NCBI RefSeq assembly: GCF_003992595.1
Contig: NZ_RZNA01000045.1
Coordinates: 40,314 to 104,313 of the forward strand
Direction of reading: 5' to 3'
From: Flagellimonas oceanensis
GTDB lineage: Bacteria > Bacteroidota > Bacteroidia > Flavobacteriales > Flavobacteriaceae
DNA: 64,000 nucleotides
Shown here: positions 1 through 64,000 of the stretch, piece after piece
Numbering within the stretch: the first letter of the stretch is position 1
Layout of the letters: each line of letters begins with the position of its first letter
Notes under the pieces: generated by a model
Databases searched by the model: none
What the model was told of the DNA's origin: nothing
The model's input: only the letters and a program-made list of their open reading frames with translations
Position numbers and translations under genes: made by a program

Positions 1-158
1 CGGGATTTCTATGAAACGATATCATTCAATGTATCTAGCCGAGACCTCTCTGTCCCTTCTATTCTAGCTCTAATTTATTATTGGGAAACTACTATATTTA
101 TAAATAATAGATTGTGTGCGCGTAAACATACGAGCTGGGACCGTTAGCAGAAAGTTGA
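1..158. other. AT-rich leading intergenic stretch
   Basis: No ORF of the supplied track and no RNA gene is visible here. The sequence is AT-rich, with a short GC-richer tail (GAGCTGGGACCGTTAGCAG) directly upstream of the first ORF. Whatever gene lies to the left is outside the window. Confidence 0.5.
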
Positions 159-587
159 ATGAGCAAACTAATTGAAAAGCCCTATCTGATTTTTTTAACA
201 GCAATTCCGATAATTTTATTAATCGGAATCTTAAGTGGAGATTCTATACTGTACTTTAATGTTCATGGTACCTACTTAGTTATTTTGTATTTTCATTTAA
301 CAATCCTGATTTCAATATTTTTTGGAATCATTGGATTTGGATATTGGATTATGCAAAAGGCAATTAGAAAGTTATCAAAGTGGTTATTTTGGACCCATAT
401 CGGATTGACTTTTGGAGGAACATTGATCATACTGATTTTAGCTCAACTTTATCGGGAAGAAATCTTGGAATATGATTTTAATGATAATTTGACCCTCATC
501 ATCCTATTGATTCTATTGCTAATTGGAATTGGACAAATCTTATTTCCAATTAATATAATTTACGGACTGACAAAAAAGAAAAACTAA
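159..587 (+). CDS. hypothetical four-helix membrane protein
   Basis: This 142-residue protein is dominated by hydrophobic segments. About four membrane helices can be seen, near residues 8-27, 36-65, 78-97 and 108-136. The second carries an HGTYLVILYFH stretch that superficially recalls haem-copper oxidase helices, but the protein is far too short for that family and I do not assign it. It ends in a Lys-rich tail. It stands alone between the window edge and the converging tRNA-Phe gene, and its codons are more AT-rich than those of coaX next door, so it may be accessory DNA. I do not recognise the family. Confidence 0.6.
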   Translation: MSKLIEKPYLIFLTAIPIILLIGILSGDSILYFNVHGTYLVILYFHLTILISIFFGIIGFGYWIMQKAIRKLSKWLFWTHIGLTFGGTLIILILAQLYREEILEYDFNDNLTLIILLILLLIGIGQILFPINIIYGLTKKKN

Positions 588-621
588 CACGGGTTGATTT
601 TAATAGGAAGGAACTAAAAAC

Positions 622-653
622 AAAAAACCCACAAACCAAGTTTGCGGGTTTTT
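622..653 (-). terminator. Rho-independent terminator of tRNA-Phe
   Basis: The arms AAACCCACAAA and TTTGCGGGTTT (one G-U pair) enclose a short loop. On the minus strand a T-run follows the second arm. It lies directly after the tRNA 3' end. The A-run on the other side could let it also serve the converging ORF at 159-587. Confidence 0.75.
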
Positions 654-656
654 TTG

Positions 657-729
<73 letters not shown>

Positions 730-748
730 ATGCTGTATTAAGCGGGTG

Positions 749-779
749 CAAATATAATTTCAAAATTAGGATATACAAA
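749..779 (-). promoter_or_regulatory. Bacteroidota-type promoter of tRNA-Phe
   Basis: On the minus strand TTTG (776-779) and TATATTTG (749-756) are separated by 19 nt. This is an exact match to the Bacteroidota consensus TTTG-N19-TANNTTTG. It lies about 20 nt before the tRNA 5' end. It is the clearest promoter in the window and fixes the phylum-level assignment. Confidence 0.85.
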
Positions 780-800
780 CAAAAACCCGAAAAAAAGCCC

Positions 801-827
801 TTGATTTTTTCCAATTCCCGATCTTTG
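801..827 (+). promoter_or_regulatory. candidate promoter of coaX
   Basis: TTG (801-803) is followed after 16 nt by GATCTTTG (820-827), one mismatch from TANNTTTG. The -7 box ends only four bases before the coaX ATG at 832, so a transcript from it would be leaderless or nearly so. Confidence 0.45.
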
Positions 828-831
828 TACT

Positions 832-1560
832 ATGAACCTGGTCATCGATATAGGCAATACACGCATCAAATACGCTGTTTTCCAGAACAGAAGGTTAATC
901 TACGACCATAGCTTTGAGTCGGGCCTGTTCCTTTCCAAAATCAAGGAACTCTTTGAGCAGTTCCCGCGCATCAACAACGCTATCATATCATCCGTAGGTA
1001 AACTGGACCGCAAGGAAAGGGATGTGGTTGCCCTTTTTTGCAAAGTGCACGTGCTTAGCAGTGCCTCCAAGGTGCCGTTCAAGAACAGCTACGCCACACC
1101 GAGCACTTTGGGGGTGGATCGATTGGCCCTCGCCGCAGCGGCCTATTACCAAAACCCACGGGGCAACACCTTGGTCATCGATGCCGGCACCTGCATTACC
1201 TACGAAATGGTGAACAATGCAGGGGAATACGTTGGCGGTGCCATTTCGCCGGGCATCCAAATGCGGTACAATGCCATGCACAACCAAACGGCGGGCCTGC
1301 CCCAACTGGCACCCGACGAACTTTTGGATTTTATTGGCAACTCCACCGAATCCTGCATGCACAGCGGCGTGATCAATGGTGTGGCGCAGGAAGTGGACGG
1401 GGTAATCAATCAATATCGGTCTCGTTTTCAACATTTAACAGTTATTTTAACAGGCGGAGACTCCCATTTTTTTGCCAAAAGGCTAAAAAACACCATATTT
1501 GCGAACTCCAAATTTCTCTTGGAGGGGCTAAATTGCCTACTGGAATACAACACAAATTGA
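832..1560 (+). CDS. coaX: type III pantothenate kinase
   Basis: It phosphorylates pantothenate as the first step of coenzyme A synthesis in the cytosol. At 242 aa it has the usual type III length. The N-terminus NLVIDIGNTRIKYAVF is the ATP-binding DxGNT phosphate-1 motif of the ASKHA fold. GVDRLAL and the VIDAGTCITYE motif follow near residues 95 and 120, then GGAISPG near 136. The next ORF starts on the base after the coaX stop codon, suggesting translational coupling with the outer-membrane protein. The overlapping minus-strand ORFs are shadows. Confidence 0.93.
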   Translation: MNLVIDIGNTRIKYAVFQNRRLIYDHSFESGLFLSKIKELFEQFPRINNAIISSVGKLDRKERDVVALFCKVHVLSSASKVPFKNSYATPSTLGVDRLALAAAAYYQNPRGNTLVIDAGTCITYEMVNNAGEYVGGAISPGIQMRYNAMHNQTAGLPQLAPDELLDFIGNSTESCMHSGVINGVAQEVDGVINQYRSRFQHLTVILTGGDSHFFAKRLKNTIFANSKFLLEGLNCLLEYNTN

Positions 1561-2826
1561 ATGATTAAAAAAATTCTGATCGCTTTTTTTTGCGTGACTG
1601 CCCATGGTTTGTTCGCACAAAATGGAACCATTTCGCCATATTCCTATTTCGGGGTCGGCGACCACAGGGACAACGGAAGTGTGGATAATCAAATGATGGG
1701 GGGAATAAGTATGCATGGGGATAGCATCCATGTCAACCTATCCAATCCAGCGGCATACTCCAAATTAAGACTGACCGCATACACTGCGGGACTTTCCCAT
1801 AAAGAGTATAGGCTCAAGAGCTTTACCGAAGAGCAGAACACCTCCGTTACCAATTTGGATTATCTGGCCATTGGCTTTCCCTTGGCCAAGAATGTTGGTT
1901 TCGGTTTCGGTATAATGCCTTATTCATCCGTAGGGTATGATCTAAACTCCACCTCGACCAATAGTGGAGGGGCGGAAGTGACCAACTTCTTTTCCGGGCA
2001 AGGAGGGCTGAACAGGTTGTATGCCTCCCTTGGTTTTGAGCTTGTCAAGGACCTTAGTTTGGGAGTGACGGCCAATTTCAACTTTGGGACATTGGAATAT
2101 GAAAGAATCCAAGCTGTGGAAGGAGTGCAGTTTGGAACATTGGACAACCGGGAATCCAAAATCAACGGTTACGACTTCAAGTATGCGTTGAACTACACAC
2201 CCAAAATCAAAGATAAATATACATTGTACACATCTATATTGGTGCACACGCAGGGCAACTTGGTTTCCAAGAACAAGCAAACCCTTGGTTCTTTTTCCCT
2301 AGCCAGCGGCAACAATGTTGAAGTGGTCGATGTGAACCTCGATGCAACCAACCTAAGGAATACGGAATTAAAGATTCCTACTAGAGCAACCCTGGGACTT
2401 GGTCTTGGCGAGGATAGAAAATGGTTTTTGGGAGCGGAGTACAGTTTTCAGAAAATGAGTGATTTTGAAAATGCTTTCCTTGGATTGGAGAACGTAACCT
2501 ATAATGATGCCAGTACCTATGCTTTGGGCGGATACTGGATACCGGATTATCGTTCACTTTCAAGTTATTTTAATCGCATTACCTACCGCGCTGGATTGCG
2601 GTATGATGTAAGCGGAATGACAGTCAACAATAAGGACATAAACAATTTTGGCATAACTTTTGGATTAGGTTTACCGATGGGAGGAACTTTTTCCAATCTT
2701 AATGTAGGTTTTGAATTGGGAAGAAGAGGGACAACCGATATGAACCTGATCGAGGAAAGTTATTTCAAAGTCAATTTGGGCTTATCCTTAAATGCAAGTT
2801 GGTTTCAGAAAACAAAAATAAATTGA
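1561..2826 (+). CDS. putative outer-membrane beta-barrel protein
   Basis: The 421-residue protein has a signal peptide (MIKKILIAFFCVTAHGLFAQ, cleavage after FAQ). The body is rich in Gly and aromatics with alternating hydrophobic residues, as in a porin-like barrel. It resembles OMPP1/FadL-like barrels of Bacteroidota in its SNPAAYSKL segment. It ends in a hydrophobic strand (LNASWFQKTKIN). Its ATG abuts the coaX stop codon. The combination coaX, barrel protein, TPR protein, lptC recurs in Flavobacteriaceae as far as I recall. The ligand is unknown. Confidence 0.75.
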   Translation: MIKKILIAFFCVTAHGLFAQNGTISPYSYFGVGDHRDNGSVDNQMMGGISMHGDSIHVNLSNPAAYSKLRLTAYTAGLSHKEYRLKSFTEEQNTSVTNLDYLAIGFPLAKNVGFGFGIMPYSSVGYDLNSTSTNSGGAEVTNFFSGQGGLNRLYASLGFELVKDLSLGVTANFNFGTLEYERIQAVEGVQFGTLDNRESKINGYDFKYALNYTPKIKDKYTLYTSILVHTQGNLVSKNKQTLGSFSLASGNNVEVVDVNLDATNLRNTELKIPTRATLGLGLGEDRKWFLGAEYSFQKMSDFENAFLGLENVTYNDASTYALGGYWIPDYRSLSSYFNRITYRAGLRYDVSGMTVNNKDINNFGITFGLGLPMGGTFSNLNVGFELGRRGTTDMNLIEESYFKVNLGLSLNASWFQKTKIN

Positions 2827-2871
2827 TAGCCCTTTTTTTTGATAATTTGATAAATAACCACCCATATAAGG

Positions 2872-2890
2872 TCCTCCAAGAGGATTTTTT
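2872..2890 (+). terminator. weak hairpin terminator
   Basis: TCCTC-CAA-GAGGA is followed by TTTTTT after the barrel-protein gene. The stem has only 5 bp, so termination is probably partial. Confidence 0.4.
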
Positions 2891-2929
2891 AATGAAAATT
2901 TGTACTTTAACAGCTTTAAAACTAGTAAG

Positions 2930-4300
2930 ATGAAAAAGAGACACTACTTAACGATGATAATGGTCACCATGTTGACGGGATTAAGTATGGCCCAAGCACA
3001 GAACCCCGAGTGTATGACCAATCTGTCCATTTATGCAGAACACGTAAAGGTTAAAAATTATGACGCAGCTTACGAACCATGGAAAATGGTTTACGAAAGT
3101 TGCCCGGATATCAATAAGGCAAACTTCTCCTATGGAGAAAGGATTTTGAAATCCAAAATAGATAATTCAACCGGAGCCGATAAGGATGCCTATATTCAGG
3201 ATTTATTGGCATTGTATGACAATAGCTTGAAATATTTCCCAACAAAATATTCTGAAGCAGGTGTGGCAATCGATAAAGCATTGTTGTTGTATGACAATAA
3301 AATGGCTTCCGATGAAGAGATTTTCAGTATGTTGGACAAAGGATTCAAAGAGGATCAAGCCAACTTTAAGAATCCTAAGGCACTTTACCTATACTTCTCA
3401 AGTCTAGTTGATTTGCATGATGCAGGTAAAAAGGATCTTCAGGATGTATTTGAGACTTATGATGATGTAACTGGAAAAATTGAAGAGGAAAATCAAGAAT
3501 TGACTAGTATTGTTACCAAGCTTCTTCCTAAAGATTCATTGGGCACCATGACTACTAAGGAAAAGAGAATGTTTAAGGTTGCTAGTGTGAATTCTGAAAA
3601 TTACGGTAAAATAGCAAGCAGTATAGATTCCAAATTGGGTGCACTTGCAGATTGTGACAACCTTATCCCATTGTACGAAAAGAATTTTGACGAAAGAAAA
3701 GACGATGTGAAGTGGGTAAAGGCGGCCGTAGGAAGAATGTTCTCCAAGGAATGTACGGACGATCCAATGTTTAGAAAATTGTTCGAAGCCCAGTTGGCTC
3801 TAGATCCATCTGCCGATGCATACATGTACGGTGGTGTACTTAAGCAAAAATCAGGGGATTTGAACGGTGCCTTGGCGGACTTCAACAAAGCAGTGGAATT
3901 GGAAACCGATTCTTACAAGAAATCTGAAATTCTTTATAAGATTGCAACTACTGTTAGGAAAAATAGTTCGTCGCAAGCCAGGAGCTACGCGCTCAAGGCT
4001 ATTGATGCCAACCCAGCTAACGGTAAAGCATATTTATTGATAGCTACACTTTATGGTAATAGTGCCAACGCATGTGGTGATACACCATTTGAAAAGAGAG
4101 CGATTTATTGGAAAGCTGCTGCCATGGCAAGAAAAGCGGCAACTGTAGATCCAGCATTGAGTGGTCGTGCAAGTCAGTTGGCGGCTAACTACGATGCCAA
4201 AGCCCCTTCCAAAGAAATGATCTTTAGCTCAGGAAAAGCGGGTCAAACCATTTCTTTCAACTGTTGGGTAGGTGGTAGTGTTACCGTACCTAATTTATAG
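2930..4300 (+). CDS. TPR-repeat exported protein
   Basis: I chose the ATG at 2930 over the upstream TTG because it places a clean signal peptide at the N-terminus (MKKRHYLTMIMVTML...AQA). The mature protein of about 430 aa is mostly helical. A recognisable TPR unit lies near residues 310-345 (YMYGGVLKQKSGDLNGALADFNKA), with further repeat-like helices around 355-400. A tail rich in Ser, Gly and Val follows. It is probably a periplasmic scaffold. Its stop codon overlaps the lptC GTG by one base, so the two are coupled. Partners are unknown. Confidence 0.8.
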   Translation: MKKRHYLTMIMVTMLTGLSMAQAQNPECMTNLSIYAEHVKVKNYDAAYEPWKMVYESCPDINKANFSYGERILKSKIDNSTGADKDAYIQDLLALYDNSLKYFPTKYSEAGVAIDKALLLYDNKMASDEEIFSMLDKGFKEDQANFKNPKALYLYFSSLVDLHDAGKKDLQDVFETYDDVTGKIEEENQELTSIVTKLLPKDSLGTMTTKEKRMFKVASVNSENYGKIASSIDSKLGALADCDNLIPLYEKNFDERKDDVKWVKAAVGRMFSKECTDDPMFRKLFEAQLALDPSADAYMYGGVLKQKSGDLNGALADFNKAVELETDSYKKSEILYKIATTVRKNSSSQARSYALKAIDANPANGKAYLLIATLYGNSANACGDTPFEKRAIYWKAAAMARKAATVDPALSGRASQLAANYDAKAPSKEMIFSSGKAGQTISFNCWVGGSVTVPNL

Positions 4301-4911
4301 TGAAGAAAACATCTGAACATATTTTAAAGAGTTTTGCCACGGTTTTTACCGTGGCAATCCTTTTTATATCCTGTGGTGACGACTACGAAAGAGTGGGAGA
4401 AGAGGCGGTAAAGCCCTTATTTCCCCAAGGAGTCGCCCAAAATTTCACATTGACTTATACCGAGACCGTTGAGTCAATGAATACCCAGGATTCCGCTACT
4501 TCCCGGGTAATAGCCGTACTTAAAAGTCCATTGTCAGAGGATTATGATAATCAAAGGTTTAAGTTCAAAACCTTTCCCGAAGGCCTACAGGTTGATTTTT
4601 ATGATGATGAGGGAAAAAAAAGTGTAGTAGTATCGGATTATGCAATATATTATTCCCAAACTAATTTGATAGATTTGCAGGGAAATGTGGTCATTGAAAC
4701 CCATGATGGTAAGAAACTGGAAACGGACCAATTGTTCGTGGATAGAAAGAACAATTGGATTTTTACCGAAGCCACTTTTACTTATACAAATCCAGAAGAT
4801 GCAACCGTAATGGATGGCGAAGGAATGGATTTCAATACAGAGTTCACGTTTTTCAAGGCCCATAAGACCTACGGATTAATGACGATAAAAGAAGAAGAAC
4901 AGGATGATTAA
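4300..4911 (+). CDS. lptC: LPS export ABC transporter periplasmic protein LptC
   Basis: It is a 203-aa lipoprotein or membrane-anchored protein: the N-terminal hydrophobic stretch ends in a lipobox-like FISC at Cys25. The LptC/OstA-like beta-jellyroll follows, with the characteristic pattern near 90-160 (LQVDFYDDEGKKS ... LIDLQGNVVIETHDGKKLETDQL ... WIFTEA). LptC links the inner-membrane LptBFG exporter to LptA/LptD. It starts with GTG inside the TPR gene's stop (TAGTG). lptE lies elsewhere in the window, at 44.9 kb. Confidence 0.88.
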   Translation: MKKTSEHILKSFATVFTVAILFISCGDDYERVGEEAVKPLFPQGVAQNFTLTYTETVESMNTQDSATSRVIAVLKSPLSEDYDNQRFKFKTFPEGLQVDFYDDEGKKSVVVSDYAIYYSQTNLIDLQGNVVIETHDGKKLETDQLFVDRKNNWIFTEATFTYTNPEDATVMDGEGMDFNTEFTFFKAHKTYGLMTIKEEEQDD

Positions 4912-5107
4912 GATTTTACGATACACCGAATACCTTTACTTGGCCGTAGCGGCCATTTCCATTTACAAGATAGCCACACTTTGGAGCATAAATCCAAAGG
5001 ATACCTACATTTTTATCTTCTTTGCCGTGGTGTCCATCGCCATGTTCGTTTTCAGAAGAAGATACCGGAAGCGTTTTGAACAGCGAAAAAAGGATAATCA
5101 ACAATAA
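4904..5107 (+). CDS. small two-helix membrane protein
   Basis: The 67-aa protein has two hydrophobic helices (about residues 8-26 and 34-50) and a highly basic C-terminus (FRRRYRKRFEQRKKD). It overlaps the lptC 3' end by eight bases and ends two bases before the CBS-domain gene, so it sits inside a tight operon, which supports it being real. Function unknown. Confidence 0.7.
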   Translation: MIKILRYTEYLYLAVAAISIYKIATLWSINPKDTYIFIFFAVVSIAMFVFRRRYRKRFEQRKKDNQQ

Positions 5108-5109
5108 CC

Positions 5110-6399
5110 TTGGACTCCTCTGTAGTAATTATAGTTCTTTCGCTGCTGTTTTCAGCATTTTTTTCAGGAATGGAGATTGCCTTCGTTTCCGCCAATAAGA
5201 TTCATATTGAAATAGAGAAAAAGCAAGAAGGTTTCTTGGCCAAAGTACTCACTTTGCTCACGGATAAACCTTCAAAGTTTATTGCCACCATGCTTATCGG
5301 CAATAATATTGCTTTGGTAATCTACGGTCTTTTTATGGGCGATATGCTTATGGCATGGTTTCAAACCCTGTTACCGACCGACTATCAATTTTTGAATGCA
5401 TTGCTGACGGATTTCAGTTTACTGTCTCAAACGGTTATTTCAACATTGGTCATCCTATTGACCGCGGAGTTTTTGCCCAAGGTGTTTTTCCAGATATATG
5501 CCAATGCACTGATCAAGATTTTTGCTGTTCCGGCCTATTTCTTTTATCTGTTATTTTCGCTAATATCATGGTTTGTTATCAAAGTGTCGGATTTTATCCT
5601 GAAGGTGTTTTTCAAGACCGATGGGGACGAGGTGCAGCTATCTTTTACGAAACTGGAATTGGGGGACTACATCAACGAACAAATGGAAACCGTGGAGGAA
5701 GAGGATGATGTTGATTCCGAAATACAGATTTTCCAGAACGCTTTGGAGTTTTCAACCGTGAAGGCACGGGAAGTGATGGTGCCGCGAACCGAGATTACAG
5801 CAGTGGAACTCAACGAGACCCCTAAAAACCTGGCCAAGCTTTTTACGGAAACAGGTTATTCCAAAATCCTGATTTTTAAGGAAAGCATTGATGAGATCAT
5901 TGGGTATGTGCATTCCTATGAACTCTTCAAAAAGCCGAAAACCATCAAAAGTATATTGCTTCCCGTGGAATTTGTTCCAGAGACCATGCTCATACAGGAT
6001 ATATTGAACGTACTGACGAAAAAGCGTAAAAGTATGGCCGTTGTTCTTGACGAATATGGAGGAACTTCCGGTATCTTGACCGTGGAGGATATTATCGAAG
6101 AACTCTTCGGGGAAATTGAAGATGAACACGATTCCACCGACCTGCATGAGGAACAAGTGAGCGAGAACGAATACAAGTTCTCAGCACGAATGGAAGTGGA
6201 CTATATCAATGAAAATTATAAACTGGAGCTTCCTGAGGGGGAAGAATATGAAACTTTGGGAGGATTGATCGTCAATCAAACAGGAGAGATACCCGAACAG
6301 GATTCAGAAGTAACCGTGGACAATTTTACCTTCAAAATATTGGAGGTGTCCAATACCAAAATCGACCTGGTAAGTGTACGCGTTCATACTGAAGATTAA
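5110..6399 (+). CDS. CNNM/CBS-domain membrane protein (HlyC/CorC family)
   Basis: This 429-aa protein has an N-terminal CNNM (DUF21) domain of about four helices (residues 1-180, FFSGMEIAFVSANK), two CBS domains (about 200-330, with VPRTEI and VLDEYGGTSGILTVEDIIEE) and a C-terminal CorC/HlyC domain (about 345-425). The family is linked to divalent-cation (Mg or Co) transport. It resembles GldE, but the neighbours are not those of gldE and I do not call it that. The start is a TTG three bases after the preceding stop codon. The first ATG lies at codon 21, inside helix 1, so TTG is preferred. Confidence 0.88.
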   Translation: MDSSVVIIVLSLLFSAFFSGMEIAFVSANKIHIEIEKKQEGFLAKVLTLLTDKPSKFIATMLIGNNIALVIYGLFMGDMLMAWFQTLLPTDYQFLNALLTDFSLLSQTVISTLVILLTAEFLPKVFFQIYANALIKIFAVPAYFFYLLFSLISWFVIKVSDFILKVFFKTDGDEVQLSFTKLELGDYINEQMETVEEEDDVDSEIQIFQNALEFSTVKAREVMVPRTEITAVELNETPKNLAKLFTETGYSKILIFKESIDEIIGYVHSYELFKKPKTIKSILLPVEFVPETMLIQDILNVLTKKRKSMAVVLDEYGGTSGILTVEDIIEELFGEIEDEHDSTDLHEEQVSENEYKFSARMEVDYINENYKLELPEGEEYETLGGLIVNQTGEIPEQDSEVTVDNFTFKILEVSNTKIDLVSVRVHTED

Positions 6400-6483
6400 T
6401 AATTTCCGCCCCTTATTTAGCTTTCCTATTTGAAAAGAAAGTGGTATTTTCGCCCACTGAATTTAAAGAAAACAAGCAGTAAA

Positions 6484-8598
6484 ATGGCAATATTAGAGAA
6501 TATTAGAAAACGGACTACAGTTCTTATTCTAATTATTGGTTTGGCGTTGTTCGCATTCGTGATATCAGGAGTGTTCAGCAGCAATAATTTTTCCGGAGGA
6601 AAAGTAGGCTCCTCGGTTGCAGAGGTAAATGGAGAGAATATTCCCATCGATGAGTTCCGAGCTCAGGTAGAGACAGCTTCCAGAAGATACGGGCCAAGCG
6701 TTACCTCTACCCAGCTGGTGAACATGGTATACGATCAAGAGGTAAGAAAAACCATTTTGGACCAACAGTTCGAAGATTTGGGGATTGATGTGGAAAGCGA
6801 TCAGATCATTGAATTCGTAAGAACATCAGGCTATGCCCAGATTCCGGATTTTCAGGATGAGAACGGAGTATTCAACGAGCAGGTCTTTAAAAGTGCCATT
6901 GCCGATTGGAGAGCCAACGACCCATTGCGTTACGATGCTTGGTTGCAAGATGAAGCCTCCATCATACAAGCCGCCAAAGAGCGTATGTACTTCAACTTGG
7001 TAAAAGGAGGGGTTACTGCCACCCTTGCCGAAGGAGAAATGAACTACGATATGGCCAACGACAAAGTGGACATGCAGTACATCCGTATTCCCTACACTTC
7101 AATTCCAGATAGTACCATTGAAGTTTCCAAAAGTGATATCCAATCTTACATCAATGATCACAAAGCTTTGTTCGAACAAGACAAAGCCCGTGATATCCGT
7201 TTTGTATATTTTGAAGAAAAGCCATCTGCTGAAGATGAGAATAATGTAAAAGCTGCAATTTCGAGCTTGATAGACGACAAAGTTACCAAGGCTACAGATA
7301 CTACTTATGTAGAAAAGCAATTTAGGAACACCACTGATATGGCCGCGTTCTTGGACAGACATTCAGATGCCAAATTCGATACCATTTACAAAGCCAAGAA
7401 AGACCTTCCTTCCGTAGTTGCCGATACATTGATGGCAATGAGCGTAGGGGAAATCTACGGTCCATATAAAGACGGTGACGCTTACAAAGTATCCAAGGTC
7501 ATGGACAGAAAGGAAAATGGAACAGTAAAGGCAAGCCATATTTTGATTACTTGGGAAGGTGCAGAGCGTGCTAACCCATCTATTACCAGAACCAAAGAAG
7601 AGGCCGAAGCCGAAGCAAATAGATTGTTGGCAGAAGCCAGAAAAGAAGACGTTATTTTTAGTGCTTTGGCAAGAGATAATTCAGATGGACCATCCGCACC
7701 ACGTGGAGGAGATCTTGGATATTTCCAAGAAGGGGTAATGGCCGATGAGTTCAACGATTTCTGTTTTGGTAACCCAACAGGAACCGTTGGATTGGTGGAA
7801 ACTCAATTTGGATACCACGTCATCAAGGTTGATGATAAGCAAGATGTGATACAACTGGCTACCTTGTCAAGGGAAATCGAGCCATCCGAAGAAACCATCA
7901 ATACGTTGTTTACCAATGCCACTAAGTACGAAATGGCCGTGATGGATGCAGAGCCAGAAGATTTTGGGGATATTGCCAGGGAAAGTAACTACACGGTCCG
8001 ACCAGTGAACAAAATCAAGGAAATGGAAGAGAACCTTCCGGGCCTTGGTTCCCAGCGTAGCATTGTGCAATGGGCATTCAATGATGATACCAGCGTAGGC
8101 GACATTAGACGCTTCAACGCAAACAACGGTTATGCCGTAGTACAGCTGACCAAAAAGTACAAGAAAGGACTAATGGCCCCTGAGGATGCTTCTGCAACAG
8201 CATTGCCAGCCATTAGAAAGGAACTTAAAGCAGAGCAAATCATAGCTGCCAACAAAGGTAAGACCATGGATGCTATTGCTTCGGACAATAATGTGAGCCC
8301 AAGCACTGCATCTGCGGTTACTTTGTCATCACCGACCTTGCCCGGAGCCGGTAGAGAACCTTTGGTTGTTGGGACAGCCTTTGCTCTAGAGCAGGATCAA
8401 ACTTCCGATTTGATTGAAGGCAACACAGGCGTGTTCATGATCAAGGTTACCAATAAAACCGAAGCTGCCGATGTAGAAAATTACAGTACCTATGCACAAA
8501 ACTTGCAAACAAGTGCAGCAGCAAGGGTAAACGGTGCCGTTTACAACGCTTTGAAGGACAAAGCTGAGATAGAAGATAAGAGAGCTACATTCTACTAG
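6484..8598 (+). CDS. PpiD/SurA-type periplasmic peptidyl-prolyl isomerase
   Basis: I moved the start to the ATG at 6484 (MAILENIRKRT), giving 704 aa with one N-terminal membrane anchor (residues 10-35) as in PpiD. A SurA_N-like helical domain covers about 45-200. A parvulin rotamase domain lies near 345-450 (VKASHILI, then APRGGDLGYF and FGYHVIKV hallmarks). A second, more degenerate segment follows. It should assist folding of exported outer-membrane proteins. It is the last gene before a strong terminator. Confidence 0.88.
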   Translation: MAILENIRKRTTVLILIIGLALFAFVISGVFSSNNFSGGKVGSSVAEVNGENIPIDEFRAQVETASRRYGPSVTSTQLVNMVYDQEVRKTILDQQFEDLGIDVESDQIIEFVRTSGYAQIPDFQDENGVFNEQVFKSAIADWRANDPLRYDAWLQDEASIIQAAKERMYFNLVKGGVTATLAEGEMNYDMANDKVDMQYIRIPYTSIPDSTIEVSKSDIQSYINDHKALFEQDKARDIRFVYFEEKPSAEDENNVKAAISSLIDDKVTKATDTTYVEKQFRNTTDMAAFLDRHSDAKFDTIYKAKKDLPSVVADTLMAMSVGEIYGPYKDGDAYKVSKVMDRKENGTVKASHILITWEGAERANPSITRTKEEAEAEANRLLAEARKEDVIFSALARDNSDGPSAPRGGDLGYFQEGVMADEFNDFCFGNPTGTVGLVETQFGYHVIKVDDKQDVIQLATLSREIEPSEETINTLFTNATKYEMAVMDAEPEDFGDIARESNYTVRPVNKIKEMEENLPGLGSQRSIVQWAFNDDTSVGDIRRFNANNGYAVVQLTKKYKKGLMAPEDASATALPAIRKELKAEQIIAANKGKTMDAIASDNNVSPSTASAVTLSSPTLPGAGREPLVVGTAFALEQDQTSDLIEGNTGVFMIKVTNKTEAADVENYSTYAQNLQTSAAARVNGAVYNALKDKAEIEDKRATFY

Positions 8599-8620
8599 GA
8601 TATAGCTGTAGCGGATATTG

Positions 8621-8650
8621 AAAAAGCCTCCCAACTGGGAGGCTTTTTTT
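8621..8650 (+). terminator. Rho-independent terminator
   Basis: AAAAAGCCTCCC-AACT-GGGAGGCTTTTTTT lies 22 nt after the PpiD-like gene. The A-run and T-run are symmetrical, so it can also end the converging hypothetical gene at 8669. Confidence 0.9.
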
Positions 8651-8668
8651 GTTGAACTGTTTCGCAGC

Positions 8669-9250
8669 TTATTTACTTTCGGGTTCTTCCCACTTCATTT
8701 TATAGCAGATATGTGTGATTTTTCCTTTGGAGTTCACGGTAACTTGAAAACCTTGCTTGGAACGGAAATACGCATCCCGGAGGAAGTACCATTTACCATT
8801 TTTAAAAAAGAACTCTCTTTTGTCCGGTTTCCATTCGGCAATGGGATAGATGTAATCCAAAAATACTTGAAAGTGTGGCGCGGCATCTTTGTTCTGAACA
8901 AAATCTTCACGGATATTGCTGGTTAGTTTGGGGAGTTCGGTATTGGTTTTAATATGCTCAAACCGATTTACTTCCTGCCCATTGTCAATCACTATAAACC
9001 CATTGACTTTTCTTTCCTTTTCTCCATAAATGTTTTTGGTTTCTTGTTTGATATGGAACACATCATACTTCAAAATACGCTGTACCGATTCGGAAGTGAT
9101 CTTATTATATTGGGTTGTACAACTCTTGCTTAAAAAGTTGTCAAGCCTCTGAGTTCCTTCTATATCATTTTGACAAAATGAAGAAGAAACAGAAAGTAGA
9201 AAAATGCCAATCAATGCTTTGCTGACTATGTTTTTACAGATTTGGGACAT
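8669..9250 (-). CDS. exported hypothetical protein
   Basis: I use the internal ATG at 9250 (MSQICKNIVSKALIGIFLLS), which puts a signal peptide with cleavage after SFCQ at the N-terminus. The mature part is about 165 aa of mixed polar sequence, ending in a beta-rich region (KNGKWYFLRDAYFRSKQGFQV, SKGKITHICYKMKW). It contains two to three Cys residues. No family is recognised. It converges on the PpiD-like gene, and its product is probably periplasmic. Confidence 0.65.
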   Translation of the reverse strand: MSQICKNIVSKALIGIFLLSVSSSFCQNDIEGTQRLDNFLSKSCTTQYNKITSESVQRILKYDVFHIKQETKNIYGEKERKVNGFIVIDNGQEVNRFEHIKTNTELPKLTSNIREDFVQNKDAAPHFQVFLDYIYPIAEWKPDKREFFFKNGKWYFLRDAYFRSKQGFQVTVNSKGKITHICYKMKWEEPESK

Positions 9251-9360
9251 GTTGCAAATAGTTTGATGAATATTCAAACTTAAAAGCTATGGATGGATTT
9301 TTTGGGTGCCAATTGACGGATGATGGGTTTGGGTTTATGGATAAAGTAGTATGATTAATA

Positions 9361-9603
9361 TTACGTATGAATTCTTCTTGGAAAATAAAAGAGACCAGAT
9401 TGTTGTCCATAGAATTTATCGGGATGTTTAATGCAGAAATAAATAAGAAAACCATAGGGGCACAAAGTGACAGAAAGGGCATAAACAATCAGGTTTTGTG
9501 ATTGGTTCTCTGATTGAATTATACTGTACAAAATCAGTATTGCATTATATGCAAAGAGAAAGAGCAATTTGTTTTTAAATAGATCTGCCCCTTTTTTAAA
9601 CAT
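9361..9603 (-). CDS. small membrane ORF with unresolved start
   Basis: The ATG-initiated ORF has 80 aa with hydrophobic segments near residues 12-27 and 40-56. The same frame stays open upstream to a TAA near 9700 and encodes a further helix (SLFIVIGFLFTLFLM), preceded on the minus strand by AAAGGAG (9677-9684), but there is no ATG, GTG or TTG in between. Either the short form is made, a rare start codon (ATT or ATC) is used, or the 5' end is mutated. Possibly a decayed gene. Confidence 0.35.
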   Translation of the reverse strand: MFKKGADLFKNKLLFLFAYNAILILYSIIQSENQSQNLIVYALSVTLCPYGFLIYFCIKHPDKFYGQQSGLFYFPRRIHT

Positions 9604-9862
9604 TAAAAAGAGAGTGAAAAGAAAACCGATAACAATAAAAAGACTAAAGTGTACTTCAAAAAAATGATATAATATCTCCTTTTTTTGAAAGACTTATTGA
9701 ACTAGTTACATTCTTCAAGTGCAAAATGAGAAAAAACATTCAATAAAGTCACAGTCAATTGATGAATAGGACATTTGGGTTCACCAATTAGGTAATTCAA
9801 CTAACCTGAAAAAAAAGAAAGTTCAGAAAACCAGGTTTTTGAAATGCATTTTTCTGAATGAC
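9604..9862. other. AT-rich intergenic region
   Basis: Apart from the open extension of the preceding small ORF (to about 9700) I see no gene. From 9700 to 9862 there is only AT-rich sequence without a clear hairpin. Confidence 0.5.
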
Positions 9863-10771
9863 TTATAGCATCATTCTAGAATACGGAATCACCGTATCGT
9901 ACCCTTTCGATTTAAAATAAGAAATACTTTTTTCATCGCCGGTCGCCAGAACAAAATCCCCTCCCCAAGCTCCAAGACTTTTTATCATTCCAAAATAATC
10001 TGGGAAAAGCTGATGCTTTACGGGCTCAATTTTTAGAATATGGGAAAGTAAGGTTTCATGCTCTTCCATCAGCGATTCAAAACCAGCCATAGTCGGGGCC
10101 TGAATCATTTTTTTGGTAATACTGGAAACTTCCTTGACCAGCTCGTGCTTGTCAAACTGTTGTTCTCGATAATTGGAAATGGCTTCCCTGCTACTTTGTT
10201 TTTGGTTGAGGTGAACAAAGAATAAGGAATTCTTGAAAATTGGATTGAAATCAATCTGTTCAATGTTCGGTTCTCCATCAACTAGTTGATAGGTGATTGG
10301 CGAGTTATGCTGTGCACACGCAATATCATAACCACTGCCCCCAAAGGCATTCGATAAAAGTTGGTAGGCATCAACACGTGCCCATTGCGCTAAATTGTTT
10401 ATCAGTGTGGAAGACGTTCCAAGACCCCATGATCTAGGAAAAGTAAGGTATGTCTCAATCTGAAAACCATCACTATCCGTCAATAATAATGGATTTTGTG
10501 CATTGGCTTCCAAAAGTAAGGACCTCAAGGTCTTTGCCACGGTTTCATCAGAAGCGGAAACCACATGTGAATCGGTAAGGTCAAATTTAGCAGAGAACCA
10601 TACTTCCTTGTTTTCATCTAAACTGGTCCACTCTATATATCCGGACTTGGTTGGAGTCACATGTAGCGATTGCCCGTAGCTAGTGGGGATGGCCAGTCCC
10701 AAGGCTCCATCCAAAATGGCATACTCCCCGGATAACAATAATTTTCCGTTGCTGTAAAACTCCTTCTCCAT
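9863..10771 (-). CDS. GHMP-family kinase (probable mevalonate-pathway kinase)
   Basis: The 302-aa protein begins with the GHMP N-terminal pattern (SNGKLLLSGEYAILDGALGLAIPT). A variant ATP-binding loop WGLGTSST lies near residue 115 and GSGYDIACA near 146. The C-terminal GHMP domain ends with a Gly-rich segment (LGAWGGDFVLAT, near 270). It overlaps the HMG-CoA reductase gene by one base, so it most likely phosphorylates mevalonate or phosphomevalonate in isoprenoid synthesis. Sequence alone does not tell me which. Confidence 0.82.
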   Translation of the reverse strand: MEKEFYSNGKLLLSGEYAILDGALGLAIPTSYGQSLHVTPTKSGYIEWTSLDENKEVWFSAKFDLTDSHVVSASDETVAKTLRSLLLEANAQNPLLLTDSDGFQIETYLTFPRSWGLGTSSTLINNLAQWARVDAYQLLSNAFGGSGYDIACAQHNSPITYQLVDGEPNIEQIDFNPIFKNSLFFVHLNQKQSSREAISNYREQQFDKHELVKEVSSITKKMIQAPTMAGFESLMEEHETLLSHILKIEPVKHQLFPDYFGMIKSLGAWGGDFVLATGDEKSISYFKSKGYDTVIPYSRMML

Positions 10772-12087
10772 TAGTTTGATTTAATTCTTTCATAAGCCTC
10801 TTTTACCGAGGCATTGGTCACGGTTTGGTCCTTAAAATAAGTAACCAGTTCTTGTTTTTCAGCTTCCGTGGCGCCCAATTGGTTCAACATGTTCAACAAA
10901 TGCATCTTCATATGTCCTTTTTGAATACCGGTGGTTACCAAACTACGAACTGCCGCAAAATTCTGGGCCAATCCGGCTACAGCAACAATTTGCATCAATT
11001 CTTTTGCAGATGGATGTTGAAGGATTTCCAAGGCCAATTTTACCATTGGGTGCAAGGTGGTCAATCCGCCAACGGTTCCGAGAGCAAGGGGAACCTCAAT
11101 CCAAAACGTGAAAATACCGTCCTCGATTTTGGCATGGGTCAAACTGGAATATTGACCATCTTTGGCCGCATAGGCATGCACACCGGCTTCCACAGCTCTA
11201 AAATCATTTCCAGTAGCAAGTACAACCGCATCGATTCCGTTCATGATGCCCTTATTATGGGTAACAGCTCTGTAAGGTTCCGCCTTGGCAATGTTCACTG
11301 CCTGAACAAATTTTTCAGCAAATTCCTCGGCAGGCATATCAGCAATACCCAATTCCGAAATGGGACAACTAACCTCGGCCTTAACCAAACAATCTGGCAC
11401 ATAGTTGGATAGAATGCTCATTACCACCTCTATGTTTTTTTCTTCTTCCGTAAAACCATCAAAATCGAGTGCCAGCTCTTTTAAGGTCTTTGCGAATTGT
11501 TCCAAGCAGGAGTTGATGAAATTCGCTCCCATGGCATCCAAGGTCTCAAAAGTGCAATGGAGTTGATGATAGCCTTCAATCTTATCCGTTAGATCTCGTA
11601 ATTCAAGGTTTTTGATGCCTCCGCCCCGCTTTTCCATGCGCTGGGTTATGGTAGCAACACTTTGAAGCAATTCTGGCTTGGCCGAAGTAAAAAAATCGGA
11701 AAGCTTTTGCTTGTCTCCCTTATATATAAAGTGTATCTGACCTACTTTCTCAGTACCAATGATCTCTGCTTTAAAGCCACCGCGCTCCAACCAGAATTTC
11801 GCCGCTTTGCTTGCTGCCGCGACCACCGAACTTTCCTCAATGGCCATAGGCACGGCGTAGAGCTCATTATTGATTTTAAAATTAGGAGCTACGGCAAAGG
11901 GCAAATAGTAATTGGAAACGGTATTCTCAATAAACTCATCGTGTAATTTTTGCACTCTGGGGTCTGTGTTCCAATACTGTTCCAACAGTTGTTTGGTAGC
12001 CTTGGGGTCCGTAGTGCAATTGGTGGCTATCCAATCAATTTTTTGGGTTTTGGTAAGTTTGGAAAATCCTTCAACGGGCGTGTTCAT
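10771..12087 (-). CDS. hydroxymethylglutaryl-CoA reductase, class II (degradative type)
   Basis: This 438-aa enzyme interconverts HMG-CoA and mevalonate. Class II features visible are the soluble form without membrane anchor, PMAIEESSVVAA near residue 80, DAMGANFINSC near 185, HNKGIMNGIDAVVLATGNDFRAVEAG near 275-300 and GTVGGLTTLHP near 340. Class II enzymes are often called degradative, but in Bacteroidota with a neighbouring GHMP kinase the biosynthetic direction is more likely (inference). It is the first gene of the two-gene unit. Confidence 0.93.
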   Translation of the reverse strand: MNTPVEGFSKLTKTQKIDWIATNCTTDPKATKQLLEQYWNTDPRVQKLHDEFIENTVSNYYLPFAVAPNFKINNELYAVPMAIEESSVVAAASKAAKFWLERGGFKAEIIGTEKVGQIHFIYKGDKQKLSDFFTSAKPELLQSVATITQRMEKRGGGIKNLELRDLTDKIEGYHQLHCTFETLDAMGANFINSCLEQFAKTLKELALDFDGFTEEEKNIEVVMSILSNYVPDCLVKAEVSCPISELGIADMPAEEFAEKFVQAVNIAKAEPYRAVTHNKGIMNGIDAVVLATGNDFRAVEAGVHAYAAKDGQYSSLTHAKIEDGIFTFWIEVPLALGTVGGLTTLHPMVKLALEILQHPSAKELMQIVAVAGLAQNFAAVRSLVTTGIQKGHMKMHLLNMLNQLGATEAEKQELVTYFKDQTVTNASVKEAYERIKSN

Positions 12088-12411
12088 AAAGCTGGGTTAA
12101 AGCATTCAAATATACGGATATTGCCCATTTAGGCGAGCCTCGGATTTATTTTGAACCCGAAGTGGTACTTCAAAGGTTAAAATTTGTTGCAAACACAACA
12201 TCAGAATTTATTTTTCCGATAAATATTAGTAAACTTGGGAGTTTTTAATCAATTAAACCTAGCGCATAAATAATATGTAGCTATGTGTGATTTGTAACAA
12301 AATATCATGTCGAGCGCAGTCGAGACATTTTTGTTTGACCTTTCGACTGCGCTCAAGATGACAAAAATGTTTTCTTGATAGTTCAGGAACCTATAACCAA
12401 ACCAAAAATTT
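12088..12411. other. divergent intergenic region with palindromic repeat
   Basis: This 324-nt gap separates the HMG-CoA reductase gene (-) from the peptide transporter gene (+) and must hold both promoters. I see no exact TANNTTTG box. The only striking element is the inverted repeat at 12310-12356. Confidence 0.5.
12310..12356. repeat. interspersed-type inverted repeat
   Basis: TCGAGCGCAGTCGA (12310-12323) and TCGACTGCGCTCAA (12343-12356) form a 13-bp stem around a 19-nt loop. Both arms continue into imperfectly matching flanks (GACATTTTTG and GATGACAAAAATG). The sequence type GAGCGCAGTCGA/TCGACTGCGCTC is one I know as a common intergenic palindrome in Bacteroidota genomes. Its role is unknown. 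Confidence 0.75.
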
Positions 12412-13974
12412 ATGTCAGATATTGCTAAACCAGCCCACAAAAAAGAATTATTTGGCCATCCAGTAGGATTGTACGTATTGTTCTTTACCGAAATGTGGGA
12501 ACGATTTTCCTATTACGGGATGCGTGCCCTTCTTACCCTGTATATGACTGCGGAAACATTGAAGAATGACCCACAAAGTGGTTTGGGATGGACAACCACT
12601 GAAGCTTTGGCACTCTATGGCTGGTACACCATGTTGGTTTATGTAATGAGTATACCCGGAGGGTTTTTAGCTGACAGATATCTTGGACAGAAAAAAGCAG
12701 TGACCATTGGAGCCATTCTCTTGACCATTGGTCATGGCGTCTTGGCTATTGATTATTTATGGGCCTATTACACCGGTTTGGGCTTTGTGATTCTGGGTGT
12801 AGGAATGCTCAAGCCCAACATCTCCACCATGGTGGGAGGATTATATAAACAAAACGACATCCGCAGGGATAAAGGCTTTAGTATTTTTTACGTAGGAATA
12901 AATCTCGGGTCATTCCTCGCATCCATTACCGTGGGTATCGTAGCTGCGGTTTATGGATGGCATTATGGGTTTGGCCTTGCCGGAATAGGAATGTTTGTGG
13001 GATTGTTGGTCTACCTCTACGGACAACGGTTTTTGGTCCATGTGGGCAACCAACCGACTTTGGAGGAAAAAGCCTCCGACATAAGTTTGGGACAATTGTT
13101 TTCTCAATTGCTCAAATCCCCGTTGCAATTGACCATAGTGGGAGTTCTTTTGGCGTATTCCATTTATGCCGGATTTACATACGACGGCCCCGATAACTGG
13201 GGGTATGGGATATTGTTTATTTTCCTTTCGCTCATCACTGGTATGATGATGATGATCTACAAAAACCTGAACGGAAAAGTCGAAAAGGACAGATACGTTG
13301 TTCTGCTCATTTCTCTTTTGATGGTAATTGTTTTTTGGGGAAGTTTTGAGCAGATGGGTGGCCTTATGAATCTATATGCCCAAGAAAAAACAAACAGAAT
13401 GTTCATGGGGTGGGAAGTGCCCGCAGCATGGTTTCAGGCAGCCAATGCAGGATTCATCATCCTTTTTGCCGTAGCTGTGGCTAATTTCTGGGCGAGAAGA
13501 AAATTAAAAGGCAAGGAAGCCACCTCGTTGTTTAAAATGGCAACAGGGGTTATCATCATGGGCGTGGGATTCGTCTACATGGTTTTTGCCTCCTTGCAAT
13601 ATGAAAGTTCAGGTTCTTCGGCTATGTACTGGTTGGTTTTGACCTATCTCTTCCACACCATTGGAGAGTTGTGTCTTTCCCCTGTATCATTGTCCTTCTT
13701 CACAAAATTGGCGCCAGCAAGGTACATGGCCTTGATGATGGGCGTATACTGGGCCGCCACAGGTTTAGGAAACAAGGTTGCAGGAATCGTTGGGGAAAGC
13801 TCGGTTCAAGCAGGGGAACTAAAAGTATTCGGTGGACTGTTCATTTTTGCCGTATTATTTGGTACCTTGGTATTGCTCCTATTAAAACCATTGAAGCGAT
13901 TGACGCACGGTGCTGAGGACAATGAGACCGAAATCACTGCAGAAAATGAAGTCGAAACCATCGAAAGAGGTTAG
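12412..13974 (+). CDS. POT/PTR-family proton-dependent oligopeptide transporter
   Basis: The 520-aa inner-membrane protein has about 12-14 helices. The family signature ExxERFxYYG is present as TEMWERFSYYG near residue 25, and the second PTR motif follows near 145 (GINLGSFLAS). It imports di- and tripeptides with protons. The C-terminus is acidic and cytosolic (AEDNETEITAENE). It is monocistronic, flanked by the palindrome upstream and the converging comEC remnant downstream. Confidence 0.93.
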   Translation: MSDIAKPAHKKELFGHPVGLYVLFFTEMWERFSYYGMRALLTLYMTAETLKNDPQSGLGWTTTEALALYGWYTMLVYVMSIPGGFLADRYLGQKKAVTIGAILLTIGHGVLAIDYLWAYYTGLGFVILGVGMLKPNISTMVGGLYKQNDIRRDKGFSIFYVGINLGSFLASITVGIVAAVYGWHYGFGLAGIGMFVGLLVYLYGQRFLVHVGNQPTLEEKASDISLGQLFSQLLKSPLQLTIVGVLLAYSIYAGFTYDGPDNWGYGILFIFLSLITGMMMMIYKNLNGKVEKDRYVVLLISLLMVIVFWGSFEQMGGLMNLYAQEKTNRMFMGWEVPAAWFQAANAGFIILFAVAVANFWARRKLKGKEATSLFKMATGVIIMGVGFVYMVFASLQYESSGSSAMYWLVLTYLFHTIGELCLSPVSLSFFTKLAPARYMALMMGVYWAATGLGNKVAGIVGESSVQAGELKVFGGLFIFAVLFGTLVLLLLKPLKRLTHGAEDNETEITAENEVETIERG

Positions 13975-15999
13975 TCTTTCTTCAAACTAAAAACATGATA
14001 TCCCTTTTCACCCTTGTAGCGTAAAGGGATTTCTTTTTTACTGCACGTTGTCTTCCATGTATTGATCAAGCTTGGGTAATTGCTGCCGTCAGCTAATACT
14101 TTTTTGGATTTGATGGAATCCAGAACCCGTTCCAGATTGATTTTCGGGGATTGCGCGAGCAACAGATAATCCAAATGTTTCCAAAGGAAGAATGCCCGTA
14201 CCATCCATAAAAAATAGTTTTTTGGTGCCAATACCATAACTATTTTGCACTACCATGGTATCTACTTTTTGAATCCGTTCAGTCACAGCATTGTTGGTTG
14301 CACTGTTTCCAATATTGGAACTATCCGAAGTGATTATGGAAAGTGAATCACCCAATTGATGCAGTACAACCGTATTCCTGGAACGGTGCACCAAGATGAT
14401 AGTTTCTTTGTGATGGGTTTGGACTTGGGTCCAGATTATCCAGCTTTGAAAAACAATCAGCCCCCCAAAGAATACCAAAACTGACTTCCATCGGGGCTGG
14501 GATAGAAAAATCACTGAGGCAAGGATAATGAAGTATGCTAATATCAGCTGAACTGAATCAAAAGGAATGTTTTTGATGATAAAACCTTCTTGCTGGGCTA
14601 CCCAACCTATGATTGAATTCATGAGCTGAATGGCTCCATTGAAACCATTGACTAAAAATTGTGGTAAGTAATCAATCAAGGCCAATAGGATGACCAAGAT
14701 GCCAAAGCCCAAAATCAGTCCTAAAAATGGGATGACTAGCAAATTGGAGACAAAAAACAAAGCAGGGAATTGATGAAAATAAAACAAACTGATGGGTAAT
14801 ACACACAACTGGGCGGCTACACTCACCGATAGTAATTGCCACGTTTTACGAATAATGATGTTTTCGGGGAACCAAAATGTTTGCAGTTTCGGATAGATCC
14901 AAACAATGGCGAATACCACAGCATAGCTCATTTGGAAGCCCACTTGAAACAGAAACAATGGCTTTACCAATAAAATGAACAGCATGGAAAGCGCAATAAT
15001 GTTGAACAAGTTGGTCGGCCGGCTCAGGTAAAGCGCATAGGCCACGAAGGAGAACATGGTCACCGCACGGAAAATGGAAGGTGAAAGCCCGGCCACAAAA
15101 GCATAGCCCCAAAGTAGTAAAACAACAACTATAAGCTTGATGGTTTTACCTTTAGGTAAACGTTCCAAAGGAGACAAAATAAACTCCAAAAGGAACAGAA
15201 TAATCCCGACGTGAAGTCCCGATACCGCCAAAATATGAACGACGCCCGCATTTTTGTAATTGTTATAGTTGGTTTCGGAGATATCGTCCCGTTTTCCCAA
15301 GAGCAAAGCTTGTATCACGCTTAGCTCCTCGGCTCTAAAGTTTTTGCTTCTAGCTTGGCAATGATATGTTCTCTGAAATTGCTAGCCACACCGAAAAAGG
15401 TTTTAGTGGCATGTTCCTTTTTTACGATACTACCGTAGTTGATTCTTATTTGATGCCAAATACCCTGCTTTTCGAGGTAGCTTTTGTAATCAAATTGGAG
15501 TGGATTCAAGGATGGACGAATACCTTCAGGTTTGCCATAAATCAAAAGTTCATCATCAACTTGCAACTGCTTTAGCGTAGAGTCCCCCGAAAGGCTGAAA
15601 AGTAATCTTCCAGAAGCTTGTTTGTTATCCGCAGCAATGATTTCCGAAACATATCGGTGCGAAAAAGTGCTGGGTTTGAGTACCTCCTTCACTTTTTGAT
15701 GCCACGCTTTTTCTTGGTTGAGACGCATTTTTGAGTAATGATGGGGCATACCTCATACCTTTGCCCATGGAAATCCCAACAACGAGCACACCCAAACATA
15801 GCGTGACGAGCGTAGTGACCACTTCAAAATACGGGAACCCTGTTCTACACTGCTTTTTACCGACCCAATAAAGAATAGGTGTCAAAACCAACATGGATAA
15901 TAAGGGCAAAAGTGGCGCTACATCAAAATAAAAGCCGATTGTGATGCCCAAGGCCACCCACACTGTGAGTTTAATGGATGCAAAATTTATCTGACGCAC
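13971..15999 (-). pseudogene. comEC: comEC/rec2 DNA-uptake channel, broken by three frameshifts
   Basis: Four pieces in alternating frames line up as one ComEC of about 675 aa. Piece A (from 15999, MRQINFASIK) holds the first helices. Piece B (to about 15345) holds the OB-like DUF4131 domain. Piece C (15318-about 14187, VIQALLLGKRDD, AVSGLHVGII) is the Competence domain. Piece D (about 14183-13971, LLLAQSPKINLERVLD, LADGSNYPS) is the C-terminal domain. The breaks lie at a C4 run (15743-15746, one base too many), an A5 run (15341-15345, one too few) and CCTTT (14183-14187, one too many). ComEC pulls single-stranded DNA into the cytosol during transformation. Read as is, translation stops after 124 aa. 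A sequencing artefact cannot be excluded. It follows the C40 peptidase gene directly. Confidence 0.88.
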
Positions 16000-16000
16000 C

Positions 16001-16555
16001 TTACAGGATACGCATGGCCTTTACAAAAGCGCTGTTCCAGTACCCTTCCCGTAGCGAGGATACCAGCACGCCTCGTGAGGTTGTGGCGTGAATAAATTTG
16101 ATGTCGTTTCCGTCCACATCGACAACAAGTCCTACATGGTTGATGCGCCTTCCCGTTTTACTGGTCTTAAAAAAAAGCAGGTCCCCTTTTTCCACATGGT
16201 TTACCCGCACTTTTTGCCCTTCCATGGCCATTTGATAGGAAGTTCTGGGGAACATGATGTTGTTTTCCTTTAACGAAACATAAATCAGTCCAGAGCAATC
16301 CATGCCCCGTTTGGTGGTACCCCCGTATTTGTAACGGGTCCCAGAAAAAGTCAATGCGGTGGAAATGATTTCGTGTGCCTTAGTATTTTTACGCCCCTCT
16401 TTTTTGCGTTCCTTTTTGGATTCGTTAGGGGGAGTGTCGGTGGTTGACCCCTCTACCGTAACGGTTCGGGTCTTGCTGTAGGTGCGTCGTTTTTTACCTG
16501 GACCGCAAGCGGCAATGGTAAAAAGCAATAGTAAGATTATGGTTTTTCGTAACAT
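16001..16555 (-). CDS. NlpC/P60 (C40) peptidase lipoprotein
   Basis: The protein is 184 aa. The N-terminus is a lipoprotein signal (ILLLLFTIAAC, Cys17), then a Lys/Arg-rich linker to residue 60. The NlpC/P60 domain follows, with the catalytic Cys in GMDCSGLIYVS (near 95), His in NHVGLVVD (near 140) and a third polar residue in FIHATTSRG. It should cut peptidoglycan stem peptides. It ends one base before comEC begins and lies just after lpxB in transcription order. Confidence 0.9.
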   Translation of the reverse strand: MLRKTIILLLLFTIAACGPGKKRRTYSKTRTVTVEGSTTDTPPNESKKERKKEGRKNTKAHEIISTALTFSGTRYKYGGTTKRGMDCSGLIYVSLKENNIMFPRTSYQMAMEGQKVRVNHVEKGDLLFFKTSKTGRRINHVGLVVDVDGNDIKFIHATTSRGVLVSSLREGYWNSAFVKAMRIL

Positions 16556-16588
16556 CCAAGAATAGATTTACTTTCTTGGATGATAAAA

Positions 16589-17701
16589 CTACGCATTTTT
16601 CACAATTAATTGGGCCGTCATTTGACTGGCACCTTTTCCTCCCAATTTTTCCTTGAGCGACTTATAGTCGGAAAGCATGCGTTCCCGTTCAGTTCCTTCG
16701 ACAACTTTGGAAAGTTCCGCTTTAAGGTTCTTTGGGGTCAGATCGTTCTGGATCAATTCTTTGACAACCTCCCTTTTCATGATGAGGTTCACCAAGGAAA
16801 TATAATCCAATGTGATGATACGCTTCGCTATTTGATAGGAAATCCAATTTCCTTTATAGCAGACCACTTGAGGGATGCCAAAAAGAGCGGTTTCCAAAGT
16901 GGCAGTTCCGCTAGTGACCATTGCAGCGTGGGAATGTTTGAGCAGCGTATAGGTTTTATTGGATACAAACTCCACTTTGTCTCCTTTAAGGAATGGGGCA
17001 TAAAACGCATTGGGAAGACTGGGGGCCCCAGCGATTACGAATTGATAATCTGGAAAATCTTTTTTTACCGAAAGCATCACATCCAACATCTTTTGCACTT
17101 CTTGTTTTCGGCTTCCGGGCAATAATGCGATGATGGGCTTTTTTGGGTCTAAATTGTTTTCTTTTCGAAATGTTTCATTATCCTGAAGCGGAGTGTTCTC
17201 AATGGCATCAATCAGTGGGTGCCCTACGAACTGCACAGGAAAACCATGTTTTTTCTCATAAAAATCCTTTTCAAAAGGCAGAATAACGTACATGTTGTCA
17301 ATGTCCCGCTTTATTTTTTTGATCCTGCCCTCGCGGGATGCCCAAATCTGAGGTGAGATGTAATAATTGGTTTTGAAACCATTTTCTTTGGCCCACTTTG
17401 CGATTCTAAGGTTGAAACCTGAGAAATCAATAAAGATAATCTGATCGGGGTTGAACTTTTGGATGTCTTCTTTGCAGTACGAAATGTTTTTGAAGATGGT
17501 GGGAATGTTCATCAACACCTCCAAAAAACCCATAAAGGCCATATCCTTGTAATGTTTGGCCAGTTCGCCGCCAGCTTGCTGCATCAAGTCGCCGCCCCAA
17601 CAACGTATCTCCGCTGAGGTATCCACTTTTTTCAGCGCCTTGATCAAATTGGACCCGTGCAAGTCCCCCGATGCTTCGCCAGCTATAATGTAGTATTTCA
17701 T
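16589..17701 (-). CDS. lpxB: lipid-A-disaccharide synthase
   Basis: This 370-aa glycosyltransferase (GT19) joins lipid X and UDP-2,3-diacylglucosamine on the inner-membrane face. GEASGDLHGSNLIKAL at the N-terminus is the family signature. DFSGFNLRIAKWAK, PQIWASREGR, LPGSRKQEVQ and VTSGTATLETALFG follow in the expected order, and the length is normal. It sits with surE and a small membrane gene in one minus-strand unit. Confidence 0.95.
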   Translation of the reverse strand: MKYYIIAGEASGDLHGSNLIKALKKVDTSAEIRCWGGDLMQQAGGELAKHYKDMAFMGFLEVLMNIPTIFKNISYCKEDIQKFNPDQIIFIDFSGFNLRIAKWAKENGFKTNYYISPQIWASREGRIKKIKRDIDNMYVILPFEKDFYEKKHGFPVQFVGHPLIDAIENTPLQDNETFRKENNLDPKKPIIALLPGSRKQEVQKMLDVMLSVKKDFPDYQFVIAGAPSLPNAFYAPFLKGDKVEFVSNKTYTLLKHSHAAMVTSGTATLETALFGIPQVVCYKGNWISYQIAKRIITLDYISLVNLIMKREVVKELIQNDLTPKNLKAELSKVVEGTERERMLSDYKSLKEKLGGKGASQMTAQLIVKNA

Positions 17702-17710
17702 GTTCCTGTA

Positions 17711-17998
17711 CTATGACATTACTTTGTATAGCAGTATAACCAAAGCGGTCACCAAGGTTGCCAGCATAACACCCTTGGACCGTTGATCTCTTTTGATTCG
17801 TAAAAACCCGAAAAACGCCACTAAGTTCAATATAGCACCCAATGCCAACAAGCTGCCAATATGTCCTTGCTCAATGGCGGCATTAAAGGTTTCCACAATG
17901 CCCAGATCGGAAAATAGCAGAATATAGAGCAAAGTCCCAAAGGTATTTGCAATGAGTCCCACGATAAAGCCTATGATGATTTCTTTCTTATTGTTCAT
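17711..17998 (-). CDS. small three-helix membrane protein
   Basis: The 95-aa protein has three hydrophobic helices (about 6-28, 44-64 and 74-93) with a basic loop (RIKRDQRSK). It begins 11 bases inside the surE 3' end and stops nine bases before lpxB, so it is translationally embedded in the operon. Family not recognised; a role in the envelope is inferred only from its neighbours. Confidence 0.8.
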   Translation of the reverse strand: MNNKKEIIIGFIVGLIANTFGTLLYILLFSDLGIVETFNAAIEQGHIGSLLALGAILNLVAFFGFLRIKRDQRSKGVMLATLVTALVILLYKVMS

Positions 17999-18767
17999 TT
18001 AAGTTCCAGTTGTTGATTTGTGGTATAGCATGATGCGCCGTAAGGTCGAATTGAGTGGGCACTACCGAAATATAGCCCTTTGCCAAAGCCCATTCGTCGG
18101 TGTCCTCGCCTTTGTCCAAAAGTTCGAATTCTCCCGTTAACCAATAATAATTTTTTCCTGAGGGACTTGTGCGTTTATCAAATTCCTCTTTCCAATTACC
18201 GCGTGCCTGCCGGCATATTTTTATACCCTTTGGTGCAGTTTCCGTTTTTGGAATGTTCACATTTAAAACAGTTCCCTTGGGAATTCCGTTGGCCAATGCT
18301 TCGGAGACAATACTTTTGATGGCTCCCAAAGCAGGTTCAAAATTGGCGTCCCATGAGTAATCGCACAAAGAGAAGCCAATAGCTGGAATGCCTTCGATGC
18401 CCGCCTCGATGGCAGCGCTCATGGTTCCCGAATAAATCACGTTGATGGATGAATTGGACCCATGGTTGATGCCGCTCACACAAATATCGGGCTTGCGGTC
18501 CAAAATGACCCGAAGGGCCAATTTCACACAATCTGCAGGGGTGCCGCTGCAACTGTACTCGCTGGGAGCACCCTCTTTATGGTCCACGACCACCTTTTTG
18601 GAAAACAGGGTGCTATCCACCGTAATGGCATGCCCCATCCCACTTTGCGGACTGTCAGGAGCCACTACGACCACATCTCCAAGCTCTTTCATGGTTCGTA
18701 TCAGAGCCCTGAGTCCAGGAGCCGTGATTCCATCATCATTGGTTACCAAAATAAGAGGTTTTCCCAT
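17988..18767 (-). CDS. surE: 5'/3'-nucleotidase SurE
   Basis: I chose the ATG at 18767 (MGKPLILVTNDDG) because the LVTNDDG metal-binding motif lies at the extreme N-terminus in this family. The protein is then 259 aa. Other marks are DSPQSGMGHAIT, CSGTPADCVKLAL and SGINHGSNSSINVIYSGTM. It removes phosphate from nucleoside monophosphates in stationary phase and repair contexts. It is the first gene of the surE, small membrane, lpxB, C40 peptidase, comEC series. Confidence 0.95.
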   Translation of the reverse strand: MGKPLILVTNDDGITAPGLRALIRTMKELGDVVVVAPDSPQSGMGHAITVDSTLFSKKVVVDHKEGAPSEYSCSGTPADCVKLALRVILDRKPDICVSGINHGSNSSINVIYSGTMSAAIEAGIEGIPAIGFSLCDYSWDANFEPALGAIKSIVSEALANGIPKGTVLNVNIPKTETAPKGIKICRQARGNWKEEFDKRTSPSGKNYYWLTGEFELLDKGEDTDEWALAKGYISVVPTQFDLTAHHAIPQINNWNLNEQ

Positions 18768-18856
18768 ATTGGATAATTTAAGCCATAAAAATACGTTTTT
18801 CATAAGGATATGAAGCTTTTGCCGTTTAACAAAAAATTAAATGCAGCGGAAAGGAC

Positions 18857-18873
18857 TGGCACGGTTTTTTCTG
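18857..18873 (+). promoter_or_regulatory. candidate sigma-54 promoter of the S41 protease gene
   Basis: TGGCACG-GTTT-TTTCT compares with the sigma-54 consensus TGGCACG-N4-TTGCW. The -24 element is perfect. The -12 element lacks the usual G of GC. It would start transcription about 85 nt upstream of the protease ATG. The divergent surE gene lies on the other side. Confidence 0.35.
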
Positions 18874-18968
18874 TATATTAGGGAATTCATACAATTAGAA
18901 ACGACGGATGACGTAATGAAGATTTGACAGTATGAGGTCAGATTATTTCGCTCCAGAAAAATCACATT

Positions 18969-21155
18969 ATGAAAAAGAACTTTATTTTGGCACTTTTGGT
19001 TATTCTTGTTGCAGTAGCCTCCTGCAGTTTTACCAATAAGTCTTTTGATAACGACAACAAGGATAAATTTTTATTGGAATTGATTTCCTACGTATTGGAA
19101 AGAGGGCATTACGAGCCCAAAGAAGTTAATGATAGCTTCAGTTCCAATGTTTTTGATGATTTCATCGAAGTCATCGACCCTACCAAAAGATACTTCCTGG
19201 AAAGTGATATCAGGGAATTTGAAAAATACAGGTTTATGATCGATGATGAGATCAGAAACACTGATATTGAATTTTTCAACATTGTATATCAACGTTTGAT
19301 GGTACGTATGGAAGAGGCCAAGGAAATCTACAAGGAAGTCCTCTCCACTCCATTTGATTACACCATTGATGAAACCATTGAAATCGATTATGACGATCAA
19401 GAGTTTGCTGCCAACAAAAAGGAGCTTAAAGAACGTTGGAGGAAACAATTGAAATACAATACGTTGGCTGGTTTTGAGAATAAGATAGAAAACAAGTGGC
19501 GTGCATCGATAGTGGAGTCGGGAGGATCTCCCCAAGACGATGATGCCCTTGTGAACGTTTCCTATAACGAAATTCCAAGCAGCATAGATAAAGCACTTAC
19601 AGAAGAAGAAGCCAGAGAAGTCACAAAGAACACTTTGGATGAATTCTTTGATTTTGTGGATGATTTGGAACGTGAAGATTGGTTTGTTCAGTACTTGAAC
19701 ACCATTGTGGAAGAATTTGACCCACATACGTTCTATTTTGCTCCAGAGGAAAAGGAAAAATTCGACATAGGCATGTCAGGTAAGTTTGAAGGAATCGGAG
19801 CTAGACTGCAGAAGAAGCCCGAAGGAGCCAAAATCGTTGAGATTATTTCCGGAGGTCCCGTTTGGAGAGACCAAAGCCTTGAGGTTGGAGATCAAATCCT
19901 CAAAGTGGGGCAAGAAGGAGAAGAACCCATCAATATTGTGGGAATGCGATTGGAAGACGCCATTAAATTGATCAAAGGCCCCGAAGGAACCGTTGTGGAA
20001 CTAACAGTGAGAAAGGTTGATGGCACCATCGAAACAGTTTCCATTACCAGAGATGTAGTGGAATTGGAAGAATCCTACGCAAAATCTGCCACAATTAATG
20101 CTGGCGATCAAAAATACGGACTTATCAACCTTCCAAAATTCTATGTGGATTTTGAAGATTATGCCGAAAGAAATGCTGCCACGGACGTTGCCAAGGAATT
20201 GGAACGCCTCAAAGAAGCTGGAGCAGAGGGTATCATATTGGATTTGCGTGATAATGGGGGAGGATCATTGAAAACCGTTGTGGAAATGGCGGGATTGTTC
20301 ATCAAAGATGGTCCCATCGTCCAAGTGCGTTCCTCTGGTCAGCGCAAGGAAGTTCATGAGGACAAGGACGAGCGCATTCAATGGGATGGACCATTGGTTA
20401 TCTTGGTAAACGAACTATCCGCATCCGCATCTGAAATATTGGCCGCGGCCATGCAGGATTATAAGCGAGCCGTAATTATCGGTAGCAAACAAACTTTCGG
20501 AAAAGGAACCGTTCAAAACGTGATTCCTTTGGACAACATTGTTCGTGGCAACGACCATGGGGATTTGGGGGCCATTAAATTGACCACCCAAAAATTCTAC
20601 AGGATCAATGGAGGTTCCACTCAGTTGGAAGGTGTAAAAAGTGATATCGTGGTTCCAGACAGGTACAGCTATATCGATTTGGGCGAACGCGATCAACAAA
20701 ACCCATTGGGTTGGGATAAAATCACACCTGCCGACTATAAAGTTTGGGATGGGTACATCGATTTTGATGAAGCTGTGAAAAGCAGTAAGGAACGCATGGC
20801 AAAAAATGAGCAAATAAGGCTTATTGAAGAAAATGCCAAGTGGCTAAAGGAACAGCAAGATGAAAACTTGATTTCCTTGAATTACGATGCTTACGTAAGC
20901 AAGGAAAAAGAAGCCAAAAAACGCTCTGAAAAATTCAAAAGCCTAAGGGATTACGATTCCAGACTTACTTTCAGTTCCTTGCAATACGAACAGGAGTTGT
21001 TCACTCAGGATTCTGTGCTCAGGGAAAAAAGAGACAGATGGCACAAAGATTTGGCGCGTGACATTTATGTGGAAGAAGCCGTGAACGTACTCAAAGACCT
21101 TCACAAGAACAATATCAAGAAAAAAGAGAACGAATTGGCTAGCGTAAAAGGATAG
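18969..21155 (+). CDS. carboxy-terminal processing peptidase (Prc/Tsp, S41) lipoprotein
   Basis: At 728 aa it has the long Prc/Tsp architecture. The lipoprotein signal ends at Cys19 (VAVASC). An N-terminal helical Tsp domain spans about 30-260, a PDZ domain about 265-345 (FEGIGARLQ, GPVWRDQSLEVGDQIL), the S41 core about 375-560 and a DUF3340-like C-terminal domain follows. The catalytic Ser lies in ELSASASEILA (near 485) and the Lys in SKQTFGKGTVQ (near 510). It trims periplasmic or outer-membrane proteins from their C-termini. It is monocistronic with its own terminator. Confidence 0.93.
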   Translation: MKKNFILALLVILVAVASCSFTNKSFDNDNKDKFLLELISYVLERGHYEPKEVNDSFSSNVFDDFIEVIDPTKRYFLESDIREFEKYRFMIDDEIRNTDIEFFNIVYQRLMVRMEEAKEIYKEVLSTPFDYTIDETIEIDYDDQEFAANKKELKERWRKQLKYNTLAGFENKIENKWRASIVESGGSPQDDDALVNVSYNEIPSSIDKALTEEEAREVTKNTLDEFFDFVDDLEREDWFVQYLNTIVEEFDPHTFYFAPEEKEKFDIGMSGKFEGIGARLQKKPEGAKIVEIISGGPVWRDQSLEVGDQILKVGQEGEEPINIVGMRLEDAIKLIKGPEGTVVELTVRKVDGTIETVSITRDVVELEESYAKSATINAGDQKYGLINLPKFYVDFEDYAERNAATDVAKELERLKEAGAEGIILDLRDNGGGSLKTVVEMAGLFIKDGPIVQVRSSGQRKEVHEDKDERIQWDGPLVILVNELSASASEILAAAMQDYKRAVIIGSKQTFGKGTVQNVIPLDNIVRGNDHGDLGAIKLTTQKFYRINGGSTQLEGVKSDIVVPDRYSYIDLGERDQQNPLGWDKITPADYKVWDGYIDFDEAVKSSKERMAKNEQIRLIEENAKWLKEQQDENLISLNYDAYVSKEKEAKKRSEKFKSLRDYDSRLTFSSLQYEQELFTQDSVLREKRDRWHKDLARDIYVEEAVNVLKDLHKNNIKKKENELASVKG

Positions 21156-21174
21156 TCATATCGATAATATATTT

Positions 21175-21206
21175 AAAAAGCCAACTTGAAAGAGTTGGCT
21201 TTTTTT
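21175..21206 (+). terminator. Rho-independent terminator
   Basis: AAAAAGCCAACT-TGAAAG-AGTTGGCTTTTTTT follows the S41 protease stop codon by about 20 nt. Confidence 0.88.
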
Positions 21207-21248
21207 ATGCAACTTTGGCCGATGAATTTCCAACAAGTGTGGGATCAA

Positions 21249-22046
21249 ATGAAGAATAGGACCATTTATGCCTTGCTCATGGCGCTATGCATTATAGGGT
21301 TTTGGGTGTTCGATAATTTTTATACCCCTGCCACATATTCCAATACCAAAGAGCCGGATATTGACCTGAATGAATCCAACTTTTTACCAAGCTCCACAAC
21401 TGGGGAAATCGTAAGGCACAACTATTACATACTTTCTTACAGTGAAGCCCATGAACAGGCGGAGTGGGTAGCATACACCCTAAAAAAAGAGCATCTAACT
21501 TATGATGACAGGAAACGTCCCTATTTTATCGAAGATCCACAGGTACGGACAAAATCCGCGGATTGGCGTAATTACAGAGGTTCGGGATACGATAGGGGGC
21601 ACTTGCTCCCCGCCGGCGATAGACGGTTTTCGGAACAGGCTTACAATGAGACTTTTTACACCAGCAACATCAGTCCGCAGGACAAGGACTTCAATGCCGG
21701 TATTTGGAACCGTTTGGAGCAGAAAGTGCGGTTTTGGTGCAAAAAATATGGTGATATAATGGTGGTAACAGGAGGTGTACTGGAAAATAACTTGATTGAG
21801 ATTGGCGATGAAGATGTGGACGTACCCCGATTTTTTTACAAAATAGTGATGAGGGGGAAGGGCGATGATGCCAAGGTCATCTCATTTTTGATGCCTGCTG
21901 AAGAAACTCGGGAGGAGCTGGAACATTTTGTGGTCTCCATTGATGAGATCGAGACGAAAACGGGCATTGATTTTTTTGAGAAACAACCTGAAGCCTGGCA
22001 ATTGGAAATAGAATCTAAAGTAGATGCCAGTGGATGGAAATTCTAA
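21249..22046 (+). CDS. membrane-anchored DNA/RNA non-specific endonuclease
   Basis: The track starts this frame at a TTG inside the upstream terminator. I prefer the ATG at 21249 (MKNRTIYALLMAL; 265 aa), which gives a basic N-terminus followed by one membrane helix; ATGs at 21207 and 21222 are alternatives. The beta-beta-alpha-metal nuclease domain carries the DRGHLLPAGDRR motif, with its catalytic His, near residue 120, then NISPQDKDFNAGIWNRLE with the Mg-binding Asn. It would degrade nucleic acids in the periplasm. Its stop codon overlaps that of the converging rodA by four bases. Confidence 0.88.
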   Translation: MKNRTIYALLMALCIIGFWVFDNFYTPATYSNTKEPDIDLNESNFLPSSTTGEIVRHNYYILSYSEAHEQAEWVAYTLKKEHLTYDDRKRPYFIEDPQVRTKSADWRNYRGSGYDRGHLLPAGDRRFSEQAYNETFYTSNISPQDKDFNAGIWNRLEQKVRFWCKKYGDIMVVTGGVLENNLIEIGDEDVDVPRFFYKIVMRGKGDDAKVISFLMPAEETREELEHFVVSIDEIETKTGIDFFEKQPEAWQLEIESKVDASGWKF

Positions 22047-23326
22047 ATACCGTCCTTCAAGCGGTTGGAGTCCAGTTTCAGGAAGATGAACAACAGCATC
22101 GTGAAGAAAATCAATCCGGAACCACCGTAACTGAAGAAGGGCAAAGGGACCCCGATGGTGGGCAATAGCCCAATTACCATCCCGATATTGATAAAGTAAT
22201 GGAATACCAAGATCGAAATTACGCCATACCCATACATTCGGCTAAAATCGCTTTTTTGTCGTTCCGCGATGTAAATCAACCGTAAGAAGAACAGGGAGAA
22301 TAATAGAATCACTGCAGAAGTGCCCAAAAAGCCCCACTCTTCGCCCACAGAACTAAAAATATAATCCGTGTGCTGTTCGGGGACAAAATCCCCTTTGGTC
22401 CGTGTGCCCTCCATAAATCCTTTTCCTGCAAACCCACCCGATTCAATGGCTTTTTCCGATTGATAGGTATTGTAACCAATGGTCTTTCGGATTTCATCCA
22501 GCTTTTCCTCATCCTTTTCCAAACTCAACCATAGGGCAAAGCGATCCCTATGCCGTTGTTCAAAAACGTTCTCAAAAACAAAGTTCACAGATAGGGAAAA
22601 GAGTATGGAAACAGCGATTACTCCCAAAACGGGGGCTATCGGGATTTTTACTGAAGCTTTTTTGAAGGTGTAGATCAGTAAAGTCAGTATGATCAATCCA
22701 ATGGCGACCCAAACCGTGCCGAACATTAATGTTGTGGCAAATAACACTACGGCAAAAATGAGGATGCCTAAGTAATAAATGGGAAACCCCTCTCTGAACA
22801 GTACAAAAAAAAGTGAAAAATAAATGAGCGAACTCCCGGGGTCAGGTTGGGGCAAAATCAATAAAGCCGGCAATAGGATAATGGCCACGGCGTATAATTG
22901 ATGTTTTCCCGTTCGTATATCGGTTTGGATATCGCTCAAGAACTTGGCAAGTGCCAAGGAGGTACCCACTTTGGCCAACTCAGATGGTTGAAGATTGAAG
23001 AATCCAAGGTCGTACCATGACGTTGCGCCTGCTATCGTTTTTCCAAAGACAAACAGACCCAAGAGCAAAACAATGGAAACAATATAAAATATGGAGGCAA
23101 AGCGTTCAAAAAAGTGCGATTCCACAAACAGTACAAAGATGATGCCCAATGCAGCAAGGCCTATGAAAAAGAGCTGTTTGCCATACAAAGTTGAAAAATC
23201 AAAAATGGAAGTGCTGGTCTCGCCTACGGAGGTGGAGTAAATATTGAGCCATCCGATAAATACCAAAAGTGCATAGAGGATGACACTGATCCAATCCAAC
23301 CTTCCAAAAGGCCCTTTACCAGTCAT
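22043..23326 (-). CDS. rodA: rod shape-determining protein RodA (SEDS glycosyltransferase)
   Basis: This 427-aa inner-membrane SEDS protein polymerises lipid II for cell elongation with PBP2. About ten helices are visible. Family motifs include FFNLQPSELAKVG near residue 115, LILPQPDPGSSLIY near 155 and the C-terminal GVPLPFFSYGGSGLI near 395. It overlaps the PBP2 gene by 11 bases and is the last gene of the mreBCD-mrdA-rodA unit. Confidence 0.95.
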   Translation of the reverse strand: MTGKGPFGRLDWISVILYALLVFIGWLNIYSTSVGETSTSIFDFSTLYGKQLFFIGLAALGIIFVLFVESHFFERFASIFYIVSIVLLLGLFVFGKTIAGATSWYDLGFFNLQPSELAKVGTSLALAKFLSDIQTDIRTGKHQLYAVAIILLPALLILPQPDPGSSLIYFSLFFVLFREGFPIYYLGILIFAVVLFATTLMFGTVWVAIGLIILTLLIYTFKKASVKIPIAPVLGVIAVSILFSLSVNFVFENVFEQRHRDRFALWLSLEKDEEKLDEIRKTIGYNTYQSEKAIESGGFAGKGFMEGTRTKGDFVPEQHTDYIFSSVGEEWGFLGTSAVILLFSLFFLRLIYIAERQKSDFSRMYGYGVISILVFHYFINIGMVIGLLPTIGVPLPFFSYGGSGLIFFTMLLFIFLKLDSNRLKDGI

Positions 23327-25184
23327 ATTCGTTTATTTCGAAAGGTTCATCACTATACGGTTTGGCATATTCGTGCTCCAAGGTTTTCTCTAGCATTCGT
23401 TTTTCCAAATCTTTTCGTGTAATCTCCCCTTTGATATATTTTTCTATCAAGAGTGAAGCAATATGCCCAGCATAACGTGATCCGTAGTAGCCATTTTCAA
23501 TATATACTGCCAAGGCTATTTGAGGATTTTCAACAGGGGCAAAGGCCACAAAAACAGAGTGGTCCGTTAGCTGCATCCGTTCTCCATCAATACGTATATA
23601 ATTTTCTACTGTACCCGTTTTACCTGCAATATCAATCCCTGGGATTTTAACCCATCTGGCCGTACCGTGATTATACACATTGGCCATACCTTGGATTACG
23701 GGGTCAAAATGTTTTCTGTCAATGGTGGTATAACGGGGTTCCGTGTATTTCGGGTCTATTTTCCCGTTATTTCCTATACTTTTAATCACATGGGGTGTGT
23801 AAAAATATCCACGATTGGCAATGGCAGCTGTCATATTGGCCAATTGTAATGGCGTGGCTGCAATTTCTCCCTGCCCTATGGAATTGGAAATGATGGTGGA
23901 TGCCGCCCATCTGCCATCTCCGTACCATTTGTCGTAATAGGCTACATCTGGAATTCTCCCAGGAGCACCCGTAGGAAGGTCAGTGCCCAAATAATCACCG
24001 AGTCCAAAACTTTTCATATGTTTTTCCCAAACATCCATGCCTTCGTCGGTGGTCTCATATTTATCAAAAATCTTCCGAAATACCCCGGCGAAATAAGCAT
24101 TGCAGGATTGATAGATACCGGAGTTCAAGTCCCTGACACCACCACCGCAATGGCATCCTCTCAGGGTGTTCCCCACGTAAAACCCATGATAACACCTGAA
24201 CTTCGTGTCAGTGTTGATAACTTCTTCTTGTAAACCTATCAAAGCATTTAATGTCTTAAAAGGAGATCCTGGGGAAGGCTGGGCCAAAATGGAACGGTCC
24301 CAAGTGGGTTTGGATATAGTATCGTAATGCAGCTTGCTGTAGTTTTTGGATCGTTGTCTACCTACCAAAAGAGCGGGGTCGTAGGTGGGCCCCGAGATCA
24401 TGGTCAATATCTCGCCTGTTTTTGGCTCAATGGCCACAATGCCACCGCGTTTGCCGTGCATCAATTTTTCTCCGTACTCTTGGAGTGTTTTGTCCAAAGT
24501 GATCTGGATTTCCTTGCCTTGTTGTGGAAGGGTGTCCAATTTTCCATCCTTATACGGTCCAATGTCCCTATTGAAACGGTCTTTTTGAATATGTTTTACC
24601 CCTTTTTGCCCCCGGAGGATTTCCTCATATTGTTTTTCAATGCCTGTGCGCCCCTTCAATTCCCCCGCAACGTAGTAGGGATTGTTTTTAAGGTCCCATT
24701 CGTTGACCTCACTGATATACCCAAGCACATTGGCGGCACTTTTGGTGTTGTAGTAGCGCAACGATCGTTTCTGGATATAAAAGCCCGTAAAATGGCGCAT
24801 TTTTTCCTGAAGCTTGGCATAGTCTTCCTTGGAAAGCTGCGGCACCAAAACCGAAGGTAATCTGGGGGAATACCGTCTCGCTTTTTCCATTTTGGATAGA
24901 AACTCAGGTTTTTCGATTCCCAAGAGGTTACAGAACTCCAAAGTGTCCAAAGGTTTTACTTCCCTTGGGATGACCATCACATCGTATGCCGGTTGATTTC
25001 CCACCAATAGCTTGCCGTTGCGATCGTAGATGTAGCCTCTTTCGGGATAATCATAGACTTTTTTTATGGCAGGATCATCCAGTATTTGGTCCGGCGAAAA
25101 CCGAAACAATTGCAAATAGGATAACCTACCTATGAAGGTGAAACCTATAAGTACAACAACGGATGAGAGCAATAATTTTTTCAT
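23316..25184 (-). CDS. mrdA: penicillin-binding protein 2 (transpeptidase)
   Basis: The ATG at 25184 is preferred over the TTG two codons upstream, giving 622 aa. An N-terminal membrane anchor is followed by the PBP dimerisation/pedestal domain (about 50-220) and the transpeptidase domain. The active-site SxxK is SPFK in QPSPGSPFKT (near 310), SxN is SCN (YQSCNAYF) and KTG lies in AGKTGTVENY (near 530). It crosslinks side-wall peptidoglycan with RodA. The start is about 50 nt downstream of mreD. Confidence 0.95.
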   Translation of the reverse strand: MKKLLLSSVVVLIGFTFIGRLSYLQLFRFSPDQILDDPAIKKVYDYPERGYIYDRNGKLLVGNQPAYDVMVIPREVKPLDTLEFCNLLGIEKPEFLSKMEKARRYSPRLPSVLVPQLSKEDYAKLQEKMRHFTGFYIQKRSLRYYNTKSAANVLGYISEVNEWDLKNNPYYVAGELKGRTGIEKQYEEILRGQKGVKHIQKDRFNRDIGPYKDGKLDTLPQQGKEIQITLDKTLQEYGEKLMHGKRGGIVAIEPKTGEILTMISGPTYDPALLVGRQRSKNYSKLHYDTISKPTWDRSILAQPSPGSPFKTLNALIGLQEEVINTDTKFRCYHGFYVGNTLRGCHCGGGVRDLNSGIYQSCNAYFAGVFRKIFDKYETTDEGMDVWEKHMKSFGLGDYLGTDLPTGAPGRIPDVAYYDKWYGDGRWAASTIISNSIGQGEIAATPLQLANMTAAIANRGYFYTPHVIKSIGNNGKIDPKYTEPRYTTIDRKHFDPVIQGMANVYNHGTARWVKIPGIDIAGKTGTVENYIRIDGERMQLTDHSVFVAFAPVENPQIALAVYIENGYYGSRYAGHIASLLIEKYIKGEITRKDLEKRMLEKTLEHEYAKPYSDEPFEINEYDW

Positions 25185-25238
25185 GACCAACCTATATTCT
25201 TGGACGCTACATATATACCAACGGTAGAAACTACGTTT

Positions 25239-25745
25239 TTATTCGCTTTTTGGACTAAAAAGTGAACTGAATAATACACAAAGTATTAAAGTTACAATAC
25301 CTGTGGTAAAAACTTTTTTCAAAATTAACAGGATATGGGCGATACTTAAAATTTCGAACGAAAAGAATATCAAATGGTGGAATAAAATAAGTAAAGCCAA
25401 AAAGGTAATGCGCTGCACCTTTGTGGTATTCTTGAAACTGAAATTTTGGAAATCATAGTTTACACCAAAACAAAAGCGCATAATAGCGGGACGTGCGTAA
25501 GCAATGGTTACGGATGCCAATGCATTAAGGGCGAGTGTATCCGAGAAAATATCTATGACCACTCCCAACAAAAATGCTGTGAGCATAAAAATGGCCCTGT
25601 TTCCTTTGATGGGATACCAATAAAAGAAGACCACATACACGAATGGATTGATGAATCCCAGAAAGTTCAGGTTGTTGAATATGAGAACTTGTGTGATGAC
25701 CAACAACACAAAACGCAAAATATTTATGATCAGGGTGTTGTTCAT
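25239..25745 (-). CDS. mreD: rod shape-determining protein MreD
   Basis: This 168-aa protein has five to six hydrophobic helices and the family pattern NFLGFINPFVYVVFFYWYP near residue 27 with LGVVIDIFSDTLALNALAS near 60. It overlaps mreC by four bases and precedes PBP2. It is an inner-membrane part of the elongasome. Sequence conservation in MreD is low, so the call relies partly on position. Confidence 0.9.
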   Translation of the reverse strand: MNNTLIINILRFVLLVITQVLIFNNLNFLGFINPFVYVVFFYWYPIKGNRAIFMLTAFLLGVVIDIFSDTLALNALASVTIAYARPAIMRFCFGVNYDFQNFSFKNTTKVQRITFLALLILFHHLIFFSFEILSIAHILLILKKVFTTGIVTLILCVLFSSLFSPKSE

Positions 25746-26554
25746 TCTATCGTTCTGGATTCTAGTTCCTCGATTTCCTCTTTGTCTTTATTTTCTATCA
25801 AGTATACATTTTTGATGTTGGCCATGTCAGAAAACAGTTCCACATCAATATTGTAAAAACTCTGGGCATCATTGAGGTCGTACTTTTTGATGGTGCCGAT
25901 GGGTACGTTTTCCGGAAAAATACTGGACATTCCCCCTGTAACAATGGTGTCACCTACGACTAAGGGAACCAGTCGGGGGATATCAACCAACTGGACAACG
26001 GTATAGTCTTTTGTGTCCCAAATCAAGGAGCCAAAGTATTCGGTACCCTTTATTTTGGCATTGATGTTCGATTTGGTATTGAGTACGCTCTGAACCGTGG
26101 CAAAATTGTTGGATACATTTTCCACGATACCCAAAATGCCATCTGTAGTGATTACGCCCATATCTTGGGCCACACCGTCTTTTTCGCCTTTGTCTATCAG
26201 GACATAGTTTCGGGGCGAGGTAAAACTGTTCTTGATAAGTTTGGCATCCAAAACCTGATATACCGCCAAAGTGGAGTCCAAGGGTTCAACACTGTCATAT
26301 TGGGCATTGAACAACATTTTGCGCAACTGCTGATTTTCCTCTACCAATCTATTGTTCTCCTCTTGCAGGTTGAAATAAGAGGACACATCGGAACCAGCAC
26401 CATAAATGCTTCCCGTGACCCATCGTGAGGAGTTAAAAAACTTGGATTGATGGTAGGTATGCGACCGAATGGTCATCACCAATGCGATAAACGCAAAAAA
26501 CGCATACAGAAATGCATTTCTATAACGTAAAATAAAATTGATGATGCGTTGCAT
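25742..26554 (-). CDS. mreC: rod shape-determining protein MreC
   Basis: The 270-aa protein has a short cytosolic N-terminus, one membrane helix (about 10-28), a coiled coil (YFNLQEENNRLVEENQQLRKML, about 60-85) and a two-lobed beta domain with DKGEKDGVAQDMGVIT and LVVGDTIVTGGMSSIFPENVPIG. It is periplasmic, scaffolding PBP2. It is 65 nt after mreB and overlaps mreD. The acidic C-terminus (ENKDKEEIEELESR) extends beyond the core fold. Confidence 0.95.
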   Translation of the reverse strand: MQRIINFILRYRNAFLYAFFAFIALVMTIRSHTYHQSKFFNSSRWVTGSIYGAGSDVSSYFNLQEENNRLVEENQQLRKMLFNAQYDSVEPLDSTLAVYQVLDAKLIKNSFTSPRNYVLIDKGEKDGVAQDMGVITTDGILGIVENVSNNFATVQSVLNTKSNINAKIKGTEYFGSLIWDTKDYTVVQLVDIPRLVPLVVGDTIVTGGMSSIFPENVPIGTIKKYDLNDAQSFYNIDVELFSDMANIKNVYLIENKDKEEIEELESRTIE

Positions 26555-26619
26555 GCAATCGTATCGTTAAGAAGGTTTTTCAACTCCTTGAAGGTAATAG
26601 AACTGCAAGGATTACAGCG

Positions 26620-27648
26620 CTATTTTATTAAAATACTTTTATAGCGTTCCAGGTTTTTAAGTGCAATACCCGTTCCTCGAACAACCGCTCTCAAAGGGTC
26701 TTCGGCAATGTAAACGGGCAAATCGGTTTTTTGGGAAAGCCTTCTGTCCAGTCCACGGAGCATGGACCCTCCACCTGCTAAATAAATACCTGTATTGTAA
26801 ATATCGGCGGCAAGCTCCGGAGGTGTTTGGGACAAGGTTTCCATAACCGCATCCTCAACACGCAAAATACTTTTATCAAGAGCTTTGGCTATTTCCCGAT
26901 AAGAAACCTGGACTTGCTTGGGTTTTCCCGTCAATAGATCACGACCTTGGATGGATTTATCTTCGGGTGGGGATTTCAAATCCTCTGTGGCCGAACCAAT
27001 TTCTATTTTGATGGCTTCCGCAGTACTTTCACCTACATACAAGTTGTGTTGTGTACGCATGTAATAAATGATATCGTTGGTAAACACATCACCCGCAATT
27101 TTAACGGATTTATCACAAACAATACCTCCTAGTGCGATGACCGCAATTTCCGTGGTACCACCACCTATATCCACGATCATGTTTCCTTTGGGCTGCATAA
27201 TATCGAGACCGATACCAATCGCAGCGGCCATGGGTTCATGGATCAGGTAGACCTCTTTACCGTTTACGCGTTCTGCAGACTCTCGAACCGCACGCATTTC
27301 CACTTCGGTAATCCCGGATGGGATACAAATGACCATGCGCAAAGCAGGTGGGAACCACTTTTTCTTTAACGCCGGAATGTTTTTGATGAACATGCTGATC
27401 ATCTTCTCTGACGCATCAAAGTCAGCGATTACACCGTCTTTCAACGGTCGTATGGTTTTGATGTTTTCATGGGTTTTCCCCTGCATCATATTGGCTTCGC
27501 GGCCCACCGCGATTATTTTTCCTGATACGCGGTCCCTAGCCACAATGGAAGGACTGTCGACAACCACTTTGTCCAAGTGGATGATCAGGGTATTTGCAGT
27601 ACCAAGGTCAATGGCAATTTCCTCGGTCATGAAATCAAAAAATCCCAT
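26620..27648 (-). CDS. mreB: actin-like rod shape-determining protein MreB
   Basis: This 342-aa protein has the normal MreB length and phosphate-binding motifs (DLGTANTLI near residue 15, VDIGGGTTEIAVIALGG near 160, LAGGGSMLRGLDRRL near 290). It forms membrane-associated filaments that guide the RodA-PBP2 synthase. It heads the mreBCD-mrdA-rodA unit and lies about 55 nt after the purH stop region. Confidence 0.97.
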   Translation of the reverse strand: MGFFDFMTEEIAIDLGTANTLIIHLDKVVVDSPSIVARDRVSGKIIAVGREANMMQGKTHENIKTIRPLKDGVIADFDASEKMISMFIKNIPALKKKWFPPALRMVICIPSGITEVEMRAVRESAERVNGKEVYLIHEPMAAAIGIGLDIMQPKGNMIVDIGGGTTEIAVIALGGIVCDKSVKIAGDVFTNDIIYYMRTQHNLYVGESTAEAIKIEIGSATEDLKSPPEDKSIQGRDLLTGKPKQVQVSYREIAKALDKSILRVEDAVMETLSQTPPELAADIYNTGIYLAGGGSMLRGLDRRLSQKTDLPVYIAEDPLRAVVRGTGIALKNLERYKSILIK

Positions 27649-27703
27649 AAAAAAAGCGTCTATTTCGGATTAACGGTAAAATTTATCGGCTAAAGTACTA
27701 AAA

Positions 27704-29236
27704 TTAATGTTTAAAATGTCTAGTACCTGTCATCACCATGGCCAATCCGTTTTCGTTGCAATAATCAATGCTCAATTGGTCTTTGATGGAACCTCCTGGT
27801 TGAATCACGCTTTTAATGCCAGCTTTATCCGCAATCTCCACACAATCAGGGAATGGGAAGAACGCATCGCTGGCCATAACGGCACCGTCCAAATCAAAAT
27901 CGAATGACTTTGCTTTGTGGATGGCTTGGTTCAATGCATCAACACGTGAAGTTTGACCTGTTCCGCTGGCACACAATTGTTTGCTCTTGGCCAAAACAAT
28001 GGTGTTACTCTTGGTGTGCTTGCACAATTTGGAAGCAAAGATCAAATCCTCAATTTCTTCTGGCGTAGCTTGCTTTTCGGTTACAGGGGTCAAATCTTCT
28101 TTGGAATCGGTTTTGGAATCCTTATCCTGAACCAAAACACCGTTCAAGCAAGTTCTGACCAAAGTTTCTGGCAATTCAATCTCGTTTTGAATTAAAATGA
28201 TTCTGTTCTTCTTGCCCTTCAAGATTTCCAAAGCTTCATCTGAATAGCTGGGAGCAATTACCACTTCACAGAACAGTTTGTGGATTTCCTCTGCCGTGGG
28301 CCTGTCAATTTCAACATTGGAAATCAGAATACCGCCAAAAGCGGAAACAGGGTCACCGGCCAATGCATCCACATAGGCTTGGTGTATTGTGCTACGCGTA
28401 GCCAATCCACACGCATTGTTGTGTTTTAGAATGGCAAAGGTAGGGTCGTCATTTTTGAATTCACCCATTAGGTTTACCGCAGCATCAACATCCAATAGGT
28501 TATTGTACGATAGCTCCTTCCCATGAAGTTTTGAGAACATGGCATCAAAATCCCCAAAAAAGAATCCTTTTTGGTGTGGGTTTTCTCCGTAGCGCAACAC
28601 TTGACCTTTGGTCTCGCTGATCTTCAATACGGTTTCTTCTTTCTCTTTGTTGAAGTAATTGAAGATAGCAGTATCGTAATGTGAAGAAATATTGAAGGCC
28701 TTGGTGGCAAAACGTTTACGGTCTTCCAAGGTAGTGGATCCATTTCCTTCGGAAATCACGTTTAAAAAGTCTACGTAATCCTCCATGGATGATACACAAA
28801 GTACATCCTTGAAGTTTTTGGCGGCAGCCCTGATCAGGGAAATACCACCGATATCGATTTTCTCGATAATATCCTGTTCGGATGCACCGCTGGCGACGGT
28901 TTTCTCGAAAGGATATAGGTCTACAATGACAATGTCCAACTGAGGAATGTCGAATTCCTTCATTTGGGACACATCATTATCATTGTCCTGCCTGTTCAGA
29001 ATCCCTCCAAAAACCTTGGGGTGCAATGTCTTTACACGACCGCCCAAAATGGATGGGTAGCTGGTCACATCTTCAACAGGTACCACATCGATACCAAGGT
29101 CTCGGATAAATTTTTCGGTTCCCCCTGTAGAATAAAGGGTTACACCTAGTTCATCCAATTTTTTCACAATAGGTTCCAATCCGTCTTTGTGGAAAACGGA
29201 AATCAATGCAGCGGAGGCTTTTTTGGCAGTACTCAT
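27704..29236 (-). CDS. purH: bifunctional AICAR transformylase/IMP cyclohydrolase
   Basis: It carries out the last two steps of IMP synthesis. The ATG at 29236 (MSTAKKASAALISVFHKDGL) gives 510 aa. The MGS-like IMP cyclohydrolase domain covers about 1-140 (LYSTGGTEKFIRDLG, GGRVKTLHPKVFGGIL). The AICARFT domain covers the rest (RYGENPHQKG, LKHNNACGLATR, MASDAFFPFPD, IQPGGSIKDQ). The upstream ORF-track residues are not needed. Confidence 0.97.
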   Translation of the reverse strand: MSTAKKASAALISVFHKDGLEPIVKKLDELGVTLYSTGGTEKFIRDLGIDVVPVEDVTSYPSILGGRVKTLHPKVFGGILNRQDNDNDVSQMKEFDIPQLDIVIVDLYPFEKTVASGASEQDIIEKIDIGGISLIRAAAKNFKDVLCVSSMEDYVDFLNVISEGNGSTTLEDRKRFATKAFNISSHYDTAIFNYFNKEKEETVLKISETKGQVLRYGENPHQKGFFFGDFDAMFSKLHGKELSYNNLLDVDAAVNLMGEFKNDDPTFAILKHNNACGLATRSTIHQAYVDALAGDPVSAFGGILISNVEIDRPTAEEIHKLFCEVVIAPSYSDEALEILKGKKNRIILIQNEIELPETLVRTCLNGVLVQDKDSKTDSKEDLTPVTEKQATPEEIEDLIFASKLCKHTKSNTIVLAKSKQLCASGTGQTSRVDALNQAIHKAKSFDFDLDGAVMASDAFFPFPDCVEIADKAGIKSVIQPGGSIKDQLSIDYCNENGLAMVMTGTRHFKH

Positions 29237-29267
29237 TTCTATCTTAAAAATCAATTTCTTAAACGTA

Positions 29268-29275
29268 CAAAAGTA
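29268..29275 (-). promoter_or_regulatory. candidate -7 promoter box of purH
   Basis: The minus strand reads TACTTTTG, an exact TANNTTTG, 31 nt before the purH ATG. No good TTTG -33 element lies at the usual distance. Confidence 0.45.
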
Positions 29276-29327
29276 CTTGATCTGTCCCTAAAAAGCAGTA
29301 CGGTTTATTAACAAAATGGGAGAAGTT

Positions 29328-29780
29328 TTACAGGATTTCGGCCACTTTCTGATTGATGAATTCCAAAAAGCGCTCATCTTCCTCGGTAAATGGGTCGGGT
29401 GTGTTGGAATCGATATCGATTTGGCCCACATTTTCCCCATTGATAAACAAGGGGACTACGATCTCAGATTTGACCGTAATGCTACAAGCGATATAGTTGT
29501 CCTGTGCGGCCACATCAGGTACTACAAAGTTCTCGTTGCTCACCGCAACCTGTCCACAAATGCCCTTTCCAAAAGGTATGATGGTGTGGTCGGTAGGAGC
29601 GCCAGCGTAGGGTCCCAATTTCAGTTCTTCCTTGTCACCATTCTTAAAATAGAACCCAACCCAATCGTAATGATTCACATTACTGCGCAAAAGTTCACAG
29701 ATTTCGCCCAAACGGGTATCCACGGATTTGGTTCCGTCCTTTACGATTTCAAGTACCTTGGGTTCCAAAGATTTTAGCAT
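29328..29780 (-). CDS. GAF-domain protein, free methionine-(R)-sulfoxide reductase type
   Basis: Starting at the ATG at 29780 the protein is 150 aa, a single GAF domain. It shows the fRMsr pattern: WVGFYF near residue 40, GKGICGQVA near 73 and NYIACSITVKSEIVVPLF near 95-112, including the Cys residues expected to do catalysis and resolution. DIDSNTPDPFTEEDE lies near the C-terminus. It should reduce free Met-R-sulfoxide in the cytosol. It is monocistronic, with a TACATTTG box upstream. Confidence 0.87.
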   Translation of the reverse strand: MLKSLEPKVLEIVKDGTKSVDTRLGEICELLRSNVNHYDWVGFYFKNGDKEELKLGPYAGAPTDHTIIPFGKGICGQVAVSNENFVVPDVAAQDNYIACSITVKSEIVVPLFINGENVGQIDIDSNTPDPFTEEDERFLEFINQKVAEIL

Positions 29781-29795
29781 GAGGGTTTTTTTTTG

Positions 29796-29828
29796 CAAAT
29801 GTATTGAATCATGGATTTGTACGACAAA
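29796..29828 (-). promoter_or_regulatory. Bacteroidota-type promoter of the GAF protein gene
   Basis: TTTG (29825-29828) and TACATTTG (29796-29803, an exact -7 box) lie on the minus strand 21 nt apart, slightly over the usual spacing. The box ends about 15 nt before the ATG. Confidence 0.6.
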
Positions 29829-29897
29829 TTAAATAATGCTTACATGTTGAAAACAGATAAAGTTCTGTTAAGCAAAACAATAAATGTTAATATTTTG

Positions 29898-29905
29898 TAG
29901 TTTTG
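29898..29905 (+). promoter_or_regulatory. candidate -7 box ahead of the copper cluster
   Basis: TAGTTTTG is an exact TANNTTTG ending seven bases before the ATG of the frameshifted HYC_CC_PP-type gene. No TTTG is seen at the -33 distance. It could drive the whole plus-strand metal cluster. Confidence 0.45.
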
Positions 29906-29912
29906 TAATCGA

Positions 29913-30298
29913 ATGAAACAGTTTTTTCATCAAATAGTGTCCTCTTTAATGGCCCTTTTGGTCTTGGCTTCCACGGTTTCGTGGACGGTGGACAAGCATA
30001 TTTGCATGGGCCGTGTAATGGATATATCCCTTTTTCGCATGCAGATGATTGCGGAATGGATATGGATATGGAAAAATCCTGTTGCGATGATGAAACTTTC
30101 ACTGTTCAAGGTCAGGACGACCTAAAAATCTCTTTCGAGAACTTTGATTTGGACCAACAAGTCTTCTTGGTAAGTTTTGTCCAAACCTATTTTCATCTTT
30201 TCGAAATTGATTCCGAAGAACCAAGCACTTTCAGTGAGTACAACCCACCACCATTGATACGGGATGTGCAGGTACTTGACCAGACTTTCCTTATTTGA
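29913..30298 (+). pseudogene. HYC_CC_PP-type small exported protein, frameshifted
   Basis: The 5' frame gives a signal peptide and the HYC-like motif (FFHQIVSSLMALLVLAST, then TVDKHICMG). After codon 42 it goes out of frame. The -1 frame then continues the expected protein: SHADDCGMDMDMEKSCCDD, the Cys-Cys element, and a C-terminus with the Pro-Pro element YNPPPLIRDVQVLDQTFLI. Adding one T to the T5 run at 30031-30035 joins them into one protein of about 128 aa. Such small Cys-rich proteins commonly precede CusA-type pumps in Flavobacteriaceae, as far as I recall. Either a real mutation or a base-calling error. Confidence 0.8.
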
Positions 30299-30319
30299 TT
30301 TAAGCATTGATTGAATTTT

Positions 30320-30338
30320 CCCGACCCGAATGGTCGGG
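30320..30338. repeat. short inverted repeat before the RND pump gene
   Basis: CCCGACC-CGAAT-GGTCGGG, a perfect 7-bp stem with a 5-nt loop, lies 54 nt before the pump ATG with no following T-run. It could be an operator or mRNA hairpin. It also overlaps a GG-N10-GC pattern (TGGTCGGGCAGTTGC, 30331-30345), which I treat as chance. Confidence 0.5.
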
Positions 30339-30391
30339 CAGTTGCGTTTATACGCGTTTTCCTGTCAATCTAATGTTTAAATCAAAGCTTT

Positions 30392-33300
30392 ATGCTGAAC
30401 AAAAGCATCAAATTTTTAATAGAGAACAAATTGGTAGCCGTGTTGCTCCTGCTGGTTTTTATGGCTTGGGGTATCGTAAGCACACCTTTTAATTGGGATA
30501 CGGGCGGTGTTTTGCCGAGTAATCCGGTCGCAGTGGATGCCATACCTGACATTGGCGAGAACCAACAGATCGTTTTTACCAAATGGCCCGGTCGCTCTCC
30601 TCAAGATATCGAGGATCAAATAACTTATCCATTGACCACTTCCTTATTGGGTATTCCAGGGGTGAAAACCATTCGAAGTTCTTCTATGTTCGGGTTTTCT
30701 AGCATCTACATCATTTTTGAGGAAGATGTGGAATTCTACTGGAGCCGAAGCCGTATTTTGGAAAAACTCAATTCACTTCCAAACAACCTATTGCCCGATG
30801 GTGTAAATCCAGCTTTGGGACCCGATGCCACTGCTTTGGGCCAGATTTTCTGGTACACCTTGGAAGGTCGCGATAAAGATGGCAATGTCACCGGAGGATG
30901 GGATTTGCAAGAGCTTCGTAGTGTGCAGGATTACTATGTAAAATACGCATTGTCATCCGCAGCGGGCGTGTCCGAGGTAGCATCTATTGGAGGATTTGTA
31001 CAGGAATACCAAATAGATGTAGATCCCGAACTGATGAAGCAGTACAATGTTGGGCTGAAACAAGTTGTAAAAGCTGTAAAGCAAAGTAATCGGGATATTG
31101 GGGCACAGACCCTGGAGATCAATAAAGCTGAGTATTTGGTGCGCGGGTTGGGTTACATCAAATCTTTGGACGACATAAAGAACGCCGTAGTTACAGCAAC
31201 GGATTATACCTCCATTCGCGTTCAGGATGTGGCCCGAGTTTCTTTGGGGCCAGCTGTTCGTCGTGGGATTTTGGACAAGGAAGGTGCTGAAGTAGTTGGA
31301 GGTGTGGTCGTGGCCCGTTATGGAGCCAATCCATTGGAAGTCATCAATAACGTAAAAGAGCAGATTAAGGAATTGAGCGCAGGGCTTCCCTCCAAAGAGT
31401 TGAAGGATGGAACCACTTCGCAACTCACCATTGTTCCTTTTTACGACAGGACAGAACTTATCCAAGAAACGTTGGGAACGCTCAACGAAGCCTTGACCCT
31501 AGAGATTCTAATTACCATTTTAGTGATTGTGGTCATGGTGTTCAATCTAAGGGCCTCTGTTTTAATTTCTGGTTTGCTTCCTGTTGCTGTTTTGATGGTC
31601 TTCATTGCCATGAAAATGTTTGGCGTAGATGCCAATATTGTTGCCCTATCAGGTATAGCGATTGCCATAGGAACCATGGTCGATGTCGGAGTGATCCTCT
31701 CCGAAAATATCATCCGTCACATGGATGAAAACGATAAAAATTTATCTACAAATGAGGTGGTGTACAACGCGACCTCCGAAGTTTCAGGTGCTATTTTAAC
31801 TGCAGTGCTGACGACCATCATTAGTTTCATTCCTGTCTTTACCATGGTCGGCGCCGAAGGAAAACTCTTCAGGCCCTTGGCCTTTACCAAAACCATGGCA
31901 TTGACGGCATCCATTATCGTAGCCCTGTTTTTGATTCCACCTTTTGCCGCTATCATTTTTAGAAAGAAAAGTTCCAATCAAACCATCAAATACATTTGGA
32001 ATGGGCTTTTGATTGCTTTGGGATTAATTGCCATCGCTTTTGGATATTGGTTGGGCTTGGCCCTGATTGCTTTTGGTGCTACAGGAATCCTCAAATTGAG
32101 AGAGGTTATTGATGAAAAGAAAGCAGGAATGCTCAATGTGGGTATCTGCGTTGCAACGATTGTTTTCTTATTGGCCACATATTGGAGGCCTTTGGGCTTT
32201 GATCGCAGTATTGGCATCAACTTGCTCTTTGTTGGGTTGGTTTGTGGTGTGTTATTGGGAGTATTCTACTTCTTCAGACAATACTACAGCCGAATTTTGA
32301 CATGGGCTTTGGAAAACAAATTGTTGTTCCTGTCCATTCCGACCGTCATCGTTGTTTTCGGATTCTTTATTATGCGAAATACAGGTCAAGAGTTCATGCC
32401 TTCCTTAAATGAAGGTTCTTTCCTCTTGATGCCGACTTCTTTACCTCATGCTGGAGTTGAAGAAAACAAACGGGTCTTGCAACAGTTGGATATGGCCGTT
32501 GCTACTATTCCGGAAATCCAAACCGTAGTAGGGAAAGCTGGAAGAACGGAATCCGCTTTGGATCCTGCACCACTTTCCATGTACGAGAACATTATTCAAT
32601 ACAGGTCGGAATATCAAAAAAATGAAGCGGGAAGTCCACAGCGATTTAAGGTCAATGCTGACGGCTATTTTGAATTGAGCAATGGAAAAGTGCTGGCCAA
32701 TCCAAATGTGGAGGTAAGTAATGAGCAAAATTATGCCGAAAACCATGTGAGCGAACCATTGCGAATCGATAGAGATCTTTTGATTCCAGATGATGATGGG
32801 GAATACTTTAGAAACTGGCGTACCGAGATCAAGAAACCGGACGATATCTGGAACGAAATTGTGAAAGTAGTGAAACTGCCCGGAGTTACTTCGGCTCCCA
32901 AATTACAACCCATCGAAACGCGGTTGGTGATGCTTCAAACAGGGATGCGTGCACCCATGGGCATCAAAGTAAAAGGTCAGGACTTGAAAGAAATTGAAAA
33001 CTTCGGTCTTCAACTGGAACCGATTCTAAAAGAAGCTACCGGGGTTAAAGATGAAGCTGTTTTTGCGGACCGAATCGTTGGAAAGCCCTATCTCCTTATC
33101 GATATTGACCGCGAAAAACTCGTTCGATACGGTCTTGTTATCGAAGATGTACAGCAAATCTTGGAGGTTGCCCTTGGTGGGATGACGTTGACCCAAACTG
33201 TGGAAGGAAGGGAACGTTATGGTGTTCGGGTTCGTTACCCAAGAGAACTTAGGGAAAATCCCACCGATATCGGGAACATTTATGTTCCTGTACAAAAAGG

Positions 33301-34132
33301 CAGCCCTGTTCCTTTGAGCGAATTAGTGACCATTCGATACGAGCAAGGTCCACAAGCCATTAAAAGTGAGGATACTTTTTTGGTCGGCTATGTACTGTTT
33401 GATAAGCAAGATGGATATGCCGAAGTTGATGTCGTGGAAAATGCCCAAGCCAAGATTTTGGAAAAGATAGAAAGTGGGGAACTGATAGTGCCCAAAGGTA
33501 TCAGTTATCAGTTTACGGGCTCGTATGAAAACCAGTTGCGGGCAAAGAAAACCTTATCAGTAGTAGTGCCGTTGGCGCTGTTGATCATATTTTTGATTCT
33601 GTACTTCCAGTTTAGGTCAGTTCCCACGTCCTTGATGGTCTTTTCAGGGATTATGGTGGCATTTGCCGGCGGATTTTTAATGATATGGTTCTATGGGCAG
33701 GATTGGTTCCTCAACTTCAGTTTTATGGGAGAAAACCTGCGGGACCTTTTCCAAATGCACACGATTAATCTTAGTGTGGCGGTCTGGGTAGGTTTTATTG
33801 CCTTGTTCGGAATTGCTACGGATGATGGGGTGGTAATGGCCACGTATCTTACCCAAACTTTTGATAAGAACCGACCCGATAGCTTGAAAGGTATTCGCGC
33901 TTCGGTTTTGGAAGCAGGAGAAAAACGAATCAGACCTTGTTTGATGACTACAGCGACTACAATTTTAGCGCTATTGCCCGTACTTACCAGTACAGGCAGA
34001 GGAAGTGATATAATGATTCCCATGGCCATTCCAAGTTTTGGGGGTATGTTGATTGCCTTGATCACCTTGTTTGTGGTACCCGTACTGTACAGTTGGAAAA
34101 GTGAATTGCAACTTAAAATGCAAAACCGATGA
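30392..34132 (+). CDS. CusA/CzcA-type heavy-metal RND efflux permease
   Basis: The 1246-aa inner-membrane pump drives metal ions (copper/silver suggested by the neighbours) across the envelope with protons. The N-terminus (SIKFLIENKLVAVLLLLVFM) and NPVAVDAIPDIGENQQIV are typical of the HME family. The TM4 acidic motif IAIGTMVDVGVILSEN is present, and ATDDGVVMATYL marks the second half. It is about 200 residues longer than E. coli CusA: extra hydrophobic helices at about 525-630 and a longer periplasmic segment near 740-830. It overlaps the TolC-like gene by four bases. Confidence 0.93.
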   Translation: MLNKSIKFLIENKLVAVLLLLVFMAWGIVSTPFNWDTGGVLPSNPVAVDAIPDIGENQQIVFTKWPGRSPQDIEDQITYPLTTSLLGIPGVKTIRSSSMFGFSSIYIIFEEDVEFYWSRSRILEKLNSLPNNLLPDGVNPALGPDATALGQIFWYTLEGRDKDGNVTGGWDLQELRSVQDYYVKYALSSAAGVSEVASIGGFVQEYQIDVDPELMKQYNVGLKQVVKAVKQSNRDIGAQTLEINKAEYLVRGLGYIKSLDDIKNAVVTATDYTSIRVQDVARVSLGPAVRRGILDKEGAEVVGGVVVARYGANPLEVINNVKEQIKELSAGLPSKELKDGTTSQLTIVPFYDRTELIQETLGTLNEALTLEILITILVIVVMVFNLRASVLISGLLPVAVLMVFIAMKMFGVDANIVALSGIAIAIGTMVDVGVILSENIIRHMDENDKNLSTNEVVYNATSEVSGAILTAVLTTIISFIPVFTMVGAEGKLFRPLAFTKTMALTASIIVALFLIPPFAAIIFRKKSSNQTIKYIWNGLLIALGLIAIAFGYWLGLALIAFGATGILKLREVIDEKKAGMLNVGICVATIVFLLATYWRPLGFDRSIGINLLFVGLVCGVLLGVFYFFRQYYSRILTWALENKLLFLSIPTVIVVFGFFIMRNTGQEFMPSLNEGSFLLMPTSLPHAGVEENKRVLQQLDMAVATIPEIQTVVGKAGRTESALDPAPLSMYENIIQYRSEYQKNEAGSPQRFKVNADGYFELSNGKVLANPNVEVSNEQNYAENHVSEPLRIDRDLLIPDDDGEYFRNWRTEIKKPDDIWNEIVKVVKLPGVTSAPKLQPIETRLVMLQTGMRAPMGIKVKGQDLKEIENFGLQLEPILKEATGVKDEAVFADRIVGKPYLLIDIDREKLVRYGLVIEDVQQILEVALGGMTLTQTVEGRERYGVRVRYPRELRENPTDIGNIYVPVQKGSPVPLSELVTIRYEQGPQAIKSEDTFLVGYVLFDKQDGYAEVDVVENAQAKILEKIESGELIVPKGISYQFTGSYENQLRAKKTLSVVVPLALLIIFLILYFQFRSVPTSLMVFSGIMVAFAGGFLMIWFYGQDWFLNFSFMGENLRDLFQMHTINLSVAVWVGFIALFGIATDDGVVMATYLTQTFDKNRPDSLKGIRASVLEAGEKRIRPCLMTTATTILALLPVLTSTGRGSDIMIPMAIPSFGGMLIALITLFVVPVLYSWKSELQLKMQNR

Positions 34133-35349
34133 GAAAAATATTCATATATGTAGTTTTTGCTTTAGCAGTAATTGGTCTAAAAGCTCAGTCCTTGGAAAGC
34201 TATCTTCTGGAAGCGGAATTGAACAGTCCCATGATTCAGGCTTTGGAATTACGCTATAATATTGCCAAGGAAAAAGTGAAAGAGGTAAACACATTGCCCA
34301 ACACTACAATTGGAGCTGGGTATTTTGTGAGCGAACCAGAGACGAGAACAGGGGCACAACGAGCAAAGTTTTCGGTATCTCAGATGTTGCCTTGGTTTGG
34401 TACTATCACAACTCGTGAAAATTATGCAAGTTCCATGGCAGAGACCGAGTATGCCGAAATAGTGATTGCCAAACGAAAATTGGCCCTTTCCGTAGCGCAA
34501 TCGTATTACAAACTATATGGAATTCAGGCTAAACAACAGGTGCTTCAGGAAAACATCCAATTGCTCAAAACTTACGAAACGTCGGCCCTGACCTCTGTGG
34601 AAGTGGGAAAGGCTTCGGCTGTGGATGTGTTGAAACTTCAAATTCGACAAAACGAATTGCAGCAACAGAAAGAAGTATTGGAACAATCCTATATCGCAGA
34701 GCAGGCCGTTTTCAATAATCTATTGAATCGTGAGGAAGGTATTTCTGTTGAGGTGGTGAATGAAATGGATATACCCGAAGAAGACCCTATCCTGAACAAG
34801 GAAGATTTGAGCCTCAACCCTGAATTGTTGAAATACGATCGGTTGTATGAATCGGTTACCCAATCGGAATTGCTCAACCAAAAAGAGAATGCACCAAGCT
34901 TTGGGATTGGGTTGGATTACATTCCTGTCTCGGAACGGGATGACATGGTTTTTAGCGATAATGGGAAGGATATCGTAATGCCGATGGTCACTTTTTCAGT
35001 GCCTATTTTCAATAATAAATTTAAATCGACCACCAAACAAAACGAGCTTCGTCAAAAGGAGATTGAACTTCAAAAAGAAGAACGATTGAACGTCTTGGAA
35101 AATGCTTATGCCAATGCCATTTCGCAACGAAACCAAGCGAGAATAGCGCATCAAACCCAAACAAAGAATTTAAAACAGGCGAAGGATGCCGAAGAAATCC
35201 TGATCAAGAATTATGAAACGGAAACTATTGACTTTAACGATGTGTTGGATATTCAGGAGTTACAGTTAAAGTTCCAGTCCAATCAAATACAATCTGTGCA
35301 GTTGTACTACCTGCAATCTGCCATCATCAATTATTTAATTAACAAGTAA
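34129..35349 (+). CDS. TolC-family outer-membrane efflux channel
   Basis: The 406-aa protein has a signal peptide (MRKIFIYVVFALAVIGLKAQ) and two outer-membrane efflux protein repeats with long helices. Visible pieces are GAQRAKFSVSQMLPWFG near residue 75, VGKASAVDVLKLQIRQNEL near 160 and a second amphipathic set near 300-390. The coding region overlaps the end of the RND pump gene, so pump and channel are co-translated. It provides the outer-membrane exit duct of the tripartite pump. Confidence 0.92.
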   Translation: MRKIFIYVVFALAVIGLKAQSLESYLLEAELNSPMIQALELRYNIAKEKVKEVNTLPNTTIGAGYFVSEPETRTGAQRAKFSVSQMLPWFGTITTRENYASSMAETEYAEIVIAKRKLALSVAQSYYKLYGIQAKQQVLQENIQLLKTYETSALTSVEVGKASAVDVLKLQIRQNELQQQKEVLEQSYIAEQAVFNNLLNREEGISVEVVNEMDIPEEDPILNKEDLSLNPELLKYDRLYESVTQSELLNQKENAPSFGIGLDYIPVSERDDMVFSDNGKDIVMPMVTFSVPIFNNKFKSTTKQNELRQKEIELQKEERLNVLENAYANAISQRNQARIAHQTQTKNLKQAKDAEEILIKNYETETIDFNDVLDIQELQLKFQSNQIQSVQLYYLQSAIINYLINK

Positions 35350-35365
35350 ATTTAATTTATCAAAA

Positions 35366-35701
35366 ATGAGAACAAACATTAGAACTATTATCGGAATCGC
35401 ATTCGCTTCAGTATTGGTACTTACCGTATCGTGCAAAGGGAAAACAGAGGAGGTAAAGGAAACTTCCACCGAAGCGACCACGGAGCATGAAGGTCACGAT
35501 ATGGATAATATGGACCATGAAGGACGTGATATGGACAACATGGAAACCGCAGATAAACAAGGTAAGGAGTACACTTCCAAATATGTTTGCCCAATGCACT
35601 GCGAAGGTAGTGGTAGTGACGAAGAAGGGAAATGTCCAGTCTGTGGTATGACCTACGTGTTGAACGATGACTTTCAAATGGAAGAACACGACCAACATTA
35701 A
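35366..35701 (+). CDS. His/Met-rich heavy-metal-binding lipoprotein
   Basis: The 111-aa protein has a lipoprotein signal (VLVLTVSC, Cys23) and an acidic linker with two near-copies of an HEGHDMDNMD-type motif, rich in His, Met and Asp. The C-terminal heavy-metal-binding domain is KYVCPMHCEGSG...KCPVCGMTYV, with four Cys and a His. It probably buffers copper at the periplasmic face. It sits between the channel and the regulator genes. Confidence 0.85.
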   Translation: MRTNIRTIIGIAFASVLVLTVSCKGKTEEVKETSTEATTEHEGHDMDNMDHEGRDMDNMETADKQGKEYTSKYVCPMHCEGSGSDEEGKCPVCGMTYVLNDDFQMEEHDQH

Positions 35702-35724
35702 TTAAAAATTCATTTGTACCGAAG

Positions 35725-36276
35725 ATGCGCATTAAAGTAAAAAATATGGTTTGCGATAGATGCAAAGCAATTCTAAAACAAGAGTTTGGCAAGGCTGGTA
35801 TCGAAGTGGTGCAACTGGAGTTGGGCGAAATTCAGTTTGCTGAAAATGCCCTAATAAAAATGGAAGGGATTCGGGAAATTTTGGTCAAAAATGGTTTTGA
35901 ATTGATAGAAGATTTGAATGATAGCTACATTGCTGACATTAAAAAATACTTGCTCAATGCCTTGAATGATGATTTGTACCAGAATCTCTCGAAATACCTT
36001 TCAGAAAAAATAAACAAAGAGTATTCGTCTCTCAGTAAAATGTTCAGGGCCAAAGAAGGCCTGACCATTGAAAAATATTTCATCCTTTTAAAGGTTGAGA
36101 GGGTAAAGGAAGAAATTCAAATGGAGACGAAAACATTTTCGGAGATCGCTTACGATTTGAACTATAAAAGTAGTAGCCATTTGGCCAAACAATTTAAATC
36201 GATAACCGGAATGTCGATGAGCGACTATCGAAAAGTACAAGATTGGAATCGGAAGCCTTTGGATGAAATTGTATAA
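35725..36276 (+). CDS. AraC-type regulator with N-terminal CxxC metal-binding-like domain
   Basis: The protein is 183 aa. The N-terminal 65 residues start MRIKVKNMVCDRCKAIL and look like a small HMA/ferredoxin-like fold with a Cys-x-x-Cys pair. They replace the usual AraC effector domain. The C-terminal HTH_18 region (about 95-175) contains EIAYDLNYKSSSHLAKQFKSITGMS and SDYRK. It likely senses Cu(I) and controls the surrounding cluster (inference from the CxxC and position). It lies 68 nt before the P-type ATPase gene. Confidence 0.85.
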   Translation: MRIKVKNMVCDRCKAILKQEFGKAGIEVVQLELGEIQFAENALIKMEGIREILVKNGFELIEDLNDSYIADIKKYLLNALNDDLYQNLSKYLSEKINKEYSSLSKMFRAKEGLTIEKYFILLKVERVKEEIQMETKTFSEIAYDLNYKSSSHLAKQFKSITGMSMSDYRKVQDWNRKPLDEIV

Positions 36277-36343
36277 AAGACATCCAGAATTGTAAAAAAC
36301 TTCCAACTGGTGTTCAGTTAGTTTTGAATAAAAAACAAACAAG

Positions 36344-38842
36344 ATGAAGCATACCTATCACATACACGGAATGAGCTGTAATGGCTGTAGAAAGCATGTA
36401 GAAGAAACCTTGTCCAAAGTGGATGGAGTGAATGCGGTTGAAGTGAATTTGGAAAAAGCCGAGGCCTTGATTGAGATGGAGGGGCATATTCCGATCGAAA
36501 GGTTCCAAGAAGCTCTGGAAAACGATGGGGGTGGGTACAGTATTCATGCGAACGGTCAACATCATAAACCGGAGAAGAAGGAGAAGAAAGCGGTTTCCAA
36601 TGGTAACGGTACCTTTTATTGCCCTATGCAATGTGAAGGAGACAAAACCTATGACAAGCCCGGTGATTGTCCTGTCTGTGGCATGGATCTAGTAGAAGAG
36701 CAAAATACAGCTGCAAGCTCAAAGCAGCAATGGACCTGTCCCATGCACCCCGAAGTTGTGGAAGATGCTCCAGGTTCCTGTCCAAAATGTGGAATGGATT
36801 TGGTGCCAAAAGAACCAGAAGCCAGTGCTGAGGAAAAAACGTATAAAAAACTGCTCAAAAAGTTTTGGATAGCCTTTGCGTTCGCATTGCCCATCTTTTT
36901 GATTGCCATGAGCGATATGATGCCCAATAATCCGCTTCATGAAATACTGGCTCCAAAATATTGGAATTGGGTGCAGTTCGCATTGTCGATTCCTGTGGTT
37001 TTTTATGCTACTTGGATGTTTTTTGAAAGAGCCTACCGAAGTATCAAAACATGGAACTTGAACATGTTTACCTTAATCGGGATTGGAGCTGGAGTGGCTT
37101 TTGTGTTCAGTGTACTTGGATTATTGTTTCCAGATTTTTTCCCTGATCAGTTTAAAGGGGAAACAGGTGCGGTCCATGTTTATTTTGAAGCAGCAACCGT
37201 AATCCTTACCCTGGTGCTTTTAGGTCAATTGTTGGAGGCCAGAGCGCATAGCAAAACAAATAATGCGGTAAAGGAATTATTGAAATTGGCACCCAATAAG
37301 GCTATCAAAGTAGTCGATGGAGAAGAAGTCGAGGTAAGCATTGATGATATTGAACTTGGTGATGTCTTACGCGTTAAACCCGGAGAAAAAATTCCCGTGG
37401 ATGGTGTTATAACCGAGGGGGAAACTTCTGTGGATGAATCCATGATCACAGGGGAACCCATTCCCGTTGAGAAGGGAGTAGAGGATAAAGTGAGCAGCGG
37501 TACTATCAATGGGAATCAAACGTTTTTGATGAAGGCCGAAAAAGTGGGTAGTGACACCCTGCTTTCGCAAATTATCAGCATGGTAAACGAGGCGAGCCGA
37601 AGTCGTGCGCCCATCCAGAATTTAGCCGATAAGGTGTCCGCCTATTTTGTGCCGACTGTTGTTGTTATTTCCATTTTGACCTTTGGAGTATGGGCCATTT
37701 GGGGACCGCAGCCAACCTATGTGTTTGCCTTGATCAATGCCATTGCGGTTTTGATCATTGCATGCCCTTGTGCTTTAGGACTTGCCACACCCATGTCCGT
37801 AATGGTAGGAGTCGGAAAAGGCGCCCAAAATGGAGTGTTGATCAAAAATGCTGAAGCTCTGGAGAAAATGGCGGATGTGGACACCTTGATTATTGATAAA
37901 ACGGGAACCATTACCGAAGGAAAACCCACCTTTGGTCACTTGGAAGTTTTTTCGGATGAGTATTCGGAGAAAGATTTACTGCAATACCTAGTTTCGGTCA
38001 ATGCCAATAGTGAACATCCTTTGGCTCAAGCGACCGTAAAATATGGTCAGGAGCAAGGCATCAAAATGCTAAAAACAAAATACTTTAATGCCGTTACAGG
38101 CATGGGGGTGGAAGGAAAGATCAAAGACTCTGAAATTCATTTGGGGAACATCAAACTGATGGAAAAAGCCAATGTGGAGATTTCTGATGAGATGAAGGAT
38201 AAGGTCAAAAATGCACAAGAAAAAGGAAAAACAGTTTCCTATCTGGCTGTAGACGGTAAATGTCATGGTTTTGTGGCAATCGGGGATAGAATCAAGAAGA
38301 CCAGTGGTAAGGCCATCAAAGCGATTCAGAATAAGGGAATTTCGGTAATCATGCTGACTGGCGACAATGCAACTACTGCCCAAGCCGTTGCGAATGAGTT
38401 AAACTTGAACGATTTCAAAGCAGAGACCCTACCTGAGGACAAAATGAAGGAAGTGGAGCGCTTGCAGAGTGAAGGTAAAGTGGTCGCTATGGCGGGTGAT
38501 GGTATCAACGATGCACCAGCATTGGCCAAAAGTAACTTGGGTATTGCTATGGGTACCGGTACCGATGTGGCCATAGAAAGTGCCATGATTACTTTAGTAA
38601 AAGGGGACTTGCACGGTATTGTAAAAGCACGGAACCTCAGTGAGGCCGTCATGAAAAACATAAAACAAAACTTATTTTTCGCATTGATATACAACACTAT
38701 CGGTGTACCAGTTGCAGCAGGTGTACTCTATCCCTTTTTCGGGATTTTGCTTTCGCCCATGATAGCTGCCTTGGCGATGAGCTTTAGCTCGGTATCGGTA
38801 ATAGCCAATGCATTGAGATTGCGAACTAAATCAATCGACTAA
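36344..38842 (+). CDS. copper-type P1B ATPase with HMA and two CPM-type metal domains
   Basis: The 832-aa inner-membrane ATPase exports Cu(I)/Ag(I)-type ions. The order is: HMA domain ([13 protein letters not shown], residues 1-65), two heavy-metal-binding modules ([10 protein letters not shown]...CPVCGMDLV about 88-118; WTCPMHPEV...CPKCGMDLV about 130-160), eight membrane helices, actuator TGE ([13 protein letters not shown], near 370), CPC in [12 protein letters not shown] (near 472), phosphorylation DKTGTITEG (near 518), HP in SEHPLAQA and hinge [14 protein letters not shown] typical CopA-like pump of Bacteroidota. Confidence 0.95.
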
Positions 38843-38849
38843 AACAAAA

Positions 38850-39557
38850 ATGGTAAAACGGACGACAGCGGTTAAAATTAGAAAGGCCCATAGGTATTTG
38901 GGCATATTCTTGGGCATTCAATTCATTATGTGGACAGCAAGTGGTCTCTACTTTAGTTGGACGGATATTGACGAAATCCACGGAGATCATTTCAGGAATA
39001 TGGACTATGAACCTGTAGCTTTTGATGGACTTATTGGTTTTTCAGAAGTTAATTTGCCCGTTAAAATCAGTTCGTTGAACTTAAAGGAGATTGCAGGAAA
39101 GCCTTATTACTGGATCAATAACGACTATTTAGTGGATGCCAAAAATGGCAATCTTAAAGCGGGGATTACAGAAGAGGAAGCGTTGGCAGTGGCGGAGCGT
39201 CAAATGTCACCTGAATTAAAAGTGAAAGGAGTTGAGGTAATCAAAGAAACCGATAAGCACCATGAATATCGAGAAAAAAAACTACCTGCCTATGTGATTA
39301 GCTACGACTCACCAGAGAATATCAAAGCCTACGTTTCAGTGGCCGATGGGTCGTTTCAAACCGTACGGCATCGTAATTGGAGATGGTTCGATTTTCTCTG
39401 GATGACACATACCATGGATTACGAAAGCAGGGATGATTTCAACACAACCGTGCTCCGAGCTTTCTCACTCTTGGGACTGATTACCGTGTTGAGCGGATTT
39501 TTACTTTGGTTTACCTCGTCACCCACGATGAGGAAAGTGGTTAAACGAAAAAGATAA
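38850..39557 (+). CDS. PepSY-domain membrane protein
   Basis: The 235-aa protein has an N-terminal basic segment with a helix (KAHRYLGIFLGIQFIMWTASGLYF, 10-35), a periplasmic PepSY-like portion (EEALAVAERQMSPELKVKGVEVI and a second beta-rich part) and a C-terminal helix (LLGLITVLSGFLLWF) with a basic tail. It follows the ATPase gene by seven bases and precedes the adaptor gene by four. PepSY_TM proteins often accompany metal-uptake or efflux genes. The exact job here is not known. Confidence 0.85.
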   Translation: MVKRTTAVKIRKAHRYLGIFLGIQFIMWTASGLYFSWTDIDEIHGDHFRNMDYEPVAFDGLIGFSEVNLPVKISSLNLKEIAGKPYYWINNDYLVDAKNGNLKAGITEEEALAVAERQMSPELKVKGVEVIKETDKHHEYREKKLPAYVISYDSPENIKAYVSVADGSFQTVRHRNWRWFDFLWMTHTMDYESRDDFNTTVLRAFSLLGLITVLSGFLLWFTSSPTMRKVVKRKR

Positions 39558-39561
39558 CGTT

Positions 39562-41286
39562 ATGAAAAAGGAAAACATCATATACATTGGGATAGCCGTT
39601 GTGGTTGGATTGTTGGTGGGGTATCTCATATTTGGGGGCAATGCTGAAACTACTTCAATGAATGAACCTGACCACACCGCTGAATCAACTTCGGGGGAAA
39701 TGTGGACTTGTTCCATGCACCCGCAGATCATGAAGCAAGAGCCAGGCTCATGCCCGATCTGCGGAATGGATTTGATTCCTGCTGATAATGCAGGCGAGGG
39801 GCTTATGGCCAATCAAATTAAAATGACGGAGAATGCCATGATTTTGGCAGGGGTGGAGACGGTTCGAGTTGGCGCAGCTAAGGATGGGGAAGAAAACATA
39901 AAGGTTTCCGGCAAAGTTGTTGTCAATCAGGAATCGGATGCGGTGCAATCTGCCTACTTTGATGGGCGAATAGAAAACATCTTTGTCAATTTTGAGGGAG
40001 AAGAAGTCCGAAAAGGTCAAAAGTTGGCCACGATTTATGCGCCAGCCTTGGTTTCCGCCCAGCAAGAATTATTGACAGCTGCCACTTTAAAGGAATCCCA
40101 ACCGGAATTGTACAAAGCGGTCCGGAACAAATTAAAGCTTTGGAAATTGTCCGAAGCACAGATTAATCAAATCGAAAGCTCTGGACAGGTACAGGAAAAC
40201 TTTCCAGTATATGCCAATGTAGGCGGAGTGGTTTCAGAAATTAAGGTGGAAGAAGGTGATTATATCAAGACAGGCTCGCCTTTGGTGAAAGTGGCCGACT
40301 TGAATTCCGTTTGGGCCATTTTTGATACTTATGAAAACCAGTTGAGTTTGTTTGAAGAAGGTCAGACGTTGCATGTAACGACAACATCATATCCCAATGA
40401 AACATTCCCTGCCAAAGTCTCTTTTGTAGCTCCAACATTGAACAAGAATACAAGAACATTGGAGGTGCGTGCAGAACTTGACAATACAAGAGGGATGCTC
40501 AAGCCAGGTATGTTTGTGCAAGCCGAAGTTGAGGTGCGGGACGATCAGGAAGATGGGGTGTTGACCATTCCTGAAAGTGCTGTTTTGTGGACAGGAAAAC
40601 GGTCTTTGGTCTATGTACAGCCTAATCCAGATAATTCCATTTTTGAAATGCGAGAAGTACAGTTGGGTAACTTACGAAATGGGGATTATGTGGTCAATTC
40701 AGGTTTGGAATCTGGGGATTTAGTCGTGGCCAAAGGTACTTTTACGGTGGATGCAGCAGCGCAATTACAAGGAAAAAGATCCATGATGAATCAAGATGGG
40801 GAAACCATGCAAATGGGTAATGGAGCTCATTCTAGCATGTCAATGGCGTTTTCCCAAGAAGCACAAGGTAAGTTTGGGGATTTGTTAAAGGTTTATTTGG
40901 ATTTAAAGGATGCTCTAGTTGCTTCGAATCAGGAACAAACGCAAACATGGGCACAAAAAGGAGCTGGAATGGCTTCAGAAATCAGCAATATGCAAATGGA
41001 TGACATGGGAAAGACCCATATGTCCAAATTAGCGGAACAATTCAGGGATATGGCTTCAAAAAATAAACTGGAGAATCAACGAGATGTTTTTGTCCGCCTT
41101 TCCCAAAATATGATTCAAATAGGGCAGCAAATGCAAAATTTAGATACAAAGCTTTATGTGCAACGTTGTCCGATGGCCAATAATGATAAGGGGGCTGATT
41201 GGCTCAGTCTGGAGGAAGAAATCCGGAATCCCTACTATGGTGATGCCATGCTCACTTGTGGCAGTGTAGTGGGAACCATCGACTAG
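39562..41286 (+). CDS. CusB-type periplasmic adaptor (membrane fusion protein)
   Basis: The protein is 574 aa. An N-terminal anchor helix (IGIAVVVGLLVGYLIFG) is followed by a heavy-metal-binding module (WTCSMHPQI...CPICGMDLIP, about 48-78). The adaptor core has the lipoyl/barrel-sandwich halves (about 125-165 and 215-255), an alpha-hairpin and a beta-barrel (VSFVAPTLNKNTRTLEVRAEL). After about residue 410 a Met-rich linker (MMNQDGETMQMGNG) leads to a helical C-terminal domain with late Cys residues (QRCPMAN, LTCGSV). It bridges the RND pump and the TolC-like channel. Confidence 0.92.
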   Translation: MKKENIIYIGIAVVVGLLVGYLIFGGNAETTSMNEPDHTAESTSGEMWTCSMHPQIMKQEPGSCPICGMDLIPADNAGEGLMANQIKMTENAMILAGVETVRVGAAKDGEENIKVSGKVVVNQESDAVQSAYFDGRIENIFVNFEGEEVRKGQKLATIYAPALVSAQQELLTAATLKESQPELYKAVRNKLKLWKLSEAQINQIESSGQVQENFPVYANVGGVVSEIKVEEGDYIKTGSPLVKVADLNSVWAIFDTYENQLSLFEEGQTLHVTTTSYPNETFPAKVSFVAPTLNKNTRTLEVRAELDNTRGMLKPGMFVQAEVEVRDDQEDGVLTIPESAVLWTGKRSLVYVQPNPDNSIFEMREVQLGNLRNGDYVVNSGLESGDLVVAKGTFTVDAAAQLQGKRSMMNQDGETMQMGNGAHSSMSMAFSQEAQGKFGDLLKVYLDLKDALVASNQEQTQTWAQKGAGMASEISNMQMDDMGKTHMSKLAEQFRDMASKNKLENQRDVFVRLSQNMIQIGQQMQNLDTKLYVQRCPMANNDKGADWLSLEEEIRNPYYGDAMLTCGSVVGTID

Positions 41287-41366
41287 TTTTAGTTAATATT
41301 TAGCCAAATAAATGATACGGATTCATTTCTGAAATACATTTACTTCAGTTTTTAAATTATTGACTG

Positions 41367-41462
41367 ATGAAACAAGCAAAGTCAAACGGAAAGTCATCTC
41401 CTGCAAAAGCTGTGAAGCCTGTTGCCAAGAAGACTGCCCAAGCTACTGGTAAGAAGAAGTAA
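41367..41462 (+). CDS. 31-residue Lys/Ala-rich micro-ORF, histone-H1-tail-like
   Basis: The ORF was too short for the track. It encodes 31 residues, ten of them Lys, with no acidic residue and no hydrophobic core. The middle reads PAKAVKPVAKKTAQATGKKK, the low-complexity PAK/AKK pattern of histone H1 C-terminal tails and of bacterial H1-like proteins. It lies 80 nt after the adaptor gene and converges on groL. If expressed it should bind nucleic acid or be ribosome-associated. Chance translation is possible at this length. Confidence 0.5.
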   Translation: MKQAKSNGKSSPAKAVKPVAKKTAQATGKKK

Positions 41463-41511
41463 CTTGTGGTTTTTGGTTCTCTGCAGAACCGTACAACTTA
41501 AGAGAAAAGAA

Positions 41512-41542
41512 AACGCCCCGATTTGCATCGGGGCGTTCCTAT
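41512..41542 (-). terminator. Rho-independent terminator of groL
   Basis: AACGCCCCGAT-TTGC-ATCGGGGCGTT is an 11-bp perfect stem, lying 30 nt after groL on the minus strand and followed there by a T-rich run. A shorter T-run also exists on the plus side, so it may end the copper cluster as well. Confidence 0.9.
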
Positions 41543-41566
41543 TTTTAATCCGAATAAGATTGTTGA

Positions 41567-43207
<1,641 letters not shown>

Positions 43208-43222
43208 CTAGTTGATTTTTAG

Positions 43223-43501
43223 TTATACAATTGCCAAAATATCGCTTTCGCGCATCATCAAATAGTCGGTGCCATCGAACTTTAGTTCGGTGCCGGCATA
43301 TTTTCCATAAAGAACGGTATCACCGACTTTAACGGTGACCTTTTCGTCCTTGGTTCCAGGTCCAACAGCCACAACAGTTCCCTTTTGTGGTTTTTCTTTT
43401 GCGTTGTCCGGAATGATGATACCGGAGGCAGTTTTGGTCTCGGCCTGTAGAGGCTCAATCAAAACCCTGTCTGCCAATGGTTTGATATTTACTTTAGCCA
43501 T
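43223..43501 (-). CDS. groES: 10-kDa co-chaperonin GroES
   Basis: The 92-aa lid of the GroEL chamber. [35 protein letters not shown] contains the mobile loop, and [28 protein letters not shown] is the standard C-terminus. It is the first gene of groESL. I find no CIRCE element upstream; instead there is a sigma-54-like promoter at 43548-43563. Confidence 0.98.
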
Positions 43502-43547
43502 ATTTTTAATTTTTAGGTGTTTGTTTTAAAAATTCTTGAATCTAAAA

Positions 43548-43563
43548 GGCAGAAATTGTGCCA
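43548..43563 (-). promoter_or_regulatory. candidate sigma-54 promoter of groESL
   Basis: The minus strand reads TGGCACAATTTCTGCC. It fits TGGCACR-N4-YTGCN, with GG and GC separated by exactly ten bases, the invariant spacing of -24/-12 promoters. Transcription would start near 43537, about 36 nt before the groES ATG. TGTCA and TGGAA-like half-sites lie upstream. A sigma-54-dependent activator gene lies about 2 kb away in the same gene cluster. Confidence 0.5.
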
Positions 43564-43591
43564 TTGCACAAAAACTGACATTCTGGAAAAC

Positions 43592-43627
43592 AAAAATGCC
43601 AGCTTGTCATTTCAAGCTGGCATTTTT
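43592..43627 (-). terminator. Rho-independent terminator of secG
   Basis: AAAAATGCCAGCTT-GTCATTTC-AAGCTGGCATTTTT is a 14-bp stem with a T-run on the minus strand just after secG. It separates the secG unit from groESL. Confidence 0.9.
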
Positions 43628-43647
43628 CTATGCTTTGTCACTTTTTA

Positions 43648-44010
43648 TTATCCAATAGTGTCTACTGGACTTGTAGTGTCGGCTGGTGGAAGTTGTTCTG
43701 GTACTTCCTCAGGAACCGTTTCCGGTATTTCCGTATCGTCACCTTGAAGTAGTTTGGAATCTGCTTGGCTATAGTTTCCTTTTAAGGAAACATTGGAAAG
43801 CAATATCAAAACAATCAATAGGGTGGCAAGGGTCCAGGTACTCTTATCCAAGAAGTCCCCTGTTTTCTTTACGCCACCAACAACTTGGTTGCCACTTCCT
43901 CCGAAGGATGAGGACAAACCACCTCCTTTTGGGTTTTGGACCATAATGACCAAGACCAATAAAAGGCACACGATAATGATCAATACCAAAAAAATTGCAA
44001 ACGTGCTCAT
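43648..44010 (-). CDS. secG: protein translocase subunit SecG
   Basis: The 120-aa inner-membrane Sec component has two helices (about 3-24 and 54-74). The linker GGGLSSSFGGSGNQVVGGVKKTGDFLDKSTW is the SecG hallmark. A Pro/Glu-rich tail (TEIPETVPEEVPEQLPP) after helix 2 makes it longer than the E. coli protein, as often seen in Bacteroidota. It is co-oriented with the TPR-like and lptE genes upstream. Confidence 0.93.
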   Translation of the reverse strand: MSTFAIFLVLIIIVCLLLVLVIMVQNPKGGGLSSSFGGSGNQVVGGVKKTGDFLDKSTWTLATLLIVLILLSNVSLKGNYSQADSKLLQGDDTEIPETVPEEVPEQLPPADTTSPVDTIG

Positions 44011-44020
44011 ATCTTAAAAC

Positions 44021-44911
44021 TTAATCTTTTTCTTTCTGCAGCTTCTTCACCGCCTGAATTTGATCTGCAAAGAAACCACTTTTTTCTGGATATTTCAAAC
44101 TCAATATTTTAAACGCTTGAATGGCCTTTTTATACTTTTTCTGCTCCAGATAAACCTTGGCCAACGTCTCTGTCATCAACTCGTTTTTGTCGATTTTTGT
44201 CGACTCTTTAATATTGACTTTTGGGTTGGTTTCCTTGGGAACTATCTTGGGGTTGTTCTCGATGAACTTGTCCAACAGCTCAAACTTTTTCTTCCGTTCC
44301 AATTCTTCCATGGCATCCACTTCGGGGGTGTCTTGGGGCTCATCGGTATGGGAGGTAAGCTGAAGCCATTCGGTAAAGGAATGCTTCTCTTTTTTTGTGA
44401 AGGGAATCGGCTTGCCCAAGTTTAAATCGGAATCTGATTCTTTGATTTCTTCCGTCTCCTTTTCAACTTCTTTATTGGATGTTCGCGATTCAAAAAGTTC
44501 TGGATTGAGAATCTGTTCCGCATCGGTTAAATTCTGAGGCAATGCTGGTTCGTTGGATTCCGAGAGCATACTTGCAGCATTCGGGTTGGGCTGAATTTCT
44601 TCTGAAACGGCCTCTTGGTCTTCCAGTTTTGCCCCCCTTCCAGCAATGGCATCCGCAATATTGTTCTGTATGAATTCCTTTGATGTGATGTAATCAAAAA
44701 GAACATCCCTGTCTGCCGTATGGGCAGCGGTTACTTTTAAGGCACTGTTGTACTTATAGCTGTCCAGATTTTTAAGTCCCTTTAAATGCAAGGCGCGAGC
44801 GGCCTGAAAATAGGGGTATTCCTCAATAATGCCTTCCAGTTCCCTAGTTTGATTGGGCGATAGGATGGTATTGGAGTTTTGAAGAATATGTATAAAATCC
44901 GAAACGTTCAT
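44021..44911 (-). CDS. cytosolic TPR-like hypothetical protein
   Basis: The 296-aa protein has no signal peptide. The N-terminal 80 residues are helical (ILSPNQTRELEGIIEEYPYFQAARALHLKGL). The middle is acidic and low in complexity (KEVEKETEEIKESDSD). The last 50 residues are TPR-like (LMTETLAKVYLEQKKYKKAIQAFKIL, YPEKSGFFADQI). Its position between lptE and secG is shared with other Flavobacteriaceae as I recall. No biochemical role can be assigned. Confidence 0.8.
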   Translation of the reverse strand: MNVSDFIHILQNSNTILSPNQTRELEGIIEEYPYFQAARALHLKGLKNLDSYKYNSALKVTAAHTADRDVLFDYITSKEFIQNNIADAIAGRGAKLEDQEAVSEEIQPNPNAASMLSESNEPALPQNLTDAEQILNPELFESRTSNKEVEKETEEIKESDSDLNLGKPIPFTKKEKHSFTEWLQLTSHTDEPQDTPEVDAMEELERKKKFELLDKFIENNPKIVPKETNPKVNIKESTKIDKNELMTETLAKVYLEQKKYKKAIQAFKILSLKYPEKSGFFADQIQAVKKLQKEKD

Positions 44912-44917
44912 ATACTG

Positions 44918-45436
44918 CTACCAATTTCCCAAGGAAGCATTGAAAATGTCTTGGGTAAGTCGTTCAAAAATCTCTTCATGGGCGGCTGCCTGTATCGACG
45001 GCAAGGCCGCTGCGGCATCAAAATCATAAAAGAAGGAAAATCTCCTTTCAAAATCGGCATCTTCCTTTGTTGTATTGTAGAACCGAACGTTAACGCTCAT
45101 CGTCAGTCGGTTTTGAGCTGTTCGTTGGTCAGAGGTGGCTGTCATCGGTACCACTTTGTACTCCACGATTTCTCCTTCGTACAACAAATCCCCATTGCTA
45201 CCTGTCAAGGACAAGCTGGTCAAGTTGTTGATCATGTCCTGCAGTGCCAAGGTAAAATCCCGACCCAGTCCGGGTACAATTACGGAACCGGGCGTTTGAT
45301 CGGCATAGTTCTGGAAAAAGTTGACTTGAAAACTTTCGGCGGTACCGATATCGGCACCTGAGAAGTTGTAGGCTCCACAGCTCTGTAGGAACAAAACAAG
45401 TCCAACCAACCCAACCTTTAAACCATTCTTTTTCAT
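44918..45436 (-). CDS. lptE: LPS-assembly lipoprotein LptE
   Basis: Start chosen at the second Met of the MM pair (45436; MKKNGLKVGLVGLVLFLQSCGAYNF), giving 172 aa with Cys21 as lipidation site. CGAYNFSGADIGTAESFQV and the following VIVPGLGRDFTLALQDMI are typical of the Bacteroidota LptE family. It plugs LptD in the outer membrane during LPS insertion. It begins about 26 nt after the sigma-54 activator stop codon. Confidence 0.85.
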   Translation of the reverse strand: MKKNGLKVGLVGLVLFLQSCGAYNFSGADIGTAESFQVNFFQNYADQTPGSVIVPGLGRDFTLALQDMINNLTSLSLTGSNGDLLYEGEIVEYKVVPMTATSDQRTAQNRLTMSVNVRFYNTTKEDADFERRFSFFYDFDAAAALPSIQAAAHEEIFERLTQDIFNASLGNW

Positions 45437-45462
45437 CATTGTTCTCAAACTTTTACTCTTGA

Positions 45463-46743
45463 TTAAAGATCGTACTGTTTTATTTTTCTGTAGAGCGTTC
45501 TTTCCGAAATTCCGAGCTCGGCTGCTGCGGCCTTACGTTTTCCCTTATTGCGCTCTAGGGACTTTTTAATCAATTCGATTTCCTTTTCCTGTAAAGATAG
45601 GGTTTCTTCCTCTTCGATTTCCTCCGCAAAATGATATCTGTCCTCTGGTGGTTGTTGTGACGGAGCCGGTGTGGTTGGTTCCAACACGGGCTCTGGCAAA
45701 TGCAACAGTTCAGCAGGGGTCTCCTCGTGTTCTATATCTTCTTCCTGCTCTTGACTGCCATATATTTTGCGAATCAATCCCTCGTTTTCACGCTGTACCT
45801 TGTGGGAGTCGTTCTCTTTTAAGATTTCCAGAGTCAATTTTTTAAGGTCGTTCAAATCGCTCTTCATGTCGAAGAGCACTTTGTACAAGATTTCGCGCTC
45901 ATTGCTGAAATCCCCTTCTTTTTTAGCCTGTCCCACAACGGCAGGCAAGTTGGAACCGCTTGAATCGGGCAAATAACTTTTAAAGGTTGTGGCAGAAATA
46001 CTTCGTTCCTCTTCAAGTACCGAAATTTGTTCTGCGATGTTCCGTAATTGACGAATGTTTCCAGGCCAACGGTATTGCAACAATAAATTTACCGCATCAT
46101 CCTCCAAGCGGATCGTAGGCATTTTATATTTCTGTCCAAAATCCGAAGCAAATTTTCTGAACAACAAATGGATGTCTTCCCTTCTGTCGCGAAGCGGTGG
46201 CAAATTGATTTCAACCGTGCTCAACCTGTAATACAGATCCTCACGGAATTTTTCTTTTTGAATGGCCTCGAACATATTGATGTTGGTGGCGGCCACAATC
46301 CTCACATCCGTTTTTTGCACTTGGGAAGACCCTACTTTAAGAAATTCCCCATTTTCCAGTACACGTAACAAACGAACTTGGGTGGTCAACGGGAGTTCTC
46401 CGACCTCGTCCAAGAAAATGGTTCCGCCATCGGCCACTTCAAAATAACCGCTACGGGTTTGGGTGGCTCCGGTAAAGGCTCCTTTTTCGTGTCCGAAGAG
46501 TTCGCTGTCAATGGTTCCCTCGGGAATGGCACCGCAGTTTACGGCAATGTATTTGGCGTGCTTTCGGTGGGAGAGTGAGTGAATGATCTTGGGAATGGAT
46601 TCCTTTCCCACACCACTCTCTCCTGTTACCAATACAGAAATATCGGTGGGAGCGACTTGTATGGCCTTTTCTATGGCACGGTTGAGCTTGACATCGTTCC
46701 CGATGAGCTCGAACCGCTGTTTTATGGATTGTACACTTTCCAT
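45463..46743 (-). CDS. sigma-54-dependent transcriptional activator (AAA+ / Fis HTH)
   Basis: The 426-aa bacterial enhancer-binding protein has no N-terminal receiver domain: the AAA+ core starts at about residue 8. Walker A is GESGVGKE, the sigma-54 contact loop GAFTGA is intact (HEKGAFTGATQ), Walker B is GGTIFLDEVGELP and the R-finger region is present. A linker rich in Glu/Pro (about 300-375) leads to a Fis-type HTH (KRKAAAAELGISERTLYRKIKQYDL). Without a sensory domain it may be controlled by its level or by a partner. miaB lies upstream, lptE downstream. Confidence 0.92.
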   Translation of the reverse strand: MESVQSIKQRFELIGNDVKLNRAIEKAIQVAPTDISVLVTGESGVGKESIPKIIHSLSHRKHAKYIAVNCGAIPEGTIDSELFGHEKGAFTGATQTRSGYFEVADGGTIFLDEVGELPLTTQVRLLRVLENGEFLKVGSSQVQKTDVRIVAATNINMFEAIQKEKFREDLYYRLSTVEINLPPLRDRREDIHLLFRKFASDFGQKYKMPTIRLEDDAVNLLLQYRWPGNIRQLRNIAEQISVLEEERSISATTFKSYLPDSSGSNLPAVVGQAKKEGDFSNEREILYKVLFDMKSDLNDLKKLTLEILKENDSHKVQRENEGLIRKIYGSQEQEEDIEHEETPAELLHLPEPVLEPTTPAPSQQPPEDRYHFAEEIEEEETLSLQEKEIELIKKSLERNKGKRKAAAAELGISERTLYRKIKQYDL

Positions 46744-46751
46744 ATATTTTC

Positions 46752-46771
46752 ATTCCTGCGATGGCAGGAAT
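46752..46771. repeat. palindrome abutting the activator start codon
   Basis: ATTCCTGC-GATG-GCAGGAAT is a perfect 8-bp palindrome, eight nt upstream of the sigma-54 activator ATG. On the plus strand a T7 run follows, so it looks like a terminator facing the wrong way. On the minus strand it would fold in the leader. This core is another palindrome type I know from Bacteroidota intergenic regions. Confidence 0.6.
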
Positions 46772-46832
46772 TTTTTTAATTCAACATTGTACTTCAGTTG
46801 CGATTGACAGCCGAGCGTAATGCAAATGGTTA

Positions 46833-48296
46833 TTAATTGTTTTCTGAATATTCCACTGCTTCCCCGATAAGGGTTGCCGATGTACATTCATTGATTTTGA
46901 CGTTGACGAAATCGCCTACCTTGTAATTTTCCTTTGGAAATACCACAACGGTATTTTGGGAATTACGGCCCATCCAGTGAACATCCGATTTTTTGGAAGT
47001 TCCCTCGATAAGAACTTCTTCAGTCTTTCCCAAATGTTCTTGGGTACGGTAATGGCTATGCTCTTGCTGCAGTTCGATGATTTCCGTCAGGCGTCTTTTT
47101 TTGATAGCTTCAGGAATGTCATCTTCCATTTTACGCTCGGCCAATGTTCCAGGTCTTTCGGAATAAGCGAACATAAAACCGAAATCATATTTTACGTATT
47201 CCATCAAACTCAAGGTATCCTGATGGTCCTCCTCTGTTTCTGTTGGGAAGCCGGTAATCATATCTTGACTTATGGCACAATCGGGAATTATTTTTTTGAT
47301 GTTATCAATCAATTCAAAATATTCCTCACGCGTATGCAAACGATTCATTGCTTTCAGAATACGGTTGCTTCCACTCTGTACGGGCAAGTGAATGTACTTG
47401 CAGATATTTCTGTACTTGGCCATGGCCTCGATGACATCCAAGGTCATGTCCTGTGGGTTGGAGGTGGAAAAACGGATGCGCATTTTAGGTTGGGCTTGAG
47501 CCACAAGTTCCAACAATCCTGCAAAGTTTACTGAAGTGGCTTTTTGCATGTCCGTGGCCTTGTCAAAATCCTTTTTCAATCCGCCGCCATACCAAAGGTA
47601 GCTGTCCACGTTTTGGCCTAAAAGTGTAATTTCCTTGAACCCCCTTTCCCAAAGGTCGTTTACTTCTTCCAGAATGGATTGTGGGTCGCGGCTACGTTCC
47701 CTTCCTCGCGTAAAAGGAACCACGCAGAACGTGCACATGTTGTCGCATCCACGTGTAATGGAAACAAAAGCGGAGACTCCGTTGGTGTTCAAACGAACGG
47801 GAGCCACATCGCCATAGGTCTCATCTTTGGAAAGGATAACGTTTACCGCATTTCTACCTTCATCAATTTCCTGGATCAGGTTGGGGAGGTCTTTGTAAGC
47901 ATCTGGTCCCACAACCATGTCCACGATTTTCTCTTCTTCCAAGAACTTGCTCTTCAGGCGTTCGGCCATGCACCCAAGAACACCCACTTTCATGTTGGGC
48001 TTGGTTCTTTTTACCGCATTGAACTTTTCCAAACGTTTGCGAACCGTTTGCTCGGCCTTTTCACGAATGGAACAAGTGTTCACCAAAACCAAATCGGCAT
48101 CGTCCAAGTTTTGGGTGGTATTGAAACCTTCCTTGGCCAAAATGGATGCTACGATTTCGCTATCGGAAAAATTCATTTGGCAGCCATAGCTTTCTATGTA
48201 CAGCTTTCTGCCGTTCTTTTCATTGTTTTCCAGCGCCAAGGTGCTTCCCTGTTGGCTTTCGTCTATTACTTTTTCCACGCTCTTTTCCTCTATCAT
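46833..48296 (-). CDS. miaB: tRNA-2-methylthio-N6-dimethylallyladenosine synthase
   Basis: It adds the methylthio group to i6A37 in tRNAs. The ATG at 48296 gives 487 aa. The UPF0004 domain has three Cys ligands ([31 protein letters not shown]). The radical-SAM cluster is [22 protein letters not shown]-terminal TRAM domain ([23 protein letters not shown]) closes it. An N-terminal extension of about 35 polar residues precedes the first domain. Confidence 0.96.
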
Positions 48297-48314
48297 AAAT
48301 GTTTCAATGGGGTG

Positions 48315-48346
48315 CAAAGATAGTGCTTATTACAATTTAGTGACAA
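48315..48346 (-). promoter_or_regulatory. candidate promoter of miaB
   Basis: TTG (48344-48346) and an exact -7 box TATCTTTG (48315-48322) lie on the minus strand with 21 nt between. The box ends 18 nt before the chosen ATG, which supports that start over the upstream one in the track (48317), which would lie inside the box. Confidence 0.6.
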
Positions 48347-48427
48347 TATGGCAGTATTTTTTAATAATATATTGCGATATCCCTTGTTAGTGTTACCTTC
48401 AAGCTTAAAACATAACCAATTTAAAAG

Positions 48428-49156
48428 ATGAATTTCACAAACCTTTCCGAAAGAATCAAACAGAGTGCACCAGTAGAGTTTGGAACTGTATTCAATAATT
48501 CTGTGGAGCTCTTCAAAAAAGTATGGCTGCAAGGATTTCTTACTCTTGTATTGACCTTCGTGAGCATTTTGCCCTTTTATTTATTGATTTACCTGCCTAT
48601 GGTCGCTATGGGAATAAGTGATCCCAATGCATTTGATGAACAGGAGATGCCGCCTGCTTTTGCGGGATTGATGAGTTTAATGATGCCAATTTTTTCTGTA
48701 GGTGTGATGACAGTTGGTATTTGTTTGAACGCCGCTTTTTTGCGCATTTGTAGAAAATATGATCTCAATGAATCAGGAAAGGATGATTACTTCTATTACT
48801 TCAATAAAGAACATTTGATCAAGGCTCTGATTCTTTCCTTGATAATGACAGGTTTGTCCCTGTTGGGATTATTGACCTGTGGATTGGGAATCATTTATTT
48901 GGTGGTGCCCATGTCCCTGTTTCCTGCCTTTTTCGCCTTTGACAAGGAACTTACCGCTCTGGAAATCGTAAAAGCGGGCTTTGCGCTGGGTAATAAAAAC
49001 TGGTTGATGATATTTCTTTTGGTAATCGTAGCTGGATTAGTGTCGCAACTCGGTGTGGTCTTATGTTTGGTTGGGGTTTTATTTACCGCCATGTTCAGTA
49101 AAATCCCAATCTACTTTATATATAAGGATGCCGTGGGAATTTCCATGGATGTTTAA
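48428..49156 (+). CDS. multi-pass membrane protein, unassigned
   Basis: The 242-aa protein has about five to six hydrophobic helices (about 38-60, 80-102, 130-165, 190-225) and an N-terminal amphipathic stretch (NLSERIKQSAPVEFGTVFNNSVELFKKVW). This start is reminiscent of DUF975/glycerophosphoryl-diester-like membrane domains that begin with a sliding helix. It stands alone and is divergent from miaB. No catalytic residues stand out. Confidence 0.75.
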   Translation: MNFTNLSERIKQSAPVEFGTVFNNSVELFKKVWLQGFLTLVLTFVSILPFYLLIYLPMVAMGISDPNAFDEQEMPPAFAGLMSLMMPIFSVGVMTVGICLNAAFLRICRKYDLNESGKDDYFYYFNKEHLIKALILSLIMTGLSLLGLLTCGLGIIYLVVPMSLFPAFFAFDKELTALEIVKAGFALGNKNWLMIFLLVIVAGLVSQLGVVLCLVGVLFTAMFSKIPIYFIYKDAVGISMDV

Positions 49157-49224
49157 ATTTTTATAGGTCTTGGGCGCAACGATATTCTCCTGATTGTATC
49201 TAAACAATTAAAAAGCAAACTACT

Positions 49225-50478
49225 ATGAAAACCAAGACCATTTTATTTTTATGCATTAATTTTTTGCTCATCACTTCTTGTTCCACTGATGATTCCAACG
49301 GACCATCTGAAGAGTATTTGGTAGCTCGTCCACTAACCATGAGCAGGGCGGAATTTTCCAATAGTGTGGATATAATCGCACCACGTCCCATGGATGAATC
49401 GGGCAAAGTCTATACTTATGGGGATTACATTTTCATTAACGATAAGTACCAAGGGGTTCATGTCATTGACAACAGTAATCCCAGCCAGCCGGTAAAGGTG
49501 GCTTTTATCCAAATCCCGGGGAATGTGGATATTTCGGTAAAGAATGATTATTTGTTTGCCGACAGTTTGATGGATTTGGTGGTACTGGATATTTCAGACC
49601 TTGACAATATCACCATAGTGAATCGGTTGGAGAATGTGTTGCAAAGCTACGTAGCCGCTCCTTTTGAGGCAGATGTGGTCGAATATGGCGATTATGACTA
49701 TGGCTCCAACGACATTTTGATTGGTTGGGAAGTGGTTTCCGAACGTCTAACGGAAGAGCAGTATCGAGCGCGTTTCGGGGATTACGGCATTGCCTTTGGG
49801 GAAGTGATGAATAATGCCAGTGATGGAACAGGGGAAGGAGGGTCGTTGGCAAGGTTCAAAATTGTAGAGGATTATCTCTATGCCGTGGACAGTCACAATA
49901 TCAACGTTTTCAATATATCGGATTTGGACAACCCCCAAGTTTTGGAAGATGTTTATGCAGGATTTGATATCGAAACCATTTTCAATAGAGACAACTATTT
50001 GTTCTTGGGAAGCATGAGAGGCATGTACATATATGATATTACATCCCCTGGTACGCCAACATTGGTTTCGGAATTTGAACATGGAACGGCTTGTGATCCC
50101 GTTGTGGTCGACGGCGATTATGCCTATGTGACCTTAAGGGGAGGAAATATGTGCGGTGCTACGGAAAGTGGGTTGTTCATTGTCGATATTTCTGATATAG
50201 AAAATCCTGAACTGGCCATATCCTATCCGATGGATGGACCTTATGGTTTGGGCATCAAGGATGAAAAAATATTTATCTGTGACGGGGACTCCGGTCTTAA
50301 AGTCTACGATAAAACAGATATAAACGACTTGAAAGAGTTAAATCACTTTGAAGATATTGTTACGTTTGATGTCATTCCCATGGAAAACCACTTGATCATG
50401 GTCGGCGATGAAATCCTGTACCAATATGAGTATCTCGACAACAGTATTAAGCTCATTAGTCAAATAGGGCTTGAATAA
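49225..50478 (+). CDS. LVIVD-repeat beta-propeller lipoprotein
   Basis: The 417-aa protein has a lipoprotein signal (ILFLCINFLLITSC, Cys16). The body is made of LVIVD-type repeats predicted to form a beta-propeller: GVHVIDNSNPSQPVKVA, LVVLDISDLDNITIV, NINVFNISDLDNPQVL, GMYIYDITSPGTPTLV, GLFIVDISDIENPEL and GLKVYDKTDINDLKEL are six clear units. It is probably surface- or periplasm-exposed and mediates binding. Substrate unknown. Its own terminator follows. Confidence 0.88.
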   Translation: MKTKTILFLCINFLLITSCSTDDSNGPSEEYLVARPLTMSRAEFSNSVDIIAPRPMDESGKVYTYGDYIFINDKYQGVHVIDNSNPSQPVKVAFIQIPGNVDISVKNDYLFADSLMDLVVLDISDLDNITIVNRLENVLQSYVAAPFEADVVEYGDYDYGSNDILIGWEVVSERLTEEQYRARFGDYGIAFGEVMNNASDGTGEGGSLARFKIVEDYLYAVDSHNINVFNISDLDNPQVLEDVYAGFDIETIFNRDNYLFLGSMRGMYIYDITSPGTPTLVSEFEHGTACDPVVVDGDYAYVTLRGGNMCGATESGLFIVDISDIENPELAISYPMDGPYGLGIKDEKIFICDGDSGLKVYDKTDINDLKELNHFEDIVTFDVIPMENHLIMVGDEILYQYEYLDNSIKLISQIGLE

Positions 50479-50499
50479 TGGCATGAAAAATCAGTTTTT

Positions 50500-50528
50500 A
50501 TATCCCACTTTTAGTGGGATATTTTTTT
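50500..50528 (+). terminator. Rho-independent terminator
   Basis: ATATCCCACT-TTT-AGTGGGATATTTTTTT lies 22 nt after the LVIVD lipoprotein gene. Confidence 0.88.
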
Positions 50529-50568
50529 ATTGGGACGGGGGTAAAACCCTAAAATCGAAAAATTGATA

Positions 50569-50576
50569 TACTTTTG
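50569..50576 (+). promoter_or_regulatory. candidate -7 box of topA
   Basis: TACTTTTG is an exact TANNTTTG, 19 nt before the topA ATG. No TTTG is at the usual -33 distance. Confidence 0.5.
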
Positions 50577-50595
50577 TTATCACAAAACCCAGTGC

Positions 50596-53082
50596 ATGCC
50601 AAAGAATTTAGTTATTGTAGAGTCCCCCGCCAAAGCAAAGACCATTGAACGATTTCTAGGAAAAGAATTTCAAGTAGAGTCAAGTTTTGGGCACATAGCC
50701 GACCTTCCCTCAAAAGAGCTCGGTGTTGATGTGGAGAACGATTTTAAGCCAAAATACACCGTAGATAAGGAGAAGAAGGCCTTGGTAAAAAAACTCAAGG
50801 ACTTGGCAAAGAAAGCAGAGACCATTTGGTTGGCCAGTGATGAGGACCGAGAAGGGGAAGCCATATCCTGGCACTTGGCAGAAGAGTTGGGCTTGGACAA
50901 AAACAAGACCAAACGAATCGTTTTCAACTCCATTACCAAATCGGCCATCCAAAAAGCGATTGAGAACCCAAGGGACATTAACTACAATTTGGTCAATGCA
51001 CAACAGGCACGTAGGGTGTTGGACCGATTGGTGGGCTATGAACTATCACCAGTGCTTTGGAAGAAAATAAAACCGGGACTTTCCGCAGGTAGGGTGCAAT
51101 CCGTAGCAGTGCGCTTGATTGTGGAACGGGAGCGCGAGATTGAAGGATTTACCCCAGAGGCCTCATTTCGTATCAAAGCGGAATTCAAAACAGATGGTGG
51201 CAATGCGTTTGCCGCTAAGCTGAACAAAACATTTCCCACGAAGGACGCAGCAGAGAAATTTCTGAAAGAAAACATTGGGGCGAACTTTTCGGTTTCCGAT
51301 TTGTCCCAAAAGCCAGCAAAGAAATCGCCAGCTGCACCCTTTACCACATCCACATTACAGCAGGAAGCTTCAAGAAAACTTTATTTTTCGGTAAGCCGAA
51401 CCATGCAGGTCGCGCAACGGTTGTACGAAGCAGGTCTCATAACCTATATGAGAACGGATAGCGTCAATCTGTCCAACGAAGCTATTGCAGCGGCAAAAGA
51501 CGCCATTCTGGACAACTATGGCGAAAAGTACAGTCAAACCAGGAACTTTACGGGCAAATCCAAAGGAGCACAAGAAGCTCACGAGGCCATTCGCCCGACC
51601 GATATGAAATTACAGTCGCCCCAACTGGAGCGCGACCAAGCAAAATTATACGAACTGATTTGGAAACGTACCCTTGCTTCGCAGATGAGCGATGCCCAAT
51701 TGGAACGTACCAATGTGAAAATAAAAGCGAGCACCCATAACGAAGAATTCTCTGCAAATGGGGAAGTGGTGAAGTTCGATGGTTTCCTTAAAGTATACCT
51801 GGAGGGAACCGATGATGAAGATGGAGAGGAGCAAGAAGGCATGTTGCCGGCCATGAAAGTGGGAGAGCCGCTTCAAAATGTGTTTATTTCCGCCACAGAA
51901 AGATTCACACGACCACCTTATAGATATTCCGAAGCCTCTTTGGTAAAGAAACTGGAAGAATTGGGAATTGGTAGACCATCCACCTACGCACCGACCATAT
52001 CAACCATCCAAAATAGAGGATATGTGGAAAAAGGTACGGTGGAAGGTTCTGAACGCAAGTACGCGCAATTGGTGCTCGAAGAAAGCAAAGTCTCAGACAA
52101 GCAACTGACGGAGATGGTCGGTTCAGAAAAAGGAAAAATCGTTCCCACGGATATCGGGATGATCGTGAACGACTTTTTGGTGACCCATTTTACCCAAATA
52201 CTGGATTATAATTTCACGGCCCAAGTAGAAGAGGATTTTGATGAGATCGCATCCGGTGAGGAGGATTGGCAAGAAATGATGAAAACTTTCTACAAGGATT
52301 TTCATCCCAATGTGTTGGAGGTCGAGGAGAATGCTGAGCGTGCCAGTGGAGAGCGTGTGTTGGGTACCGACCCAAAATCAGGCAGGCAAGTATCCGTAAG
52401 ATTGGGTCGTTTTGGACCGATGGTACAAATTGGTACGGTGGACGATGAGGAAAAACCTGAGTTCGCCAGTTTGTTGCCCGATCAGTCCATAGGTACCATT
52501 ACATTTGAAGAGGCCATGACGCTTTTTGAACTCCCAAGAAAATTGGGTGTGTACGAAGGTGAGGAAGTGGAGGCCAATGTGGGCCGTTACGGACCCTATG
52601 TCCGATTCGGAAAAAAATTCATATCCCTAGCCAAGGGCGAAAGTGCCTTTGATGTGGATATGGACCGAGCCATAGAGCTGATCATTGAAAAGCAAAAGGC
52701 CGATGCGCCAATTGCGACCTACGAAGGAAAAGACGTTACCAAAGGGAAAGGTAGGTTTGGACCTTTCATCAAATGGGACGGCATGTTCATCAATGTGAAC
52801 AAGAAATACGATTTTGACAATCTATCCGAAGGGGATATTGCTGAATTGATCGAGGCCAAAAAGAAGAAGGAAGCTGAAAAGCTCATTCAAGAATGGCCCG
52901 AAGAAAAAATCAGGATAGAAAAAGCCCGTTGGGGAAGACACAATATCATAAAAGGTAGGGTAAAGGTGGAGCTCTCCAAGGATGTGGATGCCACAAAGAT
53001 CACTTTGGAAGAAGCGCAGGCCCTACTGGAAAAGAAATCACCAAAGAAAAAAGCCAAGACAAAAGCAAAAGCTAAGAAATAG
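50596..53082 (+). CDS. topA: DNA topoisomerase I (type IA)
   Basis: It relaxes negative supercoils. The ATG at 50596 (MPKNLVIVESPAKAKTIERFLG) gives 828 aa. TOPRIM lies at 1-115 with DEDREGEAISWHLAE; the active-site Tyr is in LITYMRTDSVNLS near 295. The C-terminal third has Toprim_Crpt-type repeats (GRFGPMVQIG, GRYGPYVRFGKKF, GRFGPFIKW) instead of Cys4 zinc fingers, none of which are visible, and ends in a very basic tail (KKSPKKKAKTKAKAKK). Confidence 0.97.
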   Translation: MPKNLVIVESPAKAKTIERFLGKEFQVESSFGHIADLPSKELGVDVENDFKPKYTVDKEKKALVKKLKDLAKKAETIWLASDEDREGEAISWHLAEELGLDKNKTKRIVFNSITKSAIQKAIENPRDINYNLVNAQQARRVLDRLVGYELSPVLWKKIKPGLSAGRVQSVAVRLIVEREREIEGFTPEASFRIKAEFKTDGGNAFAAKLNKTFPTKDAAEKFLKENIGANFSVSDLSQKPAKKSPAAPFTTSTLQQEASRKLYFSVSRTMQVAQRLYEAGLITYMRTDSVNLSNEAIAAAKDAILDNYGEKYSQTRNFTGKSKGAQEAHEAIRPTDMKLQSPQLERDQAKLYELIWKRTLASQMSDAQLERTNVKIKASTHNEEFSANGEVVKFDGFLKVYLEGTDDEDGEEQEGMLPAMKVGEPLQNVFISATERFTRPPYRYSEASLVKKLEELGIGRPSTYAPTISTIQNRGYVEKGTVEGSERKYAQLVLEESKVSDKQLTEMVGSEKGKIVPTDIGMIVNDFLVTHFTQILDYNFTAQVEEDFDEIASGEEDWQEMMKTFYKDFHPNVLEVEENAERASGERVLGTDPKSGRQVSVRLGRFGPMVQIGTVDDEEKPEFASLLPDQSIGTITFEEAMTLFELPRKLGVYEGEEVEANVGRYGPYVRFGKKFISLAKGESAFDVDMDRAIELIIEKQKADAPIATYEGKDVTKGKGRFGPFIKWDGMFINVNKKYDFDNLSEGDIAELIEAKKKKEAEKLIQEWPEEKIRIEKARWGRHNIIKGRVKVELSKDVDATKITLEEAQALLEKKSPKKKAKTKAKAKK

Positions 53083-53083
53083 C

Positions 53084-53248
53084 ATGAATAAAGTAAGAAT
53101 CATTGGCCTGCTAATCCTGCTAGTCGGAATTGTAATTCGTTTTGTGCTTAAAAATGATACTATGGATTTTATTTCTGGACTCTTGGTAGGACTTGGAATT
53201 GGACTGATCATAGTTGGGAGAATCTGGGGAATAAGTACGAAGAAATAA
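53084..53248 (+). CDS. small two-helix membrane protein
   Basis: Starting at the ATG two bases after the topA stop codon, it encodes 54 aa (MNKVRIIGLLILLVGIVIRF...) with two hydrophobic helices separated by KNDTMDF. The second is Gly-rich (GLLVGLGIGLIIVGRIWGI). The longer ORF in the track extends back into topA in another frame and is not real there. Function unknown. Confidence 0.65.
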   Translation: MNKVRIIGLLILLVGIVIRFVLKNDTMDFISGLLVGLGIGLIIVGRIWGISTKK

Positions 53249-53323
53249 TATCCCTACTTTATAGCATTCATTTAGATTTCGGAATTGAATTCAAAAAAAA
53301 TATCATAAAGTTCAAATAAAAAG

Positions 53324-54481
53324 ATGGCATTTGATTTTCTGGTTCCGGTCAAGGACAAGGTATTGGCGCATTCCGAATTGTTGCCAGGACAAGCATTGGG
53401 AAAAAACGTCCACATGCACACGGAAAAGGACGGACTTCCGGTATTCGCCCATGCCGATGTTGCCATTTTTGGCGTATTGGAATCCAGAAATGCTTTTGAG
53501 AAAAAACCAGAAAAATTGGATTTGGACGAAGTCCGTATTCAACTGTACCGCTTAATGATGGGCAACTGGAACTCCACCATTATCGATATCGGGGATGTGG
53601 AGGAAGGCGATACCGTTGAGGACACCTATTTTGTGGTAAAGGAAATCGTGGCGGGGTTGCTCGAGGAAAACATCATACCCATAGTATTGGGGCTTACACA
53701 AGATATTACTTTTCCTACCTACCGCGCTTTTGATAAAATAAAGAATATGGTGAATCTGGTCTCCATCGATAGTCGGTTCGACTTTGGTGAGGACGATGAA
53801 CTGATTTCATCACATTCCTATATGAGCAAGATCATCACCGATAAGCCCAACAATCTTTTCAACTTCTCCAATATAGGATACCAGAGTTATTTCAATGCCC
53901 AGGAAGAAAAGGATTTGATGGAGCGTCTTTTTTTCGATGCCTATCGATTGGGCGAGATTGCCGCTAACATAGAATTGGCGGAACCCGTATTGCGCAGCAG
54001 TGATATTGTAAGCTTGGACTTGCGCGCCATCCGTGCCAGCGAAATGGGGATGACCCGAAATTTTTCCCCCAACGGTTTTACGGGCAGGGAGATATGTGCC
54101 ATTGCCCGCTATGCGGGAATTAGCGATAAAGTATCCCTTTTTGGCATCTACGAAGGGGAGAATTCCCATCAGGCTTTTCAGATGATAGCACAGATCATTT
54201 GGTATTTCATAGAGGGCCTGAGCTATAGGATAAAAGAATACCCAAGCTCTAAGAGCGAAGACTTCACAAAGTTTACTGTACCCACGGACACGGAGGAATT
54301 GATCTTCTTTAAAAGCCATGTCACGGAAAGATGGTGGGTGGAAGTACCAACAATTTTAGCTGAACATACTAAAACAAATTCGGTGGCGTTATTACCTTGC
54401 ACCGAAGAGGACTATTTGGATGCTTGCAACCAGAACATTCCCGAAAGGTGGTTCAAAGCCTATAGAAAGGGCTTGAACTAA
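53324..54481 (+). CDS. arginase/formimidoylglutamase-fold protein lacking metal ligands
   Basis: The 385-aa protein keeps the ureohydrolase outline: a GDV strand near residue 90, the IPIVLG strand near 118, LVSIDSRFD near 145, IVSLDLRAIRASE near 228. The three metal-binding motifs are changed: GGxH reads GLTQD (123-127), DAHxD reads DSRFD (149-153) and DxDxxDP reads DLRAIRA. So the usual dimanganese hydrolase chemistry is unlikely. It sits between topA and gldK, 123 nt before gldK, an order I recall from other Flavobacteriaceae where it is annotated formimidoylglutamase. A structural or regulatory role near T9SS is an inference. Confidence 0.82.
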   Translation: MAFDFLVPVKDKVLAHSELLPGQALGKNVHMHTEKDGLPVFAHADVAIFGVLESRNAFEKKPEKLDLDEVRIQLYRLMMGNWNSTIIDIGDVEEGDTVEDTYFVVKEIVAGLLEENIIPIVLGLTQDITFPTYRAFDKIKNMVNLVSIDSRFDFGEDDELISSHSYMSKIITDKPNNLFNFSNIGYQSYFNAQEEKDLMERLFFDAYRLGEIAANIELAEPVLRSSDIVSLDLRAIRASEMGMTRNFSPNGFTGREICAIARYAGISDKVSLFGIYEGENSHQAFQMIAQIIWYFIEGLSYRIKEYPSSKSEDFTKFTVPTDTEELIFFKSHVTERWWVEVPTILAEHTKTNSVALLPCTEEDYLDACNQNIPERWFKAYRKGLN

Positions 54482-54604
54482 ATAAATTAAATTTTGATCA
54501 TTAATTGTTTTTACACAATAATTCATTCAAAAATCAGTTTTGAGAGTAATGAATGTGTGTAGCACAGTTATTTAAATCTTGAATCGAACAATTTAACCTA
54601 AAGT

Positions 54605-55981
54605 ATGAGAAAGCTATTCTTTTCATCTCTAGCACTTGTTTTTTTGCTTACCAGTTGTGGCTCTAAATCAAGGTCAAAAGGTGAACTAGTTGGGGTAAAG
54701 GGAAAAAAATGGCATCCAGAAAAACCCTATGGAATGGAACTGATTCCCCAAGGCGCCTTTGTTATGGGTAAAGCCGAAGAGGATCAGGCAAAAGTATTGA
54801 ACGCTCCCACAAGAACGGTTACCGTACGTTCCTTTTATATGGACGATACGGAAATCACCAATAGTGAGTACCGTCAGTTTGTGGAGTGGGTCAAGGATTC
54901 CATTGTAAGGACCAGATTGGCCATTTTGGCCGATGAGTTGGGCATAAGCCCAGAGGATGAGGGTATCGGCGAGTACGCCTTCAAGGATACCGACACCACC
55001 GAACTTTCCGTTTACGATAAGTACATGCTCGACAATTATGCGGGTATGGGAGATAATTATTATGAAGGCAGGGCCTTGAACAAAGATGTTGACCTTGTAT
55101 GGGATACTTCCGAATATCCGGATGAGTACTATGCTGAGGTTATGGACTCCATGTATCTTCCGGAAGAGGAGAGCTACAATGGATTGAGAAGCATCGATGT
55201 CACAAAAATCAAATACAAGTACAGCTGGATGGATATCGAAGCTGCTGCCAGAGCAAGATCGGGCAGTAGAAAGGACTTCATCAAACAAGAGGAACTGGAA
55301 ATTTATCCAGATACCACTGTATGGATTCGAGATTTTGAATACAGCTACAACGAGCCAATGCACAACGATTACTTCTGGCACGACGCCTATAGCGACTATC
55401 CTGTAGTGGGGGTCAACTGGATGCAGGCCAAGGCTTTCTGTAACTGGAGAACTAAATTCAAGAACGACGACCAGAAAAGTCGTGGAAAGCAATTTGTGAA
55501 CCAATTCAGATTGCCGACCGAAGCAGAATGGGAATATGCCGCAAGAGGTGGTATTGAAGGAGGTACATATCCTTGGGGTGGTCCGTATGTGATCAGTGAC
55601 ACTGGGTGTTTTATGGCCAACTTTAAACCACAACGTGGGGACTACGCAGCCGATGCAGCCCTATATACGGTAGAGGCAAAATCCTTTGAGCCCAACGAAT
55701 ACAACTTGTACAACATGGCTGGTAACGTATCTGAATGGACCAACTCCAGCTTTGATCAAGGCGCTTACGAATATCTGTCCACTATGAACCCGAACATCGG
55801 TTCACAGGACAATCAACGTAAGGTTATCCGTGGAGGTTCTTGGAAAGATGTGGCCTACTTCCTTCAGGTAAGTACCAGGGATTACGAATATCAAGATTCC
55901 GCAAGGAGTTACATCGGATTCAGAACCGTTCAAGATTACATGGGCGAGGAAGATGTCAACAGTAGCAGAAGCGGACTATAA
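54605..55981 (+). CDS. gldK: gliding motility / T9SS lipoprotein GldK
   Basis: This 458-aa outer-membrane-associated lipoprotein forms the T9SS periplasmic ring with GldN. The lipoprotein signal ends at Cys18 (LLTSCGSKSRSK). The rest is a sulfatase-modifying-factor (FGE-like) fold: GMELIPQGAFVMGKAEED, MDDTEITNSEYRQFV, VVGVNWMQAKAFCNWR, RLPTEAEWEYAARGG, NMAGNVSEW and VIRGGSWKD. An insertion near 105-210 of acidic/aromatic sequence is typical for GldK. First of gldKLMN. Confidence 0.97.
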   Translation: MRKLFFSSLALVFLLTSCGSKSRSKGELVGVKGKKWHPEKPYGMELIPQGAFVMGKAEEDQAKVLNAPTRTVTVRSFYMDDTEITNSEYRQFVEWVKDSIVRTRLAILADELGISPEDEGIGEYAFKDTDTTELSVYDKYMLDNYAGMGDNYYEGRALNKDVDLVWDTSEYPDEYYAEVMDSMYLPEEESYNGLRSIDVTKIKYKYSWMDIEAAARARSGSRKDFIKQEELEIYPDTTVWIRDFEYSYNEPMHNDYFWHDAYSDYPVVGVNWMQAKAFCNWRTKFKNDDQKSRGKQFVNQFRLPTEAEWEYAARGGIEGGTYPWGGPYVISDTGCFMANFKPQRGDYAADAALYTVEAKSFEPNEYNLYNMAGNVSEWTNSSFDQGAYEYLSTMNPNIGSQDNQRKVIRGGSWKDVAYFLQVSTRDYEYQDSARSYIGFRTVQDYMGEEDVNSSRSGL

Positions 55982-56065
55982 AATACAACGAGAGAACATT
56001 ATATAAACAAGTAAGAGTAGTAACCAAATACTTATTTTTTATATAACTTAATTAAAACTAGAATT

Positions 56066-56722
56066 ATGGCGCAGTCAAAATCAACAAAAAAGCTGTTTAA
56101 CATGGCCTACGGGCTTGGAGCATCGGTAGTAATTATTGGTGCATTGTTCAAGATCCTTCACTGGGAGTTCGGACCACTTACAGGTGGACTTCTTCTTGCA
56201 GTTGGACTTATCACTGAAGCATTGATCTTTGCCATCTCTGCATTTGAACCAGTGGACGATGAATTCGATTGGTCTTTGGTATACCCGGAATTGGCCGGTG
56301 GTGAGCAAAACGCTTCCAGAAAACAAGAAGCTAAAGATGCTCAAGAAGCTGAAGGTCTTCTTTCCAAGAAATTGGATAGCCTTCTTAAAGAAGCTAAAAT
56401 CGATTCCGATCTTTTTGCCAACTTGGGAGAAAGTATCAAGAGTTTTGAAGGTGCCGCTAAGAATATCACTCCTACAACAGACGCTATTCAGCACACTAAA
56501 AAATACTCTGAGGAATTGTCTCACGCTGCAGCTCAAATGGAATCTTTGAACAGCTTGTACAAAGTACAATTGGAAAGTGCAAGCAGACAAGCTTCCATCA
56601 ACGAAGAAGTAGTTCAGAATGCAGGTGCCTTGAAAGACCAAATGGAGTCTTTGGCCACTAACCTATCTTCTTTGAACGGAGTGTACGGAGGTATGCTTAC
56701 AGCCATGGGCGGAAAAGTCTAA
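56066..56722 (+). CDS. gldL: gliding motility / T9SS motor protein GldL
   Basis: The 218-aa inner-membrane motor subunit uses the proton-motive force to drive T9SS and gliding. Two N-terminal helices are present (about 14-33 and 38-60). The membrane Glu expected to carry protons is E51 in LITEALIF. The conserved FKILHWE lies between the helices and E61 follows helix 2. The C-terminal cytosolic part (about 100-218) is helical and coiled-coil-like. It lies 84 nt after gldK and 67 nt before gldM. Confidence 0.97.
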   Translation: MAQSKSTKKLFNMAYGLGASVVIIGALFKILHWEFGPLTGGLLLAVGLITEALIFAISAFEPVDDEFDWSLVYPELAGGEQNASRKQEAKDAQEAEGLLSKKLDSLLKEAKIDSDLFANLGESIKSFEGAAKNITPTTDAIQHTKKYSEELSHAAAQMESLNSLYKVQLESASRQASINEEVVQNAGALKDQMESLATNLSSLNGVYGGMLTAMGGKV

Positions 56723-56789
56723 TTAGAGGTTTTAAATCAACAGAAAACCAAACCAAATCAAATTAATTATTAAATCTAATTAGAAAAAC

Positions 56790-58361
56790 ATGGCAGGAGG
56801 AAAACAAACACCACGTCAGAAGATGATCAACCTTATGTACTTGATCTTCATCGCGATGTTGGCACTTAATATGAGCAAGGAAGTACTTGCCGCTTTCGGA
56901 CTGATGAACGAAAAGTTGGAAACTTCCAATACAAACATGGACGCCAATAACTCCAGCTTCTTCGCAAGCTTGGAAACCAAAGCTTCGGAAAACGAAGAAG
57001 AATACGGCGAACTGTACGAAGATGCTCAGCAGATCAAACAACTTTCAGATTCTTATTATAGCTATTTGGAAGGATTGAAGAAAGAAATGACCGCAGACTT
57101 GGAAGACCCAACGGACTATGTGGTTATGGACAAGTCTGACTACTTGGACCAAAAATTCTTTCAGGGCGATAATTTGGGCCCAGAAGGTAAAAAGTTCATG
57201 GAGCAGATCAATAATTACCGTGAAGGTGTTGTCAACGCTTTGCCAGCAGAAGGTTTTGAATCTTTGAAATCAGCGGTTAAAGCACGTTTCGCCACAGGTG
57301 GTGAAGACGGTAAAGTAGAGAAAAGAGACGGTACACGTCAAGATTGGATCAACTATCACTATGAAGGGTTCCCACTGGTGGCCTCTTTGACAAAGATGAC
57401 ACAGTTGCAGGCCGATATCAAAACTACCGAGCAAGAGGTGTTGAAAACCCTTTTGGAAGGTGAGTTGACAGAGGCTGTATCCTTGACCAACTTTGCAAGT
57501 TCTTTGAATGCTCCAAAAACAGCATACTATTCAGGAGAAAAATATGATGGTAAAATCATTGTTAGCAAGACTGACAAGACATCCACTCCTGTAAAAGCTG
57601 AATTGACTTTGGACGGAAGACCATTGACAGAAGGTAAGGATTACGAATTGGAAGCTGGTGGTATCAAAATGTTGATCAGTGCTGGTACTCCAGGTGACCA
57701 CACCATTAAAGGAACCATGACATTTATGCAAGATGGCGAAGAGGTGCCAGTGGAAGTGAACAACACTTTTGCAACAATCTCTATGCCTAACGCAGCAGTT
57801 ATTTCTGCAGATAAGATGAACGTGGTGTATCGTGGTGTTGCCAACCCAATGACGATTTCCATTCCCGGTATTCCCGATAACAAAGTATCTGCATCCGCTC
57901 CCGGTTTGAGCAGAAGAAGCGGAAGCCAGTATATTATGAACCCAGGTACAGGTAGATCGGTTACCATTACCGCTTCAGGAACATTGCCTGATGGTAAAGG
58001 AATCCGTACCTCTTCTGAGTTCCGTATCAAGGATATTCCTAGACCAACCGGTACCGTTCGAGGTGAGTCCGGTGGCATTAAAATGCCAAGGAAAAACCTT
58101 GAAATTGCAACTGTCAGTGCTATGTTGGAAGACTTTGACTTTGACTTGAACCTTGCTGTTAGCCAGTTCAGTTTCAAAGTGCCAGGTCAGCCTACGGTGG
58201 TTGTAAACGGAAACAAATTGAATGATAGAGCCAAATCTGTTCTTAGAAGAGCGGGCCGTGGCGAAACCGTTCAGATATTCGATATCCAAGCTTACATTAC
58301 AAACAACAAGAGCTACAAGTTGAAGAAAGTCTCTAATGTATTTGTTGAGCTTACAAACTAA
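56790..58361 (+). CDS. gldM: gliding motility / T9SS motor protein GldM
   Basis: The 523-aa partner of GldL spans the periplasm and reaches the GldKN ring. One N-terminal helix follows MAGGKQTPRQKMINL (the near-invariant start), then helical D1 (about 40-215) and three beta-rich domains (about 225-315, 320-405 and 410-515). Family length is about 515 aa. The order and close spacing to gldL and gldN are as in all gldKLMN operons. Confidence 0.97.
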   Translation: MAGGKQTPRQKMINLMYLIFIAMLALNMSKEVLAAFGLMNEKLETSNTNMDANNSSFFASLETKASENEEEYGELYEDAQQIKQLSDSYYSYLEGLKKEMTADLEDPTDYVVMDKSDYLDQKFFQGDNLGPEGKKFMEQINNYREGVVNALPAEGFESLKSAVKARFATGGEDGKVEKRDGTRQDWINYHYEGFPLVASLTKMTQLQADIKTTEQEVLKTLLEGELTEAVSLTNFASSLNAPKTAYYSGEKYDGKIIVSKTDKTSTPVKAELTLDGRPLTEGKDYELEAGGIKMLISAGTPGDHTIKGTMTFMQDGEEVPVEVNNTFATISMPNAAVISADKMNVVYRGVANPMTISIPGIPDNKVSASAPGLSRRSGSQYIMNPGTGRSVTITASGTLPDGKGIRTSSEFRIKDIPRPTGTVRGESGGIKMPRKNLEIATVSAMLEDFDFDLNLAVSQFSFKVPGQPTVVVNGNKLNDRAKSVLRRAGRGETVQIFDIQAYITNNKSYKLKKVSNVFVELTN

Positions 58362-58387
58362 GAGTACAAATTAGTATATAAGTAATT

Positions 58388-59290
58388 ATGAATTGGAAAA
58401 ACGCATTATTAATAGGATTGTTGGGCGTATTGCCGGTATCAATCATGGCGCAGGCAAATATTCTGAATGCCAAGTTGCCCGAAGATATAGGTAAGAAAAC
58501 CGAAGCTCAGATAGAGCATGATGCCGATGAGCCTTTGGAATACGGTTATGTGGATGACAGGGATATCCTTTGGTCCAAGACCGTATGGGAAATCATCGAT
58601 CTTGACGAGCGAGTAAACTTTCCATTGTATTACCCAACCGATACCATAGGTATTGGAAAGGACAGAAGGTCGCTGTACCACGTTTTGATGAAGAACATCA
58701 AAAACGGAAACCTTACCGAGGTCTATACAGATTCCTACTTTACAGAAAAAAGAAAGTTGGAAGACCTTTCGGCCACTTTGAGCAAAGTGGATACCACCGA
58801 CTTAGGATACGAGCAAGTAAATGCTGGTGAGCAGGTTTCCCCGGAGTTTATTAACCAAAGGGATATAACCGCTGCCGATATCGAAGAGTTTCGTATTAAA
58901 GGAATCTGGTATTTCGACAAACGCCAAGGTGAGCTTAAGTATCGCTTATTGGGAATTGCACCAGTTGCCCCGGACGTTAACTTCATCGATGATGAGTCTA
59001 TCGATCCAGGACAGAACAAAGTGGAATTGTTCTGGGTATGGTACCCTGCGGCAAGGCAGATTTTGCACGATGCCAAAGTGTATAACCAGCGTAACTCTGC
59101 AAGACCGATTTCCTTTGATATGTTGTTGAACGCACGTCGATTCAACGGTGTTATCTACAAAGAGGAAAACGTTCACGAAGATCGTGAGATAAGCGATTAT
59201 ATTTTTGATAATGCATTGTTCCAGCTCTTGGAAGCCCAAAGAATCAAAGAGGGCATAAGAGACAGAGAGCAGGATATGTGGGCCTATTAA
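58388..59290 (+). CDS. gldN: gliding motility / T9SS ring protein GldN
   Basis: The 300-aa periplasmic protein has a signal peptide (MNWKNALLIGLLGVLPVSIMAQ). The family signature runs YGYVDDRDILWSKTVWEIIDLDERVNFPLYYP near residues 45-80, with GIWYFDKRQGELKYRLLGIAP near 175 and FWVWYPAARQIL near 215. It binds GldK in the periplasmic ring. Last gene of gldKLMN; two hairpins follow. Confidence 0.97.
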   Translation: MNWKNALLIGLLGVLPVSIMAQANILNAKLPEDIGKKTEAQIEHDADEPLEYGYVDDRDILWSKTVWEIIDLDERVNFPLYYPTDTIGIGKDRRSLYHVLMKNIKNGNLTEVYTDSYFTEKRKLEDLSATLSKVDTTDLGYEQVNAGEQVSPEFINQRDITAADIEEFRIKGIWYFDKRQGELKYRLLGIAPVAPDVNFIDDESIDPGQNKVELFWVWYPAARQILHDAKVYNQRNSARPISFDMLLNARRFNGVIYKEENVHEDREISDYIFDNALFQLLEAQRIKEGIRDREQDMWAY

Positions 59291-59340
59291 TGAAGCCCGG
59301 TTTTTTCGACTCTTGGCCGTAGAAAACCAAAAGCTGAATT

Positions 59341-59361
59341 AATCCCGAAGAATTTCGGGAT
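59341..59361. repeat. short palindrome after gldN
   Basis: ATCCCGAA-GAAT-TTCGGGAT forms a perfect 8-bp stem. It lacks a T-run and precedes the true terminator by about 30 nt. Confidence 0.55.
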
Positions 59362-59392
59362 ACCACAAAAAAATAATTCCAATTCAATACAG

Positions 59393-59424
59393 TAAAACGC
59401 CGCACTTAGTGCGGCGTTTTTTTT
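59393..59424 (+). terminator. Rho-independent terminator of gldKLMN
   Basis: AAAACGCCGCACT-TA-GTGCGGCGTTTTTTTT, about a 12-bp stem with T8, about 100 nt after gldN. Confidence 0.93.
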
Positions 59425-59447
59425 GCATTAAACTAAAGGTTGGATGG

Positions 59448-59476
59448 TTGATTGATCGTTCAGATGTCTAATTTTG
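59448..59476 (+). promoter_or_regulatory. Bacteroidota-type promoter of the FAD oxidoreductase gene
   Basis: TTG (59448-59450) and the exact -7 box TAATTTTG (59469-59476) are separated by 18 nt. The box ends four bases before the ATG at 59481, so the transcript should be leaderless or nearly so. Confidence 0.6.
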
Positions 59477-59480
59477 CAGT

Positions 59481-60536
59481 ATGTTGGATTATATAGTAGT
59501 AGGTCTTGGTTTAGCAGGAATTTCTTTTTGCGAGGTGTTGGAAAAAGAAGGTAAATCCTTTGTAGTGATTACGGATGAGTCGCAACAAGCCTCACAAGTA
59601 GCGGGAGGCTTGTACAACCCTGTGATTCTGAAACGGTTTACCATGGCCTGGAAAGCCAAACAGCAGCTATTGGACGCTAAGCCTTTTTATCAAAGTTTAG
59701 AGAATAAATTAGGAGTTAAGTTGGATTATGAACTCCCGGTATTGCGAAAATTCGCCTCTATTGAAGAACAAAACCTATGGTTTGAGGCTGCAGACCGTCC
59801 AGATTTGGACTATTTCCTCTCAACCAAATTACTTCCGAACAGCAACCCTGTAATTGATGCCCCGCATGGCTTTGGTCAAGTTAAATATACAGGCAGGATA
59901 GACACAGCTGCTCTGGTTCGTTCCTATAAAAGTTATCTAAAGCGGACAGATTCCCTTTTGGAGGAATCCCTTGATTTTGATGAGTTGTCCATATCATCCG
60001 AACAGGTAGCGTACAAATCCTTAACAGCCAAAAACATAGTTTTTGCCAGCGGATATGGTCTCAAACAAAACCCATATTTTGGGTATCTGCCCTTGAACGG
60101 TACCAAAGGGGAATTGCTGGTCATCCATGCTCCCGATTATAAGGAGGAGAAGGTTATCAAATCATCCGTCTTTACCATTCCCATGGAAAATGACAAGTAT
60201 TTAGTGGGGGCCACTTACAAATGGAAGGACAAGACCAATGAGCCTACCGAAGCAGCCAAGAATGAACTTTTGGAAAAACTCCAGACTTTTTTAACCTGTG
60301 ATTTCGAAGTTGTTGGTCATGTGGCGGGAATTCGCCCAACCGTTACGGACCGTCGTCCTTTGGTAGGCAGGCACCCGGAGCATGAAAACTTATATGTGTT
60401 GAACGGATTTGGCTCCAGAGGAGTGTTGATTGGCCCGTATGCTTCCAAGCAATTGTTCGATTACATAGAGAATGAATCTGAACTGGACCCCGAAATGAAC
60501 ATCCAGCGATTTACCAAAAAACACTTCCCAAATTAA
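59481..60536 (+). CDS. FAD-dependent oxidoreductase (DAO family)
   Basis: The 351-aa cytosolic protein has the FAD-binding VVGLGLAGISFCEVLEKEGKSFVVI (GxGxxG, then acidic strand end) at the N-terminus. QVAGGLYNPVILKR lies near 40, NIVFASGYGLK near 185 and the C-terminal GIRPTVTDRRPLVGRHP with GFGSRGVLIGPYAS typical of glycine-oxidase-like enzymes. Substrate not predictable. It follows gldKLMN but has its own promoter and terminator boundary. Its stop overlaps the converging DUF983 gene by four bases. Confidence 0.88.
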   Translation: MLDYIVVGLGLAGISFCEVLEKEGKSFVVITDESQQASQVAGGLYNPVILKRFTMAWKAKQQLLDAKPFYQSLENKLGVKLDYELPVLRKFASIEEQNLWFEAADRPDLDYFLSTKLLPNSNPVIDAPHGFGQVKYTGRIDTAALVRSYKSYLKRTDSLLEESLDFDELSISSEQVAYKSLTAKNIVFASGYGLKQNPYFGYLPLNGTKGELLVIHAPDYKEEKVIKSSVFTIPMENDKYLVGATYKWKDKTNEPTEAAKNELLEKLQTFLTCDFEVVGHVAGIRPTVTDRRPLVGRHPEHENLYVLNGFGSRGVLIGPYASKQLFDYIENESELDPEMNIQRFTKKHFPN

Positions 60537-60934
60537 CCCTTTACGGCCTTGTGGTTCTTAACTGAATTGGGGTCGTACTTCACGAAAAAGTTGATCCAAA
60601 TATTTCTGGACAGCCGTATGATTACAGGCATAAACACCACCAAAGTGCCCACAATGGCAATAAAAGTGGTCGGTAGCGAAGCACCAAGGAACAAAAACGA
60701 GATTACAAAAGCCGCAACCGCAAAGGCAATGCCGACAGCGTAGCTTACGTACATGGCCCCATAGAAAAAGGAGGGTTCAATCTTGTACTTCAATCCGCAA
60801 TGGGAGCATCTTTCGTTCATGCTGAAAATTTTGGACAGTGCGTACGGATTAGAGTTTTCGTACATACTCTCCTCTTGGCATCTTGGACAGTTTCCTGTTA
60901 AAATGCTGTAGATTTTGGTTCCTTTTTTTAACAT
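60533..60934 (-). CDS. DUF983-family membrane protein with zinc-ribbon-like Cys pairs
   Basis: I take the ATG at 60934 (MLKKGTKIYSILTGNCPRC), giving 133 aa. Two Cys-x-x-Cys pairs (CPRC near residue 16, CSHCGLKY near 45) look like a small zinc ribbon. Two hydrophobic helices follow (about 62-85 and 88-110). This is the DUF983 layout. Role unknown. It is monocistronic and converges with the FAD oxidoreductase. Confidence 0.85.
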   Translation of the reverse strand: MLKKGTKIYSILTGNCPRCQEESMYENSNPYALSKIFSMNERCSHCGLKYKIEPSFFYGAMYVSYAVGIAFAVAAFVISFLFLGASLPTTFIAIVGTLVVFMPVIIRLSRNIWINFFVKYDPNSVKNHKAVKG

Positions 60935-61000
60935 TTGCAGGGCTTTTATGCAAAAGTATAAATTCGCCAATTAAAGTTTTGTAATTAAGGTCACATAAAA

Positions 61001-62914
61001 ATGCTAAATGTCCATAATCTTTCCGTAGCCTTTGGAGGAGAATATCTGTTCGAGGAAATATCGTTTCGTCTCAATGGCGGAGATCGGGTAGGCCTTATTG
61101 GAAAGAATGGTGCGGGAAAATCCACTATGCTCAAACTTTTGGCCAAGGAAATGCCCTTGGACGAAGGAGCCATAGCCACCGAAAAGAACATTAAAATCGG
61201 GTTCCTAAAACAGGATATTGATTTTGAGGAAGGACGAACCGTATTGGAAGAATCCTATCAAGCCTTTTCCGAAATCAAGGAAATGGAGCTAAGGCTGGAT
61301 GAGATAAACCGAGCATTGGCGGAACGAACCGATTACCAAAGCGACAGCTACCATCAGTTGATGGTGGATTTGAACGATGTTACCCACCGCTACGAAATAT
61401 TGGGCGGATACAACTATGAAGGTGATACGGAGAAAGTACTCCTTGGACTGGGTTTTAAGCGGGAGGACTTCAACAAGCTTACCGATACTTTTTCTGGGGG
61501 ATGGCGAATGCGTATCGAATTGGCCAAATTACTTTTACAAAACAACGATGTGCTTTTGCTGGATGAGCCGACCAACCACTTGGATATCGAGTCCATTATT
61601 TGGCTGGAGCAATTCCTTCGAAACTTTACCGGAGCTGTTGTGATCGTATCCCACGATAAAATGTTTTTGGACAACGTGACCAACCGTACCATTGAGATCT
61701 CCTTGGGAAGGATTTACGATTACAGTAAGCCCTATTCCCAGTTCTTGGTACACCGGAAGGAAATAAAAGAGCAACAACTCAGTGCTCAAAAGAACCAAGA
61801 AAAGCAAATACAGCAGACCGAACGACTCATAGAAAAGTTCAGGGCAAAATCCAGCAAGGCCTCCATGGCCCAATCCCTGATCAAAAAATTGGATAAAATG
61901 GATCGTATCGAGGTCGATGAAGAGGACAATAGTGTGATGAACCTTCGTTTCCCAGTTTCAGTGCACCCAGGTAAAGTGGTTGCGGAACTGAACAGCGTAT
62001 CCAAGAGCTATGGACAAAAAAAGGTGTTGGAAGACATCGATTTAATGGTGGACCGTGGCAGCAAAACGGCTTTTGTGGGGCAAAATGGACAGGGTAAGAC
62101 CACCTTGGCCAAAATTATGGTTGGAGAACTGGACCATAAAGGCGATTTAAAGATTGGCCATAATGTGCAATTGGGCTATTTTGCCCAGAATCAAGCTGAA
62201 TACTTGGACGGGAACAAAACCATCCTAGATACCATGATTGATGCTGCCAACGAAAAAAACCGTAGTAGTGTCAGGGATATTTTGGGTTCCTTTTTGTTCA
62301 GGGGAGATGATGTGGACAAATACGTGAAAGTATTATCCGGAGGGGAACGGAACCGTTTGGCCTTGGCCAAGATGCTTTTGCAGCCCTTCAACGTATTGGT
62401 AATGGATGAGCCTACCAACCACTTGGATATCAAATCCAAAAATGTACTGAAGCAGGCCCTCCAAAATTTTGAAGGAACCTTGATATTGGTTTCTCACGAC
62501 CGTGATTTTCTTCAAGGGTTGACCGATAGGGTATACGAGTTCAAGGACGGAGGTATCAAGGAATATTTGGGTGATATCGATTTTTACTTGGAGCAACGCA
62601 AGATGGAGGATTTCCGCAGCGTGGAAAAGGGAGACCAGAAGAAAGAGGAAAAGGTGCAGGAAAAGCCCAAGGAAAATGATTATCAAATCCAGAAGAAGCA
62701 AAAGTCTCTCAAGAACAAACTCAGCGGTGTGGAAAAAAAGATTTCCCAATTGGAAAAAGAAATCGCCAATATCGACCATGACCTTTTGATGGATTACGAC
62801 GCCACCATTGCAAAACCCAACTTTTTTGATAATTACGAGGGGAAAAAGAAGAGTTTGGAGTCTTTGATGGAGGATTGGGAACAATTGTCCCACGAGTTGG
62901 AAACGCTGGATTAG
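61001..62914 (+). CDS. ABC-F family ATPase
   Basis: The 637-aa cytosolic protein has two fused ABC domains and no membrane part. Walker A motifs are GKNGAGKST (near residue 33) and GQNGQGKTT (near 362). Signatures FSGGWRMRIELAKLL and LSGGERNRLALAKML are each followed by DEPTNHLD. A linker with charged helices (about 250-300) and a C-terminal coiled coil (about 560-635) suggest the Uup-like branch. ABC-F proteins act on ribosomes. The exact subgroup is not decided. Confidence 0.93.
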   Translation: MLNVHNLSVAFGGEYLFEEISFRLNGGDRVGLIGKNGAGKSTMLKLLAKEMPLDEGAIATEKNIKIGFLKQDIDFEEGRTVLEESYQAFSEIKEMELRLDEINRALAERTDYQSDSYHQLMVDLNDVTHRYEILGGYNYEGDTEKVLLGLGFKREDFNKLTDTFSGGWRMRIELAKLLLQNNDVLLLDEPTNHLDIESIIWLEQFLRNFTGAVVIVSHDKMFLDNVTNRTIEISLGRIYDYSKPYSQFLVHRKEIKEQQLSAQKNQEKQIQQTERLIEKFRAKSSKASMAQSLIKKLDKMDRIEVDEEDNSVMNLRFPVSVHPGKVVAELNSVSKSYGQKKVLEDIDLMVDRGSKTAFVGQNGQGKTTLAKIMVGELDHKGDLKIGHNVQLGYFAQNQAEYLDGNKTILDTMIDAANEKNRSSVRDILGSFLFRGDDVDKYVKVLSGGERNRLALAKMLLQPFNVLVMDEPTNHLDIKSKNVLKQALQNFEGTLILVSHDRDFLQGLTDRVYEFKDGGIKEYLGDIDFYLEQRKMEDFRSVEKGDQKKEEKVQEKPKENDYQIQKKQKSLKNKLSGVEKKISQLEKEIANIDHDLLMDYDATIAKPNFFDNYEGKKKSLESLMEDWEQLSHELETLD

Positions 62915-62987
62915 GAGATACACCAATTTATTTACCACACATTTTATCGAATTCACAACATATTGGGGCGTATTCAACGATTATTTT

Positions 62988-63017
62988 TGTAGGATGTTTC
63001 GTATTTTTATTACTTTG
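62988..63017 (+). promoter_or_regulatory. candidate promoter of the LRR protein gene
   Basis: TTG (62988-62990), 19-nt spacer, then TTACTTTG (63010-63017), one mismatch from TANNTTTG. It lies 33 nt before the ATG. Confidence 0.5.
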
Positions 63018-63050
63018 TAGGTAAATTCCTTACAACTAAATAAGTAATAA

Positions 63051-63938
63051 ATGAATCGAATAGCCATTTTTTTCTTTTACCTGATGTTTTCTACTGGCAT
63101 CTCTTTTGCTAGTGGACAGGTATCCCCTAAAGAAAAAGCTGCGTTGGTGGATTTGTACAACAATACCAATGGAAGCGAATGGAATTCTTCTTGGGATTTA
63201 ACAGCTCCAGTGAACTCTTGGAAAGGCGTGAAAATAGAAAAAGGCCATGTAGTTGGTCTAACACTCTTTATGAACAATTTGGAGGGTACCCTTCCAGAAA
63301 GTATCGGGAATTTAGACCATTTGAGCGAGCTGAACCTTGCTTTCAATCAGATTACCGGTGTGCTTCCTGAAGATATTGTAAAGCTTGAAGAATTGAAAAT
63401 CTTCCGATTGGAGATGAATCGAATCAAGGGTTCGATACCAACTGGTGTGGGAAATTTTGAAAAGTTGGAGGTATTCTCCATGTTCAACAATTTCTTGACC
63501 GGACAAATCCCAGAAAGCTTTGGTAAGCTTAAAAACTTGAAGGAACTTAATTTATCGAGTAACAACATCAAGGGTACCATACCTAAATCACTTGGTAACC
63601 TCTCCAATTTGGAAGCACTGGGTCTTTTTGAGAATAAACTGGAAGGTCAAATACCGGCCGAAATAGGCAATTTGGCGCAATTAAAGGAATTGGTCTTGTC
63701 CAACAACCAATTGGGTGGGGAGATACCCGCTGAATTCGGACAGTTGGCAAGTTTAAAAATATTACAACTTCAAAACAACAGGTTCAATTCGTTCAATGCA
63801 TTACATGCAATGGATGCCAATCAATTTTTGGTTTTTGATACGGACGATACAACATTGAGCCCGAAATTCAATGATATTCAAATTGACCGTACTCGCATGG
63901 CAGATACCAAATTCGAGGACGAGAACGAAAACGAGTAG
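63051..63938 (+). CDS. secreted leucine-rich-repeat protein
   Basis: The 295-aa protein has a signal peptide (IAIFFFYLMFSTGISFASG). An N-terminal cap typical of plant-type LRR proteins follows (EKAALVDLYNNTNGSEWNSSWDL, with W in place of a Cys pair). About seven LRRs of 24 residues have the LxGxIPxxxGNLxxLxxLxLxxN pattern (e.g. EGTLPESIGNLDHLSELNL, EGQIPAEIGNLAQLKELVL). The C-terminus is an acidic tail (DTKFEDENENE) without a T9SS-type sorting domain that I can see. Probably an adhesion or binding protein. Confidence 0.88.
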   Translation: MNRIAIFFFYLMFSTGISFASGQVSPKEKAALVDLYNNTNGSEWNSSWDLTAPVNSWKGVKIEKGHVVGLTLFMNNLEGTLPESIGNLDHLSELNLAFNQITGVLPEDIVKLEELKIFRLEMNRIKGSIPTGVGNFEKLEVFSMFNNFLTGQIPESFGKLKNLKELNLSSNNIKGTIPKSLGNLSNLEALGLFENKLEGQIPAEIGNLAQLKELVLSNNQLGGEIPAEFGQLASLKILQLQNNRFNSFNALHAMDANQFLVFDTDDTTLSPKFNDIQIDRTRMADTKFEDENENE

Positions 63939-63965
63939 TTAGTTATTACTTTAGTTTGTTTGGTA

Positions 63966-63994
63966 TGGGGATGCCGTTTGGGGTCCCCTTTTTG
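63966..63994 (+). terminator. weak terminator at window end
   Basis: GGGGA and TCCCC enclose a 13-nt loop and are followed by TTTTT after the LRR gene. The stem is short, so moderate confidence. Confidence 0.45.
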
Positions 63995-64000
63995 CATTTG

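Follow-up and report, generated by a model that had tools for sequence, protein, structure and literature searches.

To our knowledge, only a handful of isolated examples of ureohydrolases without a metal site have been described. In metformin hydrolase, the metal-free subunit MetCb activates the active subunit MetCa (PMC11271267). In Trypanosoma brucei, an arginase-like protein is described, in later papers that cite the original work, as having no Mn cluster and an elusive function (Hai et al., 2015, cited in PMC10820115 and PMC11271267). For the Flagellimonas oceanensis protein considered here, the nearest profile match is formimidoylglutamase (HutG; TIGR01227; PDB 3m1r, 4mxr, 1xfk), with which it shares the ureohydrolase fold and the order of the motifs. 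No paper describing it was found in a literature search that reached few subscription papers.

The ureohydrolase fold and its metal site

The gene occupies positions 53324..54481 (+) of the window, by which we mean the whole 64,000-nucleotide stretch of DNA analysed. The frame, placed at the same coordinates in the initial annotation, is open and full length and encodes a pseudo-formimidoylglutamase of 385 residues. The overall ureohydrolase fold recognised at the outset is confirmed by two approaches. The protein matches the Pfam Arginase family (PF00491) at 38.4 bits against a cut-off of 22, and an AF2 model built with 56 sequences (pLDDT 82, pTM 0.86) has the three-layer alpha-beta-alpha arrangement of the superfamily. 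The best 50 Foldseek matches of the model in the PDB are ureohydrolases only (target TM-score about 0.54-0.75), with the metformin hydrolase subunits at the top.

The three metal-binding motifs were first read as GLTQD, DSRFD and DLRAIRA, and aligning the protein by profile with the HutG of its own genome gives the same readings. GGGHD of HutG (GGxH) corresponds to G123-LTQ-D127 at 53690..53704 (+), DAHFD (DAHxD) to D149-SRF-D153 at 53768..53782 (+), and DLDGFSS (DxDxxDP) to D232-LRAIRA at 54017..54037 (+). An alignment artefact is ruled out by this identical mapping. The metal site of the superfamily has six ligands (H, D, H, D, D, D), of which the window protein has three. One is lost from each motif (H101 to Q126, H126 to R151, and D234 to R234), and three Asp ligands persist, D124 as D149, D128 as D153, and D232 under the same number. 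The original statement that all three motifs are lost thus holds in that each is hit, but only one ligand is gone per motif and three Asp are kept. With two or more ligands missing, the protein is predicted to be non-hydrolytic. No signal peptide is evident, and the protein is presumably cytosolic.

The initial annotation had also warned that a formimidoylglutamase label would mislead, and rightly so, since the protein scores 39.4 bits against the TIGR01227 equivalog cut-off of 229.15 and a separate intact HutG is present in the genome. There are three PF00491 proteins in all, including the window protein. One (L003) is the true HutG, intact, at 297 bits and beside hutU; another (L002) is an agmatinase, at 228 bits, next to an arginine decarboxylase-related gene. 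The window protein has no such hut context, its gene adjoining topA and gldK. Databases that name it formimidoylglutamase would invite false calls of histidine degradation.

Conservation among relatives and the C-terminal tail

The window protein is 99% identical to one from Allomuricauda/Flagellimonas, in line with a Flavobacteriaceae genome close to these. Within the order, 115 of 148 genomes contain a relative, and further relatives occur in other families of the class. No more than four of the six ligands are retained in any of the 158 aligned members, and 119 have exactly three. The position of H126 is taken by Lys or Arg in 122 members, D234 is still Asp in only seven, and H101 still His in 22, while D124 and D232 have equivalents in 148 members each. 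Homologues with intact motifs at the locus number 0 of 158. The ligand loss is therefore not a matter of chance or local error, and the view of the protein as a conserved pseudo-enzyme kept at full length is supported. Frames are open and full length in nearly all sampled genomes, and the gene is kept even in genomes of about 1-2 Mb. For two matches (G015:C16:43966-44979 and G154:C2:1016701-1017801), in-frame stop codons (TAG, TGA) are reported within or bordering the matched region, possibly from local decay or assembly error.

In a phylogenetic tree, all the pseudo members form one clade (branch 100/100), apart from the ligand-bearing HutG-like enzymes, and the gene tree broadly follows the families. 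This suggests one ancient ligand loss followed by vertical inheritance. By the tree and the motif counts, an ancestral HutG-like ureohydrolase in the class containing Flavobacteriales would have lost its binuclear Mn site once. The nearby HutG-like proteins L086, L087 and L088, from other families of the phylum, retain five or six ligands, and their sequences stop short of the tail described next.

The lineage carries a new C-terminal mini-domain of 83 residues (residues 303-385; 54230..54478, +), predicted to have four strands and two helices. It is common to all pseudo members, and its signature, FxKS...RWW...C..DY, is aligned in the window protein as F328-x-K330-S331 ... R336-W337-W338 (54305..54337, +) and C359-x3-D363-Y364 (54398..54415, +). 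W293 and W337 are present in 158 of 158 members, C359 in 156 and Y364 in 154. A counterpart of the tail is lacking in 10/10 sampled intact ureohydrolases, and when a tail HMM was run on open frames from the window and the sampled loci, only the pseudo family matched. Searches of the tail against Pfam, PDB sequences and PDB folds gave no match, and no known catalytic motif was found in it. Modelled alone, it reaches a pLDDT of 71, which is modest confidence.

Two families are informative about where selection acts. In family f5, D124, D128 and D232 are replaced by Ser, Ser and Asn. In family f19, most similarity in the N-terminal half is lost, the N-termini are degenerate, and for two members (G180, G292) the match is confined to about residues 183-388. 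The tail signature nevertheless survives, little altered, in both families, which points to selection mainly on the tail and the C-terminal half. Because these parts are conserved even in lineages where the last Asp ligands, or a large part of the N-terminal half, are gone as well, the protein most likely binds a partner protein or ligand by means of the tail and the neighbouring C-terminal half. In the majority of members, the Lys or Arg that replaces a metal-site His beside the retained Asp cluster could substitute for the charge of the metal and stabilise the fold.

Some binding by the old pocket may persist, as equivalents of D124, D128 and D232 are kept in 141-148 of the 158 members. An unlikely reading is that the protein is a neofunctionalised enzyme or ligand sensor, in which the Asp cluster, the Lys or Arg, C359, Y364 and W337-W338 make up a new metal-free site. 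Such a site would account for the invariant, family-specific polar residues (Q187, R208, E220, R224, C359, Y364) and for the retention of D124 and D232. However, families f5 and f19 keep the protein though they have dispensed with the Asp cluster, and the tail offers neither a catalytic motif nor a fold match in favour of catalysis. That the gene is instead a slowly decaying relic without function, as the lost ligands and the degenerate N-termini of f19 might be taken to mean, is barely credible. It is already contradicted by long-term conservation, namely the open frames nearly everywhere sampled, the class-wide invariance of the tail residues, and the persistence of the gene in the genomes of about 1-2 Mb mentioned above.

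Gene order next to gldK and the T9SS

In the window, the gene lies 241 bp downstream of topA (DNA topoisomerase I; 50563..53082, +) and 123 bp upstream of gldK (54605..55981, +), the first gene of gldKLMN, which we treat as context and not as a functional partner. The order in Flavobacteriales is miaB(-)/topA-pseudoenzyme-(porP)-gldKLMN, in which topA is a conserved close upstream neighbour. In three f19 loci (L083, L084, L085), the pseudoenzyme gene is convergent to gldK-murF, an arrangement unlike that of Flavobacteriales; in L084 and L085, porP is upstream of gldK in the convergent cluster.

From the position of the gene, a structural or regulatory role in gliding or the T9SS had been proposed. 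As a T9SS accessory, the protein would regulate or brace the GldL/GldM motor on its cytoplasmic side, a function that the adjacency to gldK would reflect. Consistent with this, in almost every Flavobacteriales family sampled the gene adjoins gldK or porP-gldK, and the convergent f19 loci also bring it beside gldK. However, operon-like spacing is seen with topA only. The median distance to topA is 6 bp, 47 of 69 distances are at most 20 bp, and several of the genes overlap by 4 bp. The start of porP or gldK is never within 20 bp of the pseudoenzyme gene, nor even within 68 bp, the medians being 128 bp for porP and 263 bp for gldK (the latter includes loci with porP in between). A search for a Bacteroidota-type promoter between the pseudoenzyme gene and gldK was not convincing, either for the -7 element (19 against about 9 expected) or for the full pattern (2 against 1.1), and a generic sigma-70 and terminator scan stayed below shuffle expectation. 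In family f5, topA is still nearby in several loci but gldK is not. In families f17, f18, f22 and f23 neither gene is near, and the neighbours vary, with a D-Ala-D-Ala carboxypeptidase, an NAD epimerase and an nqrF-like gene among them. Outside Flavobacteriales, linkage to T9SS genes is lacking in most families of the class. Inherited gene order downstream of topA best accounts for the position beside gldK, which is no sign of a T9SS subunit. In flavobacteria, then, adjacency of a gene to gldK should not be taken as T9SS membership.

The distribution of the gene also separates it from the T9SS. In family f17, it is present in 101 of 101 genomes and SprA in 91. Among the ten genomes without SprA, seven retain GldM and GldL and three (G428, G429, G506) have neither; full loss of the T9SS was judged by these three markers, and only these three genomes qualify. 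All three keep the pseudoenzyme gene at full length with an intact tail. Their proteins have diverged from f17 outgroups no more than those of T9SS-bearing relatives, a comparison made by protein identity only since synonymous sites were saturated in a dN/dS attempt. Conversely, eight genomes of the class (G009, G023, G035, G012, G061, G112, G317, G374) have SprA and lack the pseudoenzyme even by family-profile search. Kept without the T9SS and absent from T9SS-bearing genomes, the gene is thus not bound to the T9SS, nor does the T9SS require it. The proposed role in gliding or secretion accordingly falls away as the main reading, rejected on the evidence of the genomes that keep the gene without SprA, GldM and GldL, and even a lesser accessory role is improbable.

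GldK is a periplasmic lipoprotein. Direct contact of the pseudoenzyme with GldK or GldN is unlikely, because it has no evident signal peptide. In the literature searched, no mutant phenotype in gliding or secretion was found for it. As a separate observation, the seven f17 genomes with GldL and GldM in which SprA went undetected (G149, G427, G444, G454, G471, G478, G484) are near-complete; they have either a motor without a translocon or a very divergent SprA.

Candidate roles and known metal-free ureohydrolases

The protein could be a non-catalytic subunit needed to activate a catalytic ureohydrolase paralogue, as MetCb activates MetCa, a metal-free obligate binder that is a direct precedent (PMC11271267). 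The idea gains from the metformin hydrolase subunits being the top fold matches and from the intact HutG and agmatinase in the genome itself. However, 13 genomes of the order that are at least 95% complete (G001, G008, G011, G015, G017, G024, G027, G036, G043, G045, G053, G069, G084) have a single PF00491 match, with E-values typical of the pseudoenzyme family; its identity with the pseudoenzyme gene is confirmed by location for G015 and G027 and deduced from the score in the others. An active paralogue is thus apparently missing from these 13 genomes, which makes an obligate canonical ureohydrolase partner unlikely. Nor does any of the loci examined pair the gene with an active paralogue, and we consider a subunit of this kind quite improbable. 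Genomes of genus g2 encode another divergent PF00491 protein (about 1e-24) away from the gldK-side gene (G018:C4:54239-55060; G124:C1:4282432-4283250; G143:C15:112440-113285), and in these genomes canonical ureohydrolases score as absent or weak.

The suggestion that the protein was kept for another job stands in so far as it is conserved and full length, though not with T9SS or gliding as the example. Since many relatives keep the gene, including the three without the secretion machine, another job inside the cell is most likely. We lean, with moderate confidence, towards a vertically inherited pseudo-HutG with a new tail, cytosolic and non-hydrolytic, that would act in binding or as an adaptor through the tail and is not a T9SS subunit. 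More tentatively, and with some doubt, the dead core and the W-W/Cys/Tyr tail might together form a new metal-free site, binding or catalytic, that defines a class-wide family serving a widespread process unrelated to the T9SS. The family, ancient and passed on vertically in much of the class, persists in genomes of about 1-2 Mb and has gained a domain of its own, so it probably does something widely useful.

Compared with HutG, the window protein has lost 3/6 ligands, has an extra C-terminal domain and has no hut neighbours. MetCb/MfmB (PDB 8x3g, 8snf; PMC11271267) likewise has a metal-free ureohydrolase fold, with 3-5 of the six ligands mutated in the MetCb clade. However, the MetCb gene lies beside that of its active partner, whereas the pseudoenzyme has no paired active paralogue and is often the sole PF00491 protein. 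The T. brucei protein, as far as its description in the citing papers allows comparison, similarly combines the ureohydrolase fold with the absence of an Mn cluster, but it is a eukaryotic arginase-like protein, while the pseudoenzyme belongs to a bacterial HutG-like clade that has a tail and is class-wide.
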